64,000 nt of DNA from Paenibacillus spongiae (lineage in GTDB: Bacteria > Bacillota > Bacilli > Paenibacillales > Paenibacillaceae), in assembly GCF_024734895.1 (NCBI RefSeq), contig NZ_CP091430.1, positions 4,544,501 to 4,608,500 of the forward strand, given 5' to 3'. The position numbers and the translations under genes were made by a program. Below are positions 1-64,000 of this stretch, in pieces. The notes beneath the pieces are model-generated. The model saw only the letters and a list, made by a program, of their open reading frames with translations, was not told where the DNA came from and searched no databases. How positions within the stretch are numbered: the stretch's first letter is position 1; every line of letters starts with the position of its first letter.

Positions 1-716
1 ACGACCGTAATGTTATCGTCTCCGCCAGCTTGAAGTGCCAATTGAACGAGCCGATCCGCTTTGCCGTCCAGATCGAGCTCATTCGACTGCAGCGTTTCGC
101 GCAGCTGTTCATCTGTGACCATATTGCTGAGCCCATCGCTGCATAGAAGCAGCAGATCGCCTTCCGCCCATGAAATCCCGCGCACATCGACTTCAACCTG
201 CGCATCTGTACCGAGAGCTCTTGTCAGCACATTCTTGCGAGGATGGTTTGCAGCTTCCTCCGGACTGATTTGTCCGGACTTAGCCAGCTCGTTGACCAGC
301 GTGTGATCTTCGGTCAGCCGGGTAAGCTCGCCGTCCCGCCACATGTATGCCCGGCTATCGCCAATGTGCCCGATAACTCCATTATCCGCTTGGATCAAAG
401 CCGCAACGACCGTCGTACCCATGTTATGGTATTGGTCGTTGCGCGACGCCATATCGTATATCACTTCGTTGGCTTGCAAAATCGTCTGCCGGATGAGCAT
501 TTTGCGCTCATCGAGCGATAATACGGCTGTCTTGCCCTGAAGGGAATCGCGGAATGTATCCACTGCCAATTGGCTGGCCACATCACCAGCCTGATGCCCG
601 CCCATGCCATCGGCTACGATGGCAATGACGAGCCCGCTATCCTGCTGCTCTGCCCAAGCGCGATCTTCGTTCACAAGCCGGATACGGCCGATATCGCTGC
701 GATACGCTATTTTCAT
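1..716 (-). CDS. prpC: PP2C-type Ser/Thr protein phosphatase, partial (PrpC/Stp)
   Basis: Metal-dependent protein phosphatase that removes phosphate from Ser/Thr residues; its usual partner is the membrane kinase PrkC, normally encoded next and here beyond the window edge. The reading frame is open to base 1, so the C-terminus is missing (238 codons seen). It starts MKIAYRSDIGRIR and shows the PP2C metal-site motifs DGMGGH and GDSRAY, the aspartate in LLLCSDGL, and GGDDNIT at the truncated end. The ATG lies 8 bases after the rlmN stop, so it is the last visible gene of the remA-to-prpC operon, as in B. subtilis. Identification is firm; only the end is unknown. Confidence 0.93.
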   Translation of the reverse strand, partial: MKIAYRSDIGRIRLVNEDRAWAEQQDSGLVIAIVADGMGGHQAGDVASQLAVDTFRDSLQGKTAVLSLDERKMLIRQTILQANEVIYDMASRNDQYHNMGTTVVAALIQADNGVIGHIGDSRAYMWRDGELTRLTEDHTLVNELAKSGQISPEEAANHPRKNVLTRALGTDAQVEVDVRGISWAEGDLLLLCSDGLSNMVTDEQLRETLQSNELDLDGKADRLVQLALQAGGDDNITV

Positions 717-724
717 TAATCGAA

Positions 725-1771
725 TCACCCCGTCGTGGACTCCATATGTTTCGCCCGTAGCTGTCCGCAAGCTGCCGCAATATCATGACCCTGTTCTCTG
801 CGGATTGTGGCATTGACTTTGTTGCGTTCGAGAATGCGTTGAAATTCGAAGATTTGCTCCCTTGGCGTCCGAACGTATTTACGCTCCGGCACGTGGTTAA
901 CCGGTATGAGGTTCACATGGCAGAGCATCCCTTGCAGAACCCGAGCAAGCTCTTCCGCATGCTCGTTCTGGTCGTTGACGCCGCCGATCAGCGCATACTC
1001 GAACGTAATTCTGCGGCCGGTCTTCGCAATGTAATAGCGGCAAGCCTCCATCACTTCCTCGAACGGGAAGCGCCGGTTAACCGGCATCAGCTTGGAGCGG
1101 AGCGCATCGTTAGGCGCATGGATGGACAATGCAAGATTGATCTGCGTATTCTCCTCCGCGAACTTGTACATGCTCGGCACGATGCCGCTGGTCGAGACCG
1201 TAATATGGCGTTGGCCGATATTAAGGCCTTTCTCGTGGATCATCGTGCGCAGGAACGTCATCGTCGCTTCATAGTTCTCAAAGGGTTCGCCCGAACCCAT
1301 GATGACGATGCTGGATACCCGCTCATTCGTCTCATCGAGAATTTGCTGGGCGGTCACCACCTGAGCGACGATTTCGCCAGCCGTCAGGTTGCGCTTCAGC
1401 CCGCCCAGCGTCGATGCGCAGAACGTACAGCCGATCCGGCAGCCGACCTGCGTCGTAACGCATATGCTGTTGCCGTAGCTGTGGCGCATGATAACCGTCT
1501 CGATCGCGTGCTCGTCATGCAAGCCGAACAAGAACTTGACCGTTCCGTCTTTCGATTCGAAGCGCGTAATCTCATTGAGCGTCACAAATTGAAACTGGTC
1601 GTCCAGCTTCTCACGCAGCGCCTTCGGCAAATTGCTCATATCCTCAAAACTTTTGACTCGCTTCACATAGAGCCAATCGAATAATTGAGCGCCGCGAAAC
1701 GCCGGTTCATTATTTTCTTTCATCCATTCTTGCAGTTGGTCTAACGTATAGTCGTAGATGAATGGTTTCAT
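725..1771 (-). CDS. rlmN: dual-specificity 23S rRNA/tRNA adenine-C2 methyltransferase RlmN
   Basis: Radical-SAM enzyme that methylates C2 of A2503 in 23S rRNA and A37 in some tRNAs. The 348-residue product has the CxxxCxxC cluster motif ([15 protein letters not shown]) and the C-terminal cysteine in AAACGQL, which carries the transient methyl group. The start at 1771 ([13 protein letters not shown]) is preferred over an upstream in-frame codon at 1819: AGGTG lies 7 bases before it, and the family begins there. It lies 115 bases downstream of rsmB in the same direction. Length is normal for the family. Confidence 0.96.
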
Positions 1772-1886
1772 CGTTTCACACCTATTTCTTTCATTGAATA
1801 GTGCGGCAACCCGCCGCATCGATTTATTTTACCACAAACGCCCATGACAGGCTACAAGAGCCGCCATAGGCGCCAGTTCATGGGGG

Positions 1887-3398
1887 TTATTGCTGACGCT
1901 TGAGCTTCGCAATAAAGAATCCGTCGCTGCCGAAATGTTGGGGCAGCAGCTGCGCATAGCCATGAAATTGACCGTCGACTACGCCAGCTTCCCGCAGCGG
2001 CTGAAGAACGGTCTCCGGCCAATCCGCATCCGCCGCAAAGTCAGGATGTCCGTCAAGAAATGCGGCGATCTGCGCTTCATTCTCTTCGCGTTCGATCGTG
2101 CATGTGCTGTATACGAGCGTCCCGCCCGGGCGGACGAGCTTCGCCGCTTCGGATATTAAACGGCGTTGAAGCTCAGCGATGGAGTCAACGTCCTCCGGGC
2201 TCTTGGTCCACTTAATCTCCGGCTTGCGCCGGATAACGCCGAATCCCGAGCAAGGAGCATCCAGCAGAACGAGGTCGAACGAAGCTTCCGGGAATCGCCC
2301 GGATAGCTCGGCAGCATCGCCGGTAGCTGTCTCAATGGCCGTTAAACCAAGCCGGCGCGCATGCTCGTCGATCAGCTGACGCTTATGGGGATGAACATCG
2401 TTCGCGATGACGCGCCCCTTGTCGCCCATAAGCTCGGCAAGATGGGTTGACTTGCCGCCGGGAGCCGCGCAGCAGTCGAGCACCCTCCAGCCCGGCATTG
2501 GCGCGCAAACCTCTGCTACAAGCATAGAGCTCTCGTCTTGCAGCGTCCACAAGCCTTCCGCATAGCTGTCGGTCAGGGCGAAGTTTCCTGCGCCCTCAAG
2601 GATGATGCCGTATGGCGCAAGAGGAGACGGATTCGCCTGATAGCCGGCTTCCGACAAGCGCTTCAGCGCTTCATCCTGCGCCAGCCTAAGCCGGTTTATG
2701 CGCAGGCTGGCATGCGGAGATTCATTCCCCGATGCGCATATCGCTTCGGTCACAGCTTCTCCGTATGCGTCGATCCAGCGCTCCACGAGCCAGTCCGGGT
2801 AGGAATAGGTAATTCCGATCCGAGACACGGGATTACGCTCTTCTATCGGTCCCCTCAGCTCCTGCAGCCGGCGTTCCATATTGCGCAGTACGCCGTTCAC
2901 CATGCCGGATATCCCCGAATGACCTCTCTTCTTCGCGATTTGAACCGCTTCATTGACCGCGGCATGAGCCGGAATCCGGTCCAAGCACAGCAATTGGTAG
3001 GCGCTCAGACGAAGCAGCTGCAGCACCCAAGGGCTCAGCTTGTCCAATCCTTTGGCGACCAGACCGGCAAGCCGGTAATCGATCAGCCGCTGCTGCTGAA
3101 TGGTCCCATAGACCAGCTCCGTAGCGAGTCCGGCGTCTTGGCGGGATAGTCCGGCATCCTGAAGAGCGCGGTTCAACTGCAAATTGCTGTAAGCGCCGGA
3201 TTCGGCTACTTTAACCAGCGTATTCAATGCGACTTCGCGAGCGGTTTGCGGCTTAGGATTGCGTGGACTTCTCCCGCCCTGAGCACCCGGTCCGCCTTGC
3301 CGCGGAGCTGCCCCAGACGAAGAGGACTTTCCGTTGCCCGCGCCCGTCTTATGACCATTGCGGAATTTCCGATCTTTACCCTTATCCTGCACGCTCAT
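1887..3398 (-). CDS. rsmB: 16S rRNA cytosine-967 C5-methyltransferase RsmB
   Basis: SAM-dependent methyltransferase (RsmB/Sun family) forming m5C967 in 16S rRNA. The 503-residue protein has a Lys/Gly/Ser-rich disordered N-terminal extension (about residues 1-50), a NusB-like RNA-binding domain (about 50-180) and a Rossmann methyltransferase domain. Visible motifs are the SAM loop CCAAPGGKSTH, LLDAPCSGFG with the releasing cysteine, and STCTIEREENE with the nucleophilic cysteine. Its ATG overlaps the fmt stop (ATGA), indicating translational coupling. The basic N-terminal tail is longer than in the E. coli enzyme. Confidence 0.95.
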   Translation of the reverse strand: MSVQDKGKDRKFRNGHKTGAGNGKSSSSGAAPRQGGPGAQGGRSPRNPKPQTAREVALNTLVKVAESGAYSNLQLNRALQDAGLSRQDAGLATELVYGTIQQQRLIDYRLAGLVAKGLDKLSPWVLQLLRLSAYQLLCLDRIPAHAAVNEAVQIAKKRGHSGISGMVNGVLRNMERRLQELRGPIEERNPVSRIGITYSYPDWLVERWIDAYGEAVTEAICASGNESPHASLRINRLRLAQDEALKRLSEAGYQANPSPLAPYGIILEGAGNFALTDSYAEGLWTLQDESSMLVAEVCAPMPGWRVLDCCAAPGGKSTHLAELMGDKGRVIANDVHPHKRQLIDEHARRLGLTAIETATGDAAELSGRFPEASFDLVLLDAPCSGFGVIRRKPEIKWTKSPEDVDSIAELQRRLISEAAKLVRPGGTLVYSTCTIEREENEAQIAAFLDGHPDFAADADWPETVLQPLREAGVVDGQFHGYAQLLPQHFGSDGFFIAKLKRQQ

Positions 3399-4345
3399 TC
3401 TCCGCTCCCGCCGAACCGGATGCCGTCCTCAAGCCGCGCGCCCTTCAGCCATTCCGCCGCAGGCATGGCCTTCTTGCCCGCCGGCTGTATATCCGTCAAC
3501 AAGAGCGTACCGTCGCCGGTCTGTACCAGAATGCCGCTGTCGCTTGTTTTAAGCACCGTTCCAGCCGGTTGCCCGGAATATCCGTCAGCCGATTGGAGCG
3601 GTTTGCAGCCCCACACCTTGAAGGTTTCCCCGTTCAGCAGCGTGAATGCGCCTGCCATTGGGAGCAGCCCGCGCACCTGGTTATATAAGGCATGTGCAGA
3701 TCGGCTCCAATCGATGCGTTCGTCCTCGCGGGATAAATTCGGGGCATAGGTCGCTTTCGCTTCATCCTGCTTCTCTGCTTGAACCGTGCCGGACTCGATG
3801 GAAGGCAGCGTCTCCATAAGCAGCTTCGCCCCGGCTTCGCCCAGCTTGGCGAATATCGTACCGGAGGTGTCTTCATCCCGAATAGGGATTTCTACCCGGC
3901 TGATCATGTCACCCGTATCCAGCCCTTCCGCCATGTACATGATCGTTACGCCGGTCACGTTCTCGCCGTTCATGATCACCCTCTGGATCGGAGCTCCCCC
4001 TCGGTAGCGCGGCAGCAGCGAACCATGAACATTAATGCAGCCCAGCGGCGGGATATCCAGTACCGCTCTAGGCAATATTTGTCCATAGGCAGCCGTAACG
4101 ATCAGATCAGGCTGAAGGCGGGCAATCTCATCTACCGTATCCGAGCCTCTGAGCCGCTCCGGCTGCAGCACCGTCAGACCGTGCGCAATCGCCGCTTCCT
4201 TGACGGGAGGCGGCGTCAGCGTTTTTTTGCGCCCTTTCGGACGGTCCGGCTGCGTAACGACGGCCAGAATTTCATGGCCGACTCCGATCAATGCCTGCAA
4301 GGAAGCGACGGCGAACTCCGGCGTCCCCATAAATACGATCCGCAT
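3395..4345 (-). CDS. fmt: methionyl-tRNA formyltransferase
   Basis: Formylates initiator Met-tRNA with 10-formyl-THF. The 316-residue protein begins MRIVFMGTPEFAV, has the catalytic Asn/His region INVHGSLLPRYRGGAPI and the GLDTGDMI motif, followed by the C-terminal tRNA-binding barrel. The start at 4345 is chosen because the family begins there; a longer frame to 4402 would overlap def. It is 4 bases downstream of def and overlaps rsmB, so def-fmt-rsmB is a tight translation-initiation cassette. Confidence 0.96.
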   Translation of the reverse strand: MRIVFMGTPEFAVASLQALIGVGHEILAVVTQPDRPKGRKKTLTPPPVKEAAIAHGLTVLQPERLRGSDTVDEIARLQPDLIVTAAYGQILPRAVLDIPPLGCINVHGSLLPRYRGGAPIQRVIMNGENVTGVTIMYMAEGLDTGDMISRVEIPIRDEDTSGTIFAKLGEAGAKLLMETLPSIESGTVQAEKQDEAKATYAPNLSREDERIDWSRSAHALYNQVRGLLPMAGAFTLLNGETFKVWGCKPLQSADGYSGQPAGTVLKTSDSGILVQTGDGTLLLTDIQPAGKKAMPAAEWLKGARLEDGIRFGGSGE

Positions 4346-4349
4346 AGGC

Positions 4350-4835
4350 TCACTCTCCGCGTCCGCGCGGCTTTGCAGACACGTCGTAGATGGATTCGGC
4401 AATATCCGTAAACAATACGCCGTTCAAATGATCGATTTCATGCTGAAAGATCCGCGCCAAATAATCGGTCGCTTCCATCGTGAACGGTTTGCCGTTGCGG
4501 TCGAAACCGTTGACTTTGATTCGTTGATAGCGCCGAACGTCGCCATTGAGGTTCGGTATGCTTAAGCAGCCCTCCGGACCGGTCTGTTCTCCGTCGCGTT
4601 CGACGATTTCGGGGTTGACCATTTCGATCAGCCCATTGTCGTCCCCGGCATCCAGGACGATAACCCTTTTCGAGATGCCGACCTGAGGTGCCGCCAATCC
4701 GACGCCTTCCGCATCGTACATCGTATCTGCCATATCCTTAAGCAACTTATGCAAGTTGGAATTAAATTTCGTCACTTGTGCCGCTTGCTCCCTCAAGACG
4801 GGATCCGGATCTTTAACAATAATTCGAATAGCCAA
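4350..4835 (-). CDS. def: peptide deformylase
   Basis: Metalloenzyme that removes the formyl group from nascent proteins. It has all three motifs: GVGLAAPQVGI, EGCLSIPN (metal Cys) and QHEIDHLNGVLF (two metal His). Two tandem TTG codons are possible starts; the second (4835, product AIRIIVKDPDPVLR) lies 8 bases from GGAGG and fits the family N-terminus, while the first (4838) is only 5 bases away. The product is 161 residues. A TTG start suggests modest expression. It precedes fmt in the operon. Confidence 0.95.
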   Translation of the reverse strand: MAIRIIVKDPDPVLREQAAQVTKFNSNLHKLLKDMADTMYDAEGVGLAAPQVGISKRVIVLDAGDDNGLIEMVNPEIVERDGEQTGPEGCLSIPNLNGDVRRYQRIKVNGFDRNGKPFTMEATDYLARIFQHEIDHLNGVLFTDIAESIYDVSAKPRGRGE

Positions 4836-4871
4836 CAAATATCCCTCCTTGGTTATTTACAGCAAGAAAAA

Positions 4872-7370
4872 TTATAGAATGACCTGTGGATCAACATCGA
4901 TGCCGATCTGAACCTGATGCTGGCCGTTAGAACCCGCAAGCGAGCGGACAGACCGCTTCAGCATGCCCACCGCGTCAACATTTCCACGATATTTTATCAT
5001 ACATTGAAAACGATAGCGATCTTTCATTCTCGGTATCGGCGAAGCGACAGGGCCGAGAATATCCATGAAGCGGCTTGTCGTTCCTTCCTCGGAAGAGGCT
5101 GATAAACCCGCCTCCGAAACCGCCTGGCGAAGCAATCCGGCCAGCTTCTCGCCTTCTGCGATGACCAGCGGGAGCTGCTCATGCGACAAGGTTACGAGAA
5201 TTAGCCGGCAATATGGCGGATACGACATGTATCTTCTATGCCGCAGCTCTTCCTGGATAAAGGCAGCATAATGATGCTGCTGAGCCGTCTGGATGGCGTA
5301 ATGCTCCGGGTTATAGGATTGAATGACCACTTCGCCCGGCAGCTCGTGACGGCCTGCACGGCCCGCAACCTGGGTCAGGAGCTGGAACGTTTTTTCCGCC
5401 GCTCTGAAATCGGGCAAATGCAGCGAGGTATCCGCAGCGATAACGCCAACTAAAGTAACATATGGGAAATCGAGTCCTTTGGCTACCATCTGTGTCCCAA
5501 GCAGCACATCGGCTTGACGCTCGCCGAACATCGTCAGCCATTTCTCATGCGAGCCCTTCTCCGTCGTGGTGTCCACATCCATGCGAATGACACGGATGCC
5601 GGGAAACAGCTTGGACAGTTCTTCTTCCACTCGCTGCGTTCCTGTTCCGAAGAACCGGATATGCTCGCTTTCGCAGGACGGGCAGACTGTTGGCGTTATT
5701 TCGGCATGGCCGCAGTAATGACAGCGGAGCGTACGTGCTTTCTGATGGTAAGTAAGGGATATATCACAATGCGGACACTGCGCGGTATAGCCGCAAGAGC
5801 GGCACATGACAAACGTAGAATAGCCTCTTCGGTTGAGCAGCAGCACCGACTGTTCGCCGCGTTCCAAGCGGGATGCAAGCGACTGGTGCAGCTGCCTGCT
5901 GAACATGGAACGGTTCCCGTTCTTCAGCTCCTCGCGCATATCGACGAGATGCACGGGAGGCATCGGCCTCCCTCCTACCCGAACCGGCATCGGCAGCAGC
6001 GCCGACCCTCTGCCTGCCAGCTCGGCAGCTTGGCCGCCTCGCGATGCGGCAGCATAGCTCTCGAGCGAAGGCGTCGCCGATCCGAGCACAACTGCGGCGC
6101 CATGCTGCCTGGCCCGCTGGACGGCAACGTCTCTTGCATGGTATTTCGGGCTTTCCTCCTGTTTGTAGGAGGATTCATGCTCTTCGTCGATAATAATGAG
6201 TCCCAGCCGGTCGAAAGGAGCAAATATCGCAGATCGAGCGCCTACGGCCACACGGGCCCGGCGTTCGCGTATTTTCCGCCACTCATCGTAGCGCTCCCCG
6301 TTCGATAGACGGCTATGAAGAACGGCTACGGCATCGCCGAAGCGCCCTTTGAACCTTTCGACCATCTGCGGTGTCAATGCAATCTCGGGAACGAGCACGA
6401 TTGCCTGTTTATGAAGCTGCAGGCAATGCTCGATCGTTTGCAAATACACTTCCGTCTTCCCGCTCCCCGTCACCCCATGCAGCAGGAACACCCGGGAATC
6501 CCGATTGTCGATAGCCTCCGCAATTGGAGCGAAAACGGCTTTCTGTTCATCCGTTAAGGGAAGAGGAGCGGTTCGCTGAAATTCACGTCCGGCGTAAGGG
6601 TCCCGGTCCATCTCGACTTCCCGGATCACGACGAATCCCTTCTCGGCCAGCGCTCTGACCGTTCCCGATGTCGTCTGGAGCAAATCCACGAGCTCCTGCA
6701 TCGTAATCGGCTGCTCATGATCAATCATGTATCGGAGCACTTCCCGCTGCTTAGCCGCTCTTGCCGGGAGACCGGCCAATGCCTCCAATGCTTCGTTCCG
6801 GTCGCCCGGCGGGAAGACCGTGAGCATCTTCTTGACCGATAACCGGTCCCGGATGGCAACGCGTTCCAATAATGCGCCTTCCCGGATAGCAGCCTTCACC
6901 TCATTCGCGGATAAGGGGAATTTCTCCTGCAGCGCCGACAGCTTTACGGAACCGCCGCTGCGGCGCATATATTCCGCCCATTCCGAGGATTCAATAAACA
7001 CCGTCCGGCTATCATCGGCGAGCGTGACCGTCGTTTCCGCTTTCCCTTTCAAAGCCGCAGGGATCATGGCTTGCAGCGCAATCGTGAGCGGGCAGCAATA
7101 TTTGTCGCTGATCCATTCCGCCAGCTGAATCAGATCCGGCGATAACGGCGGCGTATGGTCGAGCAGCTCTGCAACGGCCTTCAGCTTCTTGCTGTCCACC
7201 GCCGCAGTCTCCGCGACTGCGACGACGAAGCCTTGCACAACCCGTCCGCCAAAGGGAACTCCGACTCTGCTGCCGACTTCCAGCCAGCCTTGCATGTCTT
7301 TCGGCACCTCGTAATCGAAGGGACGGTCGGTTTGGCGGCTCGGCACATCGACGATAACTTTGGCGATCAT
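4872..7370 (-). CDS. priA: primosomal protein N' (replication restart helicase PriA)
   Basis: 3'-5' DNA helicase that reloads the replisome at stalled forks. The 832-residue protein has an N-terminal 3'-DNA-binding domain, Walker A GVTGSGKTEVY, Walker B IIIDEEHESSYKQ, eight zinc-binding cysteines in four CxxC pairs (CRSCGY, CPHCDI, CHYCGH, CPSCES) and the GRAGRHELPGEV helicase motif. Length is typical of Bacillota PriA. Its ATG overlaps the coaBC stop (ATGA). Confidence 0.97.
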   Translation of the reverse strand: MIAKVIVDVPSRQTDRPFDYEVPKDMQGWLEVGSRVGVPFGGRVVQGFVVAVAETAAVDSKKLKAVAELLDHTPPLSPDLIQLAEWISDKYCCPLTIALQAMIPAALKGKAETTVTLADDSRTVFIESSEWAEYMRRSGGSVKLSALQEKFPLSANEVKAAIREGALLERVAIRDRLSVKKMLTVFPPGDRNEALEALAGLPARAAKQREVLRYMIDHEQPITMQELVDLLQTTSGTVRALAEKGFVVIREVEMDRDPYAGREFQRTAPLPLTDEQKAVFAPIAEAIDNRDSRVFLLHGVTGSGKTEVYLQTIEHCLQLHKQAIVLVPEIALTPQMVERFKGRFGDAVAVLHSRLSNGERYDEWRKIRERRARVAVGARSAIFAPFDRLGLIIIDEEHESSYKQEESPKYHARDVAVQRARQHGAAVVLGSATPSLESYAAASRGGQAAELAGRGSALLPMPVRVGGRPMPPVHLVDMREELKNGNRSMFSRQLHQSLASRLERGEQSVLLLNRRGYSTFVMCRSCGYTAQCPHCDISLTYHQKARTLRCHYCGHAEITPTVCPSCESEHIRFFGTGTQRVEEELSKLFPGIRVIRMDVDTTTEKGSHEKWLTMFGERQADVLLGTQMVAKGLDFPYVTLVGVIAADTSLHLPDFRAAEKTFQLLTQVAGRAGRHELPGEVVIQSYNPEHYAIQTAQQHHYAAFIQEELRHRRYMSYPPYCRLILVTLSHEQLPLVIAEGEKLAGLLRQAVSEAGLSASSEEGTTSRFMDILGPVASPIPRMKDRYRFQCMIKYRGNVDAVGMLKRSVRSLAGSNGQHQVQIGIDVDPQVIL

Positions 7371-8578
7371 TCCGGCGTCACCGCACGTTCCATCCGTTCG
7401 GCGATAAGCGATAATAGACGGTCCGCTACTTCACGCTTGGTTAACTGAGGCAGGGACGCAACCAAGCCTTCCGGCCCGTAAATATCGACAATGTTCGTAT
7501 CGACGTTAAACCCGGCCCCCTCGCGCGTGATGTCATTGGCGACAACCAAATCACAATTTTTCCGCTGCAGCTTATCCATGGCATACGCCATCACGTTATC
7601 CGTCTCGGCTGCGAAACCGACCAGGAATTGGCTTTGCTTTTGCTCGCCTAACGTCTTGAGGATGTCGGTCGTGCGTTCAAGCTCCAGAACGAGGGTATCC
7701 CCGGTCTTCTTGATCTTGCTGGCCGCAACCGATACCGGCCGGTAATCCGCAACAGCCGCCGATTTAATGACAATATCCGTCTCCGCATATTTGGCCAGAA
7801 CAGCCTGCAGCATCTGCTCAGCCGATTCAACCCGGACGACGTGCAGTCCGGCCGCCGGCTGCGCGGTTGTCTTGGCAGCAATAAGCGTTACATCCGCCCC
7901 GCGATTCATCGCCGCCTCCGCAATGGCAAATCCCATTAAACCGGAAGAATCATTCGTCAAATAACGGACAGGATCAAGCCGTTCTACCGTTCCGCCCGCC
8001 GTTACAAGCACACGCTTCCCTGCCAGGGATTGACTCTGGGCAAACCATTGCTCCGCAGCCTTCACGATATCCTCTGGCTCCGCCAGCCGCCCCTTCCCCA
8101 CATATCCGCATGCCAGCTGTCCGGTACCGGGCTCGACGAAGCGGACGCCCCGTTCCGCCAGCAGCGCCATGTTCTGATCAACAGCGGGATGGGCGTACAT
8201 ATGGACGTTCATCGCCGGCGCAACGAGAATCGGTGCCGTAGTCGCCAGCAGTGTCGTACTCAGCATATCATCGGCAAGACCAGTCGCCATCTTGGCGATT
8301 ATATTGGCCGTTGCCGGAGCGATGATCACCAGGTCGGCATGGTCGGCAAGATCGATGTGAGATACGACGGCCGGTTCGAACTCGTCGAACGTATCGAGAT
8401 ACACCGGATGACGGGAAAGCGTCTGCAGCGTAAGCGGCGTAATGAATTTCGTCGCCGACTCCGTCATGATGACCTTCACCGCCGCCCCGGCCTGCACCAA
8501 TTTACTGCAAAGCGCAGCCGCCTTATAAGCCGCGATTCCCCCCGATATGCCAAGCAATATTCGTTTCCCTTTCAGCAT
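7367..8578 (-). CDS. coaBC: bifunctional phosphopantothenoylcysteine decarboxylase/synthetase
   Basis: Catalyses two steps of coenzyme A synthesis: CTP-dependent joining of cysteine to 4'-phosphopantothenate, and FMN-dependent decarboxylation. The 403 residues comprise a CoaC flavodoxin-like half (GISGGIAAYKA, APAMNVHMY, active-site Cys in GQLACGYVGKG) and a CoaB half (VTAGGTVERLDPVRY, KSAAVADYRP). It overlaps priA and follows an intrinsic terminator after rpoZ, so its expression probably needs read-through or its own promoter in the 110-base gap. Confidence 0.96.
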   Translation of the reverse strand: MLKGKRILLGISGGIAAYKAAALCSKLVQAGAAVKVIMTESATKFITPLTLQTLSRHPVYLDTFDEFEPAVVSHIDLADHADLVIIAPATANIIAKMATGLADDMLSTTLLATTAPILVAPAMNVHMYAHPAVDQNMALLAERGVRFVEPGTGQLACGYVGKGRLAEPEDIVKAAEQWFAQSQSLAGKRVLVTAGGTVERLDPVRYLTNDSSGLMGFAIAEAAMNRGADVTLIAAKTTAQPAAGLHVVRVESAEQMLQAVLAKYAETDIVIKSAAVADYRPVSVAASKIKKTGDTLVLELERTTDILKTLGEQKQSQFLVGFAAETDNVMAYAMDKLQRKNCDLVVANDITREGAGFNVDTNIVDIYGPEGLVASLPQLTKREVADRLLSLIAERMERAVTPE

Positions 8579-8636
8579 TCCTTCACACTCCTATTACAGA
8601 AAAGTATGCCGGTTACCATAATACTCTCTGGTTATT

Positions 8637-8668
8637 TTTAAAAAAATAACAACCGCAAGGGTTGTTAT
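8637..8668 (-). terminator. intrinsic terminator between rpoZ and coaBC
   Basis: On the minus strand a perfect 9-bp stem (ATAACAACC / GGTTGTTAT) with a 5-base loop is followed directly by a run of T residues. It lies 21 bases after the rpoZ stop and upstream of coaBC, so it would end most transcription of the remA-gmk-rpoZ part of the operon. Confidence 0.85.
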
Positions 8669-8688
8669 CGGGCGTTTCTATCTTCTTT

Positions 8689-8898
8689 TTAGTCTTCGGA
8701 TTCGTTGCCTTTCTCGACTTGCACATTATCATTATAAATCTCTTCCAGCGCAACACCTACGAATTTATGAGATTTGGGTAAGCGGAGGTCTGTCTTTACT
8801 CCATCCCGAAGCATGCGCGCGCGGCGCGATGCGGCGACAACAAGCGAATATTTGCTGTCTACTTTCTTCACCATCTCATCAATGGATGGATACAACAT
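8689..8898 (-). CDS. rpoZ: RNA polymerase omega subunit
   Basis: Small subunit that chaperones assembly of beta-prime in RNA polymerase. The 69-residue product starts MLYPSIDEM and carries the omega signature around YSLVVAASRRARML. The ATG at 8898 is chosen because AGGGGTG sits 6 bases before it; an upstream in-frame GTG (8907) overlaps that site. It is 11 bases downstream of gmk and followed by a strong terminator. Confidence 0.94.
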   Translation of the reverse strand: MLYPSIDEMVKKVDSKYSLVVAASRRARMLRDGVKTDLRLPKSHKFVGVALEEIYNDNVQVEKGNESED

Positions 8899-8909
8899 AC
8901 TCTTCACCC

Positions 8910-9527
8910 CTAAGCTTTCTCGGTCGTCGCCTTGAATGCGTCAAAACCGGCCAGAAACCGTTCTTTGCGGCAATGTTCAGCCGTTATAATACTTTGTATG
9001 CGATGACATGCGGATTCGATCTCATCGTTGACGACCGCATAGTCGTAATAACGGATCAAGTTCATCTCTTCCACCGCGACGGACATCCGGTTATCGATGA
9101 CATCGGAATTTTCGGTTCCGCGTCCCGTTATCCGCTGTTTCAAGATGTCCAGCGAAGGAGGAAGCAAGAAGATAAATACGCCTTCCGGGAACTTCTCTTT
9201 CACTTTCAGCGCGCCCTGCACTTCAATTTCAAGAATGACGTCCTTGCCGGAATCGAGCATCCGCTCAACGAAATCGCGCGGGGTGCCATAATAATTCCCG
9301 ACATATTCCGCGTATTCCAATAAAGCGTCTCTGGCAATCATGTCTTGAAACTGTTCTCTTGATTTAAAGAAATAATTAATGCCTTCAACCTCTCCCTGCC
9401 GTGGCGCGCGAGTGGTGGCCGATACGGAATAGATCAGATCGGTCTTCTTCTGCCGCAGCTGGGCGCATACGGTGCCTTTGCCGACTCCCGAAGGGCCGGA
9501 TAATACAATCAACAATCCTCTGTTCAT
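8910..9527 (-). CDS. gmk: guanylate kinase
   Basis: Phosphorylates GMP to GDP with ATP. The 205-residue protein has the P-loop [11 protein letters not shown] and the GMP-binding region around [21 protein letters not shown]. Length is normal. It lies 14 bases downstream of remA and 11 upstream of rpoZ, the usual Bacillota order. Confidence 0.97.
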
Positions 9528-9541
9528 AATACTCCCCGTCG

Positions 9542-9802
9542 CTATTCGTCGTGATCGTCATCCTTCGTCGACAGCCTGTGTGCTACAGTTTCCGGCTGAA
9601 CGGCGGACAGGATAACGTGATCGCTGTCGGTAATGATTACCGCGCGCGTGCGCCGGCCGTAAGTTGCATCAATTAGCATATGACGGTCGCGGGCTTCTTG
9701 GATGATTCGTTTAATCGGCGCCGATTCCGGACTCACGATGGAAATGATGCGGTTGGCGGAAACAATGTTTCCGAAGCCGATGTTAATCAATTTAATGGCC
9801 AT
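9542..9802 (-). CDS. remA: extracellular matrix/biofilm regulator RemA (DUF370)
   Basis: Small DNA-binding protein that in B. subtilis activates biofilm matrix and osmoprotection genes by forming ring-like assemblies on DNA. The 86-residue product begins [14 protein letters not shown] and contains [13 protein letters not shown], typical of the family. The start at 9802 is chosen from the family N-terminus and the GGAGGGG site 9 bases upstream; the frame extends further upstream but that part is Cys/His-rich and unlike RemA. The yicC/yloC gene that normally precedes remA is absent here. Confidence 0.93.
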
Positions 9803-10060
9803 GTCAGGGTTCCCCTCCGGTCTTTCTCGTGCATGATGATTGCAATGTGAACACGAAATATAATGTACGTAAGAATAATGGATGCAGCAAATGCTGTTAG
9901 GATGAAAATAATGGAACAGAGCCATTGCACTATTCTTGACGAATAAAGTCCGGAGCATACGTTGGCCTTCCGGCAGCTTCCAAACTGTGTTACTGGGGGG
10001 AATTAGTACTTGTCAATTGGACAGGTTAAGGTCATCATGGCAAGCGTATCCTATTGTTCT

Positions 10061-10089
10061 ATAATAATTGATTTTCGGATGCGGAACAA
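10061..10089 (-). promoter_or_regulatory. candidate sigma-A promoter for the remA operon
   Basis: On the minus strand a -35 like TTGTTC and a -10 TATTAT are separated by exactly 17 bases, about 260 bases upstream of remA. The -10 matches consensus at 5 of 6 positions, the -35 at only 3. The 326-base gap 9803-10128 otherwise holds the downstream gene's terminator and a TTGACA (10013-10018) without a convincing -10; I see no gene in it. Confidence 0.45.
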
Positions 10090-10104
10090 GTGTTAAAGCA
10101 AAGT

Positions 10105-10141
10105 AAAGAGAAATAACGAGCCCGTACCTTAGCGGCCCGTT
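10105..10141 (-). terminator. terminator after the yitJ-type gene
   Basis: Minus-strand hairpin with arms AACGGGCC and GGGCTCGTT (one G-T pair) followed by ATTTCTCTTT. The stop codon of the methyltransferase/reductase gene lies within the hairpin. It separates that gene from the remA promoter. Confidence 0.6.
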
Positions 10142-11988
10142 TGTTCCCATACATACTCAGTCAATTTCACAGTCATGTCGTAGAACATAAACGGAGTAAT
10201 CAAATAAATACCGTTGAAATGCTTCAAGGCCGTATCCAGAAGTTCCTTCCCGATGCGCACGCCTTCCTCGCGGCCGGCCTCGCCCTCGAGTCCCGCCATC
10301 CGCTTGCGCACCTCGTCGGACAACTGAATGCCGGGCACCTCGTTATGCAGGTACTCCGCATTGCGTCCGCTGGCCAGCGGCATGATGCCGATAAACACCG
10401 GTACTTTGAGATGCTTCGTCGCTTCCGCGACCTGAACGATCAGCTCCGGATCATAGACCGGCTGCGTCATGAAATAGTCTGCGCCGGTTTCGATTTTGCG
10501 CTCGAGCCGCTTCACCGCTTTGTCCAGCATCTTGACATTCGGATTGAACGCGGCGCCGACCACGAAGTTCGCGCGCTGCTTCAGAGGCTTGCCCGAGAAG
10601 GCCACGCCCTGATTCAATTGCTTGATCATGCGGATCATCTCGAAGGAAGTCAGATCGTATACCGATTTGGAATCCGGCAGATCGCCGAACCGGGCAGGAT
10701 CTCCCGTAACGGCTAACACATGATCGATCCCTAGCGCATCCAGACCCATCATATGCGACTGGGTCCCGATCAGATTGCGGTCGCGGCAGGCAATATGAAC
10801 GAGAGGACGAATACCCACCTGCTGCTGGACAAGCGACGCTAATGCCAGGTTGCTCATTCTCGTTACGGCAAGAGAATTATCCGCCATCGTAACGGCATCT
10901 GCATGAACGGCTTTGAGCGCGGCTGCGCCGGCCATAAACTTGCGAATATCCAGATCGCGCGGCGGGTCCAGCTCGACGATTACCGTATGCCGCTGCTTCA
11001 CGGTCTCGACAATGGAAGGGACTTCCCCGTCGGACACGGACACTGCCGCCGGTTCCGCCGCGCTCACCGAAACGCTTTCCATAACCTGAACCGGCTGTGG
11101 TCCGGCTTGTACCGGCTGGGCGACATACCCGTCGAGCGCAGCTGCAATCGCCGCTATATGCTCCGGAGTCGTTCCGCAGCATCCGCCGATCAGACGAGCA
11201 CCCCGATCCACGAAATTACGTGCCGATTGGGCAAAGTATTCCGGCGTAGCCGTGAACATATATTTGCCGTCCACATAGTCCGGAAGCCCGGCATTCGGGT
11301 ATACCGACAATGGAAGGACGACTTCCGCTCCAATGGCATCAATGGCTCTCTTGATGCCATTGGGGCCGCTGCGGCAGTTAAAACCGACGACATCGGCGCC
11401 TTCTTGACGAAGACGTTCGAAAGCGTCGGCAAGCGGGATGCCGTCCTGTGTAACCGCGTCCTTCTCGACAGCGAATTGGCATATGACGGGCACGTCCGAC
11501 AGCTTCCTAGCAACGCCGAGCGCAAGAAGCATCTCGTCCAGATCGTAGAACGTTTCGAGCAGCAACCCGTCTACACCCTCATCTAACAGCGCGCTCATCT
11601 GCTGATGGAACGATTGATTCAGCTGCGCAGTGCGGATGTTCTTGCGTTTGCCGGCCCGGATCGCCCCTACCGCGCCGACAACGTAAGCGTCGGCGCCGAC
11701 AGCAGCGCGCGCCACCTTGACGCCGGCCCGGTTAATGGCGTCGACTTCGTTATCAAGGCCGTACTTGGATAAACTTTCGTTATTCGCAGAGAAGGTGTTC
11801 GTCTCGATTACCCTCGCACCTGCCTCGTAATAACGGCGGTGCACATCCTCGATGACATGCGGACGCAGGACGTTAAATTCTTCGTAGGAAACGCCGACAG
11901 GGAACCCCATCTGATACAGATAGGTTCCCATCGCGCCATCCCCTGTCAAAATGCGAGCGCCAAGCGCTTCGCGCAAACCGGGTTTCAT
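10129..11988 (-). CDS. yitJ: bifunctional homocysteine S-methyltransferase / methylenetetrahydrofolate reductase
   Basis: A 619-residue fusion. The N-terminal half (about 1-300) is a cobalamin-independent homocysteine S-methyltransferase with zinc ligands in GFNCRSGPNG and LIGGCCGTTPEH. A linker of about 30 residues leads to a MetF-type FAD reductase (about 330-619; VIVELDPPRDLD, VTGDPARFGD, DYFMTQPVYD). The enzyme makes 5-methyl-THF and methylates homocysteine. In B. subtilis yitJ is controlled by an S-box riboswitch; only 22 bases separate this gene from dapF, and I see no S-box, so it is probably co-transcribed with dapF. This placement next to remA is unlike Bacillus. Confidence 0.93.
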   Translation of the reverse strand: MKPGLREALGARILTGDGAMGTYLYQMGFPVGVSYEEFNVLRPHVIEDVHRRYYEAGARVIETNTFSANNESLSKYGLDNEVDAINRAGVKVARAAVGADAYVVGAVGAIRAGKRKNIRTAQLNQSFHQQMSALLDEGVDGLLLETFYDLDEMLLALGVARKLSDVPVICQFAVEKDAVTQDGIPLADAFERLRQEGADVVGFNCRSGPNGIKRAIDAIGAEVVLPLSVYPNAGLPDYVDGKYMFTATPEYFAQSARNFVDRGARLIGGCCGTTPEHIAAIAAALDGYVAQPVQAGPQPVQVMESVSVSAAEPAAVSVSDGEVPSIVETVKQRHTVIVELDPPRDLDIRKFMAGAAALKAVHADAVTMADNSLAVTRMSNLALASLVQQQVGIRPLVHIACRDRNLIGTQSHMMGLDALGIDHVLAVTGDPARFGDLPDSKSVYDLTSFEMIRMIKQLNQGVAFSGKPLKQRANFVVGAAFNPNVKMLDKAVKRLERKIETGADYFMTQPVYDPELIVQVAEATKHLKVPVFIGIMPLASGRNAEYLHNEVPGIQLSDEVRKRMAGLEGEAGREEGVRIGKELLDTALKHFNGIYLITPFMFYDMTVKLTEYVWEQTGR

Positions 11989-12010
11989 TATGCATTGCTC
12001 CTTCTTATCT

Positions 12011-12841
12011 TTACAGTGAACCGCGGAATACTTCTGCCGCCGGGCCTGTCATATAGATGTGATTGTCTGCTTCATTCCACTCGATCGTAAGCTCGCCGCC
12101 CTTCAAGGCTACGACCGCCTTCCGGTCCGTGTACCCGTTCAGCACGGAAGCGACAACGGTTGCGCACGCTCCGGTGCCGCAGGCGAGCGTCGGTCCCGCT
12201 CCCCGTTCCCAAACGCGCATATCGGCATAATCGCGCGAACGGACCGTGACGAATTCCACATTGATTTTACGCGGAAACATCGGGTGCGTTTCAAGCTTGG
12301 GGCCCCACTTGTTGAGGTCGAAATTGACCGCATCGTCCACATAGATGACGCAGTGCGGGTTGCCCATGGACACGGCCGTAAACCGGAATTCGGTTCCGTC
12401 GACCTCAATGGCATGATTCAGGACAGGATTGGCGTCGACCGTTGTCGGCACCTTCAGCCCCTCCAGAATCGGTTCTCCCATATCGACGCGAACCGTATGC
12501 GCCCGGCCGTCGATGCTGTTGATCTGCACCTGCTGCACACCGGCTCCCAGCGTTTCGATCGTGATGCTTTCTTTATCGGTTAGACCGTTATCGTATACAT
12601 ATTTGGCTACACAGCGGATTGCATTGCCGCACTGCTCCGCTTCGGAGCCGTCGGAATTAATGATTCGCATGCGAAAATCCGCTTTCCCGGACGGTAAAAT
12701 GAAGACTAAGCCGTCTGCGCCAATGCCGAAGTACCGATTGCACAATTCGATGGCCAGCTCCGCTGCATGATCGGGCAGTGTGGTTTCTCCCGATATTACT
12801 ATGAAATCGTTACCTAGTCCATGCATTTTTGTAAAGTTCAT
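12011..12841 (-). CDS. dapF: diaminopimelate epimerase
   Basis: Interconverts LL- and meso-diaminopimelate for lysine and peptidoglycan synthesis. The 276-residue product begins MNFTKMHGLGNDFIV, has the first catalytic Cys in EQCGNAIRC and the second in LACGTGACA. The start has AAAAGGAG about 10 bases upstream. It leads the two-gene unit dapF-yitJ, inserted between the calcium ATPase and remA. Confidence 0.97.
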   Translation of the reverse strand: MNFTKMHGLGNDFIVISGETTLPDHAAELAIELCNRYFGIGADGLVFILPSGKADFRMRIINSDGSEAEQCGNAIRCVAKYVYDNGLTDKESITIETLGAGVQQVQINSIDGRAHTVRVDMGEPILEGLKVPTTVDANPVLNHAIEVDGTEFRFTAVSMGNPHCVIYVDDAVNFDLNKWGPKLETHPMFPRKINVEFVTVRSRDYADMRVWERGAGPTLACGTGACATVVASVLNGYTDRKAVVALKGGELTIEWNEADNHIYMTGPAAEVFRGSL

Positions 12842-13000
12842 TTTCTTGCACTCCTTTTACTGGAACCATCGCCATCAGGCACGTTCAATTTTTTCACTAG
12901 CATACCTCAAAGCATGGCGGCAACGACATTGATAAATCGGATCAATCTTTGTACTTTCTTCCTAATTATTAACTTCCTTCGATACCGTTTCATAAGAAAA

Positions 13001-13037
13001 ATAAAACGCCAGCCTCGATAACGCATAGGCTGACGTT
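13001..13037 (-). terminator. intrinsic terminator after the P-type ATPase
   Basis: Minus-strand stem of 11 bp (AACGTCAGCCT / AGGCTGGCGTT, one G-T pair) followed by TTATTTTTCTT, 10 bases beyond the ATPase stop. The rest of the gap to dapF (12842-13000) is AT-rich and holds only the dapF ribosome binding site. Confidence 0.8.
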
Positions 13038-13046
13038 CTTCATTAC

Positions 13047-15839
13047 TTAACGGGCGAGCGACTTGGATCCGCTAACGGGCCAATTCGTTTTTTTCTTCTT
13101 CCCATTGGAGCCGAGAACGCTCCCGATCCCCATAAGGAAGGTCGGTATTCCCGCGGCCACCAGAACGAGACACCATTCGCGGATTCCGATCGGCACGGTC
13201 TTGAAGATCGGCTGCAAGGCTTCGATATACAGAACGCCCAGCATGAGCAGCAGCGAAGATAAGACGGCCAGCACCAAATATTTATTCTGGAAAATATTGC
13301 GGTGAAATATCGAGCGCGAGCTCCGGCAGTCGAACACATGTATGAGCTGGGCCATGACAAGCGTTGCGAATGCAACGGTCTGAGCTTCAATTAAGTTAGT
13401 AGGGCTCCCCGGGTTGCTGCGCAGCGTAATCCAGAACGCGCCGAGCGTGCAGAGGCCGATGAGAATGCCGCGGCTGATGATTTTCCAGCCGAGCCGCCTG
13501 GCGAAGATATTTTCGCGCGCCGACCTCGGCTTATGCTGCATCAGATCCTTCTCCGCCTGATCGACGCCGAGCGCCATAGCCGGCAGCCCGTCGGTAACCA
13601 GGTTCACCCATAGAATCTGTATGGGAACAAGCGGGAGAGGCAGCCCTGCCAGCATAGCCAGAAACATCGTTAAAATCTCGCCGACGTTGGATGCCAGAAG
13701 ATATCGGATAAATTTGCGGATATTCTCGTAGATGCCGCGGCCTTCTTCGATGGCGGCGACAATGGTCGAGAAATTATCGTCGCTTAAGACCAATGACGAT
13801 GCTTCCTTGGAAACGTCCGTACCAGTAATCCCCATTGCAATGCCAATATCAGCTGCTTTGATAGCCGGCGCATCGTTAACGCCATCGCCGGTCATCGCGA
13901 CGACATGGCCTTTGCGCTGAAGTGCTTTGACGATACGCAGCTTATGTTCCGGCGAGACCCGTGCATAGACATAGATGTTATCGACTAGCCGGTCCAGCTG
14001 CTCATCGTCCATGTCGGCCAGCTGCTGGCCGCTAATGGCCAAGCCCCCGCGCGGCATGATGCTAAGCTGGCCGGCTATGGCCTCGGCAGTCAGCTGATGA
14101 TCGCCCGTGATCATCACGGTCTTGATGCCTGCGCGCCGACATGTTGCAATAGCGTCGCGCACTTCCTTGCGCGGCGGGTCGATCATGCCCGCCAAGCCGA
14201 CAAATACCAATTGACATTCGACTTCCGCTTCAGTCTCGGTATGATCATGAGGCCGCAAGTCGCGATATGCGAAGCCGAGTACACGCAGCGCAGACTGCGC
14301 CATCGATTCCGAAGCATCGGTTACTTTCTTCTTCAAGGTGCCCGTGAACGGTACAACCTTGCCATCCCAGAGGACATAGCTGCACTGCTGCATCAGCACG
14401 TCCGGAGCGCCCTTCGTGCAGATTAACTGTCCGCCCTGATGCGAAACCATAACCGACATCCGTTTCCGTTCCGAATCGAATGAATACTCTTTTTCCCGTT
14501 TATATAGTCCTTCCAAGGATTTGGCGGTAATTCCGAGCTTCGCGGCCAGAACGGTGAGAGCGCCCTCGGTCGGATCCCCCTTGAGAACCCATTCCTCCTG
14601 CTTGATCGTGTCTTTCCCTTTCTTGCGCTTGACATCCACTTCTATTTCTTTCTTTTCTACCGAAGCATTATTGCAAAGAGCCGCGACCTGCAGCATTCTG
14701 CGCAGAGACAAGTCGTTCTTAACATCAACCGCATTGCCGTCCTCGTACACCGCTCCTGTAGGCTCATAGCCTTCTCCGGTCACTTCAAGCGGCCGTCCGC
14801 CGATCCAAAGGCGGGTTACCGTCATTTTGTTCTGCGTCAATGTGCCTGTTTTGTCGGAACAGATGACCGAAGCGCATCCAAGCGTCTCTACGGAAGGGAG
14901 CTTGCGGACAATCGCCCTTCGTTTGATCATCCGCTGTACGCCCAGCGCGAGCGCAATCGTAACAATAGCCGGAAGCCCTTCCGGAATGGCCGCGACGGCG
15001 AGGCTGACGCCGGCCAGGAACATATCGTAGGCGGGCTGTCCATGAAAGATGCCGGCAAGAACAACCATAACGGTCAAGCCTAACGCGACAACGATCAAAA
15101 TCTTGCCGAGCTGCTCGAGGCGGTGTTGAAGCGGCGTCTCCATCGACTCGGTTTTTTGGATCAGATCGGCGATCTTCCCCATCTCGGTTCCCATGCCTGT
15201 TCGAATAACGACGCCCTTCGCCGAACCTCGGGTGATCATCGTCCCCATAAAGCACATATTTCGCTGGTCGCCCAGCGGCAAATCGGATGAGAGAATAGGC
15301 GAGCAATGTTTGCCGACGGGGAGCGATTCCCCGGTAAGCGCCGACTCTTCCGCATAGCAGCTGTTTGCTTCAACTAACCGCATATCCGCCGGAACCCGGT
15401 CCCCGGCCTCGATAAGCACCATATCGCCCGAAACGAGATCTCGGGCCGGCAGCGCGAGAACTTGTCCGCCGCGAAACACCTTCGCAATAGGGGCGGAAAG
15501 CTCCTTCAGCGCCCGCAACGACCGCTCAGCCCGGAATTCCTGCACGAAACCGAGAATGGCATTGATCACGATAATGGCGATAATCGTAATTGCATCCAAA
15601 TATTCGCCCAGCAGACCGGAAATAAGCGTTGCTCCGATTAACACCAGTACCATGAAATCTTTGAATTGATTCAAGAACAGTGTCAGAGGCGAAGCTTTTT
15701 TTCCTTCCGAGAGCTCGTTGCGCCCGTCACGCATCAGCCGTTCCGTTGCTTCGGCCGATGAAAGCCCAGTATCCAACGAAGCTTGCAGTGTCTGAGCAAG
15801 CTCATTGACCTCCATTTGATGCCACTTACGTTGATCCAT
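13047..15839 (-). CDS. calcium-translocating P-type ATPase (SERCA-like, YloB type)
   Basis: A 930-residue P2A-type ATPase in the membrane, expected to export Ca2+ using ATP. It has the N-terminal cation-ATPase domain, actuator TGES (ALTGESLPV), M4 ion-binding [10 protein letters not shown], phosphorylation site [13 protein letters not shown], nucleotide-binding domain KGAPDVL, hinge [12 protein letters not shown] and C-terminal membrane helices. PEGLP in M4 matches Ca2+ pumps such as B. subtilis YloB, which is likewise encoded next to rqcH. Mn2+ transport cannot be excluded. It is divergent from rqcH across 160 bases. Confidence 0.93.
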
Positions 15840-15999
15840 CCCCTTCTCCCTCCCGTTACGTATCGCCTGCCTTGAGGCCTTCCTTGCCTAAATGTATTCG
15901 GACAAACTGCAAAATATCCCATAGAAAGACTTAAGTTTTTGTCCCAACTATGGCATGATAGGGAAAGAAGGTCGCTAAACAAAGGAGAATTCAACCAAC

Positions 16000-17823
16000 A
16001 TGGCTTTAGATGGAATCGTAACCCGTGCCATCGTACATGAGCTGCAGGCTTGTGTCGGGGCGCGCATTCATAAAATTCATCAACCTACCGGGCACGATTT
16101 GGTCCTGCAAATCCGAGGAGGCAGCGTGCCGGGCAAGCTGCTGCTCTCGGCGAATCCAACTTATCCGCGCGTCCATTGGACGCAGCAATCGTTCCTAAAC
16201 CCGATGGAAGCGCCGATGTTCTGCATGCTGCTGCGCAAATATTGCGAAGGCGGCTTAATTGAGGCTGTCACTCAAATAGGATCGGAACGTATCATTCATA
16301 TGAGAATCCGGCAGCGCGACGAACTGGGCGATATTAACGTGAAGGTGATCGTCATTGAAATTATGGGACGTCACAGCAATATTATCCTCATGGACGAAGC
16401 TTCCGGCACGATCCATGACGGCATCCATCATGTCACGCCAGCCATCAGCAGCTACCGCATCGTCATGCCGGGTACGACGTATGTCTCCCCGCCGGAGCAA
16501 GGCAAGCGCGATCCGATGACCGTCACGGACGAAGCCGACTTTAGATCGGCACTCGAGCTGCTTTCGCGCAGCAATTCGGATTCAAGCGAATTGGATTCAA
16601 GCGATGCAGCAGCATCACCGGCACCTCCGGCTGCCATCGCACCTGACAAGCAACTGGTTGGGGCCTTTAGCGGTATTAGCCCGCTGCTTGCGAAGGAGAT
16701 TGTCTTCCGGAGCGGCGTGCCGCCGCTGCCTGCGGAAACGCAAGTCATTGCCTCCGAGTTGTGGCCATCATTCCAACAGATGATGAACGAGTTCGGCATG
16801 CACCGATACGAGCCCCAGCTGGTAACGCCGGGAAGCGGCAAGGCTGCATTCTCCGTAACCGCTTTGACGCATCTTCCTGCGGATAGCGTGCGCCAATCCT
16901 ATCCGACCGTCAGCGAATGTCTAGAGGCTTTCTATGGCGATAAGGCGGAGCGGGACACGGTCAAGCAGCGCGTCTCCGATTTAATCCGCTTCCTGCACAA
17001 CGAGCGCAGCAAGAATGAGAACAAGCTGGAGAAGCTTCAGGAGACGCTCGATATCGCCAAGGACGCGGACAAGTACCGCATCCTCGGAGAGCTCTTGACG
17101 GCCTATATGCATCAAATCGAACGCGGGGACGAATACGTCGAGGTTATCAACTACTATGATGAGGAGCAGCAGACCGTTAAGATTGCTCTCGACCCGCAGC
17201 TGAACCCCTCCGACAATGCGCAGCGTTATTTCAAGCGTTATGCCAAGCATAAATCAAGCTTGACCGCCGTGGCGCAGCAGATGGAACTGGCCCGTGAGGA
17301 AATCGATTATTTAGGCACGCTGCTACAGCAGCTCGAAACGGCATCGCTCAGCGATATCGACGAAATCCGCGAAGAGCTTGTCGAGCAAGGTTACCTTCGC
17401 GATCGGTCAAAGCGCGGCTCCAAGAAGCGGAAATCGACGCGGCCTTCGCTGCTTTGCTATCAATCATCCGAAGGCATCCCGATCTACGTCGGCAAAAATA
17501 ATACGCAGAACGAATATCTGACCAACAAAACATCCGGGCCTAACGATACCTGGCTGCATACGAAGGATATTCCAGGCTCGCATGTCGTCATCCGTGCCGG
17601 CAATTTCGGCGACGCGACGCTTGAAGAAGCCGCCATGCTGGCTGCTCATTACAGCCAGGCCCGCTCATCAAGCTTAGTGCCGGTCGATTATACGCTTATC
17701 CGTCACGTGAAGAAGCCGAATGGCTCCAAGCCAGGGTTTGTTATATATGACCATCAAAAAACGCTGTTCATCACTCCGGATGAACAGCGCATTAAACAAT
17801 GGCCTTCCCAAATCAAGAATTGA
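16000..17823 (+). CDS. rqcH: ribosome quality-control factor RqcH (NFACT family)
   Basis: Binds stalled 50S-peptidyl-tRNA complexes and recruits tRNA-Ala to add alanine tails, marking nascent chains for degradation. The 607-residue protein has an NFACT-N domain with EIMGRHSNIILMD, helix-hairpin-helix and coiled-coil regions (about 320-460), and an NFACT-R domain (TSGPNDTWLHTKDIPGSHVV). It starts MALDGIVTRAIVHEL after AAAGGAG. The older annotation as a fibronectin-binding protein (FbpA/YloA) refers to the same family. The neighbouring yloB-type ATPase gene is conserved from B. subtilis. Confidence 0.95.
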   Translation: MALDGIVTRAIVHELQACVGARIHKIHQPTGHDLVLQIRGGSVPGKLLLSANPTYPRVHWTQQSFLNPMEAPMFCMLLRKYCEGGLIEAVTQIGSERIIHMRIRQRDELGDINVKVIVIEIMGRHSNIILMDEASGTIHDGIHHVTPAISSYRIVMPGTTYVSPPEQGKRDPMTVTDEADFRSALELLSRSNSDSSELDSSDAAASPAPPAAIAPDKQLVGAFSGISPLLAKEIVFRSGVPPLPAETQVIASELWPSFQQMMNEFGMHRYEPQLVTPGSGKAAFSVTALTHLPADSVRQSYPTVSECLEAFYGDKAERDTVKQRVSDLIRFLHNERSKNENKLEKLQETLDIAKDADKYRILGELLTAYMHQIERGDEYVEVINYYDEEQQTVKIALDPQLNPSDNAQRYFKRYAKHKSSLTAVAQQMELAREEIDYLGTLLQQLETASLSDIDEIREELVEQGYLRDRSKRGSKKRKSTRPSLLCYQSSEGIPIYVGKNNTQNEYLTNKTSGPNDTWLHTKDIPGSHVVIRAGNFGDATLEEAAMLAAHYSQARSSSLVPVDYTLIRHVKKPNGSKPGFVIYDHQKTLFITPDEQRIKQWPSQIKN

Positions 17824-17836
17824 TACGAGTATCGAC

Positions 17837-17875
17837 CGCGTCACGGCCTGCCTGCAAGCCGTGACGCGATTTTGT
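17837..17875 (+). terminator. terminator of rqcH, embedded in the opposing gene's 3' end
   Basis: A perfect 11-bp inverted repeat (CGCGTCACGGC / GCCGTGACGCG) with a 10-base loop is followed by ATTTTGTT on the plus strand. The hairpin overlaps the last codons of the convergent MerR-type gene, so one sequence is both rqcH terminator and coding sequence. Confidence 0.8.
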
Positions 17876-18788
17876 TAATCGCGCCTGAAGCGTCTCCGCC
17901 CAGCATATATACCCGGCTTGTCCCCTCCATCCGCGCATCCTCTTCGATAATCCGGCCTCCGATGAACACGTAGGTATGCGGAGACAGCATCGATATTTGC
18001 CTGTCCAGCTCAATCAGGAAGGGACGCGCTTTCTTAAGCCTCTCGTTCGACGAGAAGCTGAATGTGAATGCAGCCGGCTTCATCTGACGCAGACAGTCCA
18101 GCAGCCCTTTCTCCGAGGGCGACGTTCCTAAATAGATGACTCTGTAGCCGTACTGAAGCGCGAAGAATCCCAAGAATAGAATGCCCAGCTCATGACGCTC
18201 TCCCGGCCCGCAGGCCGTGACGATAAGCGGACTGGTATCGGAGGGCTGGAACAGATTGCGAATCGACAGCATCTTATCGCGGATAAAGTGGCTGCCGAAG
18301 TGTTCCTGGAATTCGGATATTTCTCCCCGTTCCCAACGCTCGCCCAGCTCCACGAGCGCAGGCTCCAGTATGCGGGTGAGCAGATGCTCCACGCGGTGAA
18401 GGGACAACAGTTGCTCGAACAGCTTCTGCGCACCGTTCAAATCAACCTGTTCGAAGCATTGAAGCAAGCGATCGACCGGCCCTTTCCAATCCGTAACTAG
18501 ATTGTCCGACGGATCAGTGCTTCCTAGTGGCTGGAGCACCGCAGCTTTCACTTTCCCTACCGCTCCATTGCGCTTCTCCAGCACGGCCATTCCAATCGGC
18601 ACGCCGTCATCGACACGCTGCTTCAGCCAGCATAACGTCTCCACATCGGCTTTCGTATAACCCCGGTAACCGTTCGGCATCCGCTCTGGTATAACGGCTT
18701 CATAACGCTCCTCCCACTTCCGGATCAGCTGGGTGGACAACCCGGTCCGCTTCGCCACTTCCTTAATGGTGAGCAGCCTTACGTTCAT
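17841..18788 (-). CDS. MerR-family regulator with B12-binding domain, CarH-like
   Basis: A 315-residue transcription factor: MerR-type winged helix (residues 5-72; LTIKEVAKRTGLSTQLIRKW), a four-helix cap (about 100-180) and a cobalamin-binding Rossmann domain (about 187-310). The cap has W152-x9-E162-H163 and the B12 domain has E197-R-H199-E-L-G202, where the histidine is the expected lower axial cobalt ligand. Both match CarH, the adenosylcobalamin photoreceptor repressor. The residue after Trp152 is Glu, whereas T. thermophilus CarH has His132 there. It overlaps the PHP gene by ATGA. No carotenoid genes are nearby, so the target is unknown. Confidence 0.85.
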   Translation of the reverse strand: MNVRLLTIKEVAKRTGLSTQLIRKWEERYEAVIPERMPNGYRGYTKADVETLCWLKQRVDDGVPIGMAVLEKRNGAVGKVKAAVLQPLGSTDPSDNLVTDWKGPVDRLLQCFEQVDLNGAQKLFEQLLSLHRVEHLLTRILEPALVELGERWERGEISEFQEHFGSHFIRDKMLSIRNLFQPSDTSPLIVTACGPGERHELGILFLGFFALQYGYRVIYLGTSPSEKGLLDCLRQMKPAAFTFSFSSNERLKKARPFLIELDRQISMLSPHTYVFIGGRIIEEDARMEGTSRVYMLGGDASGAINKIASRLAGRP

Positions 18789-19639
18789 CGCCGCCTCCTC
18801 CAGGCGGGGTTAAGCTGGTTAAGCACGGCCGCATCTACGGTTCTGCTGCCGATCGGCCCATGAAATATTTCACCCTGCCGCTCGCCGTGAAAATCCGATC
18901 CGCCGGTTACGATCAGATTATATTTACGGGCGAGACGGCCATATCGCTCTTCATCTTCCGGCGAGTGATCCGAATGAAACACCTCTATGCCTTCGGCGCC
19001 ATGCCGGATCAATTGTTCCACTAAGCCGTCATCGCCGTATAAACCGGGATGAGCAATGACGCTGGTCCCCCCGGCTTCGCGTATCCACTCGATCGCTTCG
19101 AACGGATGGAGTCTAGGGGGATTCGCATACGCCTGCGCACCGGAGGCCAAATATCGATCGAAGGCTTCCTGCATCGTGCTGACGGTCCCCTTGGCGAGCA
19201 GAACGGCAGCGATGTGCGGTCTGCCGATTGATCCGCTGTCCTTGCCTTGACGGTGCGCTTCTTCCAACACCTCGTCCATTGAAATCGCGATTCCAAGGGA
19301 ACGAAGCCGTTCCAGGATCATGTCGTTGCGCCGGTCCCGTACCGTCAGGAGGCCGGAGAGCTTCGCTCTCCAATCTTCATTCCGCCAATCCGTGTAGTAA
19401 CCCAGGATATGGATATCATTGCCTCCGGCAACCGTGCTGATTTCCACGCCGGGCACGACCGTAATTCCCAATCGTTCTCCCGCTTGCATGGCTTCTTCGA
19501 TGCCATCCACCGTATCGTGATCGGTTATGGCAATCGCGGCAAGGCCTGCCGCTTTGGCGAGGCGAACGTTATCCGACGGGCGCTGCAAGCCGTCGGATGC
19601 TGTCGTATGGGTGTGAAGATCGGCTAATTTCATAACCAT
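18785..19639 (-). CDS. PHP-domain phosphoesterase (TrpH/YciV-like)
   Basis: A 284-residue metal-dependent phosphoesterase of the PHP family; relatives hydrolyse nucleoside 3',5'-bisphosphates or trim short RNAs. Metal ligands are visible in ADLHTHTTASDG, ITDHDTVDG, VIAHPG, FHSDH and GGSDFHGE. The ATG at 19639 has AAGGA 9 bases upstream; a second ATG at 19633 overlaps the LysR stop as ATGA and is an alternative start. It is translationally coupled to both neighbours, so LysR, PHP and the CarH-like gene form one operon. Substrate not determined. Confidence 0.88.
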   Translation of the reverse strand: MVMKLADLHTHTTASDGLQRPSDNVRLAKAAGLAAIAITDHDTVDGIEEAMQAGERLGITVVPGVEISTVAGGNDIHILGYYTDWRNEDWRAKLSGLLTVRDRRNDMILERLRSLGIAISMDEVLEEAHRQGKDSGSIGRPHIAAVLLAKGTVSTMQEAFDRYLASGAQAYANPPRLHPFEAIEWIREAGGTSVIAHPGLYGDDGLVEQLIRHGAEGIEVFHSDHSPEDEERYGRLARKYNLIVTGGSDFHGERQGEIFHGPIGSRTVDAAVLNQLNPAWRRRR

Positions 19640-20541
19640 TGGTGCAGGTCCTTTTCACGAAGAAAGGTAAGGAAGGTGACCGCGGAAATCGGCAGCAGCG
19701 CGGATTTCAAATACATCGAATAAAATTGCCGTTTGAACTTCACATCGGTTAACGGTATCGTCCTGATCAGACCGAGCGCCACTTCATGCTTAACGGAGGA
19801 AGCCGATACGAATGATATGCCCAGTCCCGCTTCAACGGCAGATTTGACGGCCCCTGTGCTTCCAAGCTCCATAATGATGTTCAGATCGGTCGGATCGATA
19901 TTCATCTGCCGGAGCTGCTCCTCCATAACCAGCCTCGTGCCGGAGCCCTGCTCGCGCAGCACGATTTGATACTGAAGCGCGTCGGCAAGCGTCACGTCTT
20001 GCGCATCGGCAAGCGGATGCGATTTGCCGACGATCAATTTCAGCTCGTCGCTCAGAACCGCTTCCATATGCATATCCGGATGATTGACGGGCGCCTCGAT
20101 TAAACCGAAGTTCAAATGATGATTCAATATGTCCTCCATGATTTGCGCGGTATTCATCACTTTCATGCTGATGGATATATGAGGATACTCCTGTCCGAAA
20201 GGCCCCAGCAGCCGCGGAAGTATGTATTCGCCGATTGTCAGGCTTGCTCCAAGCTGCAGCCGTCCTTTGAGCTGTTTTGTGAATTTCGACATTTGCGAAT
20301 CGGTCTCGCGAATCAGATCGATGCTTCGCTGCGCGTATGGCATAAGTGCACGGCCCGCTTCCGTCAATTCAATCCGCTTGGTTGAGCGTTGAAGCAGCTT
20401 CGTACCGAAATAATCCTCAAGCGACTGCACCTGCATCGTGACAGCCGGCTGGGTCATATGGAGCGCTCCGGCTGCAGCCGAGAAGCTTCCTTTCTCAGCA
20501 ACGGTATAAAAGATATGAAGCTGATGGAAATTAAGTGCCAT
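19630..20541 (-). CDS. LysR-family transcriptional regulator (CysL/CbbR-like)
   Basis: A 303-residue LysR regulator with an N-terminal winged helix (MALNFHQLHIFYTVAEKGSFSAAA, then HMTQPAVTMQV) and a periplasmic-binding-protein-like effector domain from about residue 90. The start at 20541 follows AAAGGATGG; the frame extends upstream to 20607 but that part is unlike LysR proteins. It is the first gene of the LysR-PHP-MerR operon and probably controls its own promoter through the inverted repeat at 20605. The effector is unknown. Confidence 0.9.
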   Translation of the reverse strand: MALNFHQLHIFYTVAEKGSFSAAAGALHMTQPAVTMQVQSLEDYFGTKLLQRSTKRIELTEAGRALMPYAQRSIDLIRETDSQMSKFTKQLKGRLQLGASLTIGEYILPRLLGPFGQEYPHISISMKVMNTAQIMEDILNHHLNFGLIEAPVNHPDMHMEAVLSDELKLIVGKSHPLADAQDVTLADALQYQIVLREQGSGTRLVMEEQLRQMNIDPTDLNIIMELGSTGAVKSAVEAGLGISFVSASSVKHEVALGLIRTIPLTDVKFKRQFYSMYLKSALLPISAVTFLTFLREKDLHQWL

Positions 20542-20604
20542 GCTAACGACCATCCTTTCTATGCCCATCATTATACAGCAAACCTTGTACAAAGTATGCA
20601 CATC

Positions 20605-20621
20605 CATGCAAAAAATGCATG
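20605..20621. promoter_or_regulatory. candidate LysR operator (inverted repeat)
   Basis: CATGCA-AAAAA-TGCATG, a perfect 6-bp dyad with 5-base spacer, 64 bases upstream of the LysR start. Nearby are another TGCATG-rich stretch (20636-20644) and a direct repeat GTATAACGTATAACG (about 20654-20668). Inference only; the 171-base gap 20542-20712 shows no gene. Confidence 0.4.
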
Positions 20622-20712
20622 TGCTCTTTCGAACGCATGCATGTCTTTGTTACGTATAACGTATAACGATTACACCCTGAATCGTTACTCTATCTATTAT
20701 CGCAAATCACTT

Positions 20713-21150
20713 TCACTTTCTCTTTCTGCTGTTCTTAATCAATGTCATTCGTCTGGAATGTCTCAGCCAGGAGTAATAGGACTTTAAGTCGCGCAGTTCA
20801 ATCGTCTCGGACATTCGACCCAGGAAGGTAACCACGATCATCTTGTGGAGAGGATTGCCCGCAATGTCGGTTTCTTTCTCCAATGTTGCAAATTCAGCGA
20901 CAAAAACAAGGTCGTCGTCAATCAGGTAAACATCTTCTTCATTGCGGTAATAGGGCTCGATACGGCCCTGCTTCAAGCATTGCCATAGAAAGTCGGCGAT
21001 ATCGTCATATCCGGTCTTCTCGCTCTCGACGCGATCGGCCCATCGGCTCTTGGCGTGGTTCGTGATGACAATATCTGCAACTTTCTTGTCGCCGAGAACG
21101 ACGTGAAACGATTCGTAAGTCCCCCATCTTTCCGTGATTTTGTCTTTCAT
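20713..21150 (-). CDS. hypothetical protein
   Basis: A 145-residue soluble protein starting MKDKITERWGTYESFHVV; GGAGG lies 10 bases before the ATG, and an in-frame GTG at 21159 is less likely. The N-terminal part is acidic and predicted mixed alpha/beta. The central segment (VITNHAKSRWADRV, then DDLVFVAEF) loosely recalls the small DUF4258/RelE-like fold, but I cannot confirm it. The C-terminus is very basic (RHSRRMTLIKNSRKRK), suggesting nucleic-acid contact. It stands alone between LysR and ylbG. Function unknown. Confidence 0.75.
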   Translation of the reverse strand: MKDKITERWGTYESFHVVLGDKKVADIVITNHAKSRWADRVESEKTGYDDIADFLWQCLKQGRIEPYYRNEEDVYLIDDDLVFVAEFATLEKETDIAGNPLHKMIVVTFLGRMSETIELRDLKSYYSWLRHSRRMTLIKNSRKRK

Positions 21151-21285
21151 CCGATCCACCCCTCCCCAGGATGTAGGTCTATCTATCTATATTTTACATA
21201 CGCTTTCATTGTAGCATGCCTGTCCAAGATTTCAATAAAAATAAAACTTGCCTGACCGGGGAACTTTCGGATGATGCGATCCGCC

Positions 21286-21328
21286 TGATAAAAGAGGCTT
21301 CCGCCCCAATTATGCCGGGTTGGAAGCC
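21286..21328 (-). terminator. terminator after ylbG
   Basis: Minus-strand stem GGCTTCC / GGAAGCC with a loop of about 19 bases that can pair further, followed by TCTTTTATC. It begins 7 bases after the ylbG stop. Confidence 0.6.
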
Positions 21329-21334
21329 AACGGA

Positions 21335-21598
21335 TCACAAGCTGTAAAACCGCGTTTTGTCTGGCACTCCCCGGGTGTACTCGGTTTTAATTTCGTTGCG
21401 ATACGAGCGTTCGATTCTCTTGACGAACGGAAGCCGCTGAATGTTGCGCACAACCTCATCCGCCCGGTCGGCATTCATATACATGACTACATAATGCATT
21501 TTACGTGACATGTAATGAACGGTTCCATATTTATCTAAAGAGCGGGCAGCTTTCAAATCGCTGACCCATATGATATAACCTATACGTTCCGAAAACAT
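21335..21598 (-). CDS. ylbG: YlbG family protein (DUF2129)
   Basis: An 87-residue cytosolic protein of unknown function, found next to ylbF in Bacillota. Family features are IGYIIWVSDLKAARSLDKYG near the N-terminus, the HYMSRKMHYVVMY core and FVKRIERSYR. It lies 24 bases after ylbF on the same strand. Confidence 0.85.
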   Translation of the reverse strand: MFSERIGYIIWVSDLKAARSLDKYGTVHYMSRKMHYVVMYMNADRADEVVRNIQRLPFVKRIERSYRNEIKTEYTRGVPDKTRFYSL

Positions 21599-21622
21599 CC
21601 TCTTTCCCCGCCTCTCCCTACG

Positions 21623-22129
21623 TTAACCGCATCCGCCAGAGCCGCAGCTGCAGGAGCCTCCGCTGCCGCAACCCCCGCCTTTGACAGGAGCATTGCTGGG
21701 CACCTTGATCGTGTCCGAAATGGAACCTGCAATTTGGCTTGCGACGTCGAAGAGCAGCGTGTCGACCGCATCCTCCGCCTGCTTGAAACGGCTGACGGAT
21801 TCGATCGTCGTAAGCTCCGCCTGAATCGCTCTGACCTTGTCCTTGGCTTCATTGTAATCCGGATGGAACCTTCCGAATCGTTCTGTTTCCGTGAACAATT
21901 CCTTCGCTTTCTCGAACCGCCTCACGACTTGCTGGACTTGCTCGTCCTGATCGACTACAGCTTTCCAATATGCGTATTCGGCGACTTCTGCCGACCGGTT
22001 AATCATATCGCCTAACTCATATGCATGGAGGAGCAATGCGGCCATATCGAGTGTCTGGATACCGCCGCCATTATCGGACGATGTGCTCCAGGTAGCCGCT
22101 CTTTCCTCTTCGGTTGATACCGTTTGCAC
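21623..22129 (-). CDS. ricF: YlbF/RicF family regulator with Cys-rich tail
   Basis: In B. subtilis YlbF (RicF) joins YmcA and YaaT in a complex that carries [4Fe-4S] clusters and stimulates RNase Y maturation cleavage and Spo0A phosphorelay. The 168-residue product has the alpha-helical YlbF core (about residues 29-145) and ends in a Gly/Cys tail with four cysteines in GCGSGGSCSCGSGGCG, fitting Fe-S ligation. The GTG at 22129 has AAGGAG 8 bases upstream; an in-frame GTG at 22138 and an ATG at 22045 are alternatives. The N-terminal 28 residues before the core are low in complexity. Confidence 0.85.
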   Translation of the reverse strand: MQTVSTEEERAATWSTSSDNGGGIQTLDMAALLLHAYELGDMINRSAEVAEYAYWKAVVDQDEQVQQVVRRFEKAKELFTETERFGRFHPDYNEAKDKVRAIQAELTTIESVSRFKQAEDAVDTLLFDVASQIAGSISDTIKVPSNAPVKGGGCGSGGSCSCGSGGCG

Positions 22130-22217
22130 TGCACCCACTCCTTAATTGTATATTGCCTATGGCTTACTCATAATCATACCATAGGAAGGTATATGAAAGG
22201 TAGAGTCTGACGCAAGA

Positions 22218-23870
22218 TCAGTGTAAACGCAGCTTTGGTATGACCAGCATCATTTCGTCCCACATGTCAGGGGATAGCTTGACCGGCTCCGTCTCAGTAC
22301 CGGAATGCGGCCGTACCCTCCCTGTAACCGCCCATTCCCCGTTCCCTTCTTCAAGTCCCTCCGGGATAAAGCGGACGACGGAACCCGACACGGTTAGATT
22401 AACCGGTATACGCCAGTTTAACGCACGTTCCAGCAGCTCCCTGCGGGTCGAAGGATGATAGACCCTCATTTGGCTGCGCCAGACCAGAGGAACTTCATTC
22501 AAACCTTGAAACAACGATTCTGCCGTCGGCATTTCATTCGATTGATCGAGGTGGCTAATCTGCGTTGGATCGGAGAATAAAGGATCAAGCGTTCTTCCAT
22601 CGCCTGCATGCGGACTCAAGGAGCTCGAAGTGTGGCTTGCTGTAGCGCCTTGACCCCAGCCATCGATTGCATATTGCACGGTTTCCGGCAGCGGTTCTCC
22701 CGAGGACGTTTCCAGGAAGCATACGATATCCTTACATTGAATTCCTCTTCCGCATGCCTCTGAGATGCTCTTCGCACTCAGCCGATAGACGGTCATCACG
22801 TCGCACTGAACCCGTTCCGCCACCATCTCCAGCTGCCAGCGATCGCGAGTCGCGGCTAGCGGCGGTACATAGATGTCGCTATTCGGCGTTATACGGATCG
22901 ACTCCGTTGCCATCGGTTGTACGTCTGCAGGCTCTGATAACGCGCATCGGTAAAGCCAGCGGCAAGCCCGGCCGCCATCGATTGTCGAAGCCTCCTCCAT
23001 CCAGCCTAAACTGACCATAATTCCACACCATGCTCGTGCCGGCGTCTGACTTGGAACGCCATCTTGCATGCCGTAAGCGTGACATTCAAGAAGGAGATCC
23101 AGGTCGTCCAGCCGATACCAGCTGCTTGGCTCCAATCGGCTCATTAGAGCGGCGGCATCTGCACTCCTCGAGGTACGGGCCGCGTAGACTTCAATCCACA
23201 TCCTTATCAGCTCTGCTTCTCTATGCAGAGCGGGCCGCTCCAGCCATTGCCTGAATGCATGTTCATTCAAAGCAAGCTGGCTGTCTTGCACCAGCAGCAG
23301 GTTCATACGGGCTGCCATATCGAGCATGACGGCAATCGGGAATGGATACCCGGCCGCATTGTGAGGGAATGACAAAAAGTCCGCAGCTTCTTCTCTTAAG
23401 AAAAGATGCCGGGTGCTTTTTTCGACGGTTCTCTTCGTAAGCATTCCTTTCGCCGTCAGCTTCATCCCGGTTCTAACCAGCTCCGCAATGGCGTGAAGCA
23501 ATTGAAGACCCAGCGGCGGGGATGGCTCCGGATGATCGCCTGTATATACGATACCGTTATCTTCTACAGGCAGCGGCAAGCCCGGAAACAGAATCGGGTG
23601 CCAATAGAAATAAGTAACAGGGGAGATGCTGTACAGCTTCTCCCCCCACCCTTTGCGAACCGCTGTAATCAACCCGGCATGCCTCAGCTCGAGGAATGCG
23701 ATCCGGTATTCGGCGCCGGAATAATCGGCTCGCCCTGCCCGAAGAAGCTGCTCTTCTTGAAACGGAAGCGCACCGAAGCGGCGCATTGCGATAGCTAACG
23801 TATGCAAAGCCATTGCGGACAACGAATCGGCAGGAAACCCGGAATGGCTCATTGGGCCGTTCAGCATCAA
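22218..23870 (-). CDS. helicase-associated domain protein, partner of XPB-like helicase
   Basis: A 550-residue protein encoded immediately after, and overlapping by ATGA, the XPB-type helicase gene. Residues about 325-400 (IRITPNSDIYVPPLAATRDRW ... VYRLSAKSISEACGRG) resemble the helicase-associated domain (XPB/Ssl2 N-terminal type) fused to or paired with bacterial XPB helicases. The N-terminal half looks like winged-helix modules (MALHTLAIAMRRFGALPFQ; LRHAGLITAVRKGWGEKLYS). No catalytic motif is visible. Role inferred from pairing: accessory or DNA-recognition subunit of the helicase. The exact domain boundary is uncertain. Confidence 0.8.
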   Translation of the reverse strand: MMLNGPMSHSGFPADSLSAMALHTLAIAMRRFGALPFQEEQLLRAGRADYSGAEYRIAFLELRHAGLITAVRKGWGEKLYSISPVTYFYWHPILFPGLPLPVEDNGIVYTGDHPEPSPPLGLQLLHAIAELVRTGMKLTAKGMLTKRTVEKSTRHLFLREEAADFLSFPHNAAGYPFPIAVMLDMAARMNLLLVQDSQLALNEHAFRQWLERPALHREAELIRMWIEVYAARTSRSADAAALMSRLEPSSWYRLDDLDLLLECHAYGMQDGVPSQTPARAWCGIMVSLGWMEEASTIDGGRACRWLYRCALSEPADVQPMATESIRITPNSDIYVPPLAATRDRWQLEMVAERVQCDVMTVYRLSAKSISEACGRGIQCKDIVCFLETSSGEPLPETVQYAIDGWGQGATASHTSSSLSPHAGDGRTLDPLFSDPTQISHLDQSNEMPTAESLFQGLNEVPLVWRSQMRVYHPSTRRELLERALNWRIPVNLTVSGSVVRFIPEGLEEGNGEWAVTGRVRPHSGTETEPVKLSPDMWDEMMLVIPKLRLH

Positions 23871-25615
23871 CGAGCACCCGCCTCTCTGTATGGGGTGTCA
23901 GCCTGCTGAACAGCTTCCTTCCGTCCATCAGCTTCATTACCGGCCTGCCAGCTGCGGACTTCGTAACGGTAGCCTTGCTCCAGCAGAAAGACCTGGCGTC
24001 TTCTCGCGTATTCCGTCTCCTTCGTCCCTTCGGTTACCAAGGTGTAGAACCAGGCTGAATTATCCTCTTTCTTCGGCCTTATAATGCGTCCGATTCGCTG
24101 CGCTTCCTCCTGCCTGGAGCCGAAGCTGCCGGATACTTGGATCGCTACGGCTGCATCGGGCAGATCCACGGCGAAATTGGCCACCTTCGAGACGACGAGA
24201 ACGGGAATTTCTCCCGCTTTGAACGCAGCGTAAAGCCGCTCGCGCTCTTCATGCTCCATCTCGCCTGTCATCAAAGGCGCTTCGAGCCGCTTCGCAATCT
24301 TGTGGAGCTGCTGCAAATATTGACCGATCACAAGCGCCGGCTTGCCCGGATGCTTATCGAGCAGCGCCTTTACCGCATCGATCTTGGCGGCGTTCTCCGA
24401 AGCGATCCGGGACTTGCCGCTCGCTGCCGCGCCAGCGTACTGTTCCCGGTCCGACTTATGCAGCGGGATCCGGATTTCCGTACATTTAACGGTCGCAATC
24501 CAATTGCGCGCTTCAAGCGTTTTCCACGGGAGATCGAACCGCTTCGGGCCAATGAGGGAAAACACGTCGGTTTCCCGGCCATCCTCACGGACAAGCGTTG
24601 CCGTCAGCCCCAATCTTCGCGTCGCCTGCAGCTCAGCTGTCATGCGAAATACGGGAGCGGGCAGAAGATGCACCTCATCATATATGATCAAGCCCCAATT
24701 CCGCTCCGAGAACAGCTTCATATGCGTATATTCGTCTTCTTTATGCCGGCGGTTCGTCAAGATTTGATAAGTGGCGATCGTAACCGGCCTGACTTGCTTG
24801 GAATTCCCGGCGTACTCGCCGATGAACGGCTCTGTCAGTGTCGTCTTGTCCATTAACTCCTGCTTCCATTGCTTCACCGACGTTACATTGGAGGTCAGAA
24901 TCAACGTATCGCAGCCAAGCCTGGCCAGCGCCGCAATTCCGATTACCGTCTTCCCCGCTCCGCATGGCAGTACAAGGACTCCGCTGCCGCCGTCCATCCG
25001 GTCCTCGCAATAAAACATGTCCACGGCCCGCTTCTGGTAATCCCGCAGCTGAAACGGCTGAACATTGCCCGCGTGCTCGCGCAGCCTCACTTGCAGCGCT
25101 TCGCCTGACCGGTAGCCGGCCAAATCGATTACGGGATAGCCCTGCCTCGCGAGCTCCTGCTTGAGCATTCCCCGGTCCTCCGGTTTGACGCGCCGCGCAT
25201 CTAATTCATGATTCGGTGCCTGGTGCAGCATCTCCCTTAGCTCCGATTGCGCCGCAAGCTGTTCTAATAAGCATGCTTCCCCGTACAGCGTCAACGAACC
25301 GTCTTCTGAACGCTCCAGACGCAGCTTTCCGTAACGCTCCATCATCGTACGAATCCGGGACGTAACCTTCAGCGGCAGCTCATAGCTGCTGTACATGGCA
25401 AGGGAATCGATGATTTCATTCGCTGATACTCCGGAAACTGCCGCATTCCAAAGCGACAATGGCGTTATCCGGTAGGTGTGCAGATGACCCGGTCTCTTGG
25501 TCAAATCCGAAAACTGGGCAAGCCGCTCGCGCGCCGCTTCCGCATCCGCGTGCCGGTCATCGAGCAGAACCGTGGAATCGGCTTGTACAATTAATGGACG
25601 GTCATCCCGTTTCAT
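23867..25615 (-). CDS. XPB/Rad25-type DNA repair helicase
   Basis: A 582-residue superfamily 2 helicase resembling archaeal and eukaryotic XPB, the TFIIH translocase. It has a damage-recognition-like N-terminal region, Walker A PCGAGKTV (217-224), DEVH box (313-316), GLTATLVREDGRE (motif III, RED-like) and a RecA2 domain with QRIGRIIRPK (motif VI). The C-terminus (AWFYTLVTEGTKE, RRRQVFLLEQGY) is XPB-like. It is coupled by ATGA to the helicase-associated protein. Physiological role in bacteria is not well defined; repair-linked DNA unwinding is inferred. Confidence 0.9.
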   Translation of the reverse strand: MKRDDRPLIVQADSTVLLDDRHADAEAARERLAQFSDLTKRPGHLHTYRITPLSLWNAAVSGVSANEIIDSLAMYSSYELPLKVTSRIRTMMERYGKLRLERSEDGSLTLYGEACLLEQLAAQSELREMLHQAPNHELDARRVKPEDRGMLKQELARQGYPVIDLAGYRSGEALQVRLREHAGNVQPFQLRDYQKRAVDMFYCEDRMDGGSGVLVLPCGAGKTVIGIAALARLGCDTLILTSNVTSVKQWKQELMDKTTLTEPFIGEYAGNSKQVRPVTIATYQILTNRRHKEDEYTHMKLFSERNWGLIIYDEVHLLPAPVFRMTAELQATRRLGLTATLVREDGRETDVFSLIGPKRFDLPWKTLEARNWIATVKCTEIRIPLHKSDREQYAGAAASGKSRIASENAAKIDAVKALLDKHPGKPALVIGQYLQQLHKIAKRLEAPLMTGEMEHEERERLYAAFKAGEIPVLVVSKVANFAVDLPDAAVAIQVSGSFGSRQEEAQRIGRIIRPKKEDNSAWFYTLVTEGTKETEYARRRQVFLLEQGYRYEVRSWQAGNEADGRKEAVQQADTPYREAGAR

Positions 25616-25774
25616 GCTTCATCCGCTCCTTATGCGATGATCTGGAAGGTCGGGGAACCACGCCGCAATCGGCACTGGATCATCTTCCATTAGCCCTGCT
25701 ATCGGATCACTGCTGGAAAATGCTGCAGTTATCGTCTTCTAGACAGTATGAAGGATTCGGATCGATTTTATTCT

Positions 25775-26524
25775 TTACCGGGCCGCTTTTCGAAAACCGG
25801 CCGCTGCCGCTTCGTCCTCTGTACAAAACATCTGCTCGGCCTTGGTTTGCTCATAGGACTGGCCGCCCGGCATGTGATAGATTTTACTGCTCCCCCGAAT
25901 GTTCCCTTTAATTTGCGGATCTTGGCAGGTTGGCGCCGACTTCGTCCCTTCTTTGCTTTCCTTATCCGCTGCCGTCGCCTTCTCTTCTGGTTCCGATTCA
26001 TCCGGATTCCCCCATAGCCCCGTACCGGCTGCGCGCGCTTGACGCTCTAATGCGACAAAATAATCCGCATACGTTACGTTAGGCTGGATCGTCATGACGG
26101 AAGCATATCCATCTGTAAGCAAGCGCTCGTTGAACATGGTCGTTTCTTGCTCAATGAAGACATAGCGAAGCAGCCGTCCGTATTTATCGGTGTCCCCGGT
26201 ATCCGGGAACAGTACGACCTGCTTTCCTTTCAGGAGATTGGCCGCATATGCGCTTGCTTTCAATCCGAGCTCCTTGCTTTCTCCCTTTACTTCCGGCGTA
26301 TTGACGCCAATCAGCCTGACTTTATGCCCCTCTGCCGTTGCGAACGTGTCCCCGTCGATGATCCGTTCCACCTGCTCGATCGTATAGGGCTTGCCGGCCA
26401 AATCCGGATAGCGGTCGATCATTTTTTGAACATCGGGATCCGCTGCAGACCGGCCTGCCTGCGAACATCCGGATATCAGCATTATGGCCGCTGCCACAAC
26501 GATCAAAAAGGATAATCTCTTCAT
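25775..26524 (-). CDS. thermonuclease-family lipoprotein nuclease
   Basis: A 249-residue secreted staphylococcal-nuclease-fold enzyme anchored as a lipoprotein: signal peptide MKRLSFLIVVAAAIMLISGC with lipobox LISGC. The SNase domain (about 45-180) has the Ca2+ site Asp in IIDGDTF and catalytic Arg/Glu/Arg in VRLIGVNTPE and GRLLRYVF. An acidic linker leads to a C-terminal module (SSKIYHMPGGQSY, AEQMFCTEDEAAAAGFRKA) with two Cys (one in the linker end), found at the ends of other cell-wall nucleases. The start at 26524 is chosen from the signal peptide. It likely degrades extracellular DNA/RNA. Confidence 0.92.
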   Translation of the reverse strand: MKRLSFLIVVAAAIMLISGCSQAGRSAADPDVQKMIDRYPDLAGKPYTIEQVERIIDGDTFATAEGHKVRLIGVNTPEVKGESKELGLKASAYAANLLKGKQVVLFPDTGDTDKYGRLLRYVFIEQETTMFNERLLTDGYASVMTIQPNVTYADYFVALERQARAAGTGLWGNPDESEPEEKATAADKESKEGTKSAPTCQDPQIKGNIRGSSKIYHMPGGQSYEQTKAEQMFCTEDEAAAAGFRKAAR

Positions 26525-26545
26525 ATGTAAGACCCTCTCTCTCAT

Positions 26546-26580
26546 GAAAAAGAACGCGCCCCGGACATGCGGACGCGTTC
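26546..26580 (-). terminator. intrinsic terminator after the M20 amidohydrolase
   Basis: Minus-strand stem GAACGCG / CGCGTTC with further inner GC pairs, followed by TTTTT, in the gap between the M20 gene and the nuclease gene. Confidence 0.8.
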
Positions 26581-26648
26581 GCTCCTTACCAGTAACATGA
26601 TTGCAGCTAGCCGCCGTTTGCTCATCCCGTCATGAATCGGTCAATCGC

Positions 26649-27842
26649 TTAGCTTCTTTCTTTGCTTGCGAAGTCTTCCGCCATCGCGATCATCAGTCGG
26701 GCGGACATGAGCATCGAACGCTCATCAAGATCGAATCGCGGATGATGATGCGGGTATACCGCGTTACAGGCTGCATTTCCCGCTCCGACGAGCATGAAGC
26801 AGCCTTTGACCTTATGCAAATAATAGGTGAAATCTTCTCCCGCCATTATATAGGAGGACTGCTCGACCGCATCCTCGCCGAACAGCTCATTCGCAACGCG
26901 GAAAAACCGTTCCGCTTCGGCTTCGTCGTTAACCACAGGCGGGTATCCGTCCCTGTAATCAAGCGCCGTCTCTGCTCCATACAGTTCTCCTGTGTGCGTA
27001 ACGATCGTTTCCAGCCGCTTGCGAATGCGTTCCCGGGCTTCTTCCGTGAACGTTCTGACCGTGCCCTTGATGCGGCAGCGTTCAGCAATAACATTGGCTG
27101 TGGAGCCTGCATGAAACGAACCGACGGAAACGACCGCAGGCTCAAGCGGGTTCATATTGCGGCTTACAATCGTTTGCAGCGATTGCACCAGCCCTGAGCC
27201 GATCACGATCGTATCGACCGTTTCATGCGGAAGGCCGCCATGGCCTCCTTTTCCGACGATATCGATATAGAACTCGTCCGCCGCCGCCATGAAAGGCCCG
27301 CCTTTCGTGGCTACTTTGCCGTACGCAAGCGGAGTCCATAGATGGACGCCATAGATTGCATCGACTTCCTCCAGCGCACCTTCGGCAATCATGCCGACCG
27401 CGCCGCCCGGCGTTACTTCTTCGGCAGGCTGGAACAGAAGCCGCCGCTCCCCGGCAAACTGCTCACGCCGCGAGACGTAGTAGCCTGCAATTCCGAGCAT
27501 CGTGGCCGTATGCGCATCATGGCCGCATGCATGCATCACGCCAGGCACGGCGGATGCGTAATCGCACGCTTTCTCATCTTGAATCGGCAGGGCGTCGATA
27601 TCGGCCCGAAGCGCGATGACCGGTCCAGGCCGAGTGCCTTGAATAGTGGCGATCAATCCATATCCGCCCACGCCTTCTTGCACGTCGCATCCGATTTCCT
27701 TCAATTTCTGCGCAATCCACTCCGATGTAGCCTGTTCATGGAATGAAAGCTCGGGATGACGATGCAAATACCTGCGCCACTGCACCATATCCGGGTAGAT
27801 GGTTTGCAGCGATTGCAGAATCTCATCATTCATGTCCTTCAT
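26649..27842 (-). CDS. M20-family amidohydrolase / N-acyl-amino-acid deacylase
   Basis: A 397-residue two-domain metallopeptidase (M20D). Zinc-site and catalytic motifs are ALRADIDALP, HACGHDAHTA, LLFQPAEEVTPGG (catalytic Glu) and the last His in YPHHHPRFD. The insertion dimerisation domain spans about 185-305. Relatives hydrolyse N-acetylated amino acids, hippurate or N-acetyl-diaminopimelate; the substrate cannot be told from sequence. The first ATG follows AGGAGG by 9 bases. It stands alone with its own terminator. Confidence 0.9.
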   Translation of the reverse strand: MKDMNDEILQSLQTIYPDMVQWRRYLHRHPELSFHEQATSEWIAQKLKEIGCDVQEGVGGYGLIATIQGTRPGPVIALRADIDALPIQDEKACDYASAVPGVMHACGHDAHTATMLGIAGYYVSRREQFAGERRLLFQPAEEVTPGGAVGMIAEGALEEVDAIYGVHLWTPLAYGKVATKGGPFMAAADEFYIDIVGKGGHGGLPHETVDTIVIGSGLVQSLQTIVSRNMNPLEPAVVSVGSFHAGSTANVIAERCRIKGTVRTFTEEARERIRKRLETIVTHTGELYGAETALDYRDGYPPVVNDEAEAERFFRVANELFGEDAVEQSSYIMAGEDFTYYLHKVKGCFMLVGAGNAACNAVYPHHHPRFDLDERSMLMSARLMIAMAEDFASKERS

Positions 27843-27982
27843 GCCCGCAAACCTCCTCGTCTTGCCTCATCTCTCCCCATTGTACCAGAACGATTCATAC
27901 CACTGAAAGTAAATTGCAATCGTTCCTCCATCAATTTCGTAAAAATGTCACTTTTCACTCATTACGGGGGCCTGACTAAGGC

Positions 27983-28011
27983 TTGCACTGGCTGGGGAAA
28001 CATACTATCAT
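27983..28011 (+). promoter_or_regulatory. candidate promoter for yugN-like/ftsW
   Basis: TTGCAC and TATCAT separated by 17 bases. If used, it gives a leader of about 200 bases before the YugN-like gene. The 377-base gap 27843-28219 otherwise holds the repeated leader described separately. Confidence 0.5.
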
Positions 28012-28121
28012 GGTAAAGAAACCTGCTTAGATGCTAGGTCTGTTGCTGTTAGGAATCCGCGTACAGCTTTGCGCTTCGCAGTCTATGAAACCGTGCATCC
28101 TAAACGCTTCAATAGGCGTGC

Positions 28122-28201
28122 TCTGCACACAAACTTTAGCCGATCCTTCCGTTGTGAGTTTTGGTTCATGCCTCTCCTTCGGCCGCGTTCTGCACACAAA
28201 C
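28122..28201. repeat. direct repeat in the leader upstream of the yugN-like gene
   Basis: The 13-mer TCTGCACACAAAC occurs at 28122-28134 and 28189-28201, 67 bases apart, each followed by C/T-rich sequence and TTTAG. The copies sit inside a non-coding stretch (about 28018-28215) with short GC-rich inverted segments such as GCGCTTCGC. It may be a structured leader RNA or a dispersed intergenic repeat; neither is proven. Confidence 0.5.
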
Positions 28202-28219
28202 CTTTTAGGAGGACCCTTA

Positions 28220-28564
28220 ATGATTATTGAGAATACAGGCCTGAACGGCTTGACTAGTGAGCTTGCCCATCTCGACGATACAGCCGAGAAACTCGGATTC
28301 GTTCGTTGGCAGTGGGAGTATTACCGCGCAACGTATGACTTGAAGCTGGAAGACCGCGCCAACCAGCAGGATTATTTCCTTCGCATTAATACCCGTGCCA
28401 TCGAAGGTAAACTGGAGTCTGCATATGCCGTGCTGCAGGTTGAAGCAATATACATAGGACGAGCCACTTTCCCGCACGGACTAGACTATGAGTCGCCTGT
28501 ACCGCAGCCGATCCTTAACGCTGCGACACAACGGCTGCAAGAATTGAAAAAACTTCTCGCCTAG
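28220..28564 (+). CDS. YugN-like family protein
   Basis: A 114-residue cytosolic protein resembling the YugN family of Bacillota, whose function is unknown. It begins MIIENTGLNGLTSELAHLDD after TTTAGGAGGACCCTTA and contains GFVRWQWEYYRATYDLK and a C-terminal helix. The frame is open upstream but the Shine-Dalgarno and loss of sensible sequence fix the start at 28220. It lies 18 bases before ftsW, so both are probably co-transcribed. Confidence 0.8.
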   Translation: MIIENTGLNGLTSELAHLDDTAEKLGFVRWQWEYYRATYDLKLEDRANQQDYFLRINTRAIEGKLESAYAVLQVEAIYIGRATFPHGLDYESPVPQPILNAATQRLQELKKLLA

Positions 28565-28582
28565 AGCGGGGAGGGTCCCCAG

Positions 28583-29764
28583 ATGAAAACAAAGACGAAC
28601 GGCCTGCGCGGCAGGCCGGATTTCTTGCTTCTCGTCCTTACGCTTCTACTCGTCGGCTTCGGCCTCGTTATGGTATTTAGCGCCAGCTCCAATACCGCCG
28701 TCGTGTCCAAGGAATTCGACTTCGATGCGCTTTACTTTACGAAGCGGCAGTTACTCTTTGCAATCGTTGGAATCGGCATGATGTTCGTAATTATGAATAT
28801 TCCTTATACGAAGTTCAAGAAGGGCTTCATCCTTTACTTCATTCCCGTTGTCATTATGCTCATACTCGTACCGTTCATCGGGGAAGAAAGAAACGGTGCA
28901 AAAAGCTGGTTCGGCATCGGGTCATTCGGCGTTCAACCGACGGAATTTGCAAAGCTGGGCCTTATTCTATATTTGGGATCGCTTATTTCCAAGAAGGGCG
29001 ATAAATTTCGGGATTTCAAAAAAGGATTGCTGCCGGTTTTCGTCATTGTTGCATTCATCTGCGGACTTATTATGCTTCAGCCTGACTTGGGATCAAGTAT
29101 TGTTATCGCCGGATGCGCGCTCATTATTATCGTAGCAGGCGGAGCAAATTTGAAGCAGCTTTTCCTTGCAGGCATTATTATGACATCTATTGTGGCTGCC
29201 TGGGCCAGCATCTCCATGATGAAAGATCCAGGAGCGTGGAATTACCGGATTGACCGGTTCACTGCTTTCATGGATCCGACAAGCGATGAGCTCGGAAGCA
29301 CGTATCACCTGTCCCGTTCACTGCAAGCGATCGGGCACGGGGGATTGACAGGAGCCGGCTTCGGTCACAGCGTACAGAAACTGAAGTATTTGCCGTATGC
29401 ATACAGCGACTTTATTTTCGCTGTCATTGCAGAAGAATTCGGCTTTATCGGAAGCATGCTCTTCCTCTTGTTCTATCTCTTCTTCTTGTGGCGAGGGCTG
29501 CTTGTCGCCCTTCGATGCAAGGATCCCTACGGGACGATCGTCGGCGTCGGTATCGTCAGCCTGTTCGCCCTCCAAACCGTCATTAACATTGGCGGTGTGA
29601 CGGGTGCGATGCCGCTTACCGGGGTTACGCTTCCGTTCATCAGTCATGGGGGGTCCTCGCTGCTTGTCTCGCTCGCTTCCATGGGCGTACTGCTAAGCAT
29701 ATCGCGCGAATACTACAAACAGGACAAGACCCCGTCCAACTACAAAAAGAAACAGCGCATCTAA
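28583..29764 (+). CDS. ftsW: FtsW/RodA/SpoVE (SEDS) peptidoglycan glycosyltransferase
   Basis: A 393-residue polytopic protein with about ten membrane helices that polymerises lipid II, working with a class B PBP. SEDS features include GVQPTEFAKL, the loop with the conserved Asp/Glu region (AYSDFIFAVIAEEFGFIG), NIGGVTGAMPLTGV and ISHGGSS. The position near ylaN favours FtsW over RodA, since B. subtilis ylaN and ftsW are adjacent; SpoVE is not excluded. A terminator overlaps the final codons. Confidence 0.9.
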   Translation: MKTKTNGLRGRPDFLLLVLTLLLVGFGLVMVFSASSNTAVVSKEFDFDALYFTKRQLLFAIVGIGMMFVIMNIPYTKFKKGFILYFIPVVIMLILVPFIGEERNGAKSWFGIGSFGVQPTEFAKLGLILYLGSLISKKGDKFRDFKKGLLPVFVIVAFICGLIMLQPDLGSSIVIAGCALIIIVAGGANLKQLFLAGIIMTSIVAAWASISMMKDPGAWNYRIDRFTAFMDPTSDELGSTYHLSRSLQAIGHGGLTGAGFGHSVQKLKYLPYAYSDFIFAVIAEEFGFIGSMLFLLFYLFFLWRGLLVALRCKDPYGTIVGVGIVSLFALQTVINIGGVTGAMPLTGVTLPFISHGGSSLLVSLASMGVLLSISREYYKQDKTPSNYKKKQRI

Positions 29765-29784
29765 GGTGCGCTGTTTCTTTATTT
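29750..29784 (+). terminator. intrinsic terminator of ftsW
   Basis: A perfect 10-bp stem AAACAGCGCA / TGCGCTGTTT with 7-base loop followed by CTTTATTT. The left arm includes the last codons of ftsW. Confidence 0.9.
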
Positions 29785-29826
29785 AATCGTTCAATGCTTC
29801 ATTAAGTATTGGATAGCAGACATGAT

Positions 29827-30204
29827 TTATTTGACGCGGTTCACGTCATCCAGTTCCTCTTCCTTGAACATTACGCCTTCTACCTTTACATTCACTTCAA
29901 CGACTTGAAGCCCTGTCATGTTCTCCACCGCTTCGCGTACATTTTGCTGCAGGAGGCGGCACACTTCTTGAATGGGAATGCCATACTTTACAATGATACG
30001 TAAATCGATTGCGGCTTCTAGCTGTCCGACTTCGACCGATATGCCCTTCTGTACATTCTTGCCGCTTAACCGCTTGGCAAGTCCTTCCGATATTCCGCCC
30101 GACATCCCTGCGATCCCTGGCGTTTCCAGCGCTGCAAGTCCCGCAATGGTGGCGACTACGTCATCTGCGATACGAATAATGCCCGTTTGAAGTTCTTCTG
30201 TCAT
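29827..30204 (-). CDS. Asp23/Gls24 family envelope stress protein
   Basis: A 125-residue protein (MTEELQTGIIRIADDVVATI) of the Asp23/YloU family; members associate with the cell envelope and respond to alkaline or envelope stress. Typical features are the VVATIAGLAALETPGI helix, the Gly-rich hinge and EVNVKVEGV. The ATG at 30204 has AAGGA 10 bases upstream; a GTG three codons earlier is less likely. Single gene, convergent with ftsW. Confidence 0.9.
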   Translation of the reverse strand: MTEELQTGIIRIADDVVATIAGLAALETPGIAGMSGGISEGLAKRLSGKNVQKGISVEVGQLEAAIDLRIIVKYGIPIQEVCRLLQQNVREAVENMTGLQVVEVNVKVEGVMFKEEELDDVNRVK

Positions 30205-30369
30205 GCCACACACTTCCTTTTCGCCTTATGTTTCCATTGTAATAGATGGCACTCAACGAATCAAGGCTCCCCCTGCTTTCCGGAGTTTAAGTTTAGATGA
30301 ACCGCTTATTTGGTTATATTGTTTAACAGAATTGCCCAATTAACCCGGAATGGATGAGGTGTCGACCGA

Positions 30370-31431
30370 ATGAATCAAAAACTTTTTTTTACTGCATTAA
30401 TCGTCCTGTTCGTTCTAAGCGGGATCGCACATTTTGCCCATTGGAGCCCGATTGCGCAATTCATATTATCCGCCCTAGCAATCTTATTCGTTGCCGGGTT
30501 TCTTGGTAAAGCGACCGAGAGCGTGGCTCACTATGCCGGCCAGCGCCTGGGAGGGTTTCTTAACGCCACGTTCGGCAATGCAGCGGAGCTGATCATTGCG
30601 ATCTTCCTTGTGAAGGAAGGTTTATTCGACATGGTCAAGGCGAGTCTGACCGGTGCCATTATCGGAAATCTGCTGCTCGTGCTTGGTCTGAGCGTGCTTC
30701 TCGGCGGATTGAAATTCAAGGAACAAAAGTTCAACATTCAGCTGGCAAGCCACAATTCATCCTTGATGATTCTTGCCGTTATCGGACTGTTCGTTCCCGC
30801 CATGTTCGTGATGAATCAACATTTCTCGCCCGAGAAGAGCGAGCTGCTCAGCTTATCTGTGGCCGGGATACTCATCGTCGCATATGCGCTCTGGCTCGTC
30901 TTTTCCATGGTGACGCATAAGAATTTACTCTCTGAGGTTGAAGAGGCAGCTGGAGAGCATGGAGAGTCCCCAGCCTGGTCCAAGGGACGTTCCATCTTGT
31001 TCCTGATCGTAGCAACCGTCATGACCGCCTTCGTCAGTGAATGGCTTGTGGGGACTCTGCATACGTTCACGAACGAGTTCGGCTTCAGTGAGCTATTTCT
31101 CGGAGCCTTCGTCATCGCAATCGTCGGTAACGCCGCAGAGCACAGCGCAGCGGTCTTGCTGGCAATGAAGAACAAGATCGGGGCAGCGGTCGAGATCGCC
31201 GTCGGCAGCAGTCTGCAGATTGCCTTGTTCGTTGCCCCTGCGCTCGTGTTCATCAGCTTGCTGTTCGGCAAACCGATGGACATCTTATTTACCCCGATCG
31301 AAATCGCGGCCATCGCCGTATCCGTCTTTATCGCAACGTCAATCTCCAAGGATGGCTCAACGAATTGGTATGAAGGCGTTTTGCTGGTTATGGTCTATGT
31401 TATTCTTGGTTTTGCGTTTTATTTCGTTTAA
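30370..31431 (+). CDS. calcium/proton antiporter (CaCA family)
   Basis: A 353-residue membrane protein with about eleven helices. The two cation-binding alpha repeats are visible as ATFGNAAELIIAIFL and AIVGNAAEHSAAVLLA, each with the essential glutamate. It exchanges cytosolic Ca2+ for H+, like B. subtilis ChaA/YfkE. GAGGTG precedes the ATG. Together with the Ca2+-type ATPase at 13047 the window encodes two routes of calcium export. Confidence 0.92.
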   Translation: MNQKLFFTALIVLFVLSGIAHFAHWSPIAQFILSALAILFVAGFLGKATESVAHYAGQRLGGFLNATFGNAAELIIAIFLVKEGLFDMVKASLTGAIIGNLLLVLGLSVLLGGLKFKEQKFNIQLASHNSSLMILAVIGLFVPAMFVMNQHFSPEKSELLSLSVAGILIVAYALWLVFSMVTHKNLLSEVEEAAGEHGESPAWSKGRSILFLIVATVMTAFVSEWLVGTLHTFTNEFGFSELFLGAFVIAIVGNAAEHSAAVLLAMKNKIGAAVEIAVGSSLQIALFVAPALVFISLLFGKPMDILFTPIEIAAIAVSVFIATSISKDGSTNWYEGVLLVMVYVILGFAFYFV

Positions 31432-31446
31432 GGTCCGATAGGCTGC

Positions 31447-31480
31447 AAGCCGCTTCCGAGGGAGCGGCTTCTTCTGATTG
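31447..31480 (+). terminator. terminator of the antiporter gene
   Basis: Stem AAGCCGCTTCC / GGGAGCGGCTT (loop within the centre) followed by CTTCTG. The T tract is weak but the location 16 bases after the stop fits. Confidence 0.6.
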
Positions 31481-31497
31481 CCTTGATTATTTCATGC

Positions 31498-31529
31498 AAA
31501 AAAAAGAAGCCTCATGCATGAGGCTTCTA
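31498..31529 (-). terminator. intrinsic terminator of ylaN
   Basis: Minus-strand stem AGAAGCCTCAT / ATGAGGCTTCT (11 bp, perfect) followed by TTTTTTTT. It abuts the ylaN stop codon. Confidence 0.9.
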
Positions 31530-31811
31530 CTTGTTGTTCAGCGCTTCGTATAGCTTTGCCAAATCGCGTTCCAGCTTGCTAATGATTTCTTTGCCCGTCG
31601 ATTCGGACACGAGGCCTGCACGGACGGCAAAGTCAACTTCTCTTGAGAAGCCGTACATCTGCGTGTCCAACACTTCTTCATAGAGCGGACATTGTCTGGT
31701 CGTCAAATGCTCCATTTGGACTTCAATCAGCTTTTCGATTTTATAGGCATCTTCCTGAAGGAGATTGAGCGCTTTTTGGTTCAAATGGATGAGAACTTCG
31801 GATGAAGACAT
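31527..31811 (-). CDS. ylaN: YlaN family protein (UPF0358)
   Basis: A 94-residue all-helical protein. Family signatures [15 protein letters not shown] and [12 protein letters not shown] are present. In B. subtilis YlaN is needed under iron limitation and has been linked to the regulator Fur; in staphylococci it has been tied to FtsZ. Its gene neighbours ftsW in B. subtilis and lies 1.8 kb from ftsW here. The stop abuts a strong terminator. Confidence 0.93.
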
Positions 31812-31887
31812 CGTACTCCCCCTTGTGCGTAATGCTCGCCGTCTTCTATACCTTTTATATTAAACAAAAAGCATCGAATACACAAGG

Positions 31888-31933
31888 ACAAAACAACAAA
31901 GCACCGCCCTGTTATAAAAACAGTGCAGTGCTT
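31888..31933 (-). terminator. terminator of the HPr-like gene
   Basis: Minus-strand long stem with arms AAGCACTGCACTGTT and AACAGGGCGGTGCTT (one wobble, one mismatch), followed by TGTTGTTTTG. It separates the HPr-like gene from ylaN. Confidence 0.8.
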
Positions 31934-31951
31934 CGAATGATTGGAGATCAA

Positions 31952-32194
31952 TTATTCAGCTACGATTCGAATGTCGAGATTGTGCTTGGCGAATACTTCC
32001 GCCATTGCGGCTTGCGCTTCATTCGCATCCGGTCCATGGACATGCAGCTCATAGGAGTGTCCGCCAACCAACGTGGTGAATAGGCCAAGAATACTTTTGA
32101 CGTCGATATATTTGTTCTCGGCTTGGAGAACGATGGACGATCTAAATTTATTGGCTGTTTGAGAAATGTCTACGATTGCCGCGTTATTGGACAT
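31952..32194 (-). CDS. HPr-like protein lacking the phosphorylatable histidine
   Basis: An 80-residue protein aligning to HPr/Crh from about HPr residue 14 onwards. Visible matches are QTANKFRSSIVLQA (HPr QTASKF region), DVKSILGL with Ser34 at the position of regulatory Ser46, and a C-terminal helix. The first beta strand and the active-site His15-Ala-Arg segment are missing, and a stop codon two codons upstream of the ATG excludes a longer protein. GGAGGG precedes the start. It cannot act as a PTS phosphocarrier; a regulatory role through Ser34, like Crh with CcpA, is conceivable but unproven. Confidence 0.8.
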   Translation of the reverse strand: MSNNAAIVDISQTANKFRSSIVLQAENKYIDVKSILGLFTTLVGGHSYELHVHGPDANEAQAAMAEVFAKHNLDIRIVAE

Positions 32195-32278
32195 AAGTTA
32201 TCCCTCCAGTATTAGTTAAAGCTGCTAGCAATGCTTTCCTCCATCATACCCCGGATTCGATTCTCGTACAAGGGAATT

Positions 32279-33394
32279 TTACTTCAAATTTTCCGGATTT
32301 AGCGCCTCAAGCTCCGGTATTACAAAACGCCCGTCCTTCCGGATCAGCCGATCGTCGAAATAGATCTCGCCTCCTCCGTATTCGGGACGCTGGATGAGGA
32401 CGAGATCCCAATGCACCGCCGACCGGTTTCCGTTATCGGTTTCCTCGTAAGCCTGGCCCGGCGTGAAATGCAAGCTTCCTGCAATTTTCTCATCGAACAA
32501 AATATCTTTCATCGGATGCAGAATGTAAGGATTAAACCCGAGACTGAACTCGCCGATATAGCGGGCGCCTTCATCCGTATCCAATATTTCGTTCAGCTTG
32601 TTCGTATCGTTGGAGGTCGCCTCGATAATTTTTCCGTCCTTGAAGGTGAAGGAAACTTGTTCGAAAGTGACGCCTGAATACAGCGAGGGCGCATTGTATG
32701 TAATCTTGCCTTGGACGCTGTTGCGGACAGGGCAGGAGAACACTTCGCCGTCCGGTATGTTGCGGTGTCCCGCACATTTTTTGGCGCCGATGCCCTTGAT
32801 GGAGAACGTAAGGTCCGTACCCGGAGATACGATGCGGACGCGATCTGTTTGCTTCATAAGCGCTTCAAGCGGATTCATCGCCAGGTCCATCTTGGCATAA
32901 TCCAGATTGCATACGTCAAAATAGAAATCCTCGAACCCTGCTGTGCTCATGTTCGCCAGCTGTGCCATAGAATCGTTCGGATAACGCAGGACGACCCATT
33001 TGGTATGCTTGACTCTGCGCTCGGAATGGATCGGATGGCGGTACAGCCGCTCGTAGAGCTGCATGTTCTCGCTTGGCACATCCGCCAATTCGTTCGCGTT
33101 CCCTCCTGCGCGTATCGCGATATACCCTTGCATCGCTTCCATCCGCTTCAGATCAAACGATGCCCACAATTCGATTTGTTCCTTGGTCGCATGCATCAGC
33201 ATCGTTCGCAGGACGGAACGGTCGCTCGTTTCCACGAATGGACGCCCGCCGCGCTTCGCCACTTCTTCAACGAGACATTTCGCAAGCTCCCTTTCGGAGC
33301 CGATCATGTCAATAAGCACATTATCTCCAGGCTGTACGTCAATCGAATACCCAGCCAAATTCGAGGCCAACGTTTGCAACCGGCGATCACGCAT
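32279..33394 (-). CDS. M29-family aminopeptidase
   Basis: A 371-residue thermophilic-type metallo-aminopeptidase (AmpS/PepS/AmpII family). Metal-site candidates are in the conserved C-terminal half: FSCPVRNSVQGK, RYIGEFSLGFNP and SAVHWDLVLIQRPEYGGG. It releases N-terminal amino acids from peptides in the cytosol. The ATG at 33394 with AAGGA 10 bases upstream is preferred over the open frame to 33457. Length is a little short of the 410 residues of AmpS. Confidence 0.88.
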   Translation of the reverse strand: MRDRRLQTLASNLAGYSIDVQPGDNVLIDMIGSERELAKCLVEEVAKRGGRPFVETSDRSVLRTMLMHATKEQIELWASFDLKRMEAMQGYIAIRAGGNANELADVPSENMQLYERLYRHPIHSERRVKHTKWVVLRYPNDSMAQLANMSTAGFEDFYFDVCNLDYAKMDLAMNPLEALMKQTDRVRIVSPGTDLTFSIKGIGAKKCAGHRNIPDGEVFSCPVRNSVQGKITYNAPSLYSGVTFEQVSFTFKDGKIIEATSNDTNKLNEILDTDEGARYIGEFSLGFNPYILHPMKDILFDEKIAGSLHFTPGQAYEETDNGNRSAVHWDLVLIQRPEYGGGEIYFDDRLIRKDGRFVIPELEALNPENLK

Positions 33395-33468
33395 AACTGC
33401 CACATCCTTCTTCTTTATTCTCAGACTAACCATAACATGTTTCGATATTAGCTGCACTTGATCCCGTA

Positions 33469-34191
33469 TTATTCGGTTATAAAGATCAACTCGGATTTAC
33501 GTTCTTCACGCTGATTCTTGCCGTCAGCCTTATATTGAAGCACGGTGTGCTCGTGAAGCTTCAATGGCAGCAGACGTTTTCGGTCGATAATAAGTTGATA
33601 GGTCGTATCTACATTCAACGTATTAAGCATCTCGGCAAGCTGTTTCCGCGATCGGCTAATCTCATCGGCCCTCTCCTGTTCGTAAGACATGCGATTGCCC
33701 GCTTTCAAAGAAAGCTTGCGGCCCGCCCCATCAGCAAGTTCATCGTCCTTGACCAGACGCTCGAATGCCTCATTTTGCTTTTTGATCCATGTGCGGCGCG
33801 ATGCCGCTTTATCCGGCACGATACGAAGAACGGCTGTCCGTTCACCGCTATTGGCAGCGACCAGCTCAGTCGTTGCTGCGGTAGCCTCAATATGCTTCAG
33901 CAGGTTGAAGGGCTGCCGAGTAATCTGAATGTCTTCGTTATCTTTGTTCGACTTCACTTGAATCCGTTTATGATCCTCCACCGACCCTTGGAACGTAATG
34001 GGCTGGGCCGCTCCCATATCCGCCCCATATATCGATGTTGTTCCCGTGAAGGTGTATCTGTCCACCGCCGCCAAACCGGCAACGGTCAGCGACAACATTT
34101 CTTGCGGCGACTTATCACGGACCGTCGACTGACAGCCTGATAGGGCCGCAACCCCTATGATCAGGAGCGCAGCCTTCCTCCAAGTTCTCAT
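33469..34191 (-). CDS. hypothetical lipoprotein
   Basis: A 240-residue predicted lipoprotein: MRTWRKAALLIIGVAALSGC is a signal peptide with lipobox ALSGC. The mature part is soluble, with charged helices around 140-190, and reads like the beta-rich LolA/LppX-type folds of surface lipoproteins (DRYTFTGTTSIYG ... HKRIQVKSN), which is only an impression. It lies 75 bases upstream of the M29 gene on the same strand. Function unknown. Confidence 0.8.
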   Translation of the reverse strand: MRTWRKAALLIIGVAALSGCQSTVRDKSPQEMLSLTVAGLAAVDRYTFTGTTSIYGADMGAAQPITFQGSVEDHKRIQVKSNKDNEDIQITRQPFNLLKHIEATAATTELVAANSGERTAVLRIVPDKAASRRTWIKKQNEAFERLVKDDELADGAGRKLSLKAGNRMSYEQERADEISRSRKQLAEMLNTLNVDTTYQLIIDRKRLLPLKLHEHTVLQYKADGKNQREERKSELIFITE

Positions 34192-34298
34192 CGGTAACCC
34201 TCCTGGTGAGATGATGTGTTTCCATTTCCGTTGTCACCGTTTATCGTTCGTTACTATGGAGCACATTATTCGGTAACATGGGATCCAGATTCCACGCA

Positions 34299-34328
34299 CA
34301 AAAAGGCGCAGGATTTGCTCCTGCGCCT
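34299..34328 (-). terminator. intrinsic terminator of the diguanylate cyclase gene
   Basis: Minus-strand perfect 10-bp stem AGGCGCAGGA / TCCTGCGCCT with a 5-base loop, followed by TTTTTG, 17 bases after the stop. Confidence 0.9.
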
Positions 34329-34344
34329 GCCTAAGGGTTATTGC

Positions 34345-36282
34345 CTATCGTCCGTTGTCCGTTCTCTCGTCAACGACGATTTGGTTACGACCGCCGTTCT
34401 TCGCTTCATAAAGCGCCATGTCCGCTCGATAGAAGAGGGACTCTACGCTAATCTTCTCGTCTTCACAAGTCCATTCCGACAAACCGCAGGATACCGTAAC
34501 TCGCGGCGAAGTCGATTCTTCAACGCGGGAACGGATTCGTTCCGCGATCTTATAAGCTTGCTTAGACCGTATTTGCGGCAGATAGACGGCCAGCTCTTCG
34601 CCGCCCCAGCGAGCGGCAATATCGCTCTCGCGTATGACGGAGCGAATGACTTCGCTCACGGCTATCAGTATTTGGTCGCCCACCTGATGGCCGTATGTAT
34701 CATTCACTTTCTTGAAATGGTCGATATCGACCAGTACTAATGAACCGTTGCGGTCCTTCCGCTGTCTCGACTGAATCTTCTCGTTCAAATAATGGCGTAC
34801 ATGCAGCCCTGTCAGATTGTCGGTAATCACCATCCGCCGAACCTCGGCATGAAGGGAAGCATTGGAAATCGCTAGCCCGATGTGAGTGGATAGAACTTGA
34901 ATCAGCTTGTAATTCTCGTAAGAAAAGAAATGGGGGCTCTGATGCGCGACCATAATGACTCCTACGAGTTCGGAATTCGCCATGATCGGCGTGGCGATAA
35001 GCGACCTGGAGCGCGTCGATTCCATCATCTGTGATTGAACAAGCCGCGAGCTCCAATAATCGGATACAATGACCGGTTCCTTGGTTTGATAGACAATTCC
35101 CGAATATCCGAAATCAATCGAGACATGATCGGCCGTCAATACGGGAAAATTGCTGGACATCACTTGAAATAGATTATCTTTGCGGTTCAGCTGAAGCACG
35201 CAGCAATAATCCGCTTTGAAAATATGCAGCAGTTCCTTTGTCGTGAACTCAAAGATTTCATCCAGACGAAGCGATTGATTGAGACGCTGGGTCAATTCAT
35301 TAATAAGCTGCAGCTCCCCGATCAGGAGATTCGATTGTTCGTATAGCTTGGCATTCTCGAAGGCTGAACCCGCGCTGCCGGCTAGCATAACATACGCTCC
35401 GATCTCCGATTCATCCCACTGCTCGCGCTTCATGGTTATGCCTAACACGCCGTACACGGCTTGCTTGCCGCTCATCGGAATGCCCAGCTGCAACGTGCCG
35501 TCTTCCAGAAACTCCAGATTAGGTTTGCTCTCAAGAAAAGCCTTCTCGTATAAATCATTGGCATTATTGCGGATAAACAGAGGTTTGATCCGCTGGTCAA
35601 CATCGACAAAGTCCTGGGATAAATATAAAGTAAACGCTGCATAAGGATAGCATTTCTCCATAATATCCAGAAGCTCGCCGACAACGGAAGAAACATCGAT
35701 CTGATCGTGCAACCGCTTCGTGGCTTTATATAATTTATCGCGCCGGCTCGCATCCTTCTCCAAAAACTGCTGCTGCTGCATCAGATCGCGAACGAACACA
35801 TGCTCAAAACGATGATAAAAAATCGATATATAATGTAGAGCCGCTGTCTTAAGCCACTCCAGGATCCATTCGTTCGAACTTACGCCGTACCAGGCTAGCG
35901 CTGCGAATGCTTGGCTCGACGACCGCTTCTTAAGCGGAACGATGATAACTTCATCGGATTGGAAACATTCCATCGTTTCGCAGGCGGTGCTCACCCATTG
36001 ACCTAACCGGTCATATTGATCATTGTCCGGCTTATGATGTCCGCCTATGGCAAGCTGCCGTCCGCTTACGTCAAACAGAATCTTCGTGCCAAGCATCGAG
36101 GATGGTACGGATTCCTCCACCCACTGGTGAAAGCTATCCTCCAGCAATGGAATGATATATGGCTCGTCTGTATCTTGGACATCCTCATGAACAAACCATA
36201 TCGCTGGCTGCTGCGTATTGCTTTGAATATCCGACGTTCTCTCTACAATTGCCGGTTCGCCGATAATCATCGATTTTCGCAT
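34345..36282 (-). CDS. GAF-domain diguanylate cyclase
   Basis: A 645-residue soluble protein: an N-terminal region without known domain, a first GAF-like region (about 200-320), a second GAF domain (about 335-470) and a C-terminal GGDEF domain (about 485-640). The active loop reads GGEEL (about 560-564) with DIDHFKKVNDTYGHQ upstream, so catalysis is expected. RESD five residues before it is an intact RxxD inhibitory site for c-di-GMP. No membrane helix is seen. The ATG at 36282 follows AAAGGTGG; the frame reaches 36327 without a good site. It makes c-di-GMP in response to a cytosolic ligand. Confidence 0.9.
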   Translation of the reverse strand: MRKSMIIGEPAIVERTSDIQSNTQQPAIWFVHEDVQDTDEPYIIPLLEDSFHQWVEESVPSSMLGTKILFDVSGRQLAIGGHHKPDNDQYDRLGQWVSTACETMECFQSDEVIIVPLKKRSSSQAFAALAWYGVSSNEWILEWLKTAALHYISIFYHRFEHVFVRDLMQQQQFLEKDASRRDKLYKATKRLHDQIDVSSVVGELLDIMEKCYPYAAFTLYLSQDFVDVDQRIKPLFIRNNANDLYEKAFLESKPNLEFLEDGTLQLGIPMSGKQAVYGVLGITMKREQWDESEIGAYVMLAGSAGSAFENAKLYEQSNLLIGELQLINELTQRLNQSLRLDEIFEFTTKELLHIFKADYCCVLQLNRKDNLFQVMSSNFPVLTADHVSIDFGYSGIVYQTKEPVIVSDYWSSRLVQSQMMESTRSRSLIATPIMANSELVGVIMVAHQSPHFFSYENYKLIQVLSTHIGLAISNASLHAEVRRMVITDNLTGLHVRHYLNEKIQSRQRKDRNGSLVLVDIDHFKKVNDTYGHQVGDQILIAVSEVIRSVIRESDIAARWGGEELAVYLPQIRSKQAYKIAERIRSRVEESTSPRVTVSCGLSEWTCEDEKISVESLFYRADMALYEAKNGGRNQIVVDERTDNGR

Positions 36283-36475
36283 GGACGCAGCACCACCTTT
36301 CCAGTCTTGCCGTATTCTCTCTATCATAACGTAACTCTACGAGTTTTGCACTATAATAGGAGCATTTTACTAGGTCTTTAGATTCAAAATGCACATAATA
36401 ATATCTGCCACTAAGCTTCGAAATGATTCTCTTGAACACAGCCCTGGTAATCTTGAATATTCTCAGTTGTTTTCC

Positions 36476-36504
36476 TTGACTTTCCCATACGGATTCATTA
36501 AAAT
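36476..36504 (+). promoter_or_regulatory. sigma-A promoter of rpsD
   Basis: TTGACT and TAAAAT separated by exactly 17 bases. Predicted transcription start near 36511. The upstream part of the 395-base gap (36283-36475) shows no gene or clear signal. Confidence 0.8.
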
Positions 36505-36510
36505 TTATAC

Positions 36511-36677
36511 TTGAATATTGGGAGCGGTTTTGTGTCACCCTCAAGAGACTGTCACTGGCAGGACTGCGGCTGAACATGCCTATCAGGGCTTCATCGGTAA
36601 GACCGATCGAACGCAGACAGCACTCGGCGAAACACCCATTTTCAAACATCCCATTTGAAGAAGGAGTTTTACGACAC
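36511..36677 (+). promoter_or_regulatory. untranslated leader of rpsD, possible S4 autoregulatory site
   Basis: About 167 transcribed, non-coding bases precede rpsD. B. subtilis S4 represses its own synthesis through the rpsD leader, so the same is inferred here. Self-complementary stretches (for example GACTGTCACTGGCAG and ATCGGTAAGACCGAT) suggest structure. Not verified by covariance. Confidence 0.45.
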
Positions 36678-37277
36678 ATGTCACGATATACAGGTCCTAA
36701 GTTTAAACTAAGCCGCCGCCTCGGCATCTCCCTTAGCGGAACGGGTAAAGAATTGAAACGCGCTTTCCCTCCAGGTCAACACGGCCCAACGCAACGCAAG
36801 AAACTGAGCGGCTATGGCATTCAATTGCAAGAAAAACAAAAGCTGCGTCACATGTACGGAATGAACGAAAAACAATTCCGCAACCTGTTTGACAAAGCTA
36901 CCAAAATGAAAGGTATCGCGGGTGAAAACTTCATGGCGCTTCTCGAGAGCCGCCTGGACAACCTCGTATACCGCCTCGGCTTCTCGAACTCCCGTGCAGG
37001 AGCTCGTCAACTCGTTTCCCACGGTCACGTGACTGTAAACGGCAAAAAAGTTGACATCGCTTCTTACCTGGTTTCGGTTGGCGATGTAATCGGCCTGCGC
37101 GAGCGCAGCCGCGGTCTCAAAACGATCAAAGAATCGTTGGAAGGCCGTAACTATCTTCCAAACTACTTGGAGTTCAACGAATCTGCAGTAGAAGGCAAAT
37201 TCATTCGCACTCCTGAGCGCGCTGAGCTTCCACAAGAAATTGACGAGAAGCAAATCGTCGAATTCTACAGCCGTTAA
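36678..37277 (+). CDS. rpsD: 30S ribosomal protein S4
   Basis: Primary 16S rRNA binding protein, 199 residues. It starts [19 protein letters not shown] after AAGGAG and has the S4 RNA-binding domain ([33 protein letters not shown]). It is the Bacillota form without the zinc-binding cysteines of the N-terminal CxxC type. Stand-alone gene with strong promoter and terminator, as in B. subtilis. Confidence 0.98.
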
Positions 37278-37285
37278 TTAACCGG

Positions 37286-37332
37286 GGCTGTCCGGATCAT
37301 CTGCCTGCGGATGTTCGGACAGCCTTGTTTTA
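37286..37332 (+). terminator. intrinsic terminator of rpsD
   Basis: Perfect 9-bp stem GGCTGTCCG / CGGACAGCC with a 21-base loop followed by TTGTTTT. Confidence 0.85.
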
Positions 37333-37349
37333 TGGTAAGAAGAATGCAG

Positions 37350-37394
37350 AAAGGTTATCCCGGACATCATGCATGTCTTGTCGGGATAACCTTT
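37350..37394 (-). terminator. terminator of floT (possibly bidirectional)
   Basis: Perfect 13-bp stem AAAGGTTATCCCG / CGGGATAACCTTT around a 19-base loop. Both sides carry short T-rich tails, so it may stop transcription in either direction between the convergent rpsD and floT genes. Confidence 0.75.
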
Positions 37395-37411
37395 CTTTGA
37401 TTTGATAACAT

Positions 37412-38950
37412 TTATTCAGAGATATTAGGTACCGTCGGTGTGACAGCAGGATTCGCTGGTGCCTGCAGCGGTTTAACCGTTCCGTCCGCCGCTGGCGCTT
37501 TATTGCCGGTCAGACCTTTAATAAGCGATGTCAAATCGATGCCGGACACGTCTTTTAACATCTCGGGCGCGGTCGCCATTAACGATGTGACATAGTTGCT
37601 CACCCGGGCCGCTCCCTCTCCATGACCGGTATCGACTACAGTCAGCTTGTCGATATTCTTAATCGGTTCAGCCACTCTGCCGGCAAGCTCAGGCAGCATC
37701 TTAACGATAATATCGAGAACGGCGGCTTCGCCGAACTTCTCGAACGCTTCAGCCAACTTTTCCTTCGCTTCCGCTTCAGCCAAGCCGCGAAGACGGATGA
37801 CTTCCGCTTCCGCAGTACCTTTAGCCCGCTCGGCATCCGCCATAGCCAGACCGTCCAGCCGCTTCTGCTCCGCATGGCCTTTCGCCTCCGCTTCGATCCG
37901 GTACTGCAGCGCATCGGCTTCACGAAGCCGCTTCGCTTTGTCGGCTTCCGCGGCTTGCTCGACGGCATACCGGTCGGCATCCGCCTTCTTCTTCACTTCC
38001 GAATCATATTGCTTCTCGCGGCGAAGAATCTCTTTGGTCTCCAGGTCGATCTCCCGCTCCTTGCGGACGATTTCCACCTTCATCTGCTCCTCGACCACGG
38101 ATTGCTTGGCGCGCGCTTCATGGATCGCATACGCCTGGTCCGCTTCGGCCTTCGCCATATCTTGATCCTTCTTGAAGGATGCAACCTTCAACTGGTTTTC
38201 CTTGGATGCTTCCGCAATATTCGTATCGCGCAGCAGCTCCGCCTTCTGGCCTTCCTCTTCGGCCCGTGCTTTCTGAATCCTGGAATCCCGAATCGCTTCC
38301 GCTTCCGCAATTTCCGCATCCCGCTTGACTGCGGCAATTCTCGGTTTCCCCAGTGCATCCAAATAACCGTGCTTGTCACGAACGTCCTTGATCGTGAACG
38401 AAACGATCTGCAGCCCCATCTTCTTCAAATCTCTGGCTGCCACGCCCTGTACTTCCTGTGCGAATTTATCCCGGTTGCGGTATACTTCCTCGACGGTCAT
38501 CGTCCCGAGAATAGCCCTCAGGTGACCTTCCAGTACTTCTTGGGCCTCGCTCTTAAGCGCTTCCGTCGGCTTGCCCATAAACTGCTCCGCCGCAGTAGCC
38601 ACATCTTCGACCGCCCCGCCGATTTTAATAATGGCGACGCCATCCGCCAAGACCGGAACACCCTGTTCCGTGTAAACTTCGGGTGTCGAGACGTCCAGCT
38701 TATGCGAGAGCAGCGACAAGAAATCGGAGGTCTGAAAGACCGGAAGGATAAAGGCGCCGCCGCCGCGTACGATCTTTATCTTTCTTCCCGTTTCATCAAT
38801 ATCGACGTTCTTGCTGCCCAAGAATGAACCGGTTACAATCATGGCCTCGTCCGGGCCTACTGTCTTGTATCTTGCCCAGAACGCCAAACCTAGTACGATC
38901 AGCACGCCCACCACTATAATAGGGATATACAAGTACTCAGGCAATTCCAA
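37412..38950 (-). CDS. floT: flotillin FloT (SPFH domain)
   Basis: A 512-residue scaffold of functional membrane microdomains. It has one N-terminal membrane segment (YIPIIVVGVLIVLGLAFWA), an SPFH/PHB domain (about 30-210) and a long Ala/Glu/Lys-rich coiled coil (about 210-420). The C-terminus is Pro/Ala-rich. It lies 35 bases after the NfeD-like gene, the same pair as yuaF-floT (yuaG) in B. subtilis, where it is under cell-envelope stress control. Confidence 0.95.
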   Translation of the reverse strand: MELPEYLYIPIIVVGVLIVLGLAFWARYKTVGPDEAMIVTGSFLGSKNVDIDETGRKIKIVRGGGAFILPVFQTSDFLSLLSHKLDVSTPEVYTEQGVPVLADGVAIIKIGGAVEDVATAAEQFMGKPTEALKSEAQEVLEGHLRAILGTMTVEEVYRNRDKFAQEVQGVAARDLKKMGLQIVSFTIKDVRDKHGYLDALGKPRIAAVKRDAEIAEAEAIRDSRIQKARAEEEGQKAELLRDTNIAEASKENQLKVASFKKDQDMAKAEADQAYAIHEARAKQSVVEEQMKVEIVRKEREIDLETKEILRREKQYDSEVKKKADADRYAVEQAAEADKAKRLREADALQYRIEAEAKGHAEQKRLDGLAMADAERAKGTAEAEVIRLRGLAEAEAKEKLAEAFEKFGEAAVLDIIVKMLPELAGRVAEPIKNIDKLTVVDTGHGEGAARVSNYVTSLMATAPEMLKDVSGIDLTSLIKGLTGNKAPAADGTVKPLQAPANPAVTPTVPNISE

Positions 38951-38985
38951 AATGACATTCTCCTCTCGGATCTCTCGTTTTCATC

Positions 38986-39513
38986 TTACATGTCGAGCTT
39001 CGACACCATGACCGCTCCATCCTTCACATCCACGACGACAACACGCGTTCCTGCCGGGATATTCTCGCCTTCATAGCTTGCGGCAATATGATTGGTTCGG
39101 CCTGCCCCTACCTTGATCATGACTTCGCCATAACCTCCGATCGGCACCGGCACGAGAACCTCTGCGATTGCCCCTGTCAGTTCCTTCATCGAATAGCCCG
39201 TCGAGTTCTCGCTTCTTTCCATCGGCCTGATGTAGAGGTAATAGACGAGAATTGCGGCTGCGATTGCGATAAGGATGGACAGGACGATTATTGCAGCGCT
39301 GCCCAGCGGACTGTAGCGGTGCAACAGCAGACCCGTTCCACCGAATACGGTAATGCCGCCGACAATCGACATAGGCTGCAGCCAATGATGACCGTCAAAG
39401 GAGAGAAAATCGAGCATGCCGTCCAAAGCCATGCTTAGCCAATCCCCAAATATGACGCTTACGACCGCGAACAGAACGCCTCCGACCAAACAAGACCAAA
39501 ATAACGCTTCCAT
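38986..39513 (-). CDS. yuaF: NfeD-like membrane protein (YuaF type)
   Basis: A 175-residue protein with several N-terminal membrane helices (WSCLVGGVLFAVVSVIFG; AAIIVLSILIAIAAAILVYY) and a C-terminal OB-fold (about 105-175; GYGEVMIKVGAG, GTRVVVVDVKDGAVMV). It partners flotillin in membrane fluidity control. The ATG at 39513 follows GGGGGAGG; an in-frame GTG two codons earlier sits in the ribosome site. First gene of the yuaF-floT unit. Confidence 0.9.
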   Translation of the reverse strand: MEALFWSCLVGGVLFAVVSVIFGDWLSMALDGMLDFLSFDGHHWLQPMSIVGGITVFGGTGLLLHRYSPLGSAAIIVLSILIAIAAAILVYYLYIRPMERSENSTGYSMKELTGAIAEVLVPVPIGGYGEVMIKVGAGRTNHIAASYEGENIPAGTRVVVVDVKDGAVMVSKLDM

Positions 39514-39651
39514 TGCCACCTCCCCCTCCGAACGTTATCCAGATATTAGAAGCGGTACCGGTATTTAATACGTAGCCAGCTAATAAAAAGTTTCGCTCGA
39601 CTGAACTTGCTGCCCCGTTCATTATCGTTCTCATGAGCGGACGGACCGCAG

Positions 39652-39691
39652 CCGCTCTAAAATAAGCCAGACATCAACTGCCTGGCTTATT
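39652..39691 (-). terminator. intrinsic terminator of tyrS
   Basis: Minus-strand perfect 10-bp stem AATAAGCCAG / CTGGCTTATT followed by TTAG, 21 bases after the tyrS stop. Confidence 0.8.
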
Positions 39692-39712
39692 GATCAAGCA
39701 AGCGATGGCCAA

Positions 39713-40972
39713 CTACGCGTCAACCCTCAGTTTAACGAACTTTCGTTTGCCTACCTGGAGGACGTCTCCGGTATTCGGCACGACTTCCGCGTTCGGATCG
39801 GTGAATTTCTCTTCATTAATCTTGACGGCTCCTTGCTGGATGCTGCGTCTCGCTTCGCTTCCCGAAGACTGCAGATCAAGAAGCGTCAGCAGCTTCACAA
39901 TGCGAATCCGTCCGTTATCCAGTTCCCCTGCCGGAACGGCCGCTTCCTCGATATCCTCCGGCAGCGCACGCTGCTGGAACACCGTAATGAAGTGCTGCTC
40001 CGCCTCTTCAGCTGCCTGTTCGCCATGGTACATCCTTACGAAGATGCGGGCCAGCTGCATTTTTGCATCGCGCGGATGCATCGTGCCGTTCGCAAGCCCT
40101 TGACGAAGGTCCTCCAGCTGCTCATTGGACAAATCGGTTGCAAGCTCGTAGTATTTCACCATCAGCTCGTCTGGTACCGACATGGCCTTGCCATAAATTT
40201 GATTCGGCTCTTCATCGATGCCGATATAGTTGCCCAAACTTTTGCTCATCTTCTGCACGCCATCCAGACCTTCAATAAGCGGTGTCGTGATGGCGACCTG
40301 CGGCGACTTGCCGTATTCCTTCTGAAGCACCCGCCCCATCAGCAAGTTGAAGGTTTGATCCGTTCCGCCGAGCTCCACATCGGTCTCGAGTGCTACCGAG
40401 TCATATCCCTGCATCAGCGGGTAGAAGAACTCGTGAATGCCGATTGGCAAACCGGATACATATCTCTTCTTAAAGTCATCCCTCTCCAGCATGCGCGCAA
40501 CGGTGACTTTGGCGGACAAAGTCAGGACGTCGGCAAAGTTCAGCGCTCCCAGCCACTGGGAATTGTAGTATACCTTCGTCCGGGCTTTATCCAAAACCTT
40601 GTATATTTGAGTCTGGTACGTCTCTGCATTCCGCTTCACATCTTCTTCACTCAGCTGCTTGCGGGTTTCGGATTTGCCCGTCGGATCTCCGATCCGTCCC
40701 GTAAAATCGCCGATAATTAGCTGTACTTGGTGGCCAAGCTCTTGAAATTGACGCAGTTTATGCAGCACAACCGTATGCCCGATATGAATATCCGGTGCGG
40801 ATGGATCGAGTCCCAGCTTCACATTCAATGGCTTGTTCGTAGCCACGGAATTGGCAATTTTCTCTTTTAGCTCATCCTCTGGCACGATCTCGACTACGCC
40901 GCGGCGGATTACGCTCAATTGGCGTTCGACCTCCTGCTGCTGCTCCGGCGTCAGTTGCTCAAATTTCACCAT
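39713..40972 (-). CDS. tyrS: tyrosyl-tRNA synthetase
   Basis: Class I aminoacyl-tRNA synthetase, 419 residues. The ATP motifs read HIGHTVVL (HIGH type) and KMSKSLGN (KMSKS), with the TyrZ-like tyrosine-recognition region PLMQGYDSVALETDVELGG, and a C-terminal S4 RNA-binding domain. The ATG at 40972 is 11 bases from AAGGAG; a GTG four codons earlier lies too close. Expression is controlled by the upstream T-box. Confidence 0.97.
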   Translation of the reverse strand: MVKFEQLTPEQQQEVERQLSVIRRGVVEIVPEDELKEKIANSVATNKPLNVKLGLDPSAPDIHIGHTVVLHKLRQFQELGHQVQLIIGDFTGRIGDPTGKSETRKQLSEEDVKRNAETYQTQIYKVLDKARTKVYYNSQWLGALNFADVLTLSAKVTVARMLERDDFKKRYVSGLPIGIHEFFYPLMQGYDSVALETDVELGGTDQTFNLLMGRVLQKEYGKSPQVAITTPLIEGLDGVQKMSKSLGNYIGIDEEPNQIYGKAMSVPDELMVKYYELATDLSNEQLEDLRQGLANGTMHPRDAKMQLARIFVRMYHGEQAAEEAEQHFITVFQQRALPEDIEEAAVPAGELDNGRIRIVKLLTLLDLQSSGSEARRSIQQGAVKINEEKFTDPNAEVVPNTGDVLQVGKRKFVKLRVDA

Positions 40973-41080
40973 AACAAAATCCACTCCTTAAATTATTTAT
41001 ATAAGTTGAGCCCAATACTACAAGAGATAGCAGGTACGATGATGGATGTTCCAATCCAAGGTTCAGCTTATATAGAAAAC

Positions 41081-41396
41081 AAAAAAATCCTTTCGTCCTC
41101 AAGGGACGAGAAGGATTTGCTCGCGGTACCACCCTCGTTAGAGCAGCCCGTTATTGTTAAAAATTAGCAGATAAGCGGAGGCAGCTCTCACTTCATTTAT
41201 GTAACGGACTGTAATCCGGAATCAGACTACTGGCTCAGACGGAAGTTCATCCGGTTAAGCGTTCGTCCGTTCAGCTCGAGGCGGTAATTCAAACTGCAGC
41301 GCGTACCGGTTCGCACCAACCACCGGCTCTCTGGAATCGTCAATCGACAGTTTTACTGATGCCTGTCTTAGCTTTTCGACATATGAATAATTGCTT
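41081..41396 (-). promoter_or_regulatory. tyrosine T-box riboswitch with attenuator
   Basis: The minus strand holds the T-box core AGGGTGGTACCGCG (41122-41135), which pairs with the uncharged tRNA acceptor end, and a terminator hairpin with a T run at 41081-41118. Upstream are stem I elements including AGAGAG, the distal GGTGGTTGG region and GAATTACCGC, whose TAC triplet is the likely tyrosine specifier. Uncharged tRNA-Tyr would favour the antiterminator and tyrS transcription. Confidence 0.93.
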
Positions 41397-41402
41397 TGAT
41401 CC

Positions 41403-41432
41403 GTTATACCATAGACCTTGAAGATATGTCAA
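41403..41432 (-). promoter_or_regulatory. promoter of the tyrS T-box transcript
   Basis: Minus-strand TTGACA and TATAAC separated by 18 bases, immediately upstream of the T-box leader. Confidence 0.8.
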
Positions 41433-41521
41433 CGTTCATGAGAAAGGCAGTCGGCAGCGGCAAATCCGTCTTCACGTTTCATAAAATTGAGCCGTAATGC
41501 CTGCTTTCGTTTGGCGATTTA

Positions 41522-41530
41522 TGCTATAAT
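41522..41530 (+). promoter_or_regulatory. extended -10 promoter of the class A PBP gene
   Basis: TGCTATAAT is a TGn-extended -10, 32 bases upstream of the PBP start. No good -35 lies at the right distance, as expected for extended -10 promoters. It is divergent from the tyrS promoter. Confidence 0.65.
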
Positions 41531-41562
41531 AGCTCTGATAATCGGAGGAGGAGTATAACTTT

Positions 41563-44500
41563 ATGGATGAAGAACGTGAGCAGAACGCAAATGGATACAG
41601 CCGATGGCGGACATTTGGCCTTGTGACGCTCATAACCGTAAAATGGCTATTTATTTTCGGATTATTGATCGGTTTGTTGACAGGAGGGATAGTAACCGGC
41701 TATGTCGCCTCCTTCGTCAAGGACGAGCCGATTCGTTCCAGTGCGGAAATAGAAGCAAAAGTGAATGAAAACGCCATCACCGGTTTCGTCTATTTTAACG
41801 ATGGCATTACGCCGGTGGGTCAGCTCCGAACGGAAGAAGACCGCAGGTTGATCGAATATGAGGATCTGCCCGATTTTGTCATCGATGCCGTATTGGCCAC
41901 GGAGGACAACAACTTCGACAAACATATCGGTGTCGACATTAACGGCTTGGGCCGTGCCGTGAAGCAGAAGCTGTTCAACGAGGATACCCAGACCGGCGGC
42001 AGCACGCTGACGCAGCAGCTGGCCCGGCGCGTATTTCTGAACCTGGACAAGACCGACAGCCGTAAGGTGAAAGAGATATTTTTGGCCTTGCGATTGGAAC
42101 GTTTCTTAACGAAAGATCAGATCTTAACGGCCTATTTGAACAAGGTGCCATTCGGCACCGGAGCGAACGGATATAACTTGTATGGCATTAAGGCGGCAGC
42201 CAAAGGCATCTTCAACATCACCGATTTGAACAAGCTTCATATCGCCCAAGCTGCTTATTTGGCAGGATTGCCGCAGCGTCCTTCCGCGTATACGGCTTTC
42301 ACCAGCAAGGGCAAATTTAACGAGAAGGGCTTCCAGCTTGCAATGGACCGGCAGAAGACTGTTCTTGGCCGCATGCTGGAGACGAACCGCATCACGCCTG
42401 CACAGTACGACGAAGCCATCAAATTCGATATCCGGGCAACTCTCGCCAAGCCGGTGCAGAAAGCCTATTCCACCTTCCCGTTCTTGATGCTGGAAGCAGA
42501 GCGGCAGGCGGCGGAAATTCTGGTCTTGCAGAAATATCCGAACATGACGCTTCCCGAAGTGCGCAACAAGGAGAATTCCGCCAAGCTTGCAGAAGCGCGT
42601 GAAGAGCTGCTTCGCGGCGGATATCGAATCCACACGACCATTGATAAGAGAATTTACAACATGATGCAGGAAATTGGATCGAATCCCGAGAATTTTACGC
42701 CCGACAGCAAGGAAAAAGGCGTGGAGCAGATCGGTGCCATTATGCTTGATCACAAGACCGGCGCGATCATAGGCATGCTGGAAGGACGGGACTTCTATCT
42801 GGAGCAGATGAACCATGCCACGCAGATGACCCGCCAGCCTGGCTCGACGATGAAGCCGATCGCGGCTTATCTGCCGGCACTTGAGAAAGGTCTTGTGCAG
42901 CCGGGAAGCATCCTGGACGACACGACGATGGTTCTGAAGGACGGTCAGAAGGGCTTCCATATTCCGAAGAACTCCACTAACAAATACTATGGTCTTGTCA
43001 CTGCCCGGGAAGCGTTGAACCGGTCGCTCAACATGCCGGCGCTCAAGTTGTACAACGACAAAGTTACGATTTCGGAGGCTTGGAAATTCTCGCGGAAGCT
43101 TGGAATCACCACCATTAAACCAGAGGACGAATATGCTCAAACCGGCGTAATCGGCGGCTTGAGCATCGGCGTCACGGTCGAAGAGCTAACGAACGCATAC
43201 GGCGCGATCGCCAATAAGGGCATTATGAATGATGCCTACATGATCAGTAAAATTACCGATTCCAAAGGAAACGTCGTTTATCAGCATGAGAACAGGCCGC
43301 TTCGCGTCTTTTCTGAGCGGACCGCATATCTGATGACGGATATGCTGCGGACCGTCATTTCCGATCCGAGCGGTACCGCCCATGCCTTGACATCGAGATT
43401 CAAGAACTATGGCAAGATCCCTATCGTCGGCAAAACCGGCTCGACATCCAGCTATGGCGACGTCTGGTTCATGGGTTACTCGCCTGATATAACATTAGGC
43501 GTATGGGCTGGCTATGAGAAACAGGCGCATACATTATCCAAGGATGGCCGTACTCGTGCCCGGAATATTTGGACGCTTATTATGAACAAAGCAACCGCTG
43601 AGAGGCCTGAGCTGTTCCCTACCAAGGAGTTTGCCAAGCCGGAAGGAATTGTCAAAGCAACGGTGTCCAGCGTCAGCGGCAAGCTTCCTACCGATCTGAC
43701 CCGGGAGATGGGCAAGCTGGTTACCGATATTTTCAACAAGGACTTCTTGCCGAAGGAACGCGACGACGCGTTAGCTAAGATGGCATACATCCCTTATAAC
43801 GGCGTCAATTACATTCCGAAGCCAACGACACCTTCCGATATGGTACGCGAGCAGATCGTGATCAAGCGGGAGAAGCCTCTGGATGTGCTTATGCAGGAAA
43901 TCGAGAAAGCACAGTCTTCAATGTCTGCCAAGAGCAGACGGCCGCTCAGCTTCTATTTGCCAAGAGACGCTTCTAAGGATGCACCATCCAAGACCGACCC
44001 CCGCGTCGATGATGGCAGGGCGCCTTCGGCACCTTCCAACGTCCGGATAGAGCCTGTAAGCGGTCAGAGCGCATACCGCATCTCCTTCTCGTCATCACCT
44101 GAGAAAGATGTCGTCGGTTATCGCTTATATCGTTCATTGAATCAATCGGGTTACGCCAATGTAGGCTCTCCGGTCCTGACCGGCGAGGACACACGCTTCG
44201 TCAACTATACGAACGGCGGTATCACGTACACCTATTATGTAACAGCGGTCGATGTCGGCGGTCGTGAATCGGCCCCAAGCGCAATTGTCTCATCAAGCGG
44301 CAGAATGGTTTCGCCGGATCCGTCCGGACCTGATGCGACGCCTGGAAATTCGGGAGATAACGGAGCGGCGACCCCTCCTGGCGATAACGGTGCGGTAAGC
44401 GCCACTGCTCCCGTTGCTCCAGTCGGAGTGACAGCCGAGCGTACCGACATCGGGATCCGCGTATCCTGGACGGCTAACGCCGCTTCTGAACTGGTAACAG

Positions 44501-44670
44501 GCTATCAGGTCTATTACAGTGAAGGAAGCAAAGGTAAATTCAAGCTATTGGGAACAACGCAAGAGGCCCGGTTCGATTACGTATCGCCAATAACGAGCGG
44601 TTTCTTCCGCGTTACGGCTGTGAACGAATTCGGTGAATCCCGTTCCTCCGCCACAATTGAATTGAAATAA
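41563..44670 (+). CDS. class A penicillin-binding protein (PBP1A family) with FN3 domains
   Basis: A 1035-residue bifunctional peptidoglycan synthase. It has a cytoplasmic tail, one membrane anchor (WLFIFGLLIGLLTGGIVTGYV), a GT51 transglycosylase (about 75-260; TEDNNFDKHIG, GGSTLTQQLARR, FGTGANGY) and a transpeptidase with SxxK in QPGSTMKPI, SLN in NRSLNMP and GKTGSTSSYGD. Two fibronectin type III domains follow (about 825-915 and 945-1035), joined by a Pro/Gly/Asp linker. FN3 tails occur in several Bacillota PBPs and suggest wall or partner binding. AGGAGG precedes the start. Confidence 0.95.
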   Translation: MDEEREQNANGYSRWRTFGLVTLITVKWLFIFGLLIGLLTGGIVTGYVASFVKDEPIRSSAEIEAKVNENAITGFVYFNDGITPVGQLRTEEDRRLIEYEDLPDFVIDAVLATEDNNFDKHIGVDINGLGRAVKQKLFNEDTQTGGSTLTQQLARRVFLNLDKTDSRKVKEIFLALRLERFLTKDQILTAYLNKVPFGTGANGYNLYGIKAAAKGIFNITDLNKLHIAQAAYLAGLPQRPSAYTAFTSKGKFNEKGFQLAMDRQKTVLGRMLETNRITPAQYDEAIKFDIRATLAKPVQKAYSTFPFLMLEAERQAAEILVLQKYPNMTLPEVRNKENSAKLAEAREELLRGGYRIHTTIDKRIYNMMQEIGSNPENFTPDSKEKGVEQIGAIMLDHKTGAIIGMLEGRDFYLEQMNHATQMTRQPGSTMKPIAAYLPALEKGLVQPGSILDDTTMVLKDGQKGFHIPKNSTNKYYGLVTAREALNRSLNMPALKLYNDKVTISEAWKFSRKLGITTIKPEDEYAQTGVIGGLSIGVTVEELTNAYGAIANKGIMNDAYMISKITDSKGNVVYQHENRPLRVFSERTAYLMTDMLRTVISDPSGTAHALTSRFKNYGKIPIVGKTGSTSSYGDVWFMGYSPDITLGVWAGYEKQAHTLSKDGRTRARNIWTLIMNKATAERPELFPTKEFAKPEGIVKATVSSVSGKLPTDLTREMGKLVTDIFNKDFLPKERDDALAKMAYIPYNGVNYIPKPTTPSDMVREQIVIKREKPLDVLMQEIEKAQSSMSAKSRRPLSFYLPRDASKDAPSKTDPRVDDGRAPSAPSNVRIEPVSGQSAYRISFSSSPEKDVVGYRLYRSLNQSGYANVGSPVLTGEDTRFVNYTNGGITYTYYVTAVDVGGRESAPSAIVSSSGRMVSPDPSGPDATPGNSGDNGAATPPGDNGAVSATAPVAPVGVTAERTDIGIRVSWTANAASELVTGYQVYYSEGSKGKFKLLGTTQEARFDYVSPITSGFFRVTAVNEFGESRSSATIELK

Positions 44671-44673
44671 AAT

Positions 44674-44748
44674 AAGGCTTCTGCCCTTCGGTACGCACGC
44701 TGCAGCTTAGCGCGAAACCAAATGGGCAGAAGCCTTTATTTATTTCTC
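44674..44748 (+). terminator. terminator of the PBP gene
   Basis: Perfect 13-bp stem AAGGCTTCTGCCC / GGGCAGAAGCCTT enclosing a 37-base loop that can fold further, followed by TATTTATTTCTCTT. It begins 3 bases after the stop. Confidence 0.85.
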
Positions 44749-44751
44749 TTA

Positions 44752-44792
44752 AACAGAATTAAGAGCCAACCGGAGAGGCTCCTGTTGGCTCT
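44752..44792 (-). terminator. terminator of acsA
   Basis: Minus-strand perfect 9-bp stem AGAGCCAAC / GTTGGCTCT with a 13-base GC-rich loop, then TTAATTCTGTTT, 16 bases after the acsA stop. Confidence 0.7.
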
Positions 44793-44808
44793 GTTACCGA
44801 AACAAATA

Positions 44809-46533
44809 CTAATCTTCGATTGTTGAAAGATCCCCTGTCGGCAGGTTAAGCTCCCATGCCTTCAGAACACGGCGCATAATTTTGCCGCTGCGCGTCTTAG
44901 GCAGCTTATCTTTAAATTCGATCTCGCGAGGAGCGGCATGGGCTGACAGTCCGACCTTAACGAATTGCGTGATGTCGGCTTTCAACTCGTCCGAAGGCGT
45001 GTATCCTTCACGAAGTGCCACGAAAGCTTTAATGATTTCGCCCCGCATCGGATCGGGCTTCCCGATTACACCCGCTTCTGCGACAGCCGGATGCTCGACC
45101 AGCTTGCTCTCAACCTCGAAAGGACCTACACGTTCGCCGGCGGTGTTGATGACATCATCGATGCGGCCCTGGAACCAGAAGTAGCCTTCCTCGTCCTTAT
45201 AAGCCGAATCCCCGGAAATATACCATCCTGGAATAACGAAGTACTCTTCGTATTTAGCCGGATTATTCCATATGGTTCTCATCATGGACGGCCACGGCGT
45301 CTTGATCGCCAAGTTGCCCATCCGATATGGGGGAAGCTCGTTGCCCGCATCGTCAAGAATAGTCGCTTGAACGCCAGGTACGGGACGCCCCATCGAACCC
45401 GGCTTGATTTCCATACATGGGTAGTTACAGATCAATTGACCGCCGGTCTCCGTCATCCACCATGTGTCATGAATACGCTGGTTATACACTTTCTGTCCCC
45501 AACGAACGACTTCGGGATTAAGCGGCTCGCCTACGCTTAGAACATGCCGCAAGCTGGTTAGATCGTATTGATTGACGACATCGTCGCCTGCGCCCATCAA
45601 CATCCTGAAGGCTGTCGGTGCGCTGTACCAGACCGTCACGCGATACTTCTGCAGCGTATTGTACCAGTCCTGAGGGCTAAACCGGCCGCCGCGGATCACG
45701 TTGGTAGCCCCATTCAACCAAGGCGCAAAAATGCCGTACGAGGTGCCCGTTACCCATCCTGGATCGGCCGTACACCAGTAGATATCGTCAGGCTGCAGGT
45801 CAAGCACGACGCGACCTGTATAGTAATGCTGGATCATGGCATTCTGAACGTGGAAGACACCTTTAGGCTTGCCGGTAGAACCTGACGTATAGTGAATAAT
45901 CAGTCCATCCTCGCGGCCTAGCCACTCGATCTCGGCTTCATCCGAGACACTCTCCATCTCGGCCTTGAAATCGATGATGCCTTCCTCTTGAGGCACATCG
46001 TCGCCAACAACAAAAATATGCTTCAATTCAGGAAGCTCGCTCCGCAGAATACGGGGCAGAAGTGCCGGTGTCGTTACGATCGCCACCGCTCCGCTGTCCT
46101 GCAGACGGTCCTTGACGGCCGTTTCCATGAATGCTTCGAATAGCGGGCCGACAATAGCGCCGACCTTGACGATGCCGAGAAGGCTGAAATAAAGCTCTGG
46201 CGTCCGCGGCATAAAAATAAATACGCGATCGCCCTTCCCGATGCCGCGATTGCGCAGTACATTGGCAAACCGATTCGATTGTTTGGAGATCTGCTCGAAG
46301 GTGTATGATTCGTCACGCTGGTTATCACTATAGTAAAGCGCAATTTTATCGCCGCGCCCTTGTTCTACATGACGGTCGATGGCTTCATAAGCCATGTTAA
46401 CCTTTCCCGTTGCATGCCAAGAAAAGTGCTGCTCGATCTGAGCGAGGTCAAACTGATTATACGCTTCTTCGTAGTTCGTCATGTTGGAGCCGGTAGCCGT
46501 TGCCGGTAACCGTTCTTGATTCATATTTTCCAT
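44809..46533 (-). CDS. acsA: acetyl-CoA synthetase (acetate-CoA ligase)
   Basis: Activates acetate to acetyl-CoA through acetyl-AMP. The 574-residue ANL-family enzyme has the P-loop YTSGSTGKPKG, WWMTETGG, YISGDSAYKDEEGY and the C-terminal catalytic lysine in TRSGKIMRR (Lys551), the residue acetylated by AcuA in B. subtilis. The ATG at 46533 is 12 bases from AGGAGG; several upstream ATG codons directly abut the site. Divergent from acuA, the conserved B. subtilis arrangement, with a cre-like site between. Confidence 0.95.
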   Translation of the reverse strand: MENMNQERLPATATGSNMTNYEEAYNQFDLAQIEQHFSWHATGKVNMAYEAIDRHVEQGRGDKIALYYSDNQRDESYTFEQISKQSNRFANVLRNRGIGKGDRVFIFMPRTPELYFSLLGIVKVGAIVGPLFEAFMETAVKDRLQDSGAVAIVTTPALLPRILRSELPELKHIFVVGDDVPQEEGIIDFKAEMESVSDEAEIEWLGREDGLIIHYTSGSTGKPKGVFHVQNAMIQHYYTGRVVLDLQPDDIYWCTADPGWVTGTSYGIFAPWLNGATNVIRGGRFSPQDWYNTLQKYRVTVWYSAPTAFRMLMGAGDDVVNQYDLTSLRHVLSVGEPLNPEVVRWGQKVYNQRIHDTWWMTETGGQLICNYPCMEIKPGSMGRPVPGVQATILDDAGNELPPYRMGNLAIKTPWPSMMRTIWNNPAKYEEYFVIPGWYISGDSAYKDEEGYFWFQGRIDDVINTAGERVGPFEVESKLVEHPAVAEAGVIGKPDPMRGEIIKAFVALREGYTPSDELKADITQFVKVGLSAHAAPREIEFKDKLPKTRSGKIMRRVLKAWELNLPTGDLSTIED

Positions 46534-46623
46534 AATAATCATCATCCTCCTACCCAATGTACAATCTCTACTGGCCCCTGCAAGCGAAATCTCGGCCATG
46601 CACGGAGCAATAAACCATATATA

Positions 46624-46638
46624 GCGAATACGCTTACA
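46624..46638 (-). promoter_or_regulatory. candidate cre (CcpA-binding) site in acsA-acuA intergenic region
   Basis: Minus strand TGTAAGCGTATTCGC matches the cre consensus TGWAARCGYTWNCW at 12 of 14 positions. B. subtilis acsA and acuABC are both repressed by CcpA through cre sites, and ccpA is encoded 3 kb away here. Confidence 0.6.
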
Positions 46639-46673
46639 TATTATATCATAGCTAACCGCTTTTCATCCATTCC

Positions 46674-46702
46674 TTTTCATAGAGCCACTTTAATGCTATA
46701 AG
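46674..46702 (+). promoter_or_regulatory. promoter of acuA-acuC
   Basis: TTTTCA and TATAAG separated by 17 bases, 31 bases before the acuA start. The cre-like site lies just upstream of the -35. Confidence 0.6.
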
Positions 46703-46732
46703 TAATATAGACCTCGAAAGGAGTCATGGACC

Positions 46733-47365
46733 TTGGAACATCGCAAAATCATGCATGCAGAACGTCTGCCTTACGACGGCCGGGAAATCATCATCGAAGG
46801 ACCGATTCCTCCGGATGCCCTGTCACGCCTTGCTCTCCATCCGGATCTGGACGCTTTTCGCAGGCCGGCTGAGCAGCATAAAGCGCTTATCGAGATCGCA
46901 GAGCTCGAGGAAGGGCGCATCATTGCAGCACGGGACGGAGAGACGATCGTGGGCTATGTCACGTTTCACTATCCGGACGAGCTGGAGACCTGGTCTGAAG
47001 GCGGTATGGACGATTTAATCGAGCTCGGCGCGATAGAAGTAGCGGACAGCTACCGGTCGCTGGGACTTGGCAAACGAATGATTCGCACTGCATTTGCCGG
47101 CGATCAGCTGGAGAATGCGATCGTGTATACAACGGAATATTATTGGCATTGGGATTTGGAAGGCACCAAGATGAACGTATGGGAATACCGGTCCATGATG
47201 GAGAAATTGATGCAGTCCGTCGGCATGGTTTGGTTTGCGACAGACGATCCCGAGATCTGCGCACATCCCGCTAACTGCTTAATGGTGCGCATTGGCAAGC
47301 ACGTGCCGCTGTCGTCTGTCGAGCAGTTTGACCGCGTACGATTCAGACAACGATTCATGTACTAG
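46733..47365 (+). CDS. acuA: acetoin utilization acetyltransferase AcuA
   Basis: GNAT-family protein acetyltransferase that inactivates AcsA by acetylating its catalytic lysine. The 210-residue product has the GNAT acetyl-CoA loop in ADSYRSLGLGKRM and family segments YTTEYYWHWDLEGTKMNVWEYR. It starts with TTG, 9 bases after AAAGGAG. It is 22 bases upstream of acuC; the CBS-domain gene acuB that lies between them in B. subtilis is absent. Confidence 0.94.
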   Translation: MEHRKIMHAERLPYDGREIIIEGPIPPDALSRLALHPDLDAFRRPAEQHKALIEIAELEEGRIIAARDGETIVGYVTFHYPDELETWSEGGMDDLIELGAIEVADSYRSLGLGKRMIRTAFAGDQLENAIVYTTEYYWHWDLEGTKMNVWEYRSMMEKLMQSVGMVWFATDDPEICAHPANCLMVRIGKHVPLSSVEQFDRVRFRQRFMY

Positions 47366-47387
47366 TGAGGAAGGACGATGAGGACCG

Positions 47388-48566
47388 ATGACGGCTAATG
47401 CCGTATTTATCCATCATCCGGGAACTGCCCGGTATCAATTCAATGTTGACCATCCCTTTCATCCGCACAGGCTGACGCTGACGCTCGATTTGCTCGAGTC
47501 CGCGGGCGCGCTGGATGCAGCCGATCGTATCGAACCCGAGCCGGCGGATGAAAGCATGCTCGCACTCGTCCACCGTGACGACTATATGAAAGCGGTTAAA
47601 CAGTTAAGCGCCGACCGTCCGGACCCGGAATGGGTGATCCAGGCGGAGCGTTATGGACTGCGCTCCGAGGATACTCCTTTCTTCCCGGGCATGCACGAGG
47701 CCGCTATGGCCGTTGTAAGCGGCTCTGTATGTGCGGCGGACCTGGTTATGTCCGGACAGGCTCTGCACGCTTACCACATGGCTGGAGGCCTTCACCACGC
47801 GTTTCCTGACCGCGGCTCGGGCTTCTGCGTCTATAATGACGCCGCTATCGCTATTTCACATATCCGCAAGCGATACGGGGCTCGGGTGCTTTATATCGAT
47901 ACAGACGTTCATCACGGGGACGGCGTGCAGTGGACCTTTTACAATGACCCGGACGTCTGCACGTATTCCATTCACGAAACCGGCAAGTTTCTGTTTCCCG
48001 GGACCGGTTATGTATACGAACGAGGCAATGAGCATGGACGCGGAGCCGCGGTCAACGTCCCCGTAGAGCCGTACACCGAGGACGACTCATGGCTGGAAAG
48101 CTTTCAGACCTCGATCGAGAAAATAACGGCTGCGTTCAAACCGGACATCATCGTCAGCCAGCATGGCTGTGATGCGCATGCATTCGATCCGCTGTCTCAT
48201 ACCTATTGCAGCATGAGGATCTATCAAGCCATGCCGGCCATCATACATCGGCTTGCCCATAAGCACGCAGGCGGCCGTTGGGTTGCCGTCGGCGGCGGAG
48301 GCTATGACATGTGGCGGGTCGTTCCGCGCGCCTGGGCGCTGGTCTGGCTTGAGATGACAGACCATCCCTTGGCGGCTAAGCTCGCTGAAGCAGGCGCTAA
48401 CGAACCGCTGCCCCAAACGTGGAGATCGCATTGGAGCGGACTGAGTCCGGACGAGCTTCCCGAATATTGGCTCGACGATACGTCAACTTGGCCGGCGATG
48501 CCAAGGCGCAATGAAATCGAAGAGAAGAACAGACAGACGACGAATCTGGCCATCCAAGAGCATTAA
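47388..48566 (+). CDS. acuC: AcuC, class I histone-deacetylase-like protein deacetylase
   Basis: Zn-dependent deacetylase that restores AcsA activity. The 392-residue protein has the HDAC motifs GGLHHAFPDRGSGFC, YIDTDVHHGDGVQ (metal Asp and His), ISQHGCDAHAFDPL-like VSQHGCDAHAFDPLS and GGGGYDMWRV. Length matches B. subtilis AcuC (387). Co-transcribed with acuA. Confidence 0.95.
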   Translation: MTANAVFIHHPGTARYQFNVDHPFHPHRLTLTLDLLESAGALDAADRIEPEPADESMLALVHRDDYMKAVKQLSADRPDPEWVIQAERYGLRSEDTPFFPGMHEAAMAVVSGSVCAADLVMSGQALHAYHMAGGLHHAFPDRGSGFCVYNDAAIAISHIRKRYGARVLYIDTDVHHGDGVQWTFYNDPDVCTYSIHETGKFLFPGTGYVYERGNEHGRGAAVNVPVEPYTEDDSWLESFQTSIEKITAAFKPDIIVSQHGCDAHAFDPLSHTYCSMRIYQAMPAIIHRLAHKHAGGRWVAVGGGGYDMWRVVPRAWALVWLEMTDHPLAAKLAEAGANEPLPQTWRSHWSGLSPDELPEYWLDDTSTWPAMPRRNEIEEKNRQTTNLAIQEH

Positions 48567-48569
48567 GCA

Positions 48570-48630
48570 CAAGAAAGGCTATCCCCTTCAGCCTTGTCCG
48601 CGAGGAACGCTGGCTGTTTGGAGATAGCCT
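48570..48630 (-). terminator. terminator between acuC and mtnN
   Basis: Long imperfect hairpin with outer arms AGGCTATC / GATAGCCT and inner CAGCC / GGCTG. The minus-strand side ends in TTTCTTG, so it mainly serves mtnN-ccpA; it may also act on acuC transcripts. Confidence 0.75.
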
Positions 48631-48644
48631 AATTAAACAGGATC

Positions 48645-49349
48645 TTACATTCGCTGAATCATATCGTCAATGATACGATGTGAATTTACTGCCGCTTCAA
48701 CCGTAAATTCGGAGAAGTTAACATGCGCGGAACCGTCCGCTTTGTCCGACATCGCGCGAATGACGACGAACGGCGTATCGTTCATAGCGCAAACCTGCGC
48801 AAGAGCGGCGCCTTCCATTTCCGTACATGCTCCGTTCAACTCTTCATGAAGGAGCCGAACCGCTTCGCGGGAAGCGACGAACTGGTCTCCGGACAGCACC
48901 TTGCCCCGTACGCTCCGCCCGGGAAACAACCGATCGCAAGCATCAAGCGCAAGCTCGATTAGACGGGAATCCGCTTCATATTCCCATACGTCCTGATACG
49001 GAACTTGTCCGCGGGCAAAGCCGAGCGGGGTACAGTCCATATCATGCTGAAGGCATGTCGTCGAAACGACGATATCCCCAATATTCAAGGATGGATCTAC
49101 TGCGCCTGCCACGCCTGTGAACAGCACGCAGTCTACACCCGCATCAATCATCAGCTGCGTACAAACCGCCGCGTTCACTTTGCCGACGCCGGATTTGCAG
49201 AAAATAACCGGACGCCCGTGAAGGGTTCCTTCTACATACGTAATGCCCGCCTTCTCGAACGATACCGACGTCTGAACATGCTTATGGAGCAGGTCAATCT
49301 CTTCTGCCATCGCACCGATGATACCAATCTTGTTGTACGTCGATGCCAT
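48645..49349 (-). CDS. mtnN: 5'-methylthioadenosine/S-adenosylhomocysteine nucleosidase
   Basis: Cleaves adenine from MTA and SAH in methionine recycling and LuxS-linked pathways. The 234-residue protein begins [21 protein letters not shown], has the nucleoside-phosphorylase fold GVGKVNAA, the LFTGVAGAVDP loop, CTEMEGAALAQV with the ribose-binding Glu, and RAMSDKADG with the catalytic Asp. Its ATG overlaps the ccpA stop by one base (TAATG), an unusual coupling of a metabolic gene to ccpA. Confidence 0.95.
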   Translation of the reverse strand: MASTYNKIGIIGAMAEEIDLLHKHVQTSVSFEKAGITYVEGTLHGRPVIFCKSGVGKVNAAVCTQLMIDAGVDCVLFTGVAGAVDPSLNIGDIVVSTTCLQHDMDCTPLGFARGQVPYQDVWEYEADSRLIELALDACDRLFPGRSVRGKVLSGDQFVASREAVRLLHEELNGACTEMEGAALAQVCAMNDTPFVVIRAMSDKADGSAHVNFSEFTVEAAVNSHRIIDDMIQRM

Positions 49350-50353
49350 TATTTATTGCCCACCGATTGGCGTGTTACGACCTCGTGCGGAAGTACGACC
49401 TTCGCATGTTCGACCGTTTCCTTCTTCATTAGTTTCGTCAGTAGACGCATGGAGACCGCACCGATATCATACATCGGCTGTGCCACTGCAGTAAGCTGCG
49501 GACGCACCATTGAAGCCATTCGGCTATTATCTACGCTGATAACCGAAATATCTTCCGGAACTTTAAGGCCGTAATCTTGAATGCAATGAATGGCGCCGAT
49601 GGCCATCTCATCCGTTGCCGAGAATACCGCCGTTGGGCGCTTAGGCAGCTCCAGGAAGTACTTCATCGCATCTACGCCGGATTCATACCGGTAATTGCCG
49701 ATGCGTACAAGCTCCTCGTCATACGGGATACCTGCCGATTGCAGCGCACGCTTATACCCTTGGAAGCGGGCGTAGCCGTTAGCCGGATCCTGAAGCGTTC
49801 CGCTAATCATTCCGATCGAGGTATGTCCTTGCTTGATCAGGAGCTGAACGGCATCGAATGCAGCCGCTTCGTGGTCGATATCGACCGAAGGGATAGCGCC
49901 GTTCTCATCCGTCGTTGCACAGAGCACAATCGGAACGTTAGCTGTTTTGAAAGCTTGCGCATGCTCTTCCGTTACCGTTCCGCCCATGAACAATAGCCCG
50001 TCTACCTGTTTCTCCAGCAGCGTGTTGATGACGCGGATTTCTTTGTCCTTCTTCTTGTCCGCGTTACACAGAATAATATTATAGTGGTACATGTTTGCGA
50101 TATCTTCGATACCCCGTGCGACTTCGGCGAAGATCGCATTCGAAATATCAGGAATTACGACGCCAACGGTCGTTGTTTTCTTGCTCGCTAAACCACGCGC
50201 GACGGCATTGGGACGATAGCCCAGTCGTTCGATCGCTTCGAATACTTTCTTCCGCGTTTGAGGCTTCACGTTCGGGTTATTATTCACGACCCTGGAAACC
50301 GTTGCCATCGAAACGCCTGCTTCTCTTGCTACATCATAAATAGTTACCGTCAC
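49349..50353 (-). CDS. ccpA: catabolite control protein A
   Basis: LacI-family master regulator of carbon catabolite repression; it binds cre sites when complexed with HPr-Ser-P or Crh-P. The helix-turn-helix reads [20 protein letters not shown] with hinge [13 protein letters not shown], followed by the periplasmic-binding-like core. The GTG at 50353 (product [12 protein letters not shown]) matches the family N-terminus and has GGAG 9 bases upstream; an ATG at 50368 lacks a site. Product 334 residues. Location near acsA/acu and ytxJ agrees with B. subtilis. Confidence 0.95.
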
Positions 50354-50426
50354 GGTCCTTCTCTCCATTAACTCAAATTTTCAGGTCTCGCTCCGCATTA
50401 CTTTATCGTAATGATACGACAAAATA

Positions 50427-50783
50427 TTACTTTTCGCAATGATGCCCGAGATGTTCGTCTAATGTCGAGTACGTTATGCGCCAATGCGAAGCATGCCAAA
50501 CCACTTTTCCGTTCTCCACCAAAATCGTCTGAGGCGACTCATGTTTCAGCGATAATTTCGCAGAAATGGCTTCTGACACCACCCGGTTCTCTACAACGAG
50601 GACGAGAACGCAATTCAATGCCGACTGCTCCGCATCCTCGACCCAATTCGACAATTCCTCGAATGCGCCGGCGCTCGTTGGACAATGCGTGCTGTGTTTG
50701 AAGATGAGCAGCGGCCTGTCTTGCGATGAGGCATAAGCTTCTTCCCACTGGTCTAACGTCATCAGATTGCGAATCTGTTCCAT
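50427..50783 (-). CDS. ytxJ: bacillithiol-system thioredoxin-like protein YtxJ
   Basis: A 118-residue thioredoxin-fold, monothiol bacilliredoxin-type protein that de-bacillithiolates proteins. The active loop is FKHSTHCPTSAGA with a single cysteine, and the cis-Pro segment is HESPQTILVENGKVVW. The family is known next to ccpA in B. subtilis. It implies bacillithiol as the cell thiol. Confidence 0.92.
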   Translation of the reverse strand: MEQIRNLMTLDQWEEAYASSQDRPLLIFKHSTHCPTSAGAFEELSNWVEDAEQSALNCVLVLVVENRVVSEAISAKLSLKHESPQTILVENGKVVWHASHWRITYSTLDEHLGHHCEK

Positions 50784-50854
50784 GACCTCACTCCATTATT
50801 AGAACGTCCTTTACATCTTGACACCCGATCGGTGTTATGTTCGGGAACATCCGG

Positions 50855-51262
50855 TTACACCACGCTCCGGCTTAATTGAACGAGCCGCTTATGTATGTCA
50901 GCAACCCATACCTCATCCTGGGTCGATCGCGCCATCGTATACAAATCAAGAAGCATATTGATCCGGTCTTGAATCATGGATTTCACGACTGCCGGATCCG
51001 TGCTTCGTCGGTCATGATAAGCCTCTACTAACAAATCTGCCCATTCATTCCACTCGTTAAACAAATAAGTCTGTTTTACGGGTTGCGAGCCCAGTTTTCC
51101 GATCAATCCGGTCAGGTCGGGCTTAACCTCCGGAAATACCTCGCTGCGGTTGCAACTCTGGCAAGAATAAATCGGCACATTATCAATCTCTACCTTGCCG
51201 GAATAAATGACGGTTCGCAGCTTCATCGGCATCACATCGCCGCAAGGACAACGCTTTTGCAA
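50855..51262 (-). CDS. small protein with CxC...CxxC zinc-finger-like motif
   Basis: A 135-residue hypothetical protein starting with TTG (QKRCPCGDVMPM), chosen because AAGGAG lies 9 bases upstream; the open frame to 51406 has no site and would nearly meet the VanZ gene. CPCG and CQSCNR (about residues 5-40) look like a four-Cys zinc site, reminiscent of YgiT/MqsA-type fingers, but the second helix-turn-helix domain of MqsA is absent. The rest is helical (NEWNEWADLLVEAYHDR). Function unknown. Confidence 0.75.
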   Translation of the reverse strand: MQKRCPCGDVMPMKLRTVIYSGKVEIDNVPIYSCQSCNRSEVFPEVKPDLTGLIGKLGSQPVKQTYLFNEWNEWADLLVEAYHDRRSTDPAVVKSMIQDRINMLLDLYTMARSTQDEVWVADIHKRLVQLSRSVV

Positions 51263-51395
51263 ATTGGTCCACTCCTTCTCGTGACAAAAGCATGATTTCC
51301 GATAACGGAAAAACAGTGCTTGACGATAAAGTATTCGACCTATTTCGCTTAAAGTCCTCCTAGAAGCGGCATTGTAATTTTTGCATGATTTCGCT

Positions 51396-51842
51396 TTATG
51401 ATGCAATTTTTCGCCAGCGTGTCCGAATGAAAGGAATTGCGGTCAAGATCACCGCAATGGAAGCTCCAATAGCATCGTTGCGCACATCATAGATATCCGG
51501 CGAGCGGCCGCCCACGAAAGATTGATGATATTCATCGGAAACGCCATACAGTGTACAAAGGAAAACAATAAGAATCTTCACCGTTAAGCGGTCGGAGCTT
51601 TTGCCGAACGCATAATCAAACGTCAGCCCGAGGACAAAGTACGAAACAAAGTGCCCCCAGTCAAAGCTGGTCATGAATGGAAATAGCTTCTGAAACCAAG
51701 GCAGAACGGTACCAAGCTCGTCGCCCGTTCGCGAGGAGAAAGCGAATATAACAGCCATCCAGGCAACAGCGGGAAGGAATCGAAGCCAGCCCCGCTTGAT
51801 GCGACTTGTCTTTGATGCAGCAGCGTACTCGGTTTGCTTCAA
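51396..51842 (-). CDS. VanZ-family membrane protein
   Basis: A 148-residue protein with about four membrane helices. VanZ-family features are WAVIFAFSS-like WMAVIFAFSSRTG, WGHFVSYFVLG and the loop GVSDEYHQSFVGGRSPDIYDVRNDAIGA. VanZ raises teicoplanin tolerance in enterococci, but chromosomal relatives have no proven role. No vanA-type genes lie nearby, so a resistance role should not be assumed. Confidence 0.88.
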   Translation of the reverse strand: MKQTEYAAASKTSRIKRGWLRFLPAVAWMAVIFAFSSRTGDELGTVLPWFQKLFPFMTSFDWGHFVSYFVLGLTFDYAFGKSSDRLTVKILIVFLCTLYGVSDEYHQSFVGGRSPDIYDVRNDAIGASIAVILTAIPFIRTRWRKIAS

Positions 51843-51937
51843 TGGTTGCCCTCCGTTACAATTAATGAGAATGAATAATTTAGGAATGAATAGGAATGCC
51901 CCTTAACCGCGGCAGACTATTCGGAAAGGATGTTCTC

Positions 51938-52459
51938 ATGACCTTACAAGGAAAAACAATTATTTGCCTGCTCGATGACGAATTCGAAGATTTGGAATTA
52001 TGGTATCCGGTATATCGCGTACGCGAGGAAGGCGCTGTCGTGCTCTTCGCGGGACCGGAGAAAGGCCGCACGCATATTGGCAAATACGGCGTACCCGCCA
52101 AGGCGGATCTATCCTTCGACGAGATGGACGGCAGCCGGATCGACGGTTTGCTCGTACCGGGAGGATGGGCGCCGGACAAGCTTCGACGCTATCCTCAAGT
52201 GCTTCGGCTCGTGCAAGAAATGGACGAGGCACGTAAACCGATCGGTCAAATTTGCCATGCCGGATGGGTGCTCATCTCGGCTAAGATTCTTCAAGGCCGC
52301 AAAGTGACGTCAACGCCAGGCATTCGCGATGATATGGAGAATGCAGGAGCAGTTTGGTACGACGAAGCTGTCGTTGTGGACGGCAATATCGTCTCGGCAC
52401 GCCGTCCTCCGGATTTGCCGCCATATGCCAAAGCATTCGTGGACGCACTGCGCAGTTAA
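51938..52459 (+). CDS. DJ-1/PfpI family protein
   Basis: A 173-residue protein of the class I amidotransferase-like fold. The nucleophile elbow is QICHAGWVLIS with Cys about residue 106, and a conserved Glu sits in LDDEFEDLELWYP. Members include the general stress protein YfkM and proposed deglycases or chaperones; the activity is disputed. The ATG at 51938 (MTLQGKTIICLL) follows AAAGGA. Single gene between VanZ and ptsI. Confidence 0.9.
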   Translation: MTLQGKTIICLLDDEFEDLELWYPVYRVREEGAVVLFAGPEKGRTHIGKYGVPAKADLSFDEMDGSRIDGLLVPGGWAPDKLRRYPQVLRLVQEMDEARKPIGQICHAGWVLISAKILQGRKVTSTPGIRDDMENAGAVWYDEAVVVDGNIVSARRPPDLPPYAKAFVDALRS

Positions 52460-52493
52460 TGAACGTCCCTGCTATTCGGATCGGCGTGGTCCG

Positions 52494-54233
52494 TTATTGC
52501 TCGGAACCCATGTCGAATTGCCGATGAAATGCATTCAAGCTCTCATGGATTTCCGCACTTGTCCGGCATTGCATTAAATCATCGAACAATGAACGGCTGT
52601 CTTGCTGCCTTAGGCTAAGCAGCCGTTCTTTTATAGGCAGAATCGCATGTGCGGACATACTCAGCTCATCGACGTCGAGTGCCAGCCAGATGGGCAGCGC
52701 CCGGACATCTCCTGCCAGCTCTCCGCAGACGCCAATATGCGTTCCATTGCGCTTCGCTGCTTCCACCGTCATCTTCAGCATGCGCAGGACAGCAGGATGA
52801 TAAGGCTCATAGAGGTGAGATATTTGATCGTTCATCCGGTCTACGGCCAGCGTGAACTGTACCAGATCATTCGTGCCGATACTGAAGAAGTCCACTTCTT
52901 TCGCCAGCATATCCGCAATCATGACTGCGGCTGGCAGCTCGATCATAATTCCGACCTCAATGTCGTTATTGAAGGCGATGCCCTCCGCTTGCAGCTCGCG
53001 CTTGGCTTCCTCCAGCAGCGCATTGGCCCCTCGGACCTCTTCGACGGACGATATGAGCGGATACATGATTTTCACTTCGCCATATGCACTCGTGCGCAGT
53101 ATGGCTCTTAGCTGCGTTTTGAACAGATCCGTTTTGTCCAGGCAAATGCGTATGGCACGATAGCCGAGAAACGGATTCTCCTCTTCCGGAAGCTCGAAAT
53201 AGTCCAGATGTTTATCCCCGCCGATATCGAGCGTGCGAATAATAAGCGATCTTCCGCTGAGCTGTTCCGCCACGTTCCGGTAGACGTCGGTCTGTTCCTC
53301 TTCCTTCGGCAGACGGTTGCGGTCCATATAGAGAAATTCGGTCCGGAACAGCCCTACCCCGCTCGTCCCGCTGCTGAGGGCAACGTCCAGCTCCTTGATG
53401 GAGCTTATATTGGCCGACAGCTCGATTACTTTGCCGTCCGGCGTCACAGAGCGGACTTGAGCGATTCCCTTAAGCCGTTGTCCGGCTTCTCTCTGGCGGT
53501 GCTGCTGCTCGGTATAATAGTCGATGAGCTTATCGTTCGGTTCCAGATGCACAATACCAGTGGCACCATCGATGATAAGCATATCTCCCGTTTGGATCAC
53601 ATGATCCAGCTTGCCTTCAATACCGACGACAAGCGGCACGCCCAGCGCTCTCGCCATGATCGAGGAATGCGAAGTCGTGCTGCCTGCCAGTGTGGCAATG
53701 CCGAGCACATGGTTGGGGTTTAGATGGGCGAGCTGCGATGGGGACAGCTCCTTGGCAACGAGAATGAAAGGCTGCGTATCGGCGGGAAGCGTAATTTCCG
53801 GCGCGCCTAGCAGATGCTTCAGCAGCCGGTTGCCGACGTCTTTGATGTCCAGTGCGCGCTCTTTCATATATTCGTCATCGAGCAGATCGAACATCGTTAC
53901 GAAATGATCGATGGCTTCCTTGACCGCGACTTCAGCGGCTTTATATTGGCGCTGGATAATCCCTTGAATTTCATTCATGAATACGGGGTCTTCCAAAATG
54001 GCAATGTGCGCATCGAAGATGTAGCTCTCTTCGGTTCCGACCACTTCCCGAAGCTCGTCTTTCATCTGCTCGATCTCACTCTTGGACGTGCGGATTCCTT
54101 CATATAGCCGATCGAACTCTCTGGCTAAATCTCCAACGTCGATTTTCTGTTCCGGTAAATCCCATTCCCAATTCGGCAGTACGAACGCTTTACCGATCGC
54201 AATACCAGCAGAAGCTCCTATTCCATGAATCAT
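52494..54233 (-). CDS. ptsI: PTS enzyme I (phosphoenolpyruvate-protein phosphotransferase)
   Basis: Transfers phosphate from PEP to HPr. The 579-residue protein begins MIHGIGASAGIAIGKAF, has phospho-His189 in GSTTSHSSIMAR, the PEP-binding region GLFRTEFLYMDR and the C-terminal GVCGELAGD with the conserved cysteine. The ATG overlaps the EIICBA stop (ATGA), so the longer open frame to 54326 is not used. In most Bacillota ptsI follows ptsH; here it follows the sugar permease and no ptsH is nearby. Confidence 0.95.
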   Translation of the reverse strand: MIHGIGASAGIAIGKAFVLPNWEWDLPEQKIDVGDLAREFDRLYEGIRTSKSEIEQMKDELREVVGTEESYIFDAHIAILEDPVFMNEIQGIIQRQYKAAEVAVKEAIDHFVTMFDLLDDEYMKERALDIKDVGNRLLKHLLGAPEITLPADTQPFILVAKELSPSQLAHLNPNHVLGIATLAGSTTSHSSIMARALGVPLVVGIEGKLDHVIQTGDMLIIDGATGIVHLEPNDKLIDYYTEQQHRQREAGQRLKGIAQVRSVTPDGKVIELSANISSIKELDVALSSGTSGVGLFRTEFLYMDRNRLPKEEEQTDVYRNVAEQLSGRSLIIRTLDIGGDKHLDYFELPEEENPFLGYRAIRICLDKTDLFKTQLRAILRTSAYGEVKIMYPLISSVEEVRGANALLEEAKRELQAEGIAFNNDIEVGIMIELPAAVMIADMLAKEVDFFSIGTNDLVQFTLAVDRMNDQISHLYEPYHPAVLRMLKMTVEAAKRNGTHIGVCGELAGDVRALPIWLALDVDELSMSAHAILPIKERLLSLRQQDSRSLFDDLMQCRTSAEIHESLNAFHRQFDMGSEQ

Positions 54234-56113
54234 TCTGTATCCCCTCCACTGCTTCTCTCTTTCAATACAACCGACATGACTGACGCTTGTCCTCGTTTCA
54301 CGCTCTTGAACGGCGCGAAGCTCCAAGAGGAGACACGATCGGAATTCGTAATCACCATCGGTGTTGCAAGTGATTTAGAGCCGGCACGGACACGCTGCAG
54401 GTCGAACCTGATCAGCAGTTGACCGGGCTTCACCTGATCCCCTTCCTCTACAACCGCGGTAAAACCCGCTCCTTTCATCTGCGACGTATCGATGCCGATA
54501 TGAAGCAGGACGTCAAGTCCTTCAGGCGTTCGAATCCCTATCGCATGCAAGGTTGGATATAAATGGACAACCTTTCCGTTCACAGGCGATACCAGCTCGC
54601 CTTTATCCGGTAAGAACGCGACGCCATCGCCGACTAGCTTCCCTGCGAAGATCGGATCCGGAACTTCGCTAAGCGGTATCATCCGCCCTTGCATAGGGGA
54701 ACTGAACAGAACTCGGGACAAATCGCGGCGTATCGCCTTGTCCATCTCTTCCCGGATAAGCTCCGAATAGGTGCCGAAAACGATTTGCACGTTGCCGCCG
54801 CCCAAACGAATGACGCCTGCCGCTCCCAAGTTTTTGAGCGCGTTCGTATCGATCAGCTTATCGCTGGCTACCTTCAGGCGAAGCCTCGTAATGCAGGCTT
54901 CCATCTGCTGTATGTTCTCCTTGCCGCCAATCGCCTGCAGAATAAGCGGAGCCCGATAAGGTATGTCGCCCGCCCATTCGTCAAGCTGGGATCCTTCCTC
55001 TCGGCCCGGCGTCGGAATACGGAAGCGTCTGATTGCCCATCGGAAGAGAAAATAGTAAATCATCCCGAATACGATACCGATTGGCAGCAGCAGCCAGCCT
55101 CGAGTAGCCAAGTGCTCGTTAATCAAATAATCGATCGCGCCGGCGGAGAAGGAAAAACCGTGCCGGATGCCCAGTTCATATGTAATCCACATGATAACGC
55201 CCGAGAGCAGAGCATGGACAACGAACAAATATGGTGCGACGAAAAGAAAAGCGAACTCGATCGGTTCCGTGACGCCCGTTAAAAAGGAAGCGAGCGCCGC
55301 CGACATAAACGTCACGCGAATTTTGGGCTTTAAGTCTTCCCTTGCCTCATGAATTATGGCAAAGGCGATGGCCGGCAGCGCAAACATCATCGTCGGATAT
55401 AAGCCGGCCATGAATGCTCCGGCGGTCGGATCACCGGCGAAGAAACGCGGCAAATCCCCGAATACCATCGATCCGTCCGACAGCTCGTACCCACCTACCT
55501 GAAACCAAAATACGTGGGAGACGAGATGATGCAGGCCGAAAACGACGAGAATACGCAGGACGAATCCGAAGAGAAAGACCCCAAAGCCGCCTCCGGATGA
55601 AACGATATTGCCTAGCTCAACCATGAGATCTCTAATATTAGGAGCTATTTCGACCATCAGAATGCCCCAGAAGGCTGCAAAAAAACTGACGATCAACGGT
55701 ACGAAGCGCGGACCGCCAAAAAATTGAATATACTCGGGCAGCTTAATGGACTTATACCGCTCATTAAATAAACTGGTCACATATCCAATCATCGCACCGG
55801 TAAGCACGGTTGGTTCCAGTTCGTACCGGCTGGCTCCGATAATGCTTGTATAGATAAACATCCCCGCCAATGCCGCTAATCCGGCTGAGATGGCATTGCC
55901 GGTCATGCCCATTGCTACGCCAAAGGCAAATAAATACGGCAGAAACGCGAACAGCGCATACCCGGCCGTCTGCAGGTGGCCCGGCATGCCCGGCATGCCG
56001 AAACTCTCCCATGGCAAGCCGCTTAAGCTCAAAAATATTGCAGCTGCGGGAAGCACGATCATAGGCAGCATAAGCGACCTTCCCAGCTGCTGCAGTTGCC
56101 CCATCACATTCAT
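54230..56113 (-). CDS. PTS EIICBA permease, glucose/N-acetylglucosamine class
   Basis: A 627-residue fused permease. EIIC (about 1-365, ten or so helices) has HHLVSHVFWFQVG and FLTGVTEPIEFAFLF. EIIB (about 385-465) has phospho-Cys407 in MEACITRLRL. EIIA (about 475-615) has the His pair His523 (TLHAIGI) and His538 (LLHIGIDT), the latter phosphorylated. Domain order C-B-A matches PtsG and NagE; the sequence alone does not tell glucose from GlcNAc. It is coupled to ptsI. A cre-like site and a leader hairpin lie upstream. Confidence 0.92.
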   Translation of the reverse strand: MNVMGQLQQLGRSLMLPMIVLPAAAIFLSLSGLPWESFGMPGMPGHLQTAGYALFAFLPYLFAFGVAMGMTGNAISAGLAALAGMFIYTSIIGASRYELEPTVLTGAMIGYVTSLFNERYKSIKLPEYIQFFGGPRFVPLIVSFFAAFWGILMVEIAPNIRDLMVELGNIVSSGGGFGVFLFGFVLRILVVFGLHHLVSHVFWFQVGGYELSDGSMVFGDLPRFFAGDPTAGAFMAGLYPTMMFALPAIAFAIIHEAREDLKPKIRVTFMSAALASFLTGVTEPIEFAFLFVAPYLFVVHALLSGVIMWITYELGIRHGFSFSAGAIDYLINEHLATRGWLLLPIGIVFGMIYYFLFRWAIRRFRIPTPGREEGSQLDEWAGDIPYRAPLILQAIGGKENIQQMEACITRLRLKVASDKLIDTNALKNLGAAGVIRLGGGNVQIVFGTYSELIREEMDKAIRRDLSRVLFSSPMQGRMIPLSEVPDPIFAGKLVGDGVAFLPDKGELVSPVNGKVVHLYPTLHAIGIRTPEGLDVLLHIGIDTSQMKGAGFTAVVEEGDQVKPGQLLIRFDLQRVRAGSKSLATPMVITNSDRVSSWSFAPFKSVKRGQASVMSVVLKERSSGGDTE

Positions 56114-56182
56114 CTACAATCCTCCTTCCTGACGATATTGCTGCTGTAACGGGGTAATCCTCACGTCAAGGAATCAATTGCT

Positions 56183-56217
56183 AAAAATCCACTGCAAGAG
56201 GCTGTTTACAGCCAGTG
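56183..56217 (-). terminator. terminator-like hairpin in the EIICBA leader
   Basis: Minus-strand hairpin with outer CACTG / CAGTG and inner GGCTG / CAGCC, then GATTTTT, 70 bases upstream of the EIICBA start. It could be an attenuator controlled by an antiterminator, or a second terminator of the repeat-protein gene. I see no clear ribonucleic antiterminator sequence. Confidence 0.5.
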
Positions 56218-56224
56218 ATTTGAT

Positions 56225-56238
56225 CGTAAGCGTTCGCA
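56225..56238. promoter_or_regulatory. candidate cre site upstream of the PTS operon
   Basis: CGTAAGCGTTCGCA matches TGWAARCGYTWNCW at 12 of 14 positions (mismatches at positions 1 and 11). Located about 110 bases before the EIICBA start. Confidence 0.4.
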
Positions 56239-56249
56239 GACTCTTTGTC

Positions 56250-56281
56250 AAAAGAAAAACGGCAGACCCAGGGGTCCGCCG
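56250..56281 (-). terminator. intrinsic terminator of the Gln-rich repeat protein gene
   Basis: Minus-strand stem CGGCGGACC / GGTCTGCCG (one G-T pair) with a 4-base loop, followed by TTTTTCTTTTG, 38 bases after the stop. Confidence 0.88.
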
Positions 56282-56318
56282 CCACAAACGAATACACTTT
56301 TGTGCCCGCCCTCGTTTG

Positions 56319-56993
56319 TTAGAAACGCTGGCCGAACTGGGATTGCCCGCCTGCCGTATAACCGCCAACGTGAGAGATGACCGGACCAGCCTGCTGAATC
56401 TGTCCTGCCGCTTGGTAGACGGGATGGAACTGCGATTGTGCTTGCGAGCTGAAATTCGAGGCTTGGAAAGATTGCTGTCCCATCTGAGCGGAGCTGCGGG
56501 AAGCATTCTGAGCAGCCGTAAAGCCGAATTTCGAAATGATCGGCTGTTGTTGTTGTTGTGCCATCGAAGCTTGCATTTGCGGCTGTTGTTGAGCCATCGA
56601 AGCTTGCATTTGCGGCTGTTGTTGAGCCATCGAAGCTTGCATTTGCGGCTGTTGTTGAGCCATCGAAGCTTGCATTTGTGGCTGTTGCTGTTGCTTTGAA
56701 TAGAAATCCTGGCCGTTCGAATAACCGACACGCGAGATTACCGGACCGACAGAAGCATTCATGCCGAACCCGCTTCCTTGCATGCCGGAACGCGATTGCT
56801 GGGACAAGTTTTGATTAGATTGAGCAGCTGTATAACCAACATGGGAAATAACCGGCCCAGCATTCTGAGCGGAGATGCCGCCTCTTGATTTAGGAATGCC
56901 TTGATATTGGGACTGGACATAGCCTACGGGCTGGTACTTATTCGATTGATTGCCGGCTTGTTGGTTAAACATCTGCTGGTTGTTTTGAAACAC
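56319..56993 (-). CDS. Gln-rich low-complexity protein with GPVIS-VGY repeats
   Basis: A 224-residue protein starting with GTG (GGAGG 7 bases upstream). It has four copies of a short motif: GPVISHVGYTAAQ, GPVISRVGYSNGQ, QPIISKFGFTAAQ and GPVISHVGGYTAGG. Between copies two and three lie four tandem PQMQASMAQQQ units of 33 bp. Composition is dominated by Gln, Ser, Gly and Ala with no Cys, no Trp, no signal peptide and no membrane segment. Own terminator, so it is a real gene. A structural or surface role, for example in spore coat, is speculation; no known family is recognised. Confidence 0.85.
   Translation of the reverse strand: MFQNNQQMFNQQAGNQSNKYQPVGYVQSQYQGIPKSRGGISAQNAGPVISHVGYTAAQSNQNLSQQSRSGMQGSGFGMNASVGPVISRVGYSNGQDFYSKQQQQPQMQASMAQQQPQMQASMAQQQPQMQASMAQQQPQMQASMAQQQQQPIISKFGFTAAQNASRSSAQMGQQSFQASNFSSQAQSQFHPVYQAAGQIQQAGPVISHVGGYTAGGQSQFGQRF
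56561..56692. repeat. four tandem 33-bp repeats inside the Gln-rich gene
   Basis: Units start at 56561, 56594, 56627 and 56660. The first three are nearly identical and the fourth has two or three substitutions. The length is a multiple of three, so copy-number change keeps the frame. Confidence 0.93.
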
Positions 56994-57098
56994 GTCTTGT
57001 CCTCCTCGATAAATTCGTTATTGGATTTTACGCAAATCGGCAAGAGCCATTGCGGAAACCTAACTTATTGTTGGAGTGACAAGACGAATTTATGTCCG

Positions 57099-57533
57099 TT
57101 AGGATTTGGATTTTCCTTGAGGCAGAAGAATGGAATCCTCTACCTTAATGCACCGGTCCATAATGATCTGGACGCCGCCCTTCTGTGCGATCGCTGCAGC
57201 TTCATCATTATGAACGCCAAGCTGCAGCCAGAGCACTTTAGCCCCGATAGCAACCGTCTCTTCTGCGATTGGAGGCGTATGCTCGCTGCGGCGGAACACA
57301 TTCACCAAATCGACAGGATGGGGGATGTCTTTTAGGGACGGATAGCATTTCTCTCCCAGAATGACATCCGCATTGGGATTAACCGGAATAATCCGGTACC
57401 CCTTGGCCTGCATCGCCTCCGATACCATATAAGAGGTTCGCTCCGGATTATCGGATAAGCCAACTACCGCTATCGTATTCGTTTGTTCCAAGATCTGTTT
57501 GATTTCGTCACGCGATGGATTTTGGAAAGTCAT
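57099..57533 (-). CDS. CoA-binding domain protein (YccU family)
   Basis: A 144-residue Rossmann-fold protein with the CoA-binding motif TIAVVGLSDNPERTSY and the family segments IPVNPNA, FRRSEHTP and LWLQLGVHN. It resembles the N-terminal part of succinyl-CoA synthetase alpha, without catalytic residues. The ATG at 57533 is taken from the family N-terminus; the frame reaches 57569. Function unknown beyond nucleotide binding. Confidence 0.88.
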   Translation of the reverse strand: MTFQNPSRDEIKQILEQTNTIAVVGLSDNPERTSYMVSEAMQAKGYRIIPVNPNADVILGEKCYPSLKDIPHPVDLVNVFRRSEHTPPIAEETVAIGAKVLWLQLGVHNDEAAAIAQKGGVQIIMDRCIKVEDSILLPQGKSKS

Positions 57534-57590
57534 TCTTGAACACATCCTCTCCTGATTATCATACCCCAACCCATAAAGATATGTTTACAC

Positions 57591-58883
57591 TTAATCTACC
57601 CATTCCACATTTGCACCGAGCGCCTTCAGATGGTCGAAGAAGATCGGATACGATTTGGCGACATGGTGGGCATCGCGAATGCGCAGCGGCTGCTTGGCTC
57701 GCAGCCCGACGACCGTGAGAGCCATAATGACCCGATGGTCGTAGTGTGCGTTAATTTCGACTCCGCCTTCCACGCCCTCGGGACGTCCGTGAACAATGAT
57801 TTCGCTTCTCCGTTCCTCCACATTCGCACCTGCCTTGCGCAGCTCGTTCAAATAGTCCGTAATACGGTCACATTCCTTATAGCGAAGGTTCTCGACATCA
57901 TAGAAACGCGAGGTGCCTTCGGCAAATACCGCTGCAGCCACCATGGCAAGAACAGCGTCTGTCGCCTTATCACCGTCAAATTCGAGCGCCTTGAGCTTGC
58001 CGTTGCCTTGCACGTGTACGACGCCATTCTCGTGCGTAAGCGGAACCTCCATCGCCTTAAGTACATCGATGATGGCCCGTTCACCCTGCTTGCTGTTCTC
58101 TTCCAGACGATGAATGGTGACATCGGATTGCGTAACCGCAGCGGCAGCAAGGACGGCAGCCGATCCCGGATAATCGCCCTGAACGATGTAATCCTTCGCT
58201 GCATATCGTTGGCCGCCTTGCACACGATAATGCATAAGATCTTCACTCGCCTCGATCACGATGCCGGCTTGAGCCAGCACCTCCAAGGTTTGACCGACAA
58301 CAACCTTCGATTTCAAATCATGGAGGACCTCGATCTCGCTGTCCTCTTCCAGCAGCGGCGTCAGAAACAGCAGCGCGCTCAAGAATTGGGAGCTGACAGC
58401 GCCGGAAACTTGAATCTTGCCTCCCTTAGGCTGTCCGCCGCGGATCGTGATCGGCAGCTTGCCCTCATTATGCTGGACATCGACTCCGAGCTGGCCAAGA
58501 GCGGTTATAAGATCATCGTGCGGGCGCTTACCGAGCGAATCCGGGTAACGGTTAATGAAGGTCACCTCCGGACAAAGCGCCGCGATTGCCATCAGAAAGC
58601 GAAGCACGGCACCGGCATTGCCGACATCCAGCTGCTTGACATCCTTCGGGCTGCGGCCGAAGCCGGTAATGACGATCTTCTCGTTATCTTCTTCGATAAC
58701 GGCGCCCAGATCCCGGATACAACGGCGCATTGCATCGCTATCCTCGCTGTGGGCGGGGTAATAAATCGTGCTTGTCCCTTCCGCTAACGCCGCCACCAGC
58801 AAGTAGCGGGTCGTGTAGTTTTTGGAGGAGAGGGCTTGAATTTCGCCCTGCAGCTTAGGCGTTGGTGTCACAATAACATCCAT
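57591..58883 (-). CDS. aroA: divergent 3-phosphoshikimate 1-carboxyvinyltransferase (EPSP synthase)
   Basis: A 430-residue enolpyruvyl transferase of the shikimate pathway. Core residues are present: Lys21 and Arg26 (SSKNYTTRY), the LRYKECDRI motif, ATDAVLAM with catalytic Asp and YDHRVIMAL. The PEP/S3P loops are unusual: SKNYTTRY replaces the usual SKS(I/V)S(N/H)R, and GNAGAVLRF replaces GNAGTAMRP, so the positions of E. coli Thr97 and Pro101 are Ala and Phe. The ATG at 58883 is 12 bases from AAAGGAG; the frame continues to 58943. It lies 73 bases downstream of two fluoride channel genes and aroK. Confidence 0.88.
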   Translation of the reverse strand: MDVIVTPTPKLQGEIQALSSKNYTTRYLLVAALAEGTSTIYYPAHSEDSDAMRRCIRDLGAVIEEDNEKIVITGFGRSPKDVKQLDVGNAGAVLRFLMAIAALCPEVTFINRYPDSLGKRPHDDLITALGQLGVDVQHNEGKLPITIRGGQPKGGKIQVSGAVSSQFLSALLFLTPLLEEDSEIEVLHDLKSKVVVGQTLEVLAQAGIVIEASEDLMHYRVQGGQRYAAKDYIVQGDYPGSAAVLAAAAVTQSDVTIHRLEENSKQGERAIIDVLKAMEVPLTHENGVVHVQGNGKLKALEFDGDKATDAVLAMVAAAVFAEGTSRFYDVENLRYKECDRITDYLNELRKAGANVEERRSEIIVHGRPEGVEGGVEINAHYDHRVIMALTVVGLRAKQPLRIRDAHHVAKSYPIFFDHLKALGANVEWVD

Positions 58884-58956
58884 GGTTTCGTCGTACTCCT
58901 TTATTGTCGATATTCTATGTATACTATTCCCGGAAAGCTTCATTACTGGTTCACTC

Positions 58957-59328
58957 TCAGTTCAGCATATGCCAAACGAATGCATAGCCCAGAGAAGTCA
59001 ATGCGAAGCCCGCGGCCAAAGAACCAATACCGTATCGAATTGCTTCGCCGTAGGAACGCTGCCTTGCCAGCGTTACCAGCTGTACCATGAAGGTGGAGAA
59101 GGTGGTGAAGCCGCCCAGCAATCCGACAGCAATAAAAAAATATAGCGCCGGCTTCGGATTATGGCTGTATAAGCCGGCCACTATGCCGATCAATAGCGAC
59201 CCAGCCGCATTGATGACCATCGTACCCATATATGGACGATAACCCCGGCTTTGAACCAGCCTGCCGATCCCATAACGTACAGCAGAACCGACTGCCCCGC
59301 CCAAAGCAATTAGGAAAAGGGTAATCAT
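58957..59328 (-). CDS. crcB: fluoride channel protein FluC/CrcB, second copy
   Basis: A 123-residue membrane protein with four helices; passes F- out of the cell as a dual-topology or hetero dimer. Family motifs: GGAVGSAVRYGIGRL, and LGGFTTFSTFMVQ with the phenylalanine box. It overlaps the first copy by ATGA. Two adjacent copies in Gram-positives normally form a heterodimer of opposite orientation. Confidence 0.93.
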   Translation of the reverse strand: MITLFLIALGGAVGSAVRYGIGRLVQSRGYRPYMGTMVINAAGSLLIGIVAGLYSHNPKPALYFFIAVGLLGGFTTFSTFMVQLVTLARQRSYGEAIRYGIGSLAAGFALTSLGYAFVWHMLN

Positions 59329-59726
59329 GACGACTGTCCTTCCTCTTCAGGCTTGCGGATCGGCGTGAATAGATATTGGCCGGCAAGAACGGCTAATAAG
59401 CCAATCGCCATACTAGATGCAGCGTACAGTACTGCTGATAGAAGATGACCCTGCTCAAGCATTTGAACGGTCTCCATGCTGAAGGATGAAAAGGTTGTAA
59501 ACGCCCCGATAAAGCCGGTTCCAACCGCCTCTCTCCAAAATTCGCTCAACACAGAACGGGCGAAGGCCGCAAATACCGCACCCAGGACGAAGCTGCCCGC
59601 TATATTGCAGACGAACGTCGCCCACGGCCAAGAAGAACTAGACGAATACGGCAGCAGCAGGTTCACGCCATATCTGGCAGCAGCGCCAAGCGCTCCTAGC
59701 AACGCGACCGAAACGGCAGTTCTCAT
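59325..59726 (-). CDS. crcB: fluoride channel protein FluC/CrcB, first copy
   Basis: A 133-residue four-helix membrane protein, partner of the following copy. Motifs: LGALGAAARYGVNLLL and FIGAFTTFSSFSMET. Its ATG overlaps the aroK stop (ATGA). I see no fluoride riboswitch in the gap before aroK (60251-60409). Confidence 0.93.
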   Translation of the reverse strand: MRTAVSVALLGALGAAARYGVNLLLPYSSSSSWPWATFVCNIAGSFVLGAVFAAFARSVLSEFWREAVGTGFIGAFTTFSSFSMETVQMLEQGHLLSAVLYAASSMAIGLLAVLAGQYLFTPIRKPEEEGQSS

Positions 59727-60250
59727 CCGAGCTGCAGCCAGCCTTCCCCGATTCGATCGGCGACTTGCTGAGGAGTCAGATCGGTTGTATCGATGGTTAA
59801 ATGTGCGAAATCGTAGGCACGCTTGCGCTCATGCAGCAGCCTGTTTACGGCCGCTGCTGCATTCCCCTGCAGCAGCGGCCGCGCCGTATCGTTAGCGACC
59901 CTTGCGATGATGTGGGCTGCATCCGCTGTCAATGCAATGACATACCCGTCTTTAAGCATGGCTTCACAGTTATGCTCCGCCAGTACAGCCCCGCCGCCGG
60001 TTGCAACGATCTGGACATCCGGACGCGCCAAGATTTCGAACAAAGCCTCGGTCTCCGCCTTGCGGAAAGCCGCTTCGCCTTCTTCGGCAAAGATATCCTT
60101 GATGCGGCGTCCTTCCCGCCGCTCGATCTCCGCATCCATATCCACGGCATCATATCCCAGCCGCTTAGCAAGCAGCTGGCAGACCGTCGATTTGCCGGTC
60201 CCCATAAAGCCGACCAGCACGATATGCGCCTTTCTCTTCTTCTCGTTCAT
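59723..60250 (-). CDS. aroK: shikimate kinase
   Basis: Phosphorylates shikimate. The 175-residue protein has the P-loop GFMGTGKSTV, the substrate segment DMDAEIERREG, the ATGGGAVL loop and the lid RPLLQG. The ATG at 60250 has TAGGTG 9 bases upstream; a GTG at 60262 is possible. First gene of the coupled unit aroK-crcB-crcB, with aroA just beyond. Confidence 0.93.
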   Translation of the reverse strand: MNEKKRKAHIVLVGFMGTGKSTVCQLLAKRLGYDAVDMDAEIERREGRRIKDIFAEEGEAAFRKAETEALFEILARPDVQIVATGGGAVLAEHNCEAMLKDGYVIALTADAAHIIARVANDTARPLLQGNAAAAVNRLLHERKRAYDFAHLTIDTTDLTPQQVADRIGEGWLQLG

Positions 60251-60409
60251 CGCTCTATGCACCTACTTATCATGCGAGTTTCCCGTCTGTTTCGCCAGCC
60301 ACTATCATACCATTATTACATTGGGACGGGTATAAAAAAGTTCGATTTGCCGTAGAGATGTAATACGCGTATTTATTAGAAACGCTATATAGAAGGGCGT
60401 GATCCGAAT

Positions 60410-60715
60410 ATGGCTTTGAACCGGGATCCCCATCAGGCGGTCGATCGCTTCAACCGCATGCTTGCCCCCGATTATCCGCTTTGCCGAGACGATGTCGTCT
60501 GGATGCTCGAGTATGTGAAAAAGAAAGTGGCTGACGAAGCGTCCGAATTATCGAACCTTCCTCAACCACGATTGTTGCACATCTTTCAAAGCTTCGCCGA
60601 AGCGTCGATGATAATGATCAAACAGCGGAGCGGCGGAGGCGGCCCCGAAACGGACCGCCTGCGCAGCTGTCTGCGTGAAGCATCGCTGGCGCTTAAGCAG
60701 TATTCCTCGGACTAG
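60410..60715 (+). CDS. small hypothetical protein
   Basis: A 101-residue soluble protein (MALNRDPHQAVDRFNRMLAP) that appears mostly helical. AAGGG lies about 12 bases before the ATG. It ends 4 bases before the convergent gnd stop. Nothing recognisable in it; the clean frame and Shine-Dalgarno support a real gene. Confidence 0.7.
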   Translation: MALNRDPHQAVDRFNRMLAPDYPLCRDDVVWMLEYVKKKVADEASELSNLPQPRLLHIFQSFAEASMIMIKQRSGGGGPETDRLRSCLREASLALKQYSSD

Positions 60716-60719
60716 CCGC

Positions 60720-62132
60720 TTACGATTGCAGCCAGTTGAAGTGGAATGTTCCTTCCTTGTCCACGCGCTTGAACGTATGCGCGCCGAAGTAATCGCGCTG
60801 AGCCTGCAGCAGGTTAGCCGGCAGACGCTCTGTGCGGTAGCTGTCGTAGTAGGACAGGGCGCTGGCAAACGCCGGAACTGGAATGCCCTGCGTAACTGCC
60901 GCCGCAACGACTTCGCGCCATGCGCCTTGGTACGACTCCACGATCTCTTGGAAGTAAGAGTCCAGAAGCAGATTCGGCAGAGCCGGGTTGCGGTCGTATG
61001 CATCCTTGATGTTCTGCAGGAAGCGTGCGCGGATAATGCATCCGCCGCGGAAAATCATCGCGATGTCGCCATAGCGCAGATTCCAGCCGTATTCATCGGA
61101 TGCGGCGCGCATTTGGGCAAAGCCTTGCGCATACGAGCAAATCTTGCTGGCGAACAACGCTTTACGGACCGCTTCAATGAAAGCGGCTTTGTCGCCTTGG
61201 AACGGCGCCGTCTGCGGTCCTTTCAACAGCTTGCTGGCCGCTGTGCGCTCTTCTTTGAGTGCCGACAGGAAGCGCGAGAATACCGATTCCGTAATAATCG
61301 ACAGGGGAACGCCCAGATCAAGCGCGCTCTGGCTTGTCCATTTGCCTGTGCCCTTCTGTCCGGCGGAATCGAGAATGACGTCAACCATCGGCTGGTTGGT
61401 ATCCGGATCGTATTTCGAGAAAATATCCGCCGTAATTTCGATCAGGTAGCTGTCCAGCTCCCCTTTGTTCCATTCCGAGAAGATCGATTGCAGCTCTTCT
61501 GTACTTACGCCAAGCACGCGCTTGAGCAGGTCGTACGCTTCGCAGATCAGCTGCATATCGCCGTATTCGATTCCGTTGTGGACCATCTTCACGTAGTGGC
61601 CTGCGCCGTCCGGACCGATGTATGTGCAGCAAGGGTCGCCGTTTACTTTGGCGGAGATCGCGGTCAGGATCGGTTCTACCAGCTCATACGCGGATTGTTG
61701 GCCGCCCGGCATGATGGACGGTCCTTTCAGCGCGCCTTCTTCACCGCCGGAAACGCCGGTGCCGATGAAACGAAAGCCTTTCGATTCCAGATCCTTGCTG
61801 CGGCGCTGCGTATCAGGGAAATAAGCGTTGCCGCCGTCAATAATAATATCGCCTTGGCTCAGATGCGGAACGAGCGCGTCGATTGTAGCATCCGTCCCCT
61901 GGCCGGCTTGTACCATAATCAGAATTTTGCGGGGAACCTCAAGGGAGCTGACGAATTCTTCAATAGAATACGTACCCACCAGGTTCTTGCCTGCGGATTC
62001 CGAGATAAGATCATCTGTTTTTTCGCGGGAGCGGTTATACACCGAAACGGTAAACCCTTTGCTTTCAATGTTGAGCGCCAGGTTTTTCCCCATGACGGCA
62101 AGTCCGATTACACCGATTTGTTGTTTCGACAT
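60720..62132 (-). CDS. gnd: 6-phosphogluconate dehydrogenase, decarboxylating
   Basis: Oxidises 6-phosphogluconate to ribulose 5-phosphate. The 470-residue protein has the Rossmann motif [16 protein letters not shown], the NRSREKTD region typical of NADP-dependent enzymes, [18 protein letters not shown] and [15 protein letters not shown] with the catalytic Lys. The ATG at 62132 begins [10 protein letters not shown]. It is downstream of gluconokinase, separated by 184 bases with its own promoter. Confidence 0.97.
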
Positions 62133-62180
62133 CTGGTTTCTTCCATCCTTTATCATATCGTTATAGTCTACAATACCCCT

Positions 62181-62209
62181 ATTTTACTCTTTTTGATCGG
62201 GAATGAAAA
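62181..62209 (-). promoter_or_regulatory. promoter of gnd
   Basis: Minus-strand TTTTCA and TAAAAT separated by 17 bases, 49 bases upstream of the gnd start. The same -35 sequence occurs at acuA. Confidence 0.65.
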
Positions 62210-62316
62210 CCATGCCTGAGAAAAATGTGAATTTTGGGCCGAACGACCCCTTAATCCCTGCGCTGCGGCCTCCCCGATCTTGGTGCATGGCTGCGGACTG
62301 ACCGGCGGGCAAGCGA

Positions 62317-63918
62317 TCACGCATCGCTGCGGACGAGGCCGCGTTGATAGGCGGCGATGTCCGCGAATGCCGGCGCGAGCGCATCGTACAGCGAGCGGTA
62401 GACCGGATAGAGGCGGTCGTAGACATCGGCCGCCTCACGCTGCGGCTCACGCCGGTCGGCGGTCTGCACGGCCGACGCGAGCCCGCGCAGGCTGCCCGCT
62501 TCGCCCAGCGCCAGCAGGGCAAGCATGGCAGCTCCGATGGCCGAGGCTTCCTCGGTGTCCGCCAAGGTCACCGGACACCCGAATATATCGGCCATCAGCT
62601 GGCGCAGCGCCGCGGAGCGGGCGAAGCCGCCGGAGGCGCGAATCTCGCGGAGCGGCCCGCCCGCAGTTGCGGCGACCGCTTCCGCCACCGCGCGCAGCCC
62701 GAGGACGATGCCCTCGAGGCCGGCGCGGAGAAGATGCCGCCTGTCGTGTCCGAGCGACAGGCCGAAGAAGACGCCCCGCGCGTCTTCGTCCCAGTGCGGC
62801 GCCCGCTCTCCCGCGAGATGCGCCAGGCACAATAGGCCGTCCGCTCCAGGCTTCGTTTCCATCGCGAGCGCAACAATCCGCTCGTAGGGATCAACCCCGC
62901 TGCCCGCCGCATCTTGCGCATCGGCGGGTACTAGCTTGTCGCGCAGCCACCGAAGCACAACGCCTCCGCTGTTGACCGGTCCTCCCGAGAACCATAATCC
63001 GTCCGCGAGCTTGTAACAGAATAATCGTCCCTTCTCATCCGCAGCGGGGCGGTCCAGCCCGATGCGCACAGCGCCGCTCGTACCGACCGTTACGGCCGCG
63101 ACGCCTTCTTCCACCGCGCCTGCTCCGAGATTAGCCAGCACGCCGTCCGCCGCGCCGACGACAACCGGAATATCGGCAGGCAAACCAAGCGCATCGGCTG
63201 TCTCTTGCCGCATGCCCTTCAGCACATGTGTCGATGCCGCAAGGCGCGGAAGCCTTCCCGCATCAATGCCTGCAAGCGCAAGAGCCTCGCTGTCCCAGTC
63301 GCCCTCCAGCAAATTATATAATCCGGTTCCACCGGCAACGGATTCATCCATGATATAGGAGCCGCCAAACCAGCGGTAGAGGACGTATTCCTTCACCCCG
63401 ATAAAAGCATGCGCAGCTTGAAACGTAACGGGCTCATGATCGCGAAGCCACATTAATTTGCACAGGGGAGTCATCGCGTGGACAGGCACGCCGGTCCGTC
63501 TTGCAATTTCTGCAGCCTGTCCGCCGGATCGAAGAGCACCGGCATATGACGCCGCACGCAAGTCGGCCCATGTAATGAGTGCAGTAAGCGGCACGCCATC
63601 CGCGTCGACGGCCATTAAGCTGTGCATTGCTGAGCTGAACGATACGCCGATGATTTCATCCACAGAGACGGCATCCTGCTTCAGCAGAGCTCGTACAGAA
63701 GATTCTACGGCATCGGCTATGCGATCCGGATCCTGCTCGAAACGCCCCGGATACGGTTCGTTCAGCGGATATTCCACCGCCGCCTTCGCGATCACCGCTG
63801 TCATGTCCCCGCTTCCTTTGAGGATACCGGCATCTGCTGCCAGCACTTTGACGCTCGTCGTGCCAATATCGACGGCTATGATGATTTTACGGCCGCCACT
63901 GTTTGAGTTCCCGCTCAT
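62317..63918 (-). CDS. gntK: gluconokinase (FGGY family)
   Basis: Phosphorylates gluconate, feeding gnd. The 533-residue FGGY kinase has the phosphate-1 loop VDIGTTSVKVLAADAG, SFSSAMHSL, GAADGVLANLGAG and VTVGTSGAVRIGL, and the C-terminal ATP-binding ASGGFARSAALRQ. The C-terminal third (62,300-63,000) is markedly GC- and Ala-richer than neighbouring genes. No gntP permease or gntR is visible in the window; they may lie beyond 64000. GGAGG is 12 bases before the ATG. Confidence 0.93.
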   Translation of the reverse strand: MSGNSNSGGRKIIIAVDIGTTSVKVLAADAGILKGSGDMTAVIAKAAVEYPLNEPYPGRFEQDPDRIADAVESSVRALLKQDAVSVDEIIGVSFSSAMHSLMAVDADGVPLTALITWADLRAASYAGALRSGGQAAEIARRTGVPVHAMTPLCKLMWLRDHEPVTFQAAHAFIGVKEYVLYRWFGGSYIMDESVAGGTGLYNLLEGDWDSEALALAGIDAGRLPRLAASTHVLKGMRQETADALGLPADIPVVVGAADGVLANLGAGAVEEGVAAVTVGTSGAVRIGLDRPAADEKGRLFCYKLADGLWFSGGPVNSGGVVLRWLRDKLVPADAQDAAGSGVDPYERIVALAMETKPGADGLLCLAHLAGERAPHWDEDARGVFFGLSLGHDRRHLLRAGLEGIVLGLRAVAEAVAATAGGPLREIRASGGFARSAALRQLMADIFGCPVTLADTEEASAIGAAMLALLALGEAGSLRGLASAVQTADRREPQREAADVYDRLYPVYRSLYDALAPAFADIAAYQRGLVRSDA

Positions 63919-63947
63919 CCGAATCGATACACTCCTCCGAATAATTC

Positions 63948-63961
63948 CATTCTACAGAATG
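63948..63961. promoter_or_regulatory. palindrome upstream of gntK, possible operator
   Basis: CATTCT-AC-AGAATG, a perfect 6-bp inverted repeat with a 2-base centre, 30 bases before the gntK start. It could be a repressor site such as for a GntR-type regulator, but nothing confirms it. The window ends 39 bases further. Confidence 0.35.
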
Positions 63962-64000
63962 ATTGCTTTGCTCTAGGAGCACGATCCCGTCAAGCCTCCG

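Follow-up and report, generated by a model that had tools for sequence, protein, structure and literature searches.

The gene considered here encodes a member of a real, previously undescribed family of Gln-rich repeat proteins. It is located in a 64,000-nucleotide stretch of Paenibacillus spongiae DNA, hereafter called the window, and judging from the sequence upstream of it and of its homologues it is probably expressed in the forespore in a sigma-G-dependent manner. In the reading that we favour, to which we give slightly less than an even chance, its product would be a storage or core-matrix protein of the spore that resembles gamma-type SASPs without being homologous to them.

A family of Gln-rich repeat proteins with predicted disorder

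The original prediction was of a Gln-rich open reading frame with four copies of a repeat motif, a GTG start codon and an AGGAGG ribosome-binding site, all of which we confirmed (Table 1). The 224-residue product comprises 26% Gln, 13% Ser, 11% Ala and 10% Gly, and it is devoid of Cys and Trp residues. Four occurrences of P[VI]ISx[VF]G were counted, as compared with a maximum of 0 when the same residues were shuffled 20,000 times, and the PVISxVG-type motifs stand around a 33-bp tandem repeat. Of this predicted architecture, the PVIS motifs are kept in relatives, whereas the tandem block has expanded locally, the closest relative having approximately one unit. Also kept is an N-terminal YQPxG(Y/F)VQSxYQG motif, the best-conserved stretch of the family in our alignments, although it is missing from the members of genomes G001, G005, G008 and G011, among others. 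As for the predicted terminator, an 11-pair hairpin is present, but the hairpin scan yielded three terminator-like sites versus a shuffled mean of 1.3 (sd 1.3), so that the count alone is no higher than chance.

Table 1. Features of the gene and its surroundings (positions are those of the window)
Feature	Position	Strand	Evidence
Coding sequence, Gln-rich repeat protein, 224 aa	56319..56993	-	ORF; dN/dS about 0.12; family searches
Ribosome-binding site AGGAGG	57001..57006	-	Sequence; kept in upstream alignment of relatives
N-terminal motif YQPVGYVQSQYQG, residues 20-32	56898..56936	-	Alignments
Motif copy 1, GPVISHVGYTAAQ, residues 46-58	56820..56858	-	Protein sequence
Motif copy 2, GPVISRVGYSNGQ, residues 83-95	56709..56747	-	Protein sequence
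Motif copy 3, QPIISKFGFTAAQ, residues 150-162	56508..56546	-	Protein sequence
Motif copy 4, GPVISHVGGYTAGGQ, residues 203-217	56343..56387	-	Protein sequence
33-bp tandem repeat (Q/M/A/S block), 4.2 copies, 98% matches	56551..56687	-	DNA repeat
Terminator-like hairpin, 11 pairs	56258..56283	-	Hairpin scan
Sigma-G-like promoter block: ACATA (57095-57091), 18 bases, AACAATA (57072-57066)	57066..57095	-	Alignment, matrices; 6.6 bits, weak here
Conserved element directly after the -10, AGnnAGGcTT in relatives	57056..57065	-	Position counts, pattern search
Upstream neighbour, CoA-binding protein (PF13380)	57099..57569	-	Neighbour comparison; family match
Downstream neighbour, PTS EIICBA-type sugar transporter, here called ptsG	54230..56113	-	Neighbour comparison; family match

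The window protein has no predicted fold, with a mean pLDDT of 43, a pTM of 0.13 and no residue reaching a pLDDT of 70 in an AlphaFold model made with 21 sequences. Among the 33 members described below, 30 are on the disordered side of the charge-hydropathy line. With regard to a secreted matrix or surface-layer protein, for which a signal peptide or membrane helix would be expected, a hydropathy scan of the same members detected no membrane-like stretch (highest 19-residue Kyte-Doolittle mean, 0.86).

Of 59 genomes (that of the window and those of relatives), 22 gave matches in a protein search. Using a family profile built from an alignment of 21 proteins, we obtained matches in 65 of the 295 genomes drawn from the taxonomic family of the window, and 20 of the 22 same-genus genomes listed in the profile search were matched. 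Among 299 genomes sampled across the class, the profile matched the window's own genome alone. A scan of genome contigs yielded 78 pattern matches, 33 of which were confirmed as family loci, 31 titled Paenibacillus and 2 Thermobacillus; because its seed pattern demanded G(Y/F)VQSxYQ, members lacking the motif were missed and the named members harbour it by construction. The family has so far been seen only in Paenibacillus-type bacteria. The window protein and the 32 named members range from 191 to 276 residues, with 14-27% Gln, and their 7,322 residues include 22 Lys but 0 Cys. The window protein is 82% identical to its P. mendelii relative, and the comparison of the two genes (dN 0.138, dS 1.108) indicates purifying selection, as the dN/dS ratio is about 0.12; ptsG and aroA gave about 0.02 and 0.03, respectively, in the same comparison, and the value for the CoA-binding gene, being out of register, was left aside. 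The gene is conserved, as the original prediction demands.

No credible family match was obtained in Pfam and NCBIfam searches with the window protein and 21 members, which bears out the prediction of an undescribed low-complexity family without known domains; none of the 21 belongs to a characterised family in these databases. Matches of single members to unrelated families, e.g. Pantoate_transf (2.6e-7), were discarded as low-complexity matches. In this respect, a repeat form found in locus L018 and others, PVLAHAGLTAQ, resembles a stretch of ketopantoate hydroxymethyltransferase, and 1 of the 21 members matches Pantoate_transf at that E value; this likeness is probably a case of convergence. 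Searches of the PDB and of plasmids gave no match, and of the 32 pattern matches in viral contigs, 0 encode a relative. In the literature covered (open-licence papers, titles and abstract starts), the string GPVISHVGY was absent from the text and no description of the family was recognised.

A fixed genomic slot

The family gene is mostly found in a fixed slot before ptsG. It is flanked by aroA, ptsG and ptsI in 31 of the 33 named loci and by the gene for a CoA-binding protein in 30. L069 and L090 have none of these neighbours, and L065 lacks the CoA-binding gene only. In G001, G005 and G011, the family gene is located away from this slot.

We compared the slot with that of 24 genomes having no family match in the protein and profile searches or, in the case of the latter three, a match elsewhere in the genome. 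The CoA-binding gene is present in all 24 and is followed by ptsG in 21; at the other sites, ptsI comes next (L225) or neither gene is within reach (L234 and L235). The family upstream block was found at 0 of the 24 CoA-binding-gene sites. ORFs passing a composition filter are present at 8 of these sites, none of them with family motifs as judged by eye; another ORF filter selected nothing in L241 and L246. Elsewhere in the window (58957-59726), two small neighbouring genes, which we take to be crcB-like, lie between aroA and aroK; they are matched in some relatives and unmatched in others.

A sigma-G-like promoter block

A single conserved block, NNATA-N18-NANANTA, is present in all 33 upstream regions, the pattern having been drawn from the same alignment in which it was counted. 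To assign it, we used as a sigma-G control 21 SASP genes from six genomes of the genus, and as other controls 14 genes each, also from the genus, of spoIIIAA, spoIID, dpaA and spoIVA. As in B. subtilis, the SASP genes were taken to depend on sigma-G, spoIIIAA and spoIID on sigma-E, and dpaA on sigma-K. When scored with consensus strings, SASP, spoIIIAA, spoIID and dpaA genes each ranked highest for the expected sigma factor. On the family, the same strings gave z-scores of 8.6 for sigma-G, 5.9 for sigma-E and 4.6 for sigma-F, followed by sigma-D (2.4), sigma-K and sigma-A (0.8 each), sigma-H (0.2) and sigma-B (-0.5). The best string site coincided with the block in 21 of 33 regions for sigma-G, 20 for sigma-E and 16 for sigma-D-type sites.

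Matrices trained on the genus separated these possibilities further. With a sigma-G matrix built from the 21 SASP sites, the block outscored every other one of the 263 candidate sites in 32 of the 33 regions, that of the window among them. The block scored higher with sigma-G than with sigma-E in all 33 regions, by 9.8 bits on average, with a sigma-E matrix built from two genes only; the matrix controls (21/21, 14/14 and 14/14) were run on their own training genes. It is because of this ranking and of the consistent difference with sigma-E that we consider the window gene to be probably forespore-expressed, and at the level of the family the sequence evidence for a forespore promoter is good. 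Our initial reading of the block as a sigma-E site was abandoned since the genus controls favoured sigma-G, and a sigma-K site was set aside on the basis of the dpaA control.

Over shuffles, the sigma-G matrix gave a z-score of 18 for the family as compared with 2.9 for spoIIIAA, 2.5 for spoIID, 2.0 for dpaA and -2.4 for spoIVA, with the proviso that the 33 upstream sequences share ancestry and that such scores overstate their independence. The 95% level is exceeded in 25 of the 33 regions. The mean best score of the family, 9.9 bits, is about half that of SASP genes (18.5 bits), and the family -10 carries C or A where SASP sites carry T. The site of the window itself is weak, with 6.6 bits by the matrix, and with the consensus strings its score of 0.66 is below the shuffled mean of 0.709. 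The relocated copy of G001 is preceded by an exact sigma-G site, GAATA-N17-CATAATA (18.7 bits), and the other sites read by hand score 13.2 (L237), 9.5 (L238) and 8.6 bits (L240). SigE, SigF, SigG and SigK are reported to be conserved in all Paenibacillus genomes surveyed in one study (PMC12826061).

Upstream of spoIVA, in 14 genomes of the genus (L097-L114), the leader is long and strongly conserved; it contains GTCATA(A/T)T and a CAATAAG placed 15 bases downstream of the ATA, an arrangement unlike the sigma-E spacing of spoIIIAA.

Directly after the -10, a GGCTT-type element is as conserved as the -10 itself, with G in 33/33 and T in 32/33 sequences at two positions. It is not known to belong to any sigma-G consensus; binding of a forespore regulator is one possibility. 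This element, the metabolic neighbours aroA, ptsG and ptsI and the sigma-D-type sites found at the block would also fit a vegetative or stress protein, with a different sigma factor or regulator acting at the block. We regard such a non-sporulation role as quite improbable, given that the string z-scores for sigma-A, sigma-B, sigma-H and sigma-D contrast with that for sigma-G, and that no sigma-70-type site was seen upstream of the gene start on the gene's strand.

When up to two mismatches were allowed, the extended block occurred 17 times in the 59 genomes, in 15 cases ahead of a family gene; one of the remaining two matches precedes the same-slot gene of G036 (see below), and the other is unrelated (G058). 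At three mismatches, the level at which the window's own block is retrieved, matches due to chance arise, and the reversed control gives matches as well. A stricter block pattern gave three matches in the window's own genome versus six for the reversed control. A widespread regulon or RNA element was dismissed, since 15 of the 17 extended-block matches precede family genes.

Coat, scaffold or core protein

The original prediction proposed a sporulation coat or matrix role. The upstream block, being sigma-G-like, supports a role in sporulation; a coat role, which would require mother-cell expression, is not supported, as the block is nearer to the sigma-G sites of the genus than to the sigma-E and sigma-K control sites. 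That the protein is produced in the mother cell under sigma-E or sigma-K as part of the coat, crust or outer matrix, with repeats that would self-assemble and glutamines that might be cross-linked, is unlikely in our view. Low-complexity repeats containing Gln and Tyr do suit coat proteins, and the sigma-E consensus strings pointed to the block nearly as often as those of sigma-G. Moreover, GerG of Clostridioides difficile, a gel-forming Asn-rich repeat protein, is described as sigma-E controlled (PMC5241399). These arguments are countered by the lower scores of the genus-trained sigma-E matrix in all 33 regions, by the low sigma-K z-score and by the near absence of Lys in the family, which implies that Gln-Lys cross-links within it would be few.

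A second family copy, in P. glycinis (contig2, L090:4890-6047), joins the N-terminal part of the family protein, with YQPSGYVQSQYQGIP, to an alpha/beta hydrolase (Abhydrolase_1, E 4.6e-27). This fusion and the strong conservation of the N-terminal motif would be consistent with a forespore scaffold or gel protein, in which the motif holds or localises clients rather than the protein serving for storage. GerG, a spore protein that forms gels and is required for germination, provides a precedent, and by its description the family resembles it: GerG is likewise amide-rich and of low complexity, with variable internal repeats and predicted disorder, but it is rich in Asn and Met, under sigma-E control and restricted to C. 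difficile (PMC5241399). We ascribe a low probability to a scaffold or gel, because the fusion is a single case preceded by a degenerate block (4.9 bits), and some members (G001, G005, G008 and G011) lack the N-terminal motif.

Genome G036, from outside the window's taxonomic family, encodes a different repeat protein in this slot (L278:2299-3078, the same gene as in L248). Its gene shares with the window locus the neighbours aroA, CoA-binding gene, ptsG and ptsI, a similar upstream block (10.3 bits) and a YQPTGYVKSVYG motif. It differs by five copies of an HTSGYKG(N/D)QQGHD repeat with YREDSQ, and no Pfam or NCBIfam match was found for it at E up to 1. The slot and its promoter may predate the repeats. 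A more speculative proposal, which we consider rather doubtful, is that YQPxGYVQSxYQG is a portable tag directing proteins into the forespore core or a condensate, with a Gln-rich core matrix, a hydrolase fused to the tag in P. glycinis, and a single slot with one conserved forespore promoter whose repeats differ between families.

A putative counterpart of gamma-type SASPs

We favour, with the reservation expressed at the outset, a gamma-SASP-like store or core matrix, since this is what a Gln-rich, Cys-free, repeated and unfolded forespore protein would look like. SspE, the gamma-type SASP, serves as an amino-acid store. Its profile, PF04259, had matches in 0 of the 59 genomes, the window's own included, and the B. 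subtilis control was found; the window protein did not match the profile at E up to 10. GPR-type cleavage sites are present in 0 of the 33 members. Judged by these searches, the family protein is not a gamma-SASP, because it has neither a PF04259 match nor a GPR-type site. Nor would it be a general replacement for gamma-SASPs, as 230 of the 295 genomes of the taxonomic family have no match to the family profile. Compared with SspE, the family proteins are approximately 2.5 times as long; they contain Pro, Ile, Tyr and His, and acidic residues are rare. Both are Gln-rich, repeated and of low complexity, Gln-rich peptides of SspE being listed in PMC3003637. According to PMC3533761, SASP genes are sigma-G dependent, a likeness to the sigma-G-like block of the family. 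The same paper names SspE as one of the three SASPs that are most abundant in B. subtilis and states that most bacilli encode it and clostridia lack it. PMC3003637 and PMC6279783 state that SspE does not bind DNA.

We thus envisage a lineage-specific forespore gene, probably sigma-G-dependent, whose disordered, Cys-free product rich in Gln, Ser, Gly, Ala and Asn would accumulate in the spore core. There, it would constitute an amino-acid store and a dry-state filler or matrix, as SspE does in Bacillus. The PVISxxGY units might provide weakly sticky spacers within a polar chain, and the N-terminal YQPxGYVQSxYQG motif as a conserved handle for a partner. Forespore expression, location in the core and a storage or matrix role are what we infer from the features described above.

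If the product is a true forespore protein, it would represent an unrelated answer, in part of the Paenibacillaceae, to the need that SspE fulfils. The question is directly testable, as the candidate gene has a defined promoter, slot and motif, and the family may supply a tag with which proteins could be loaded into spores.
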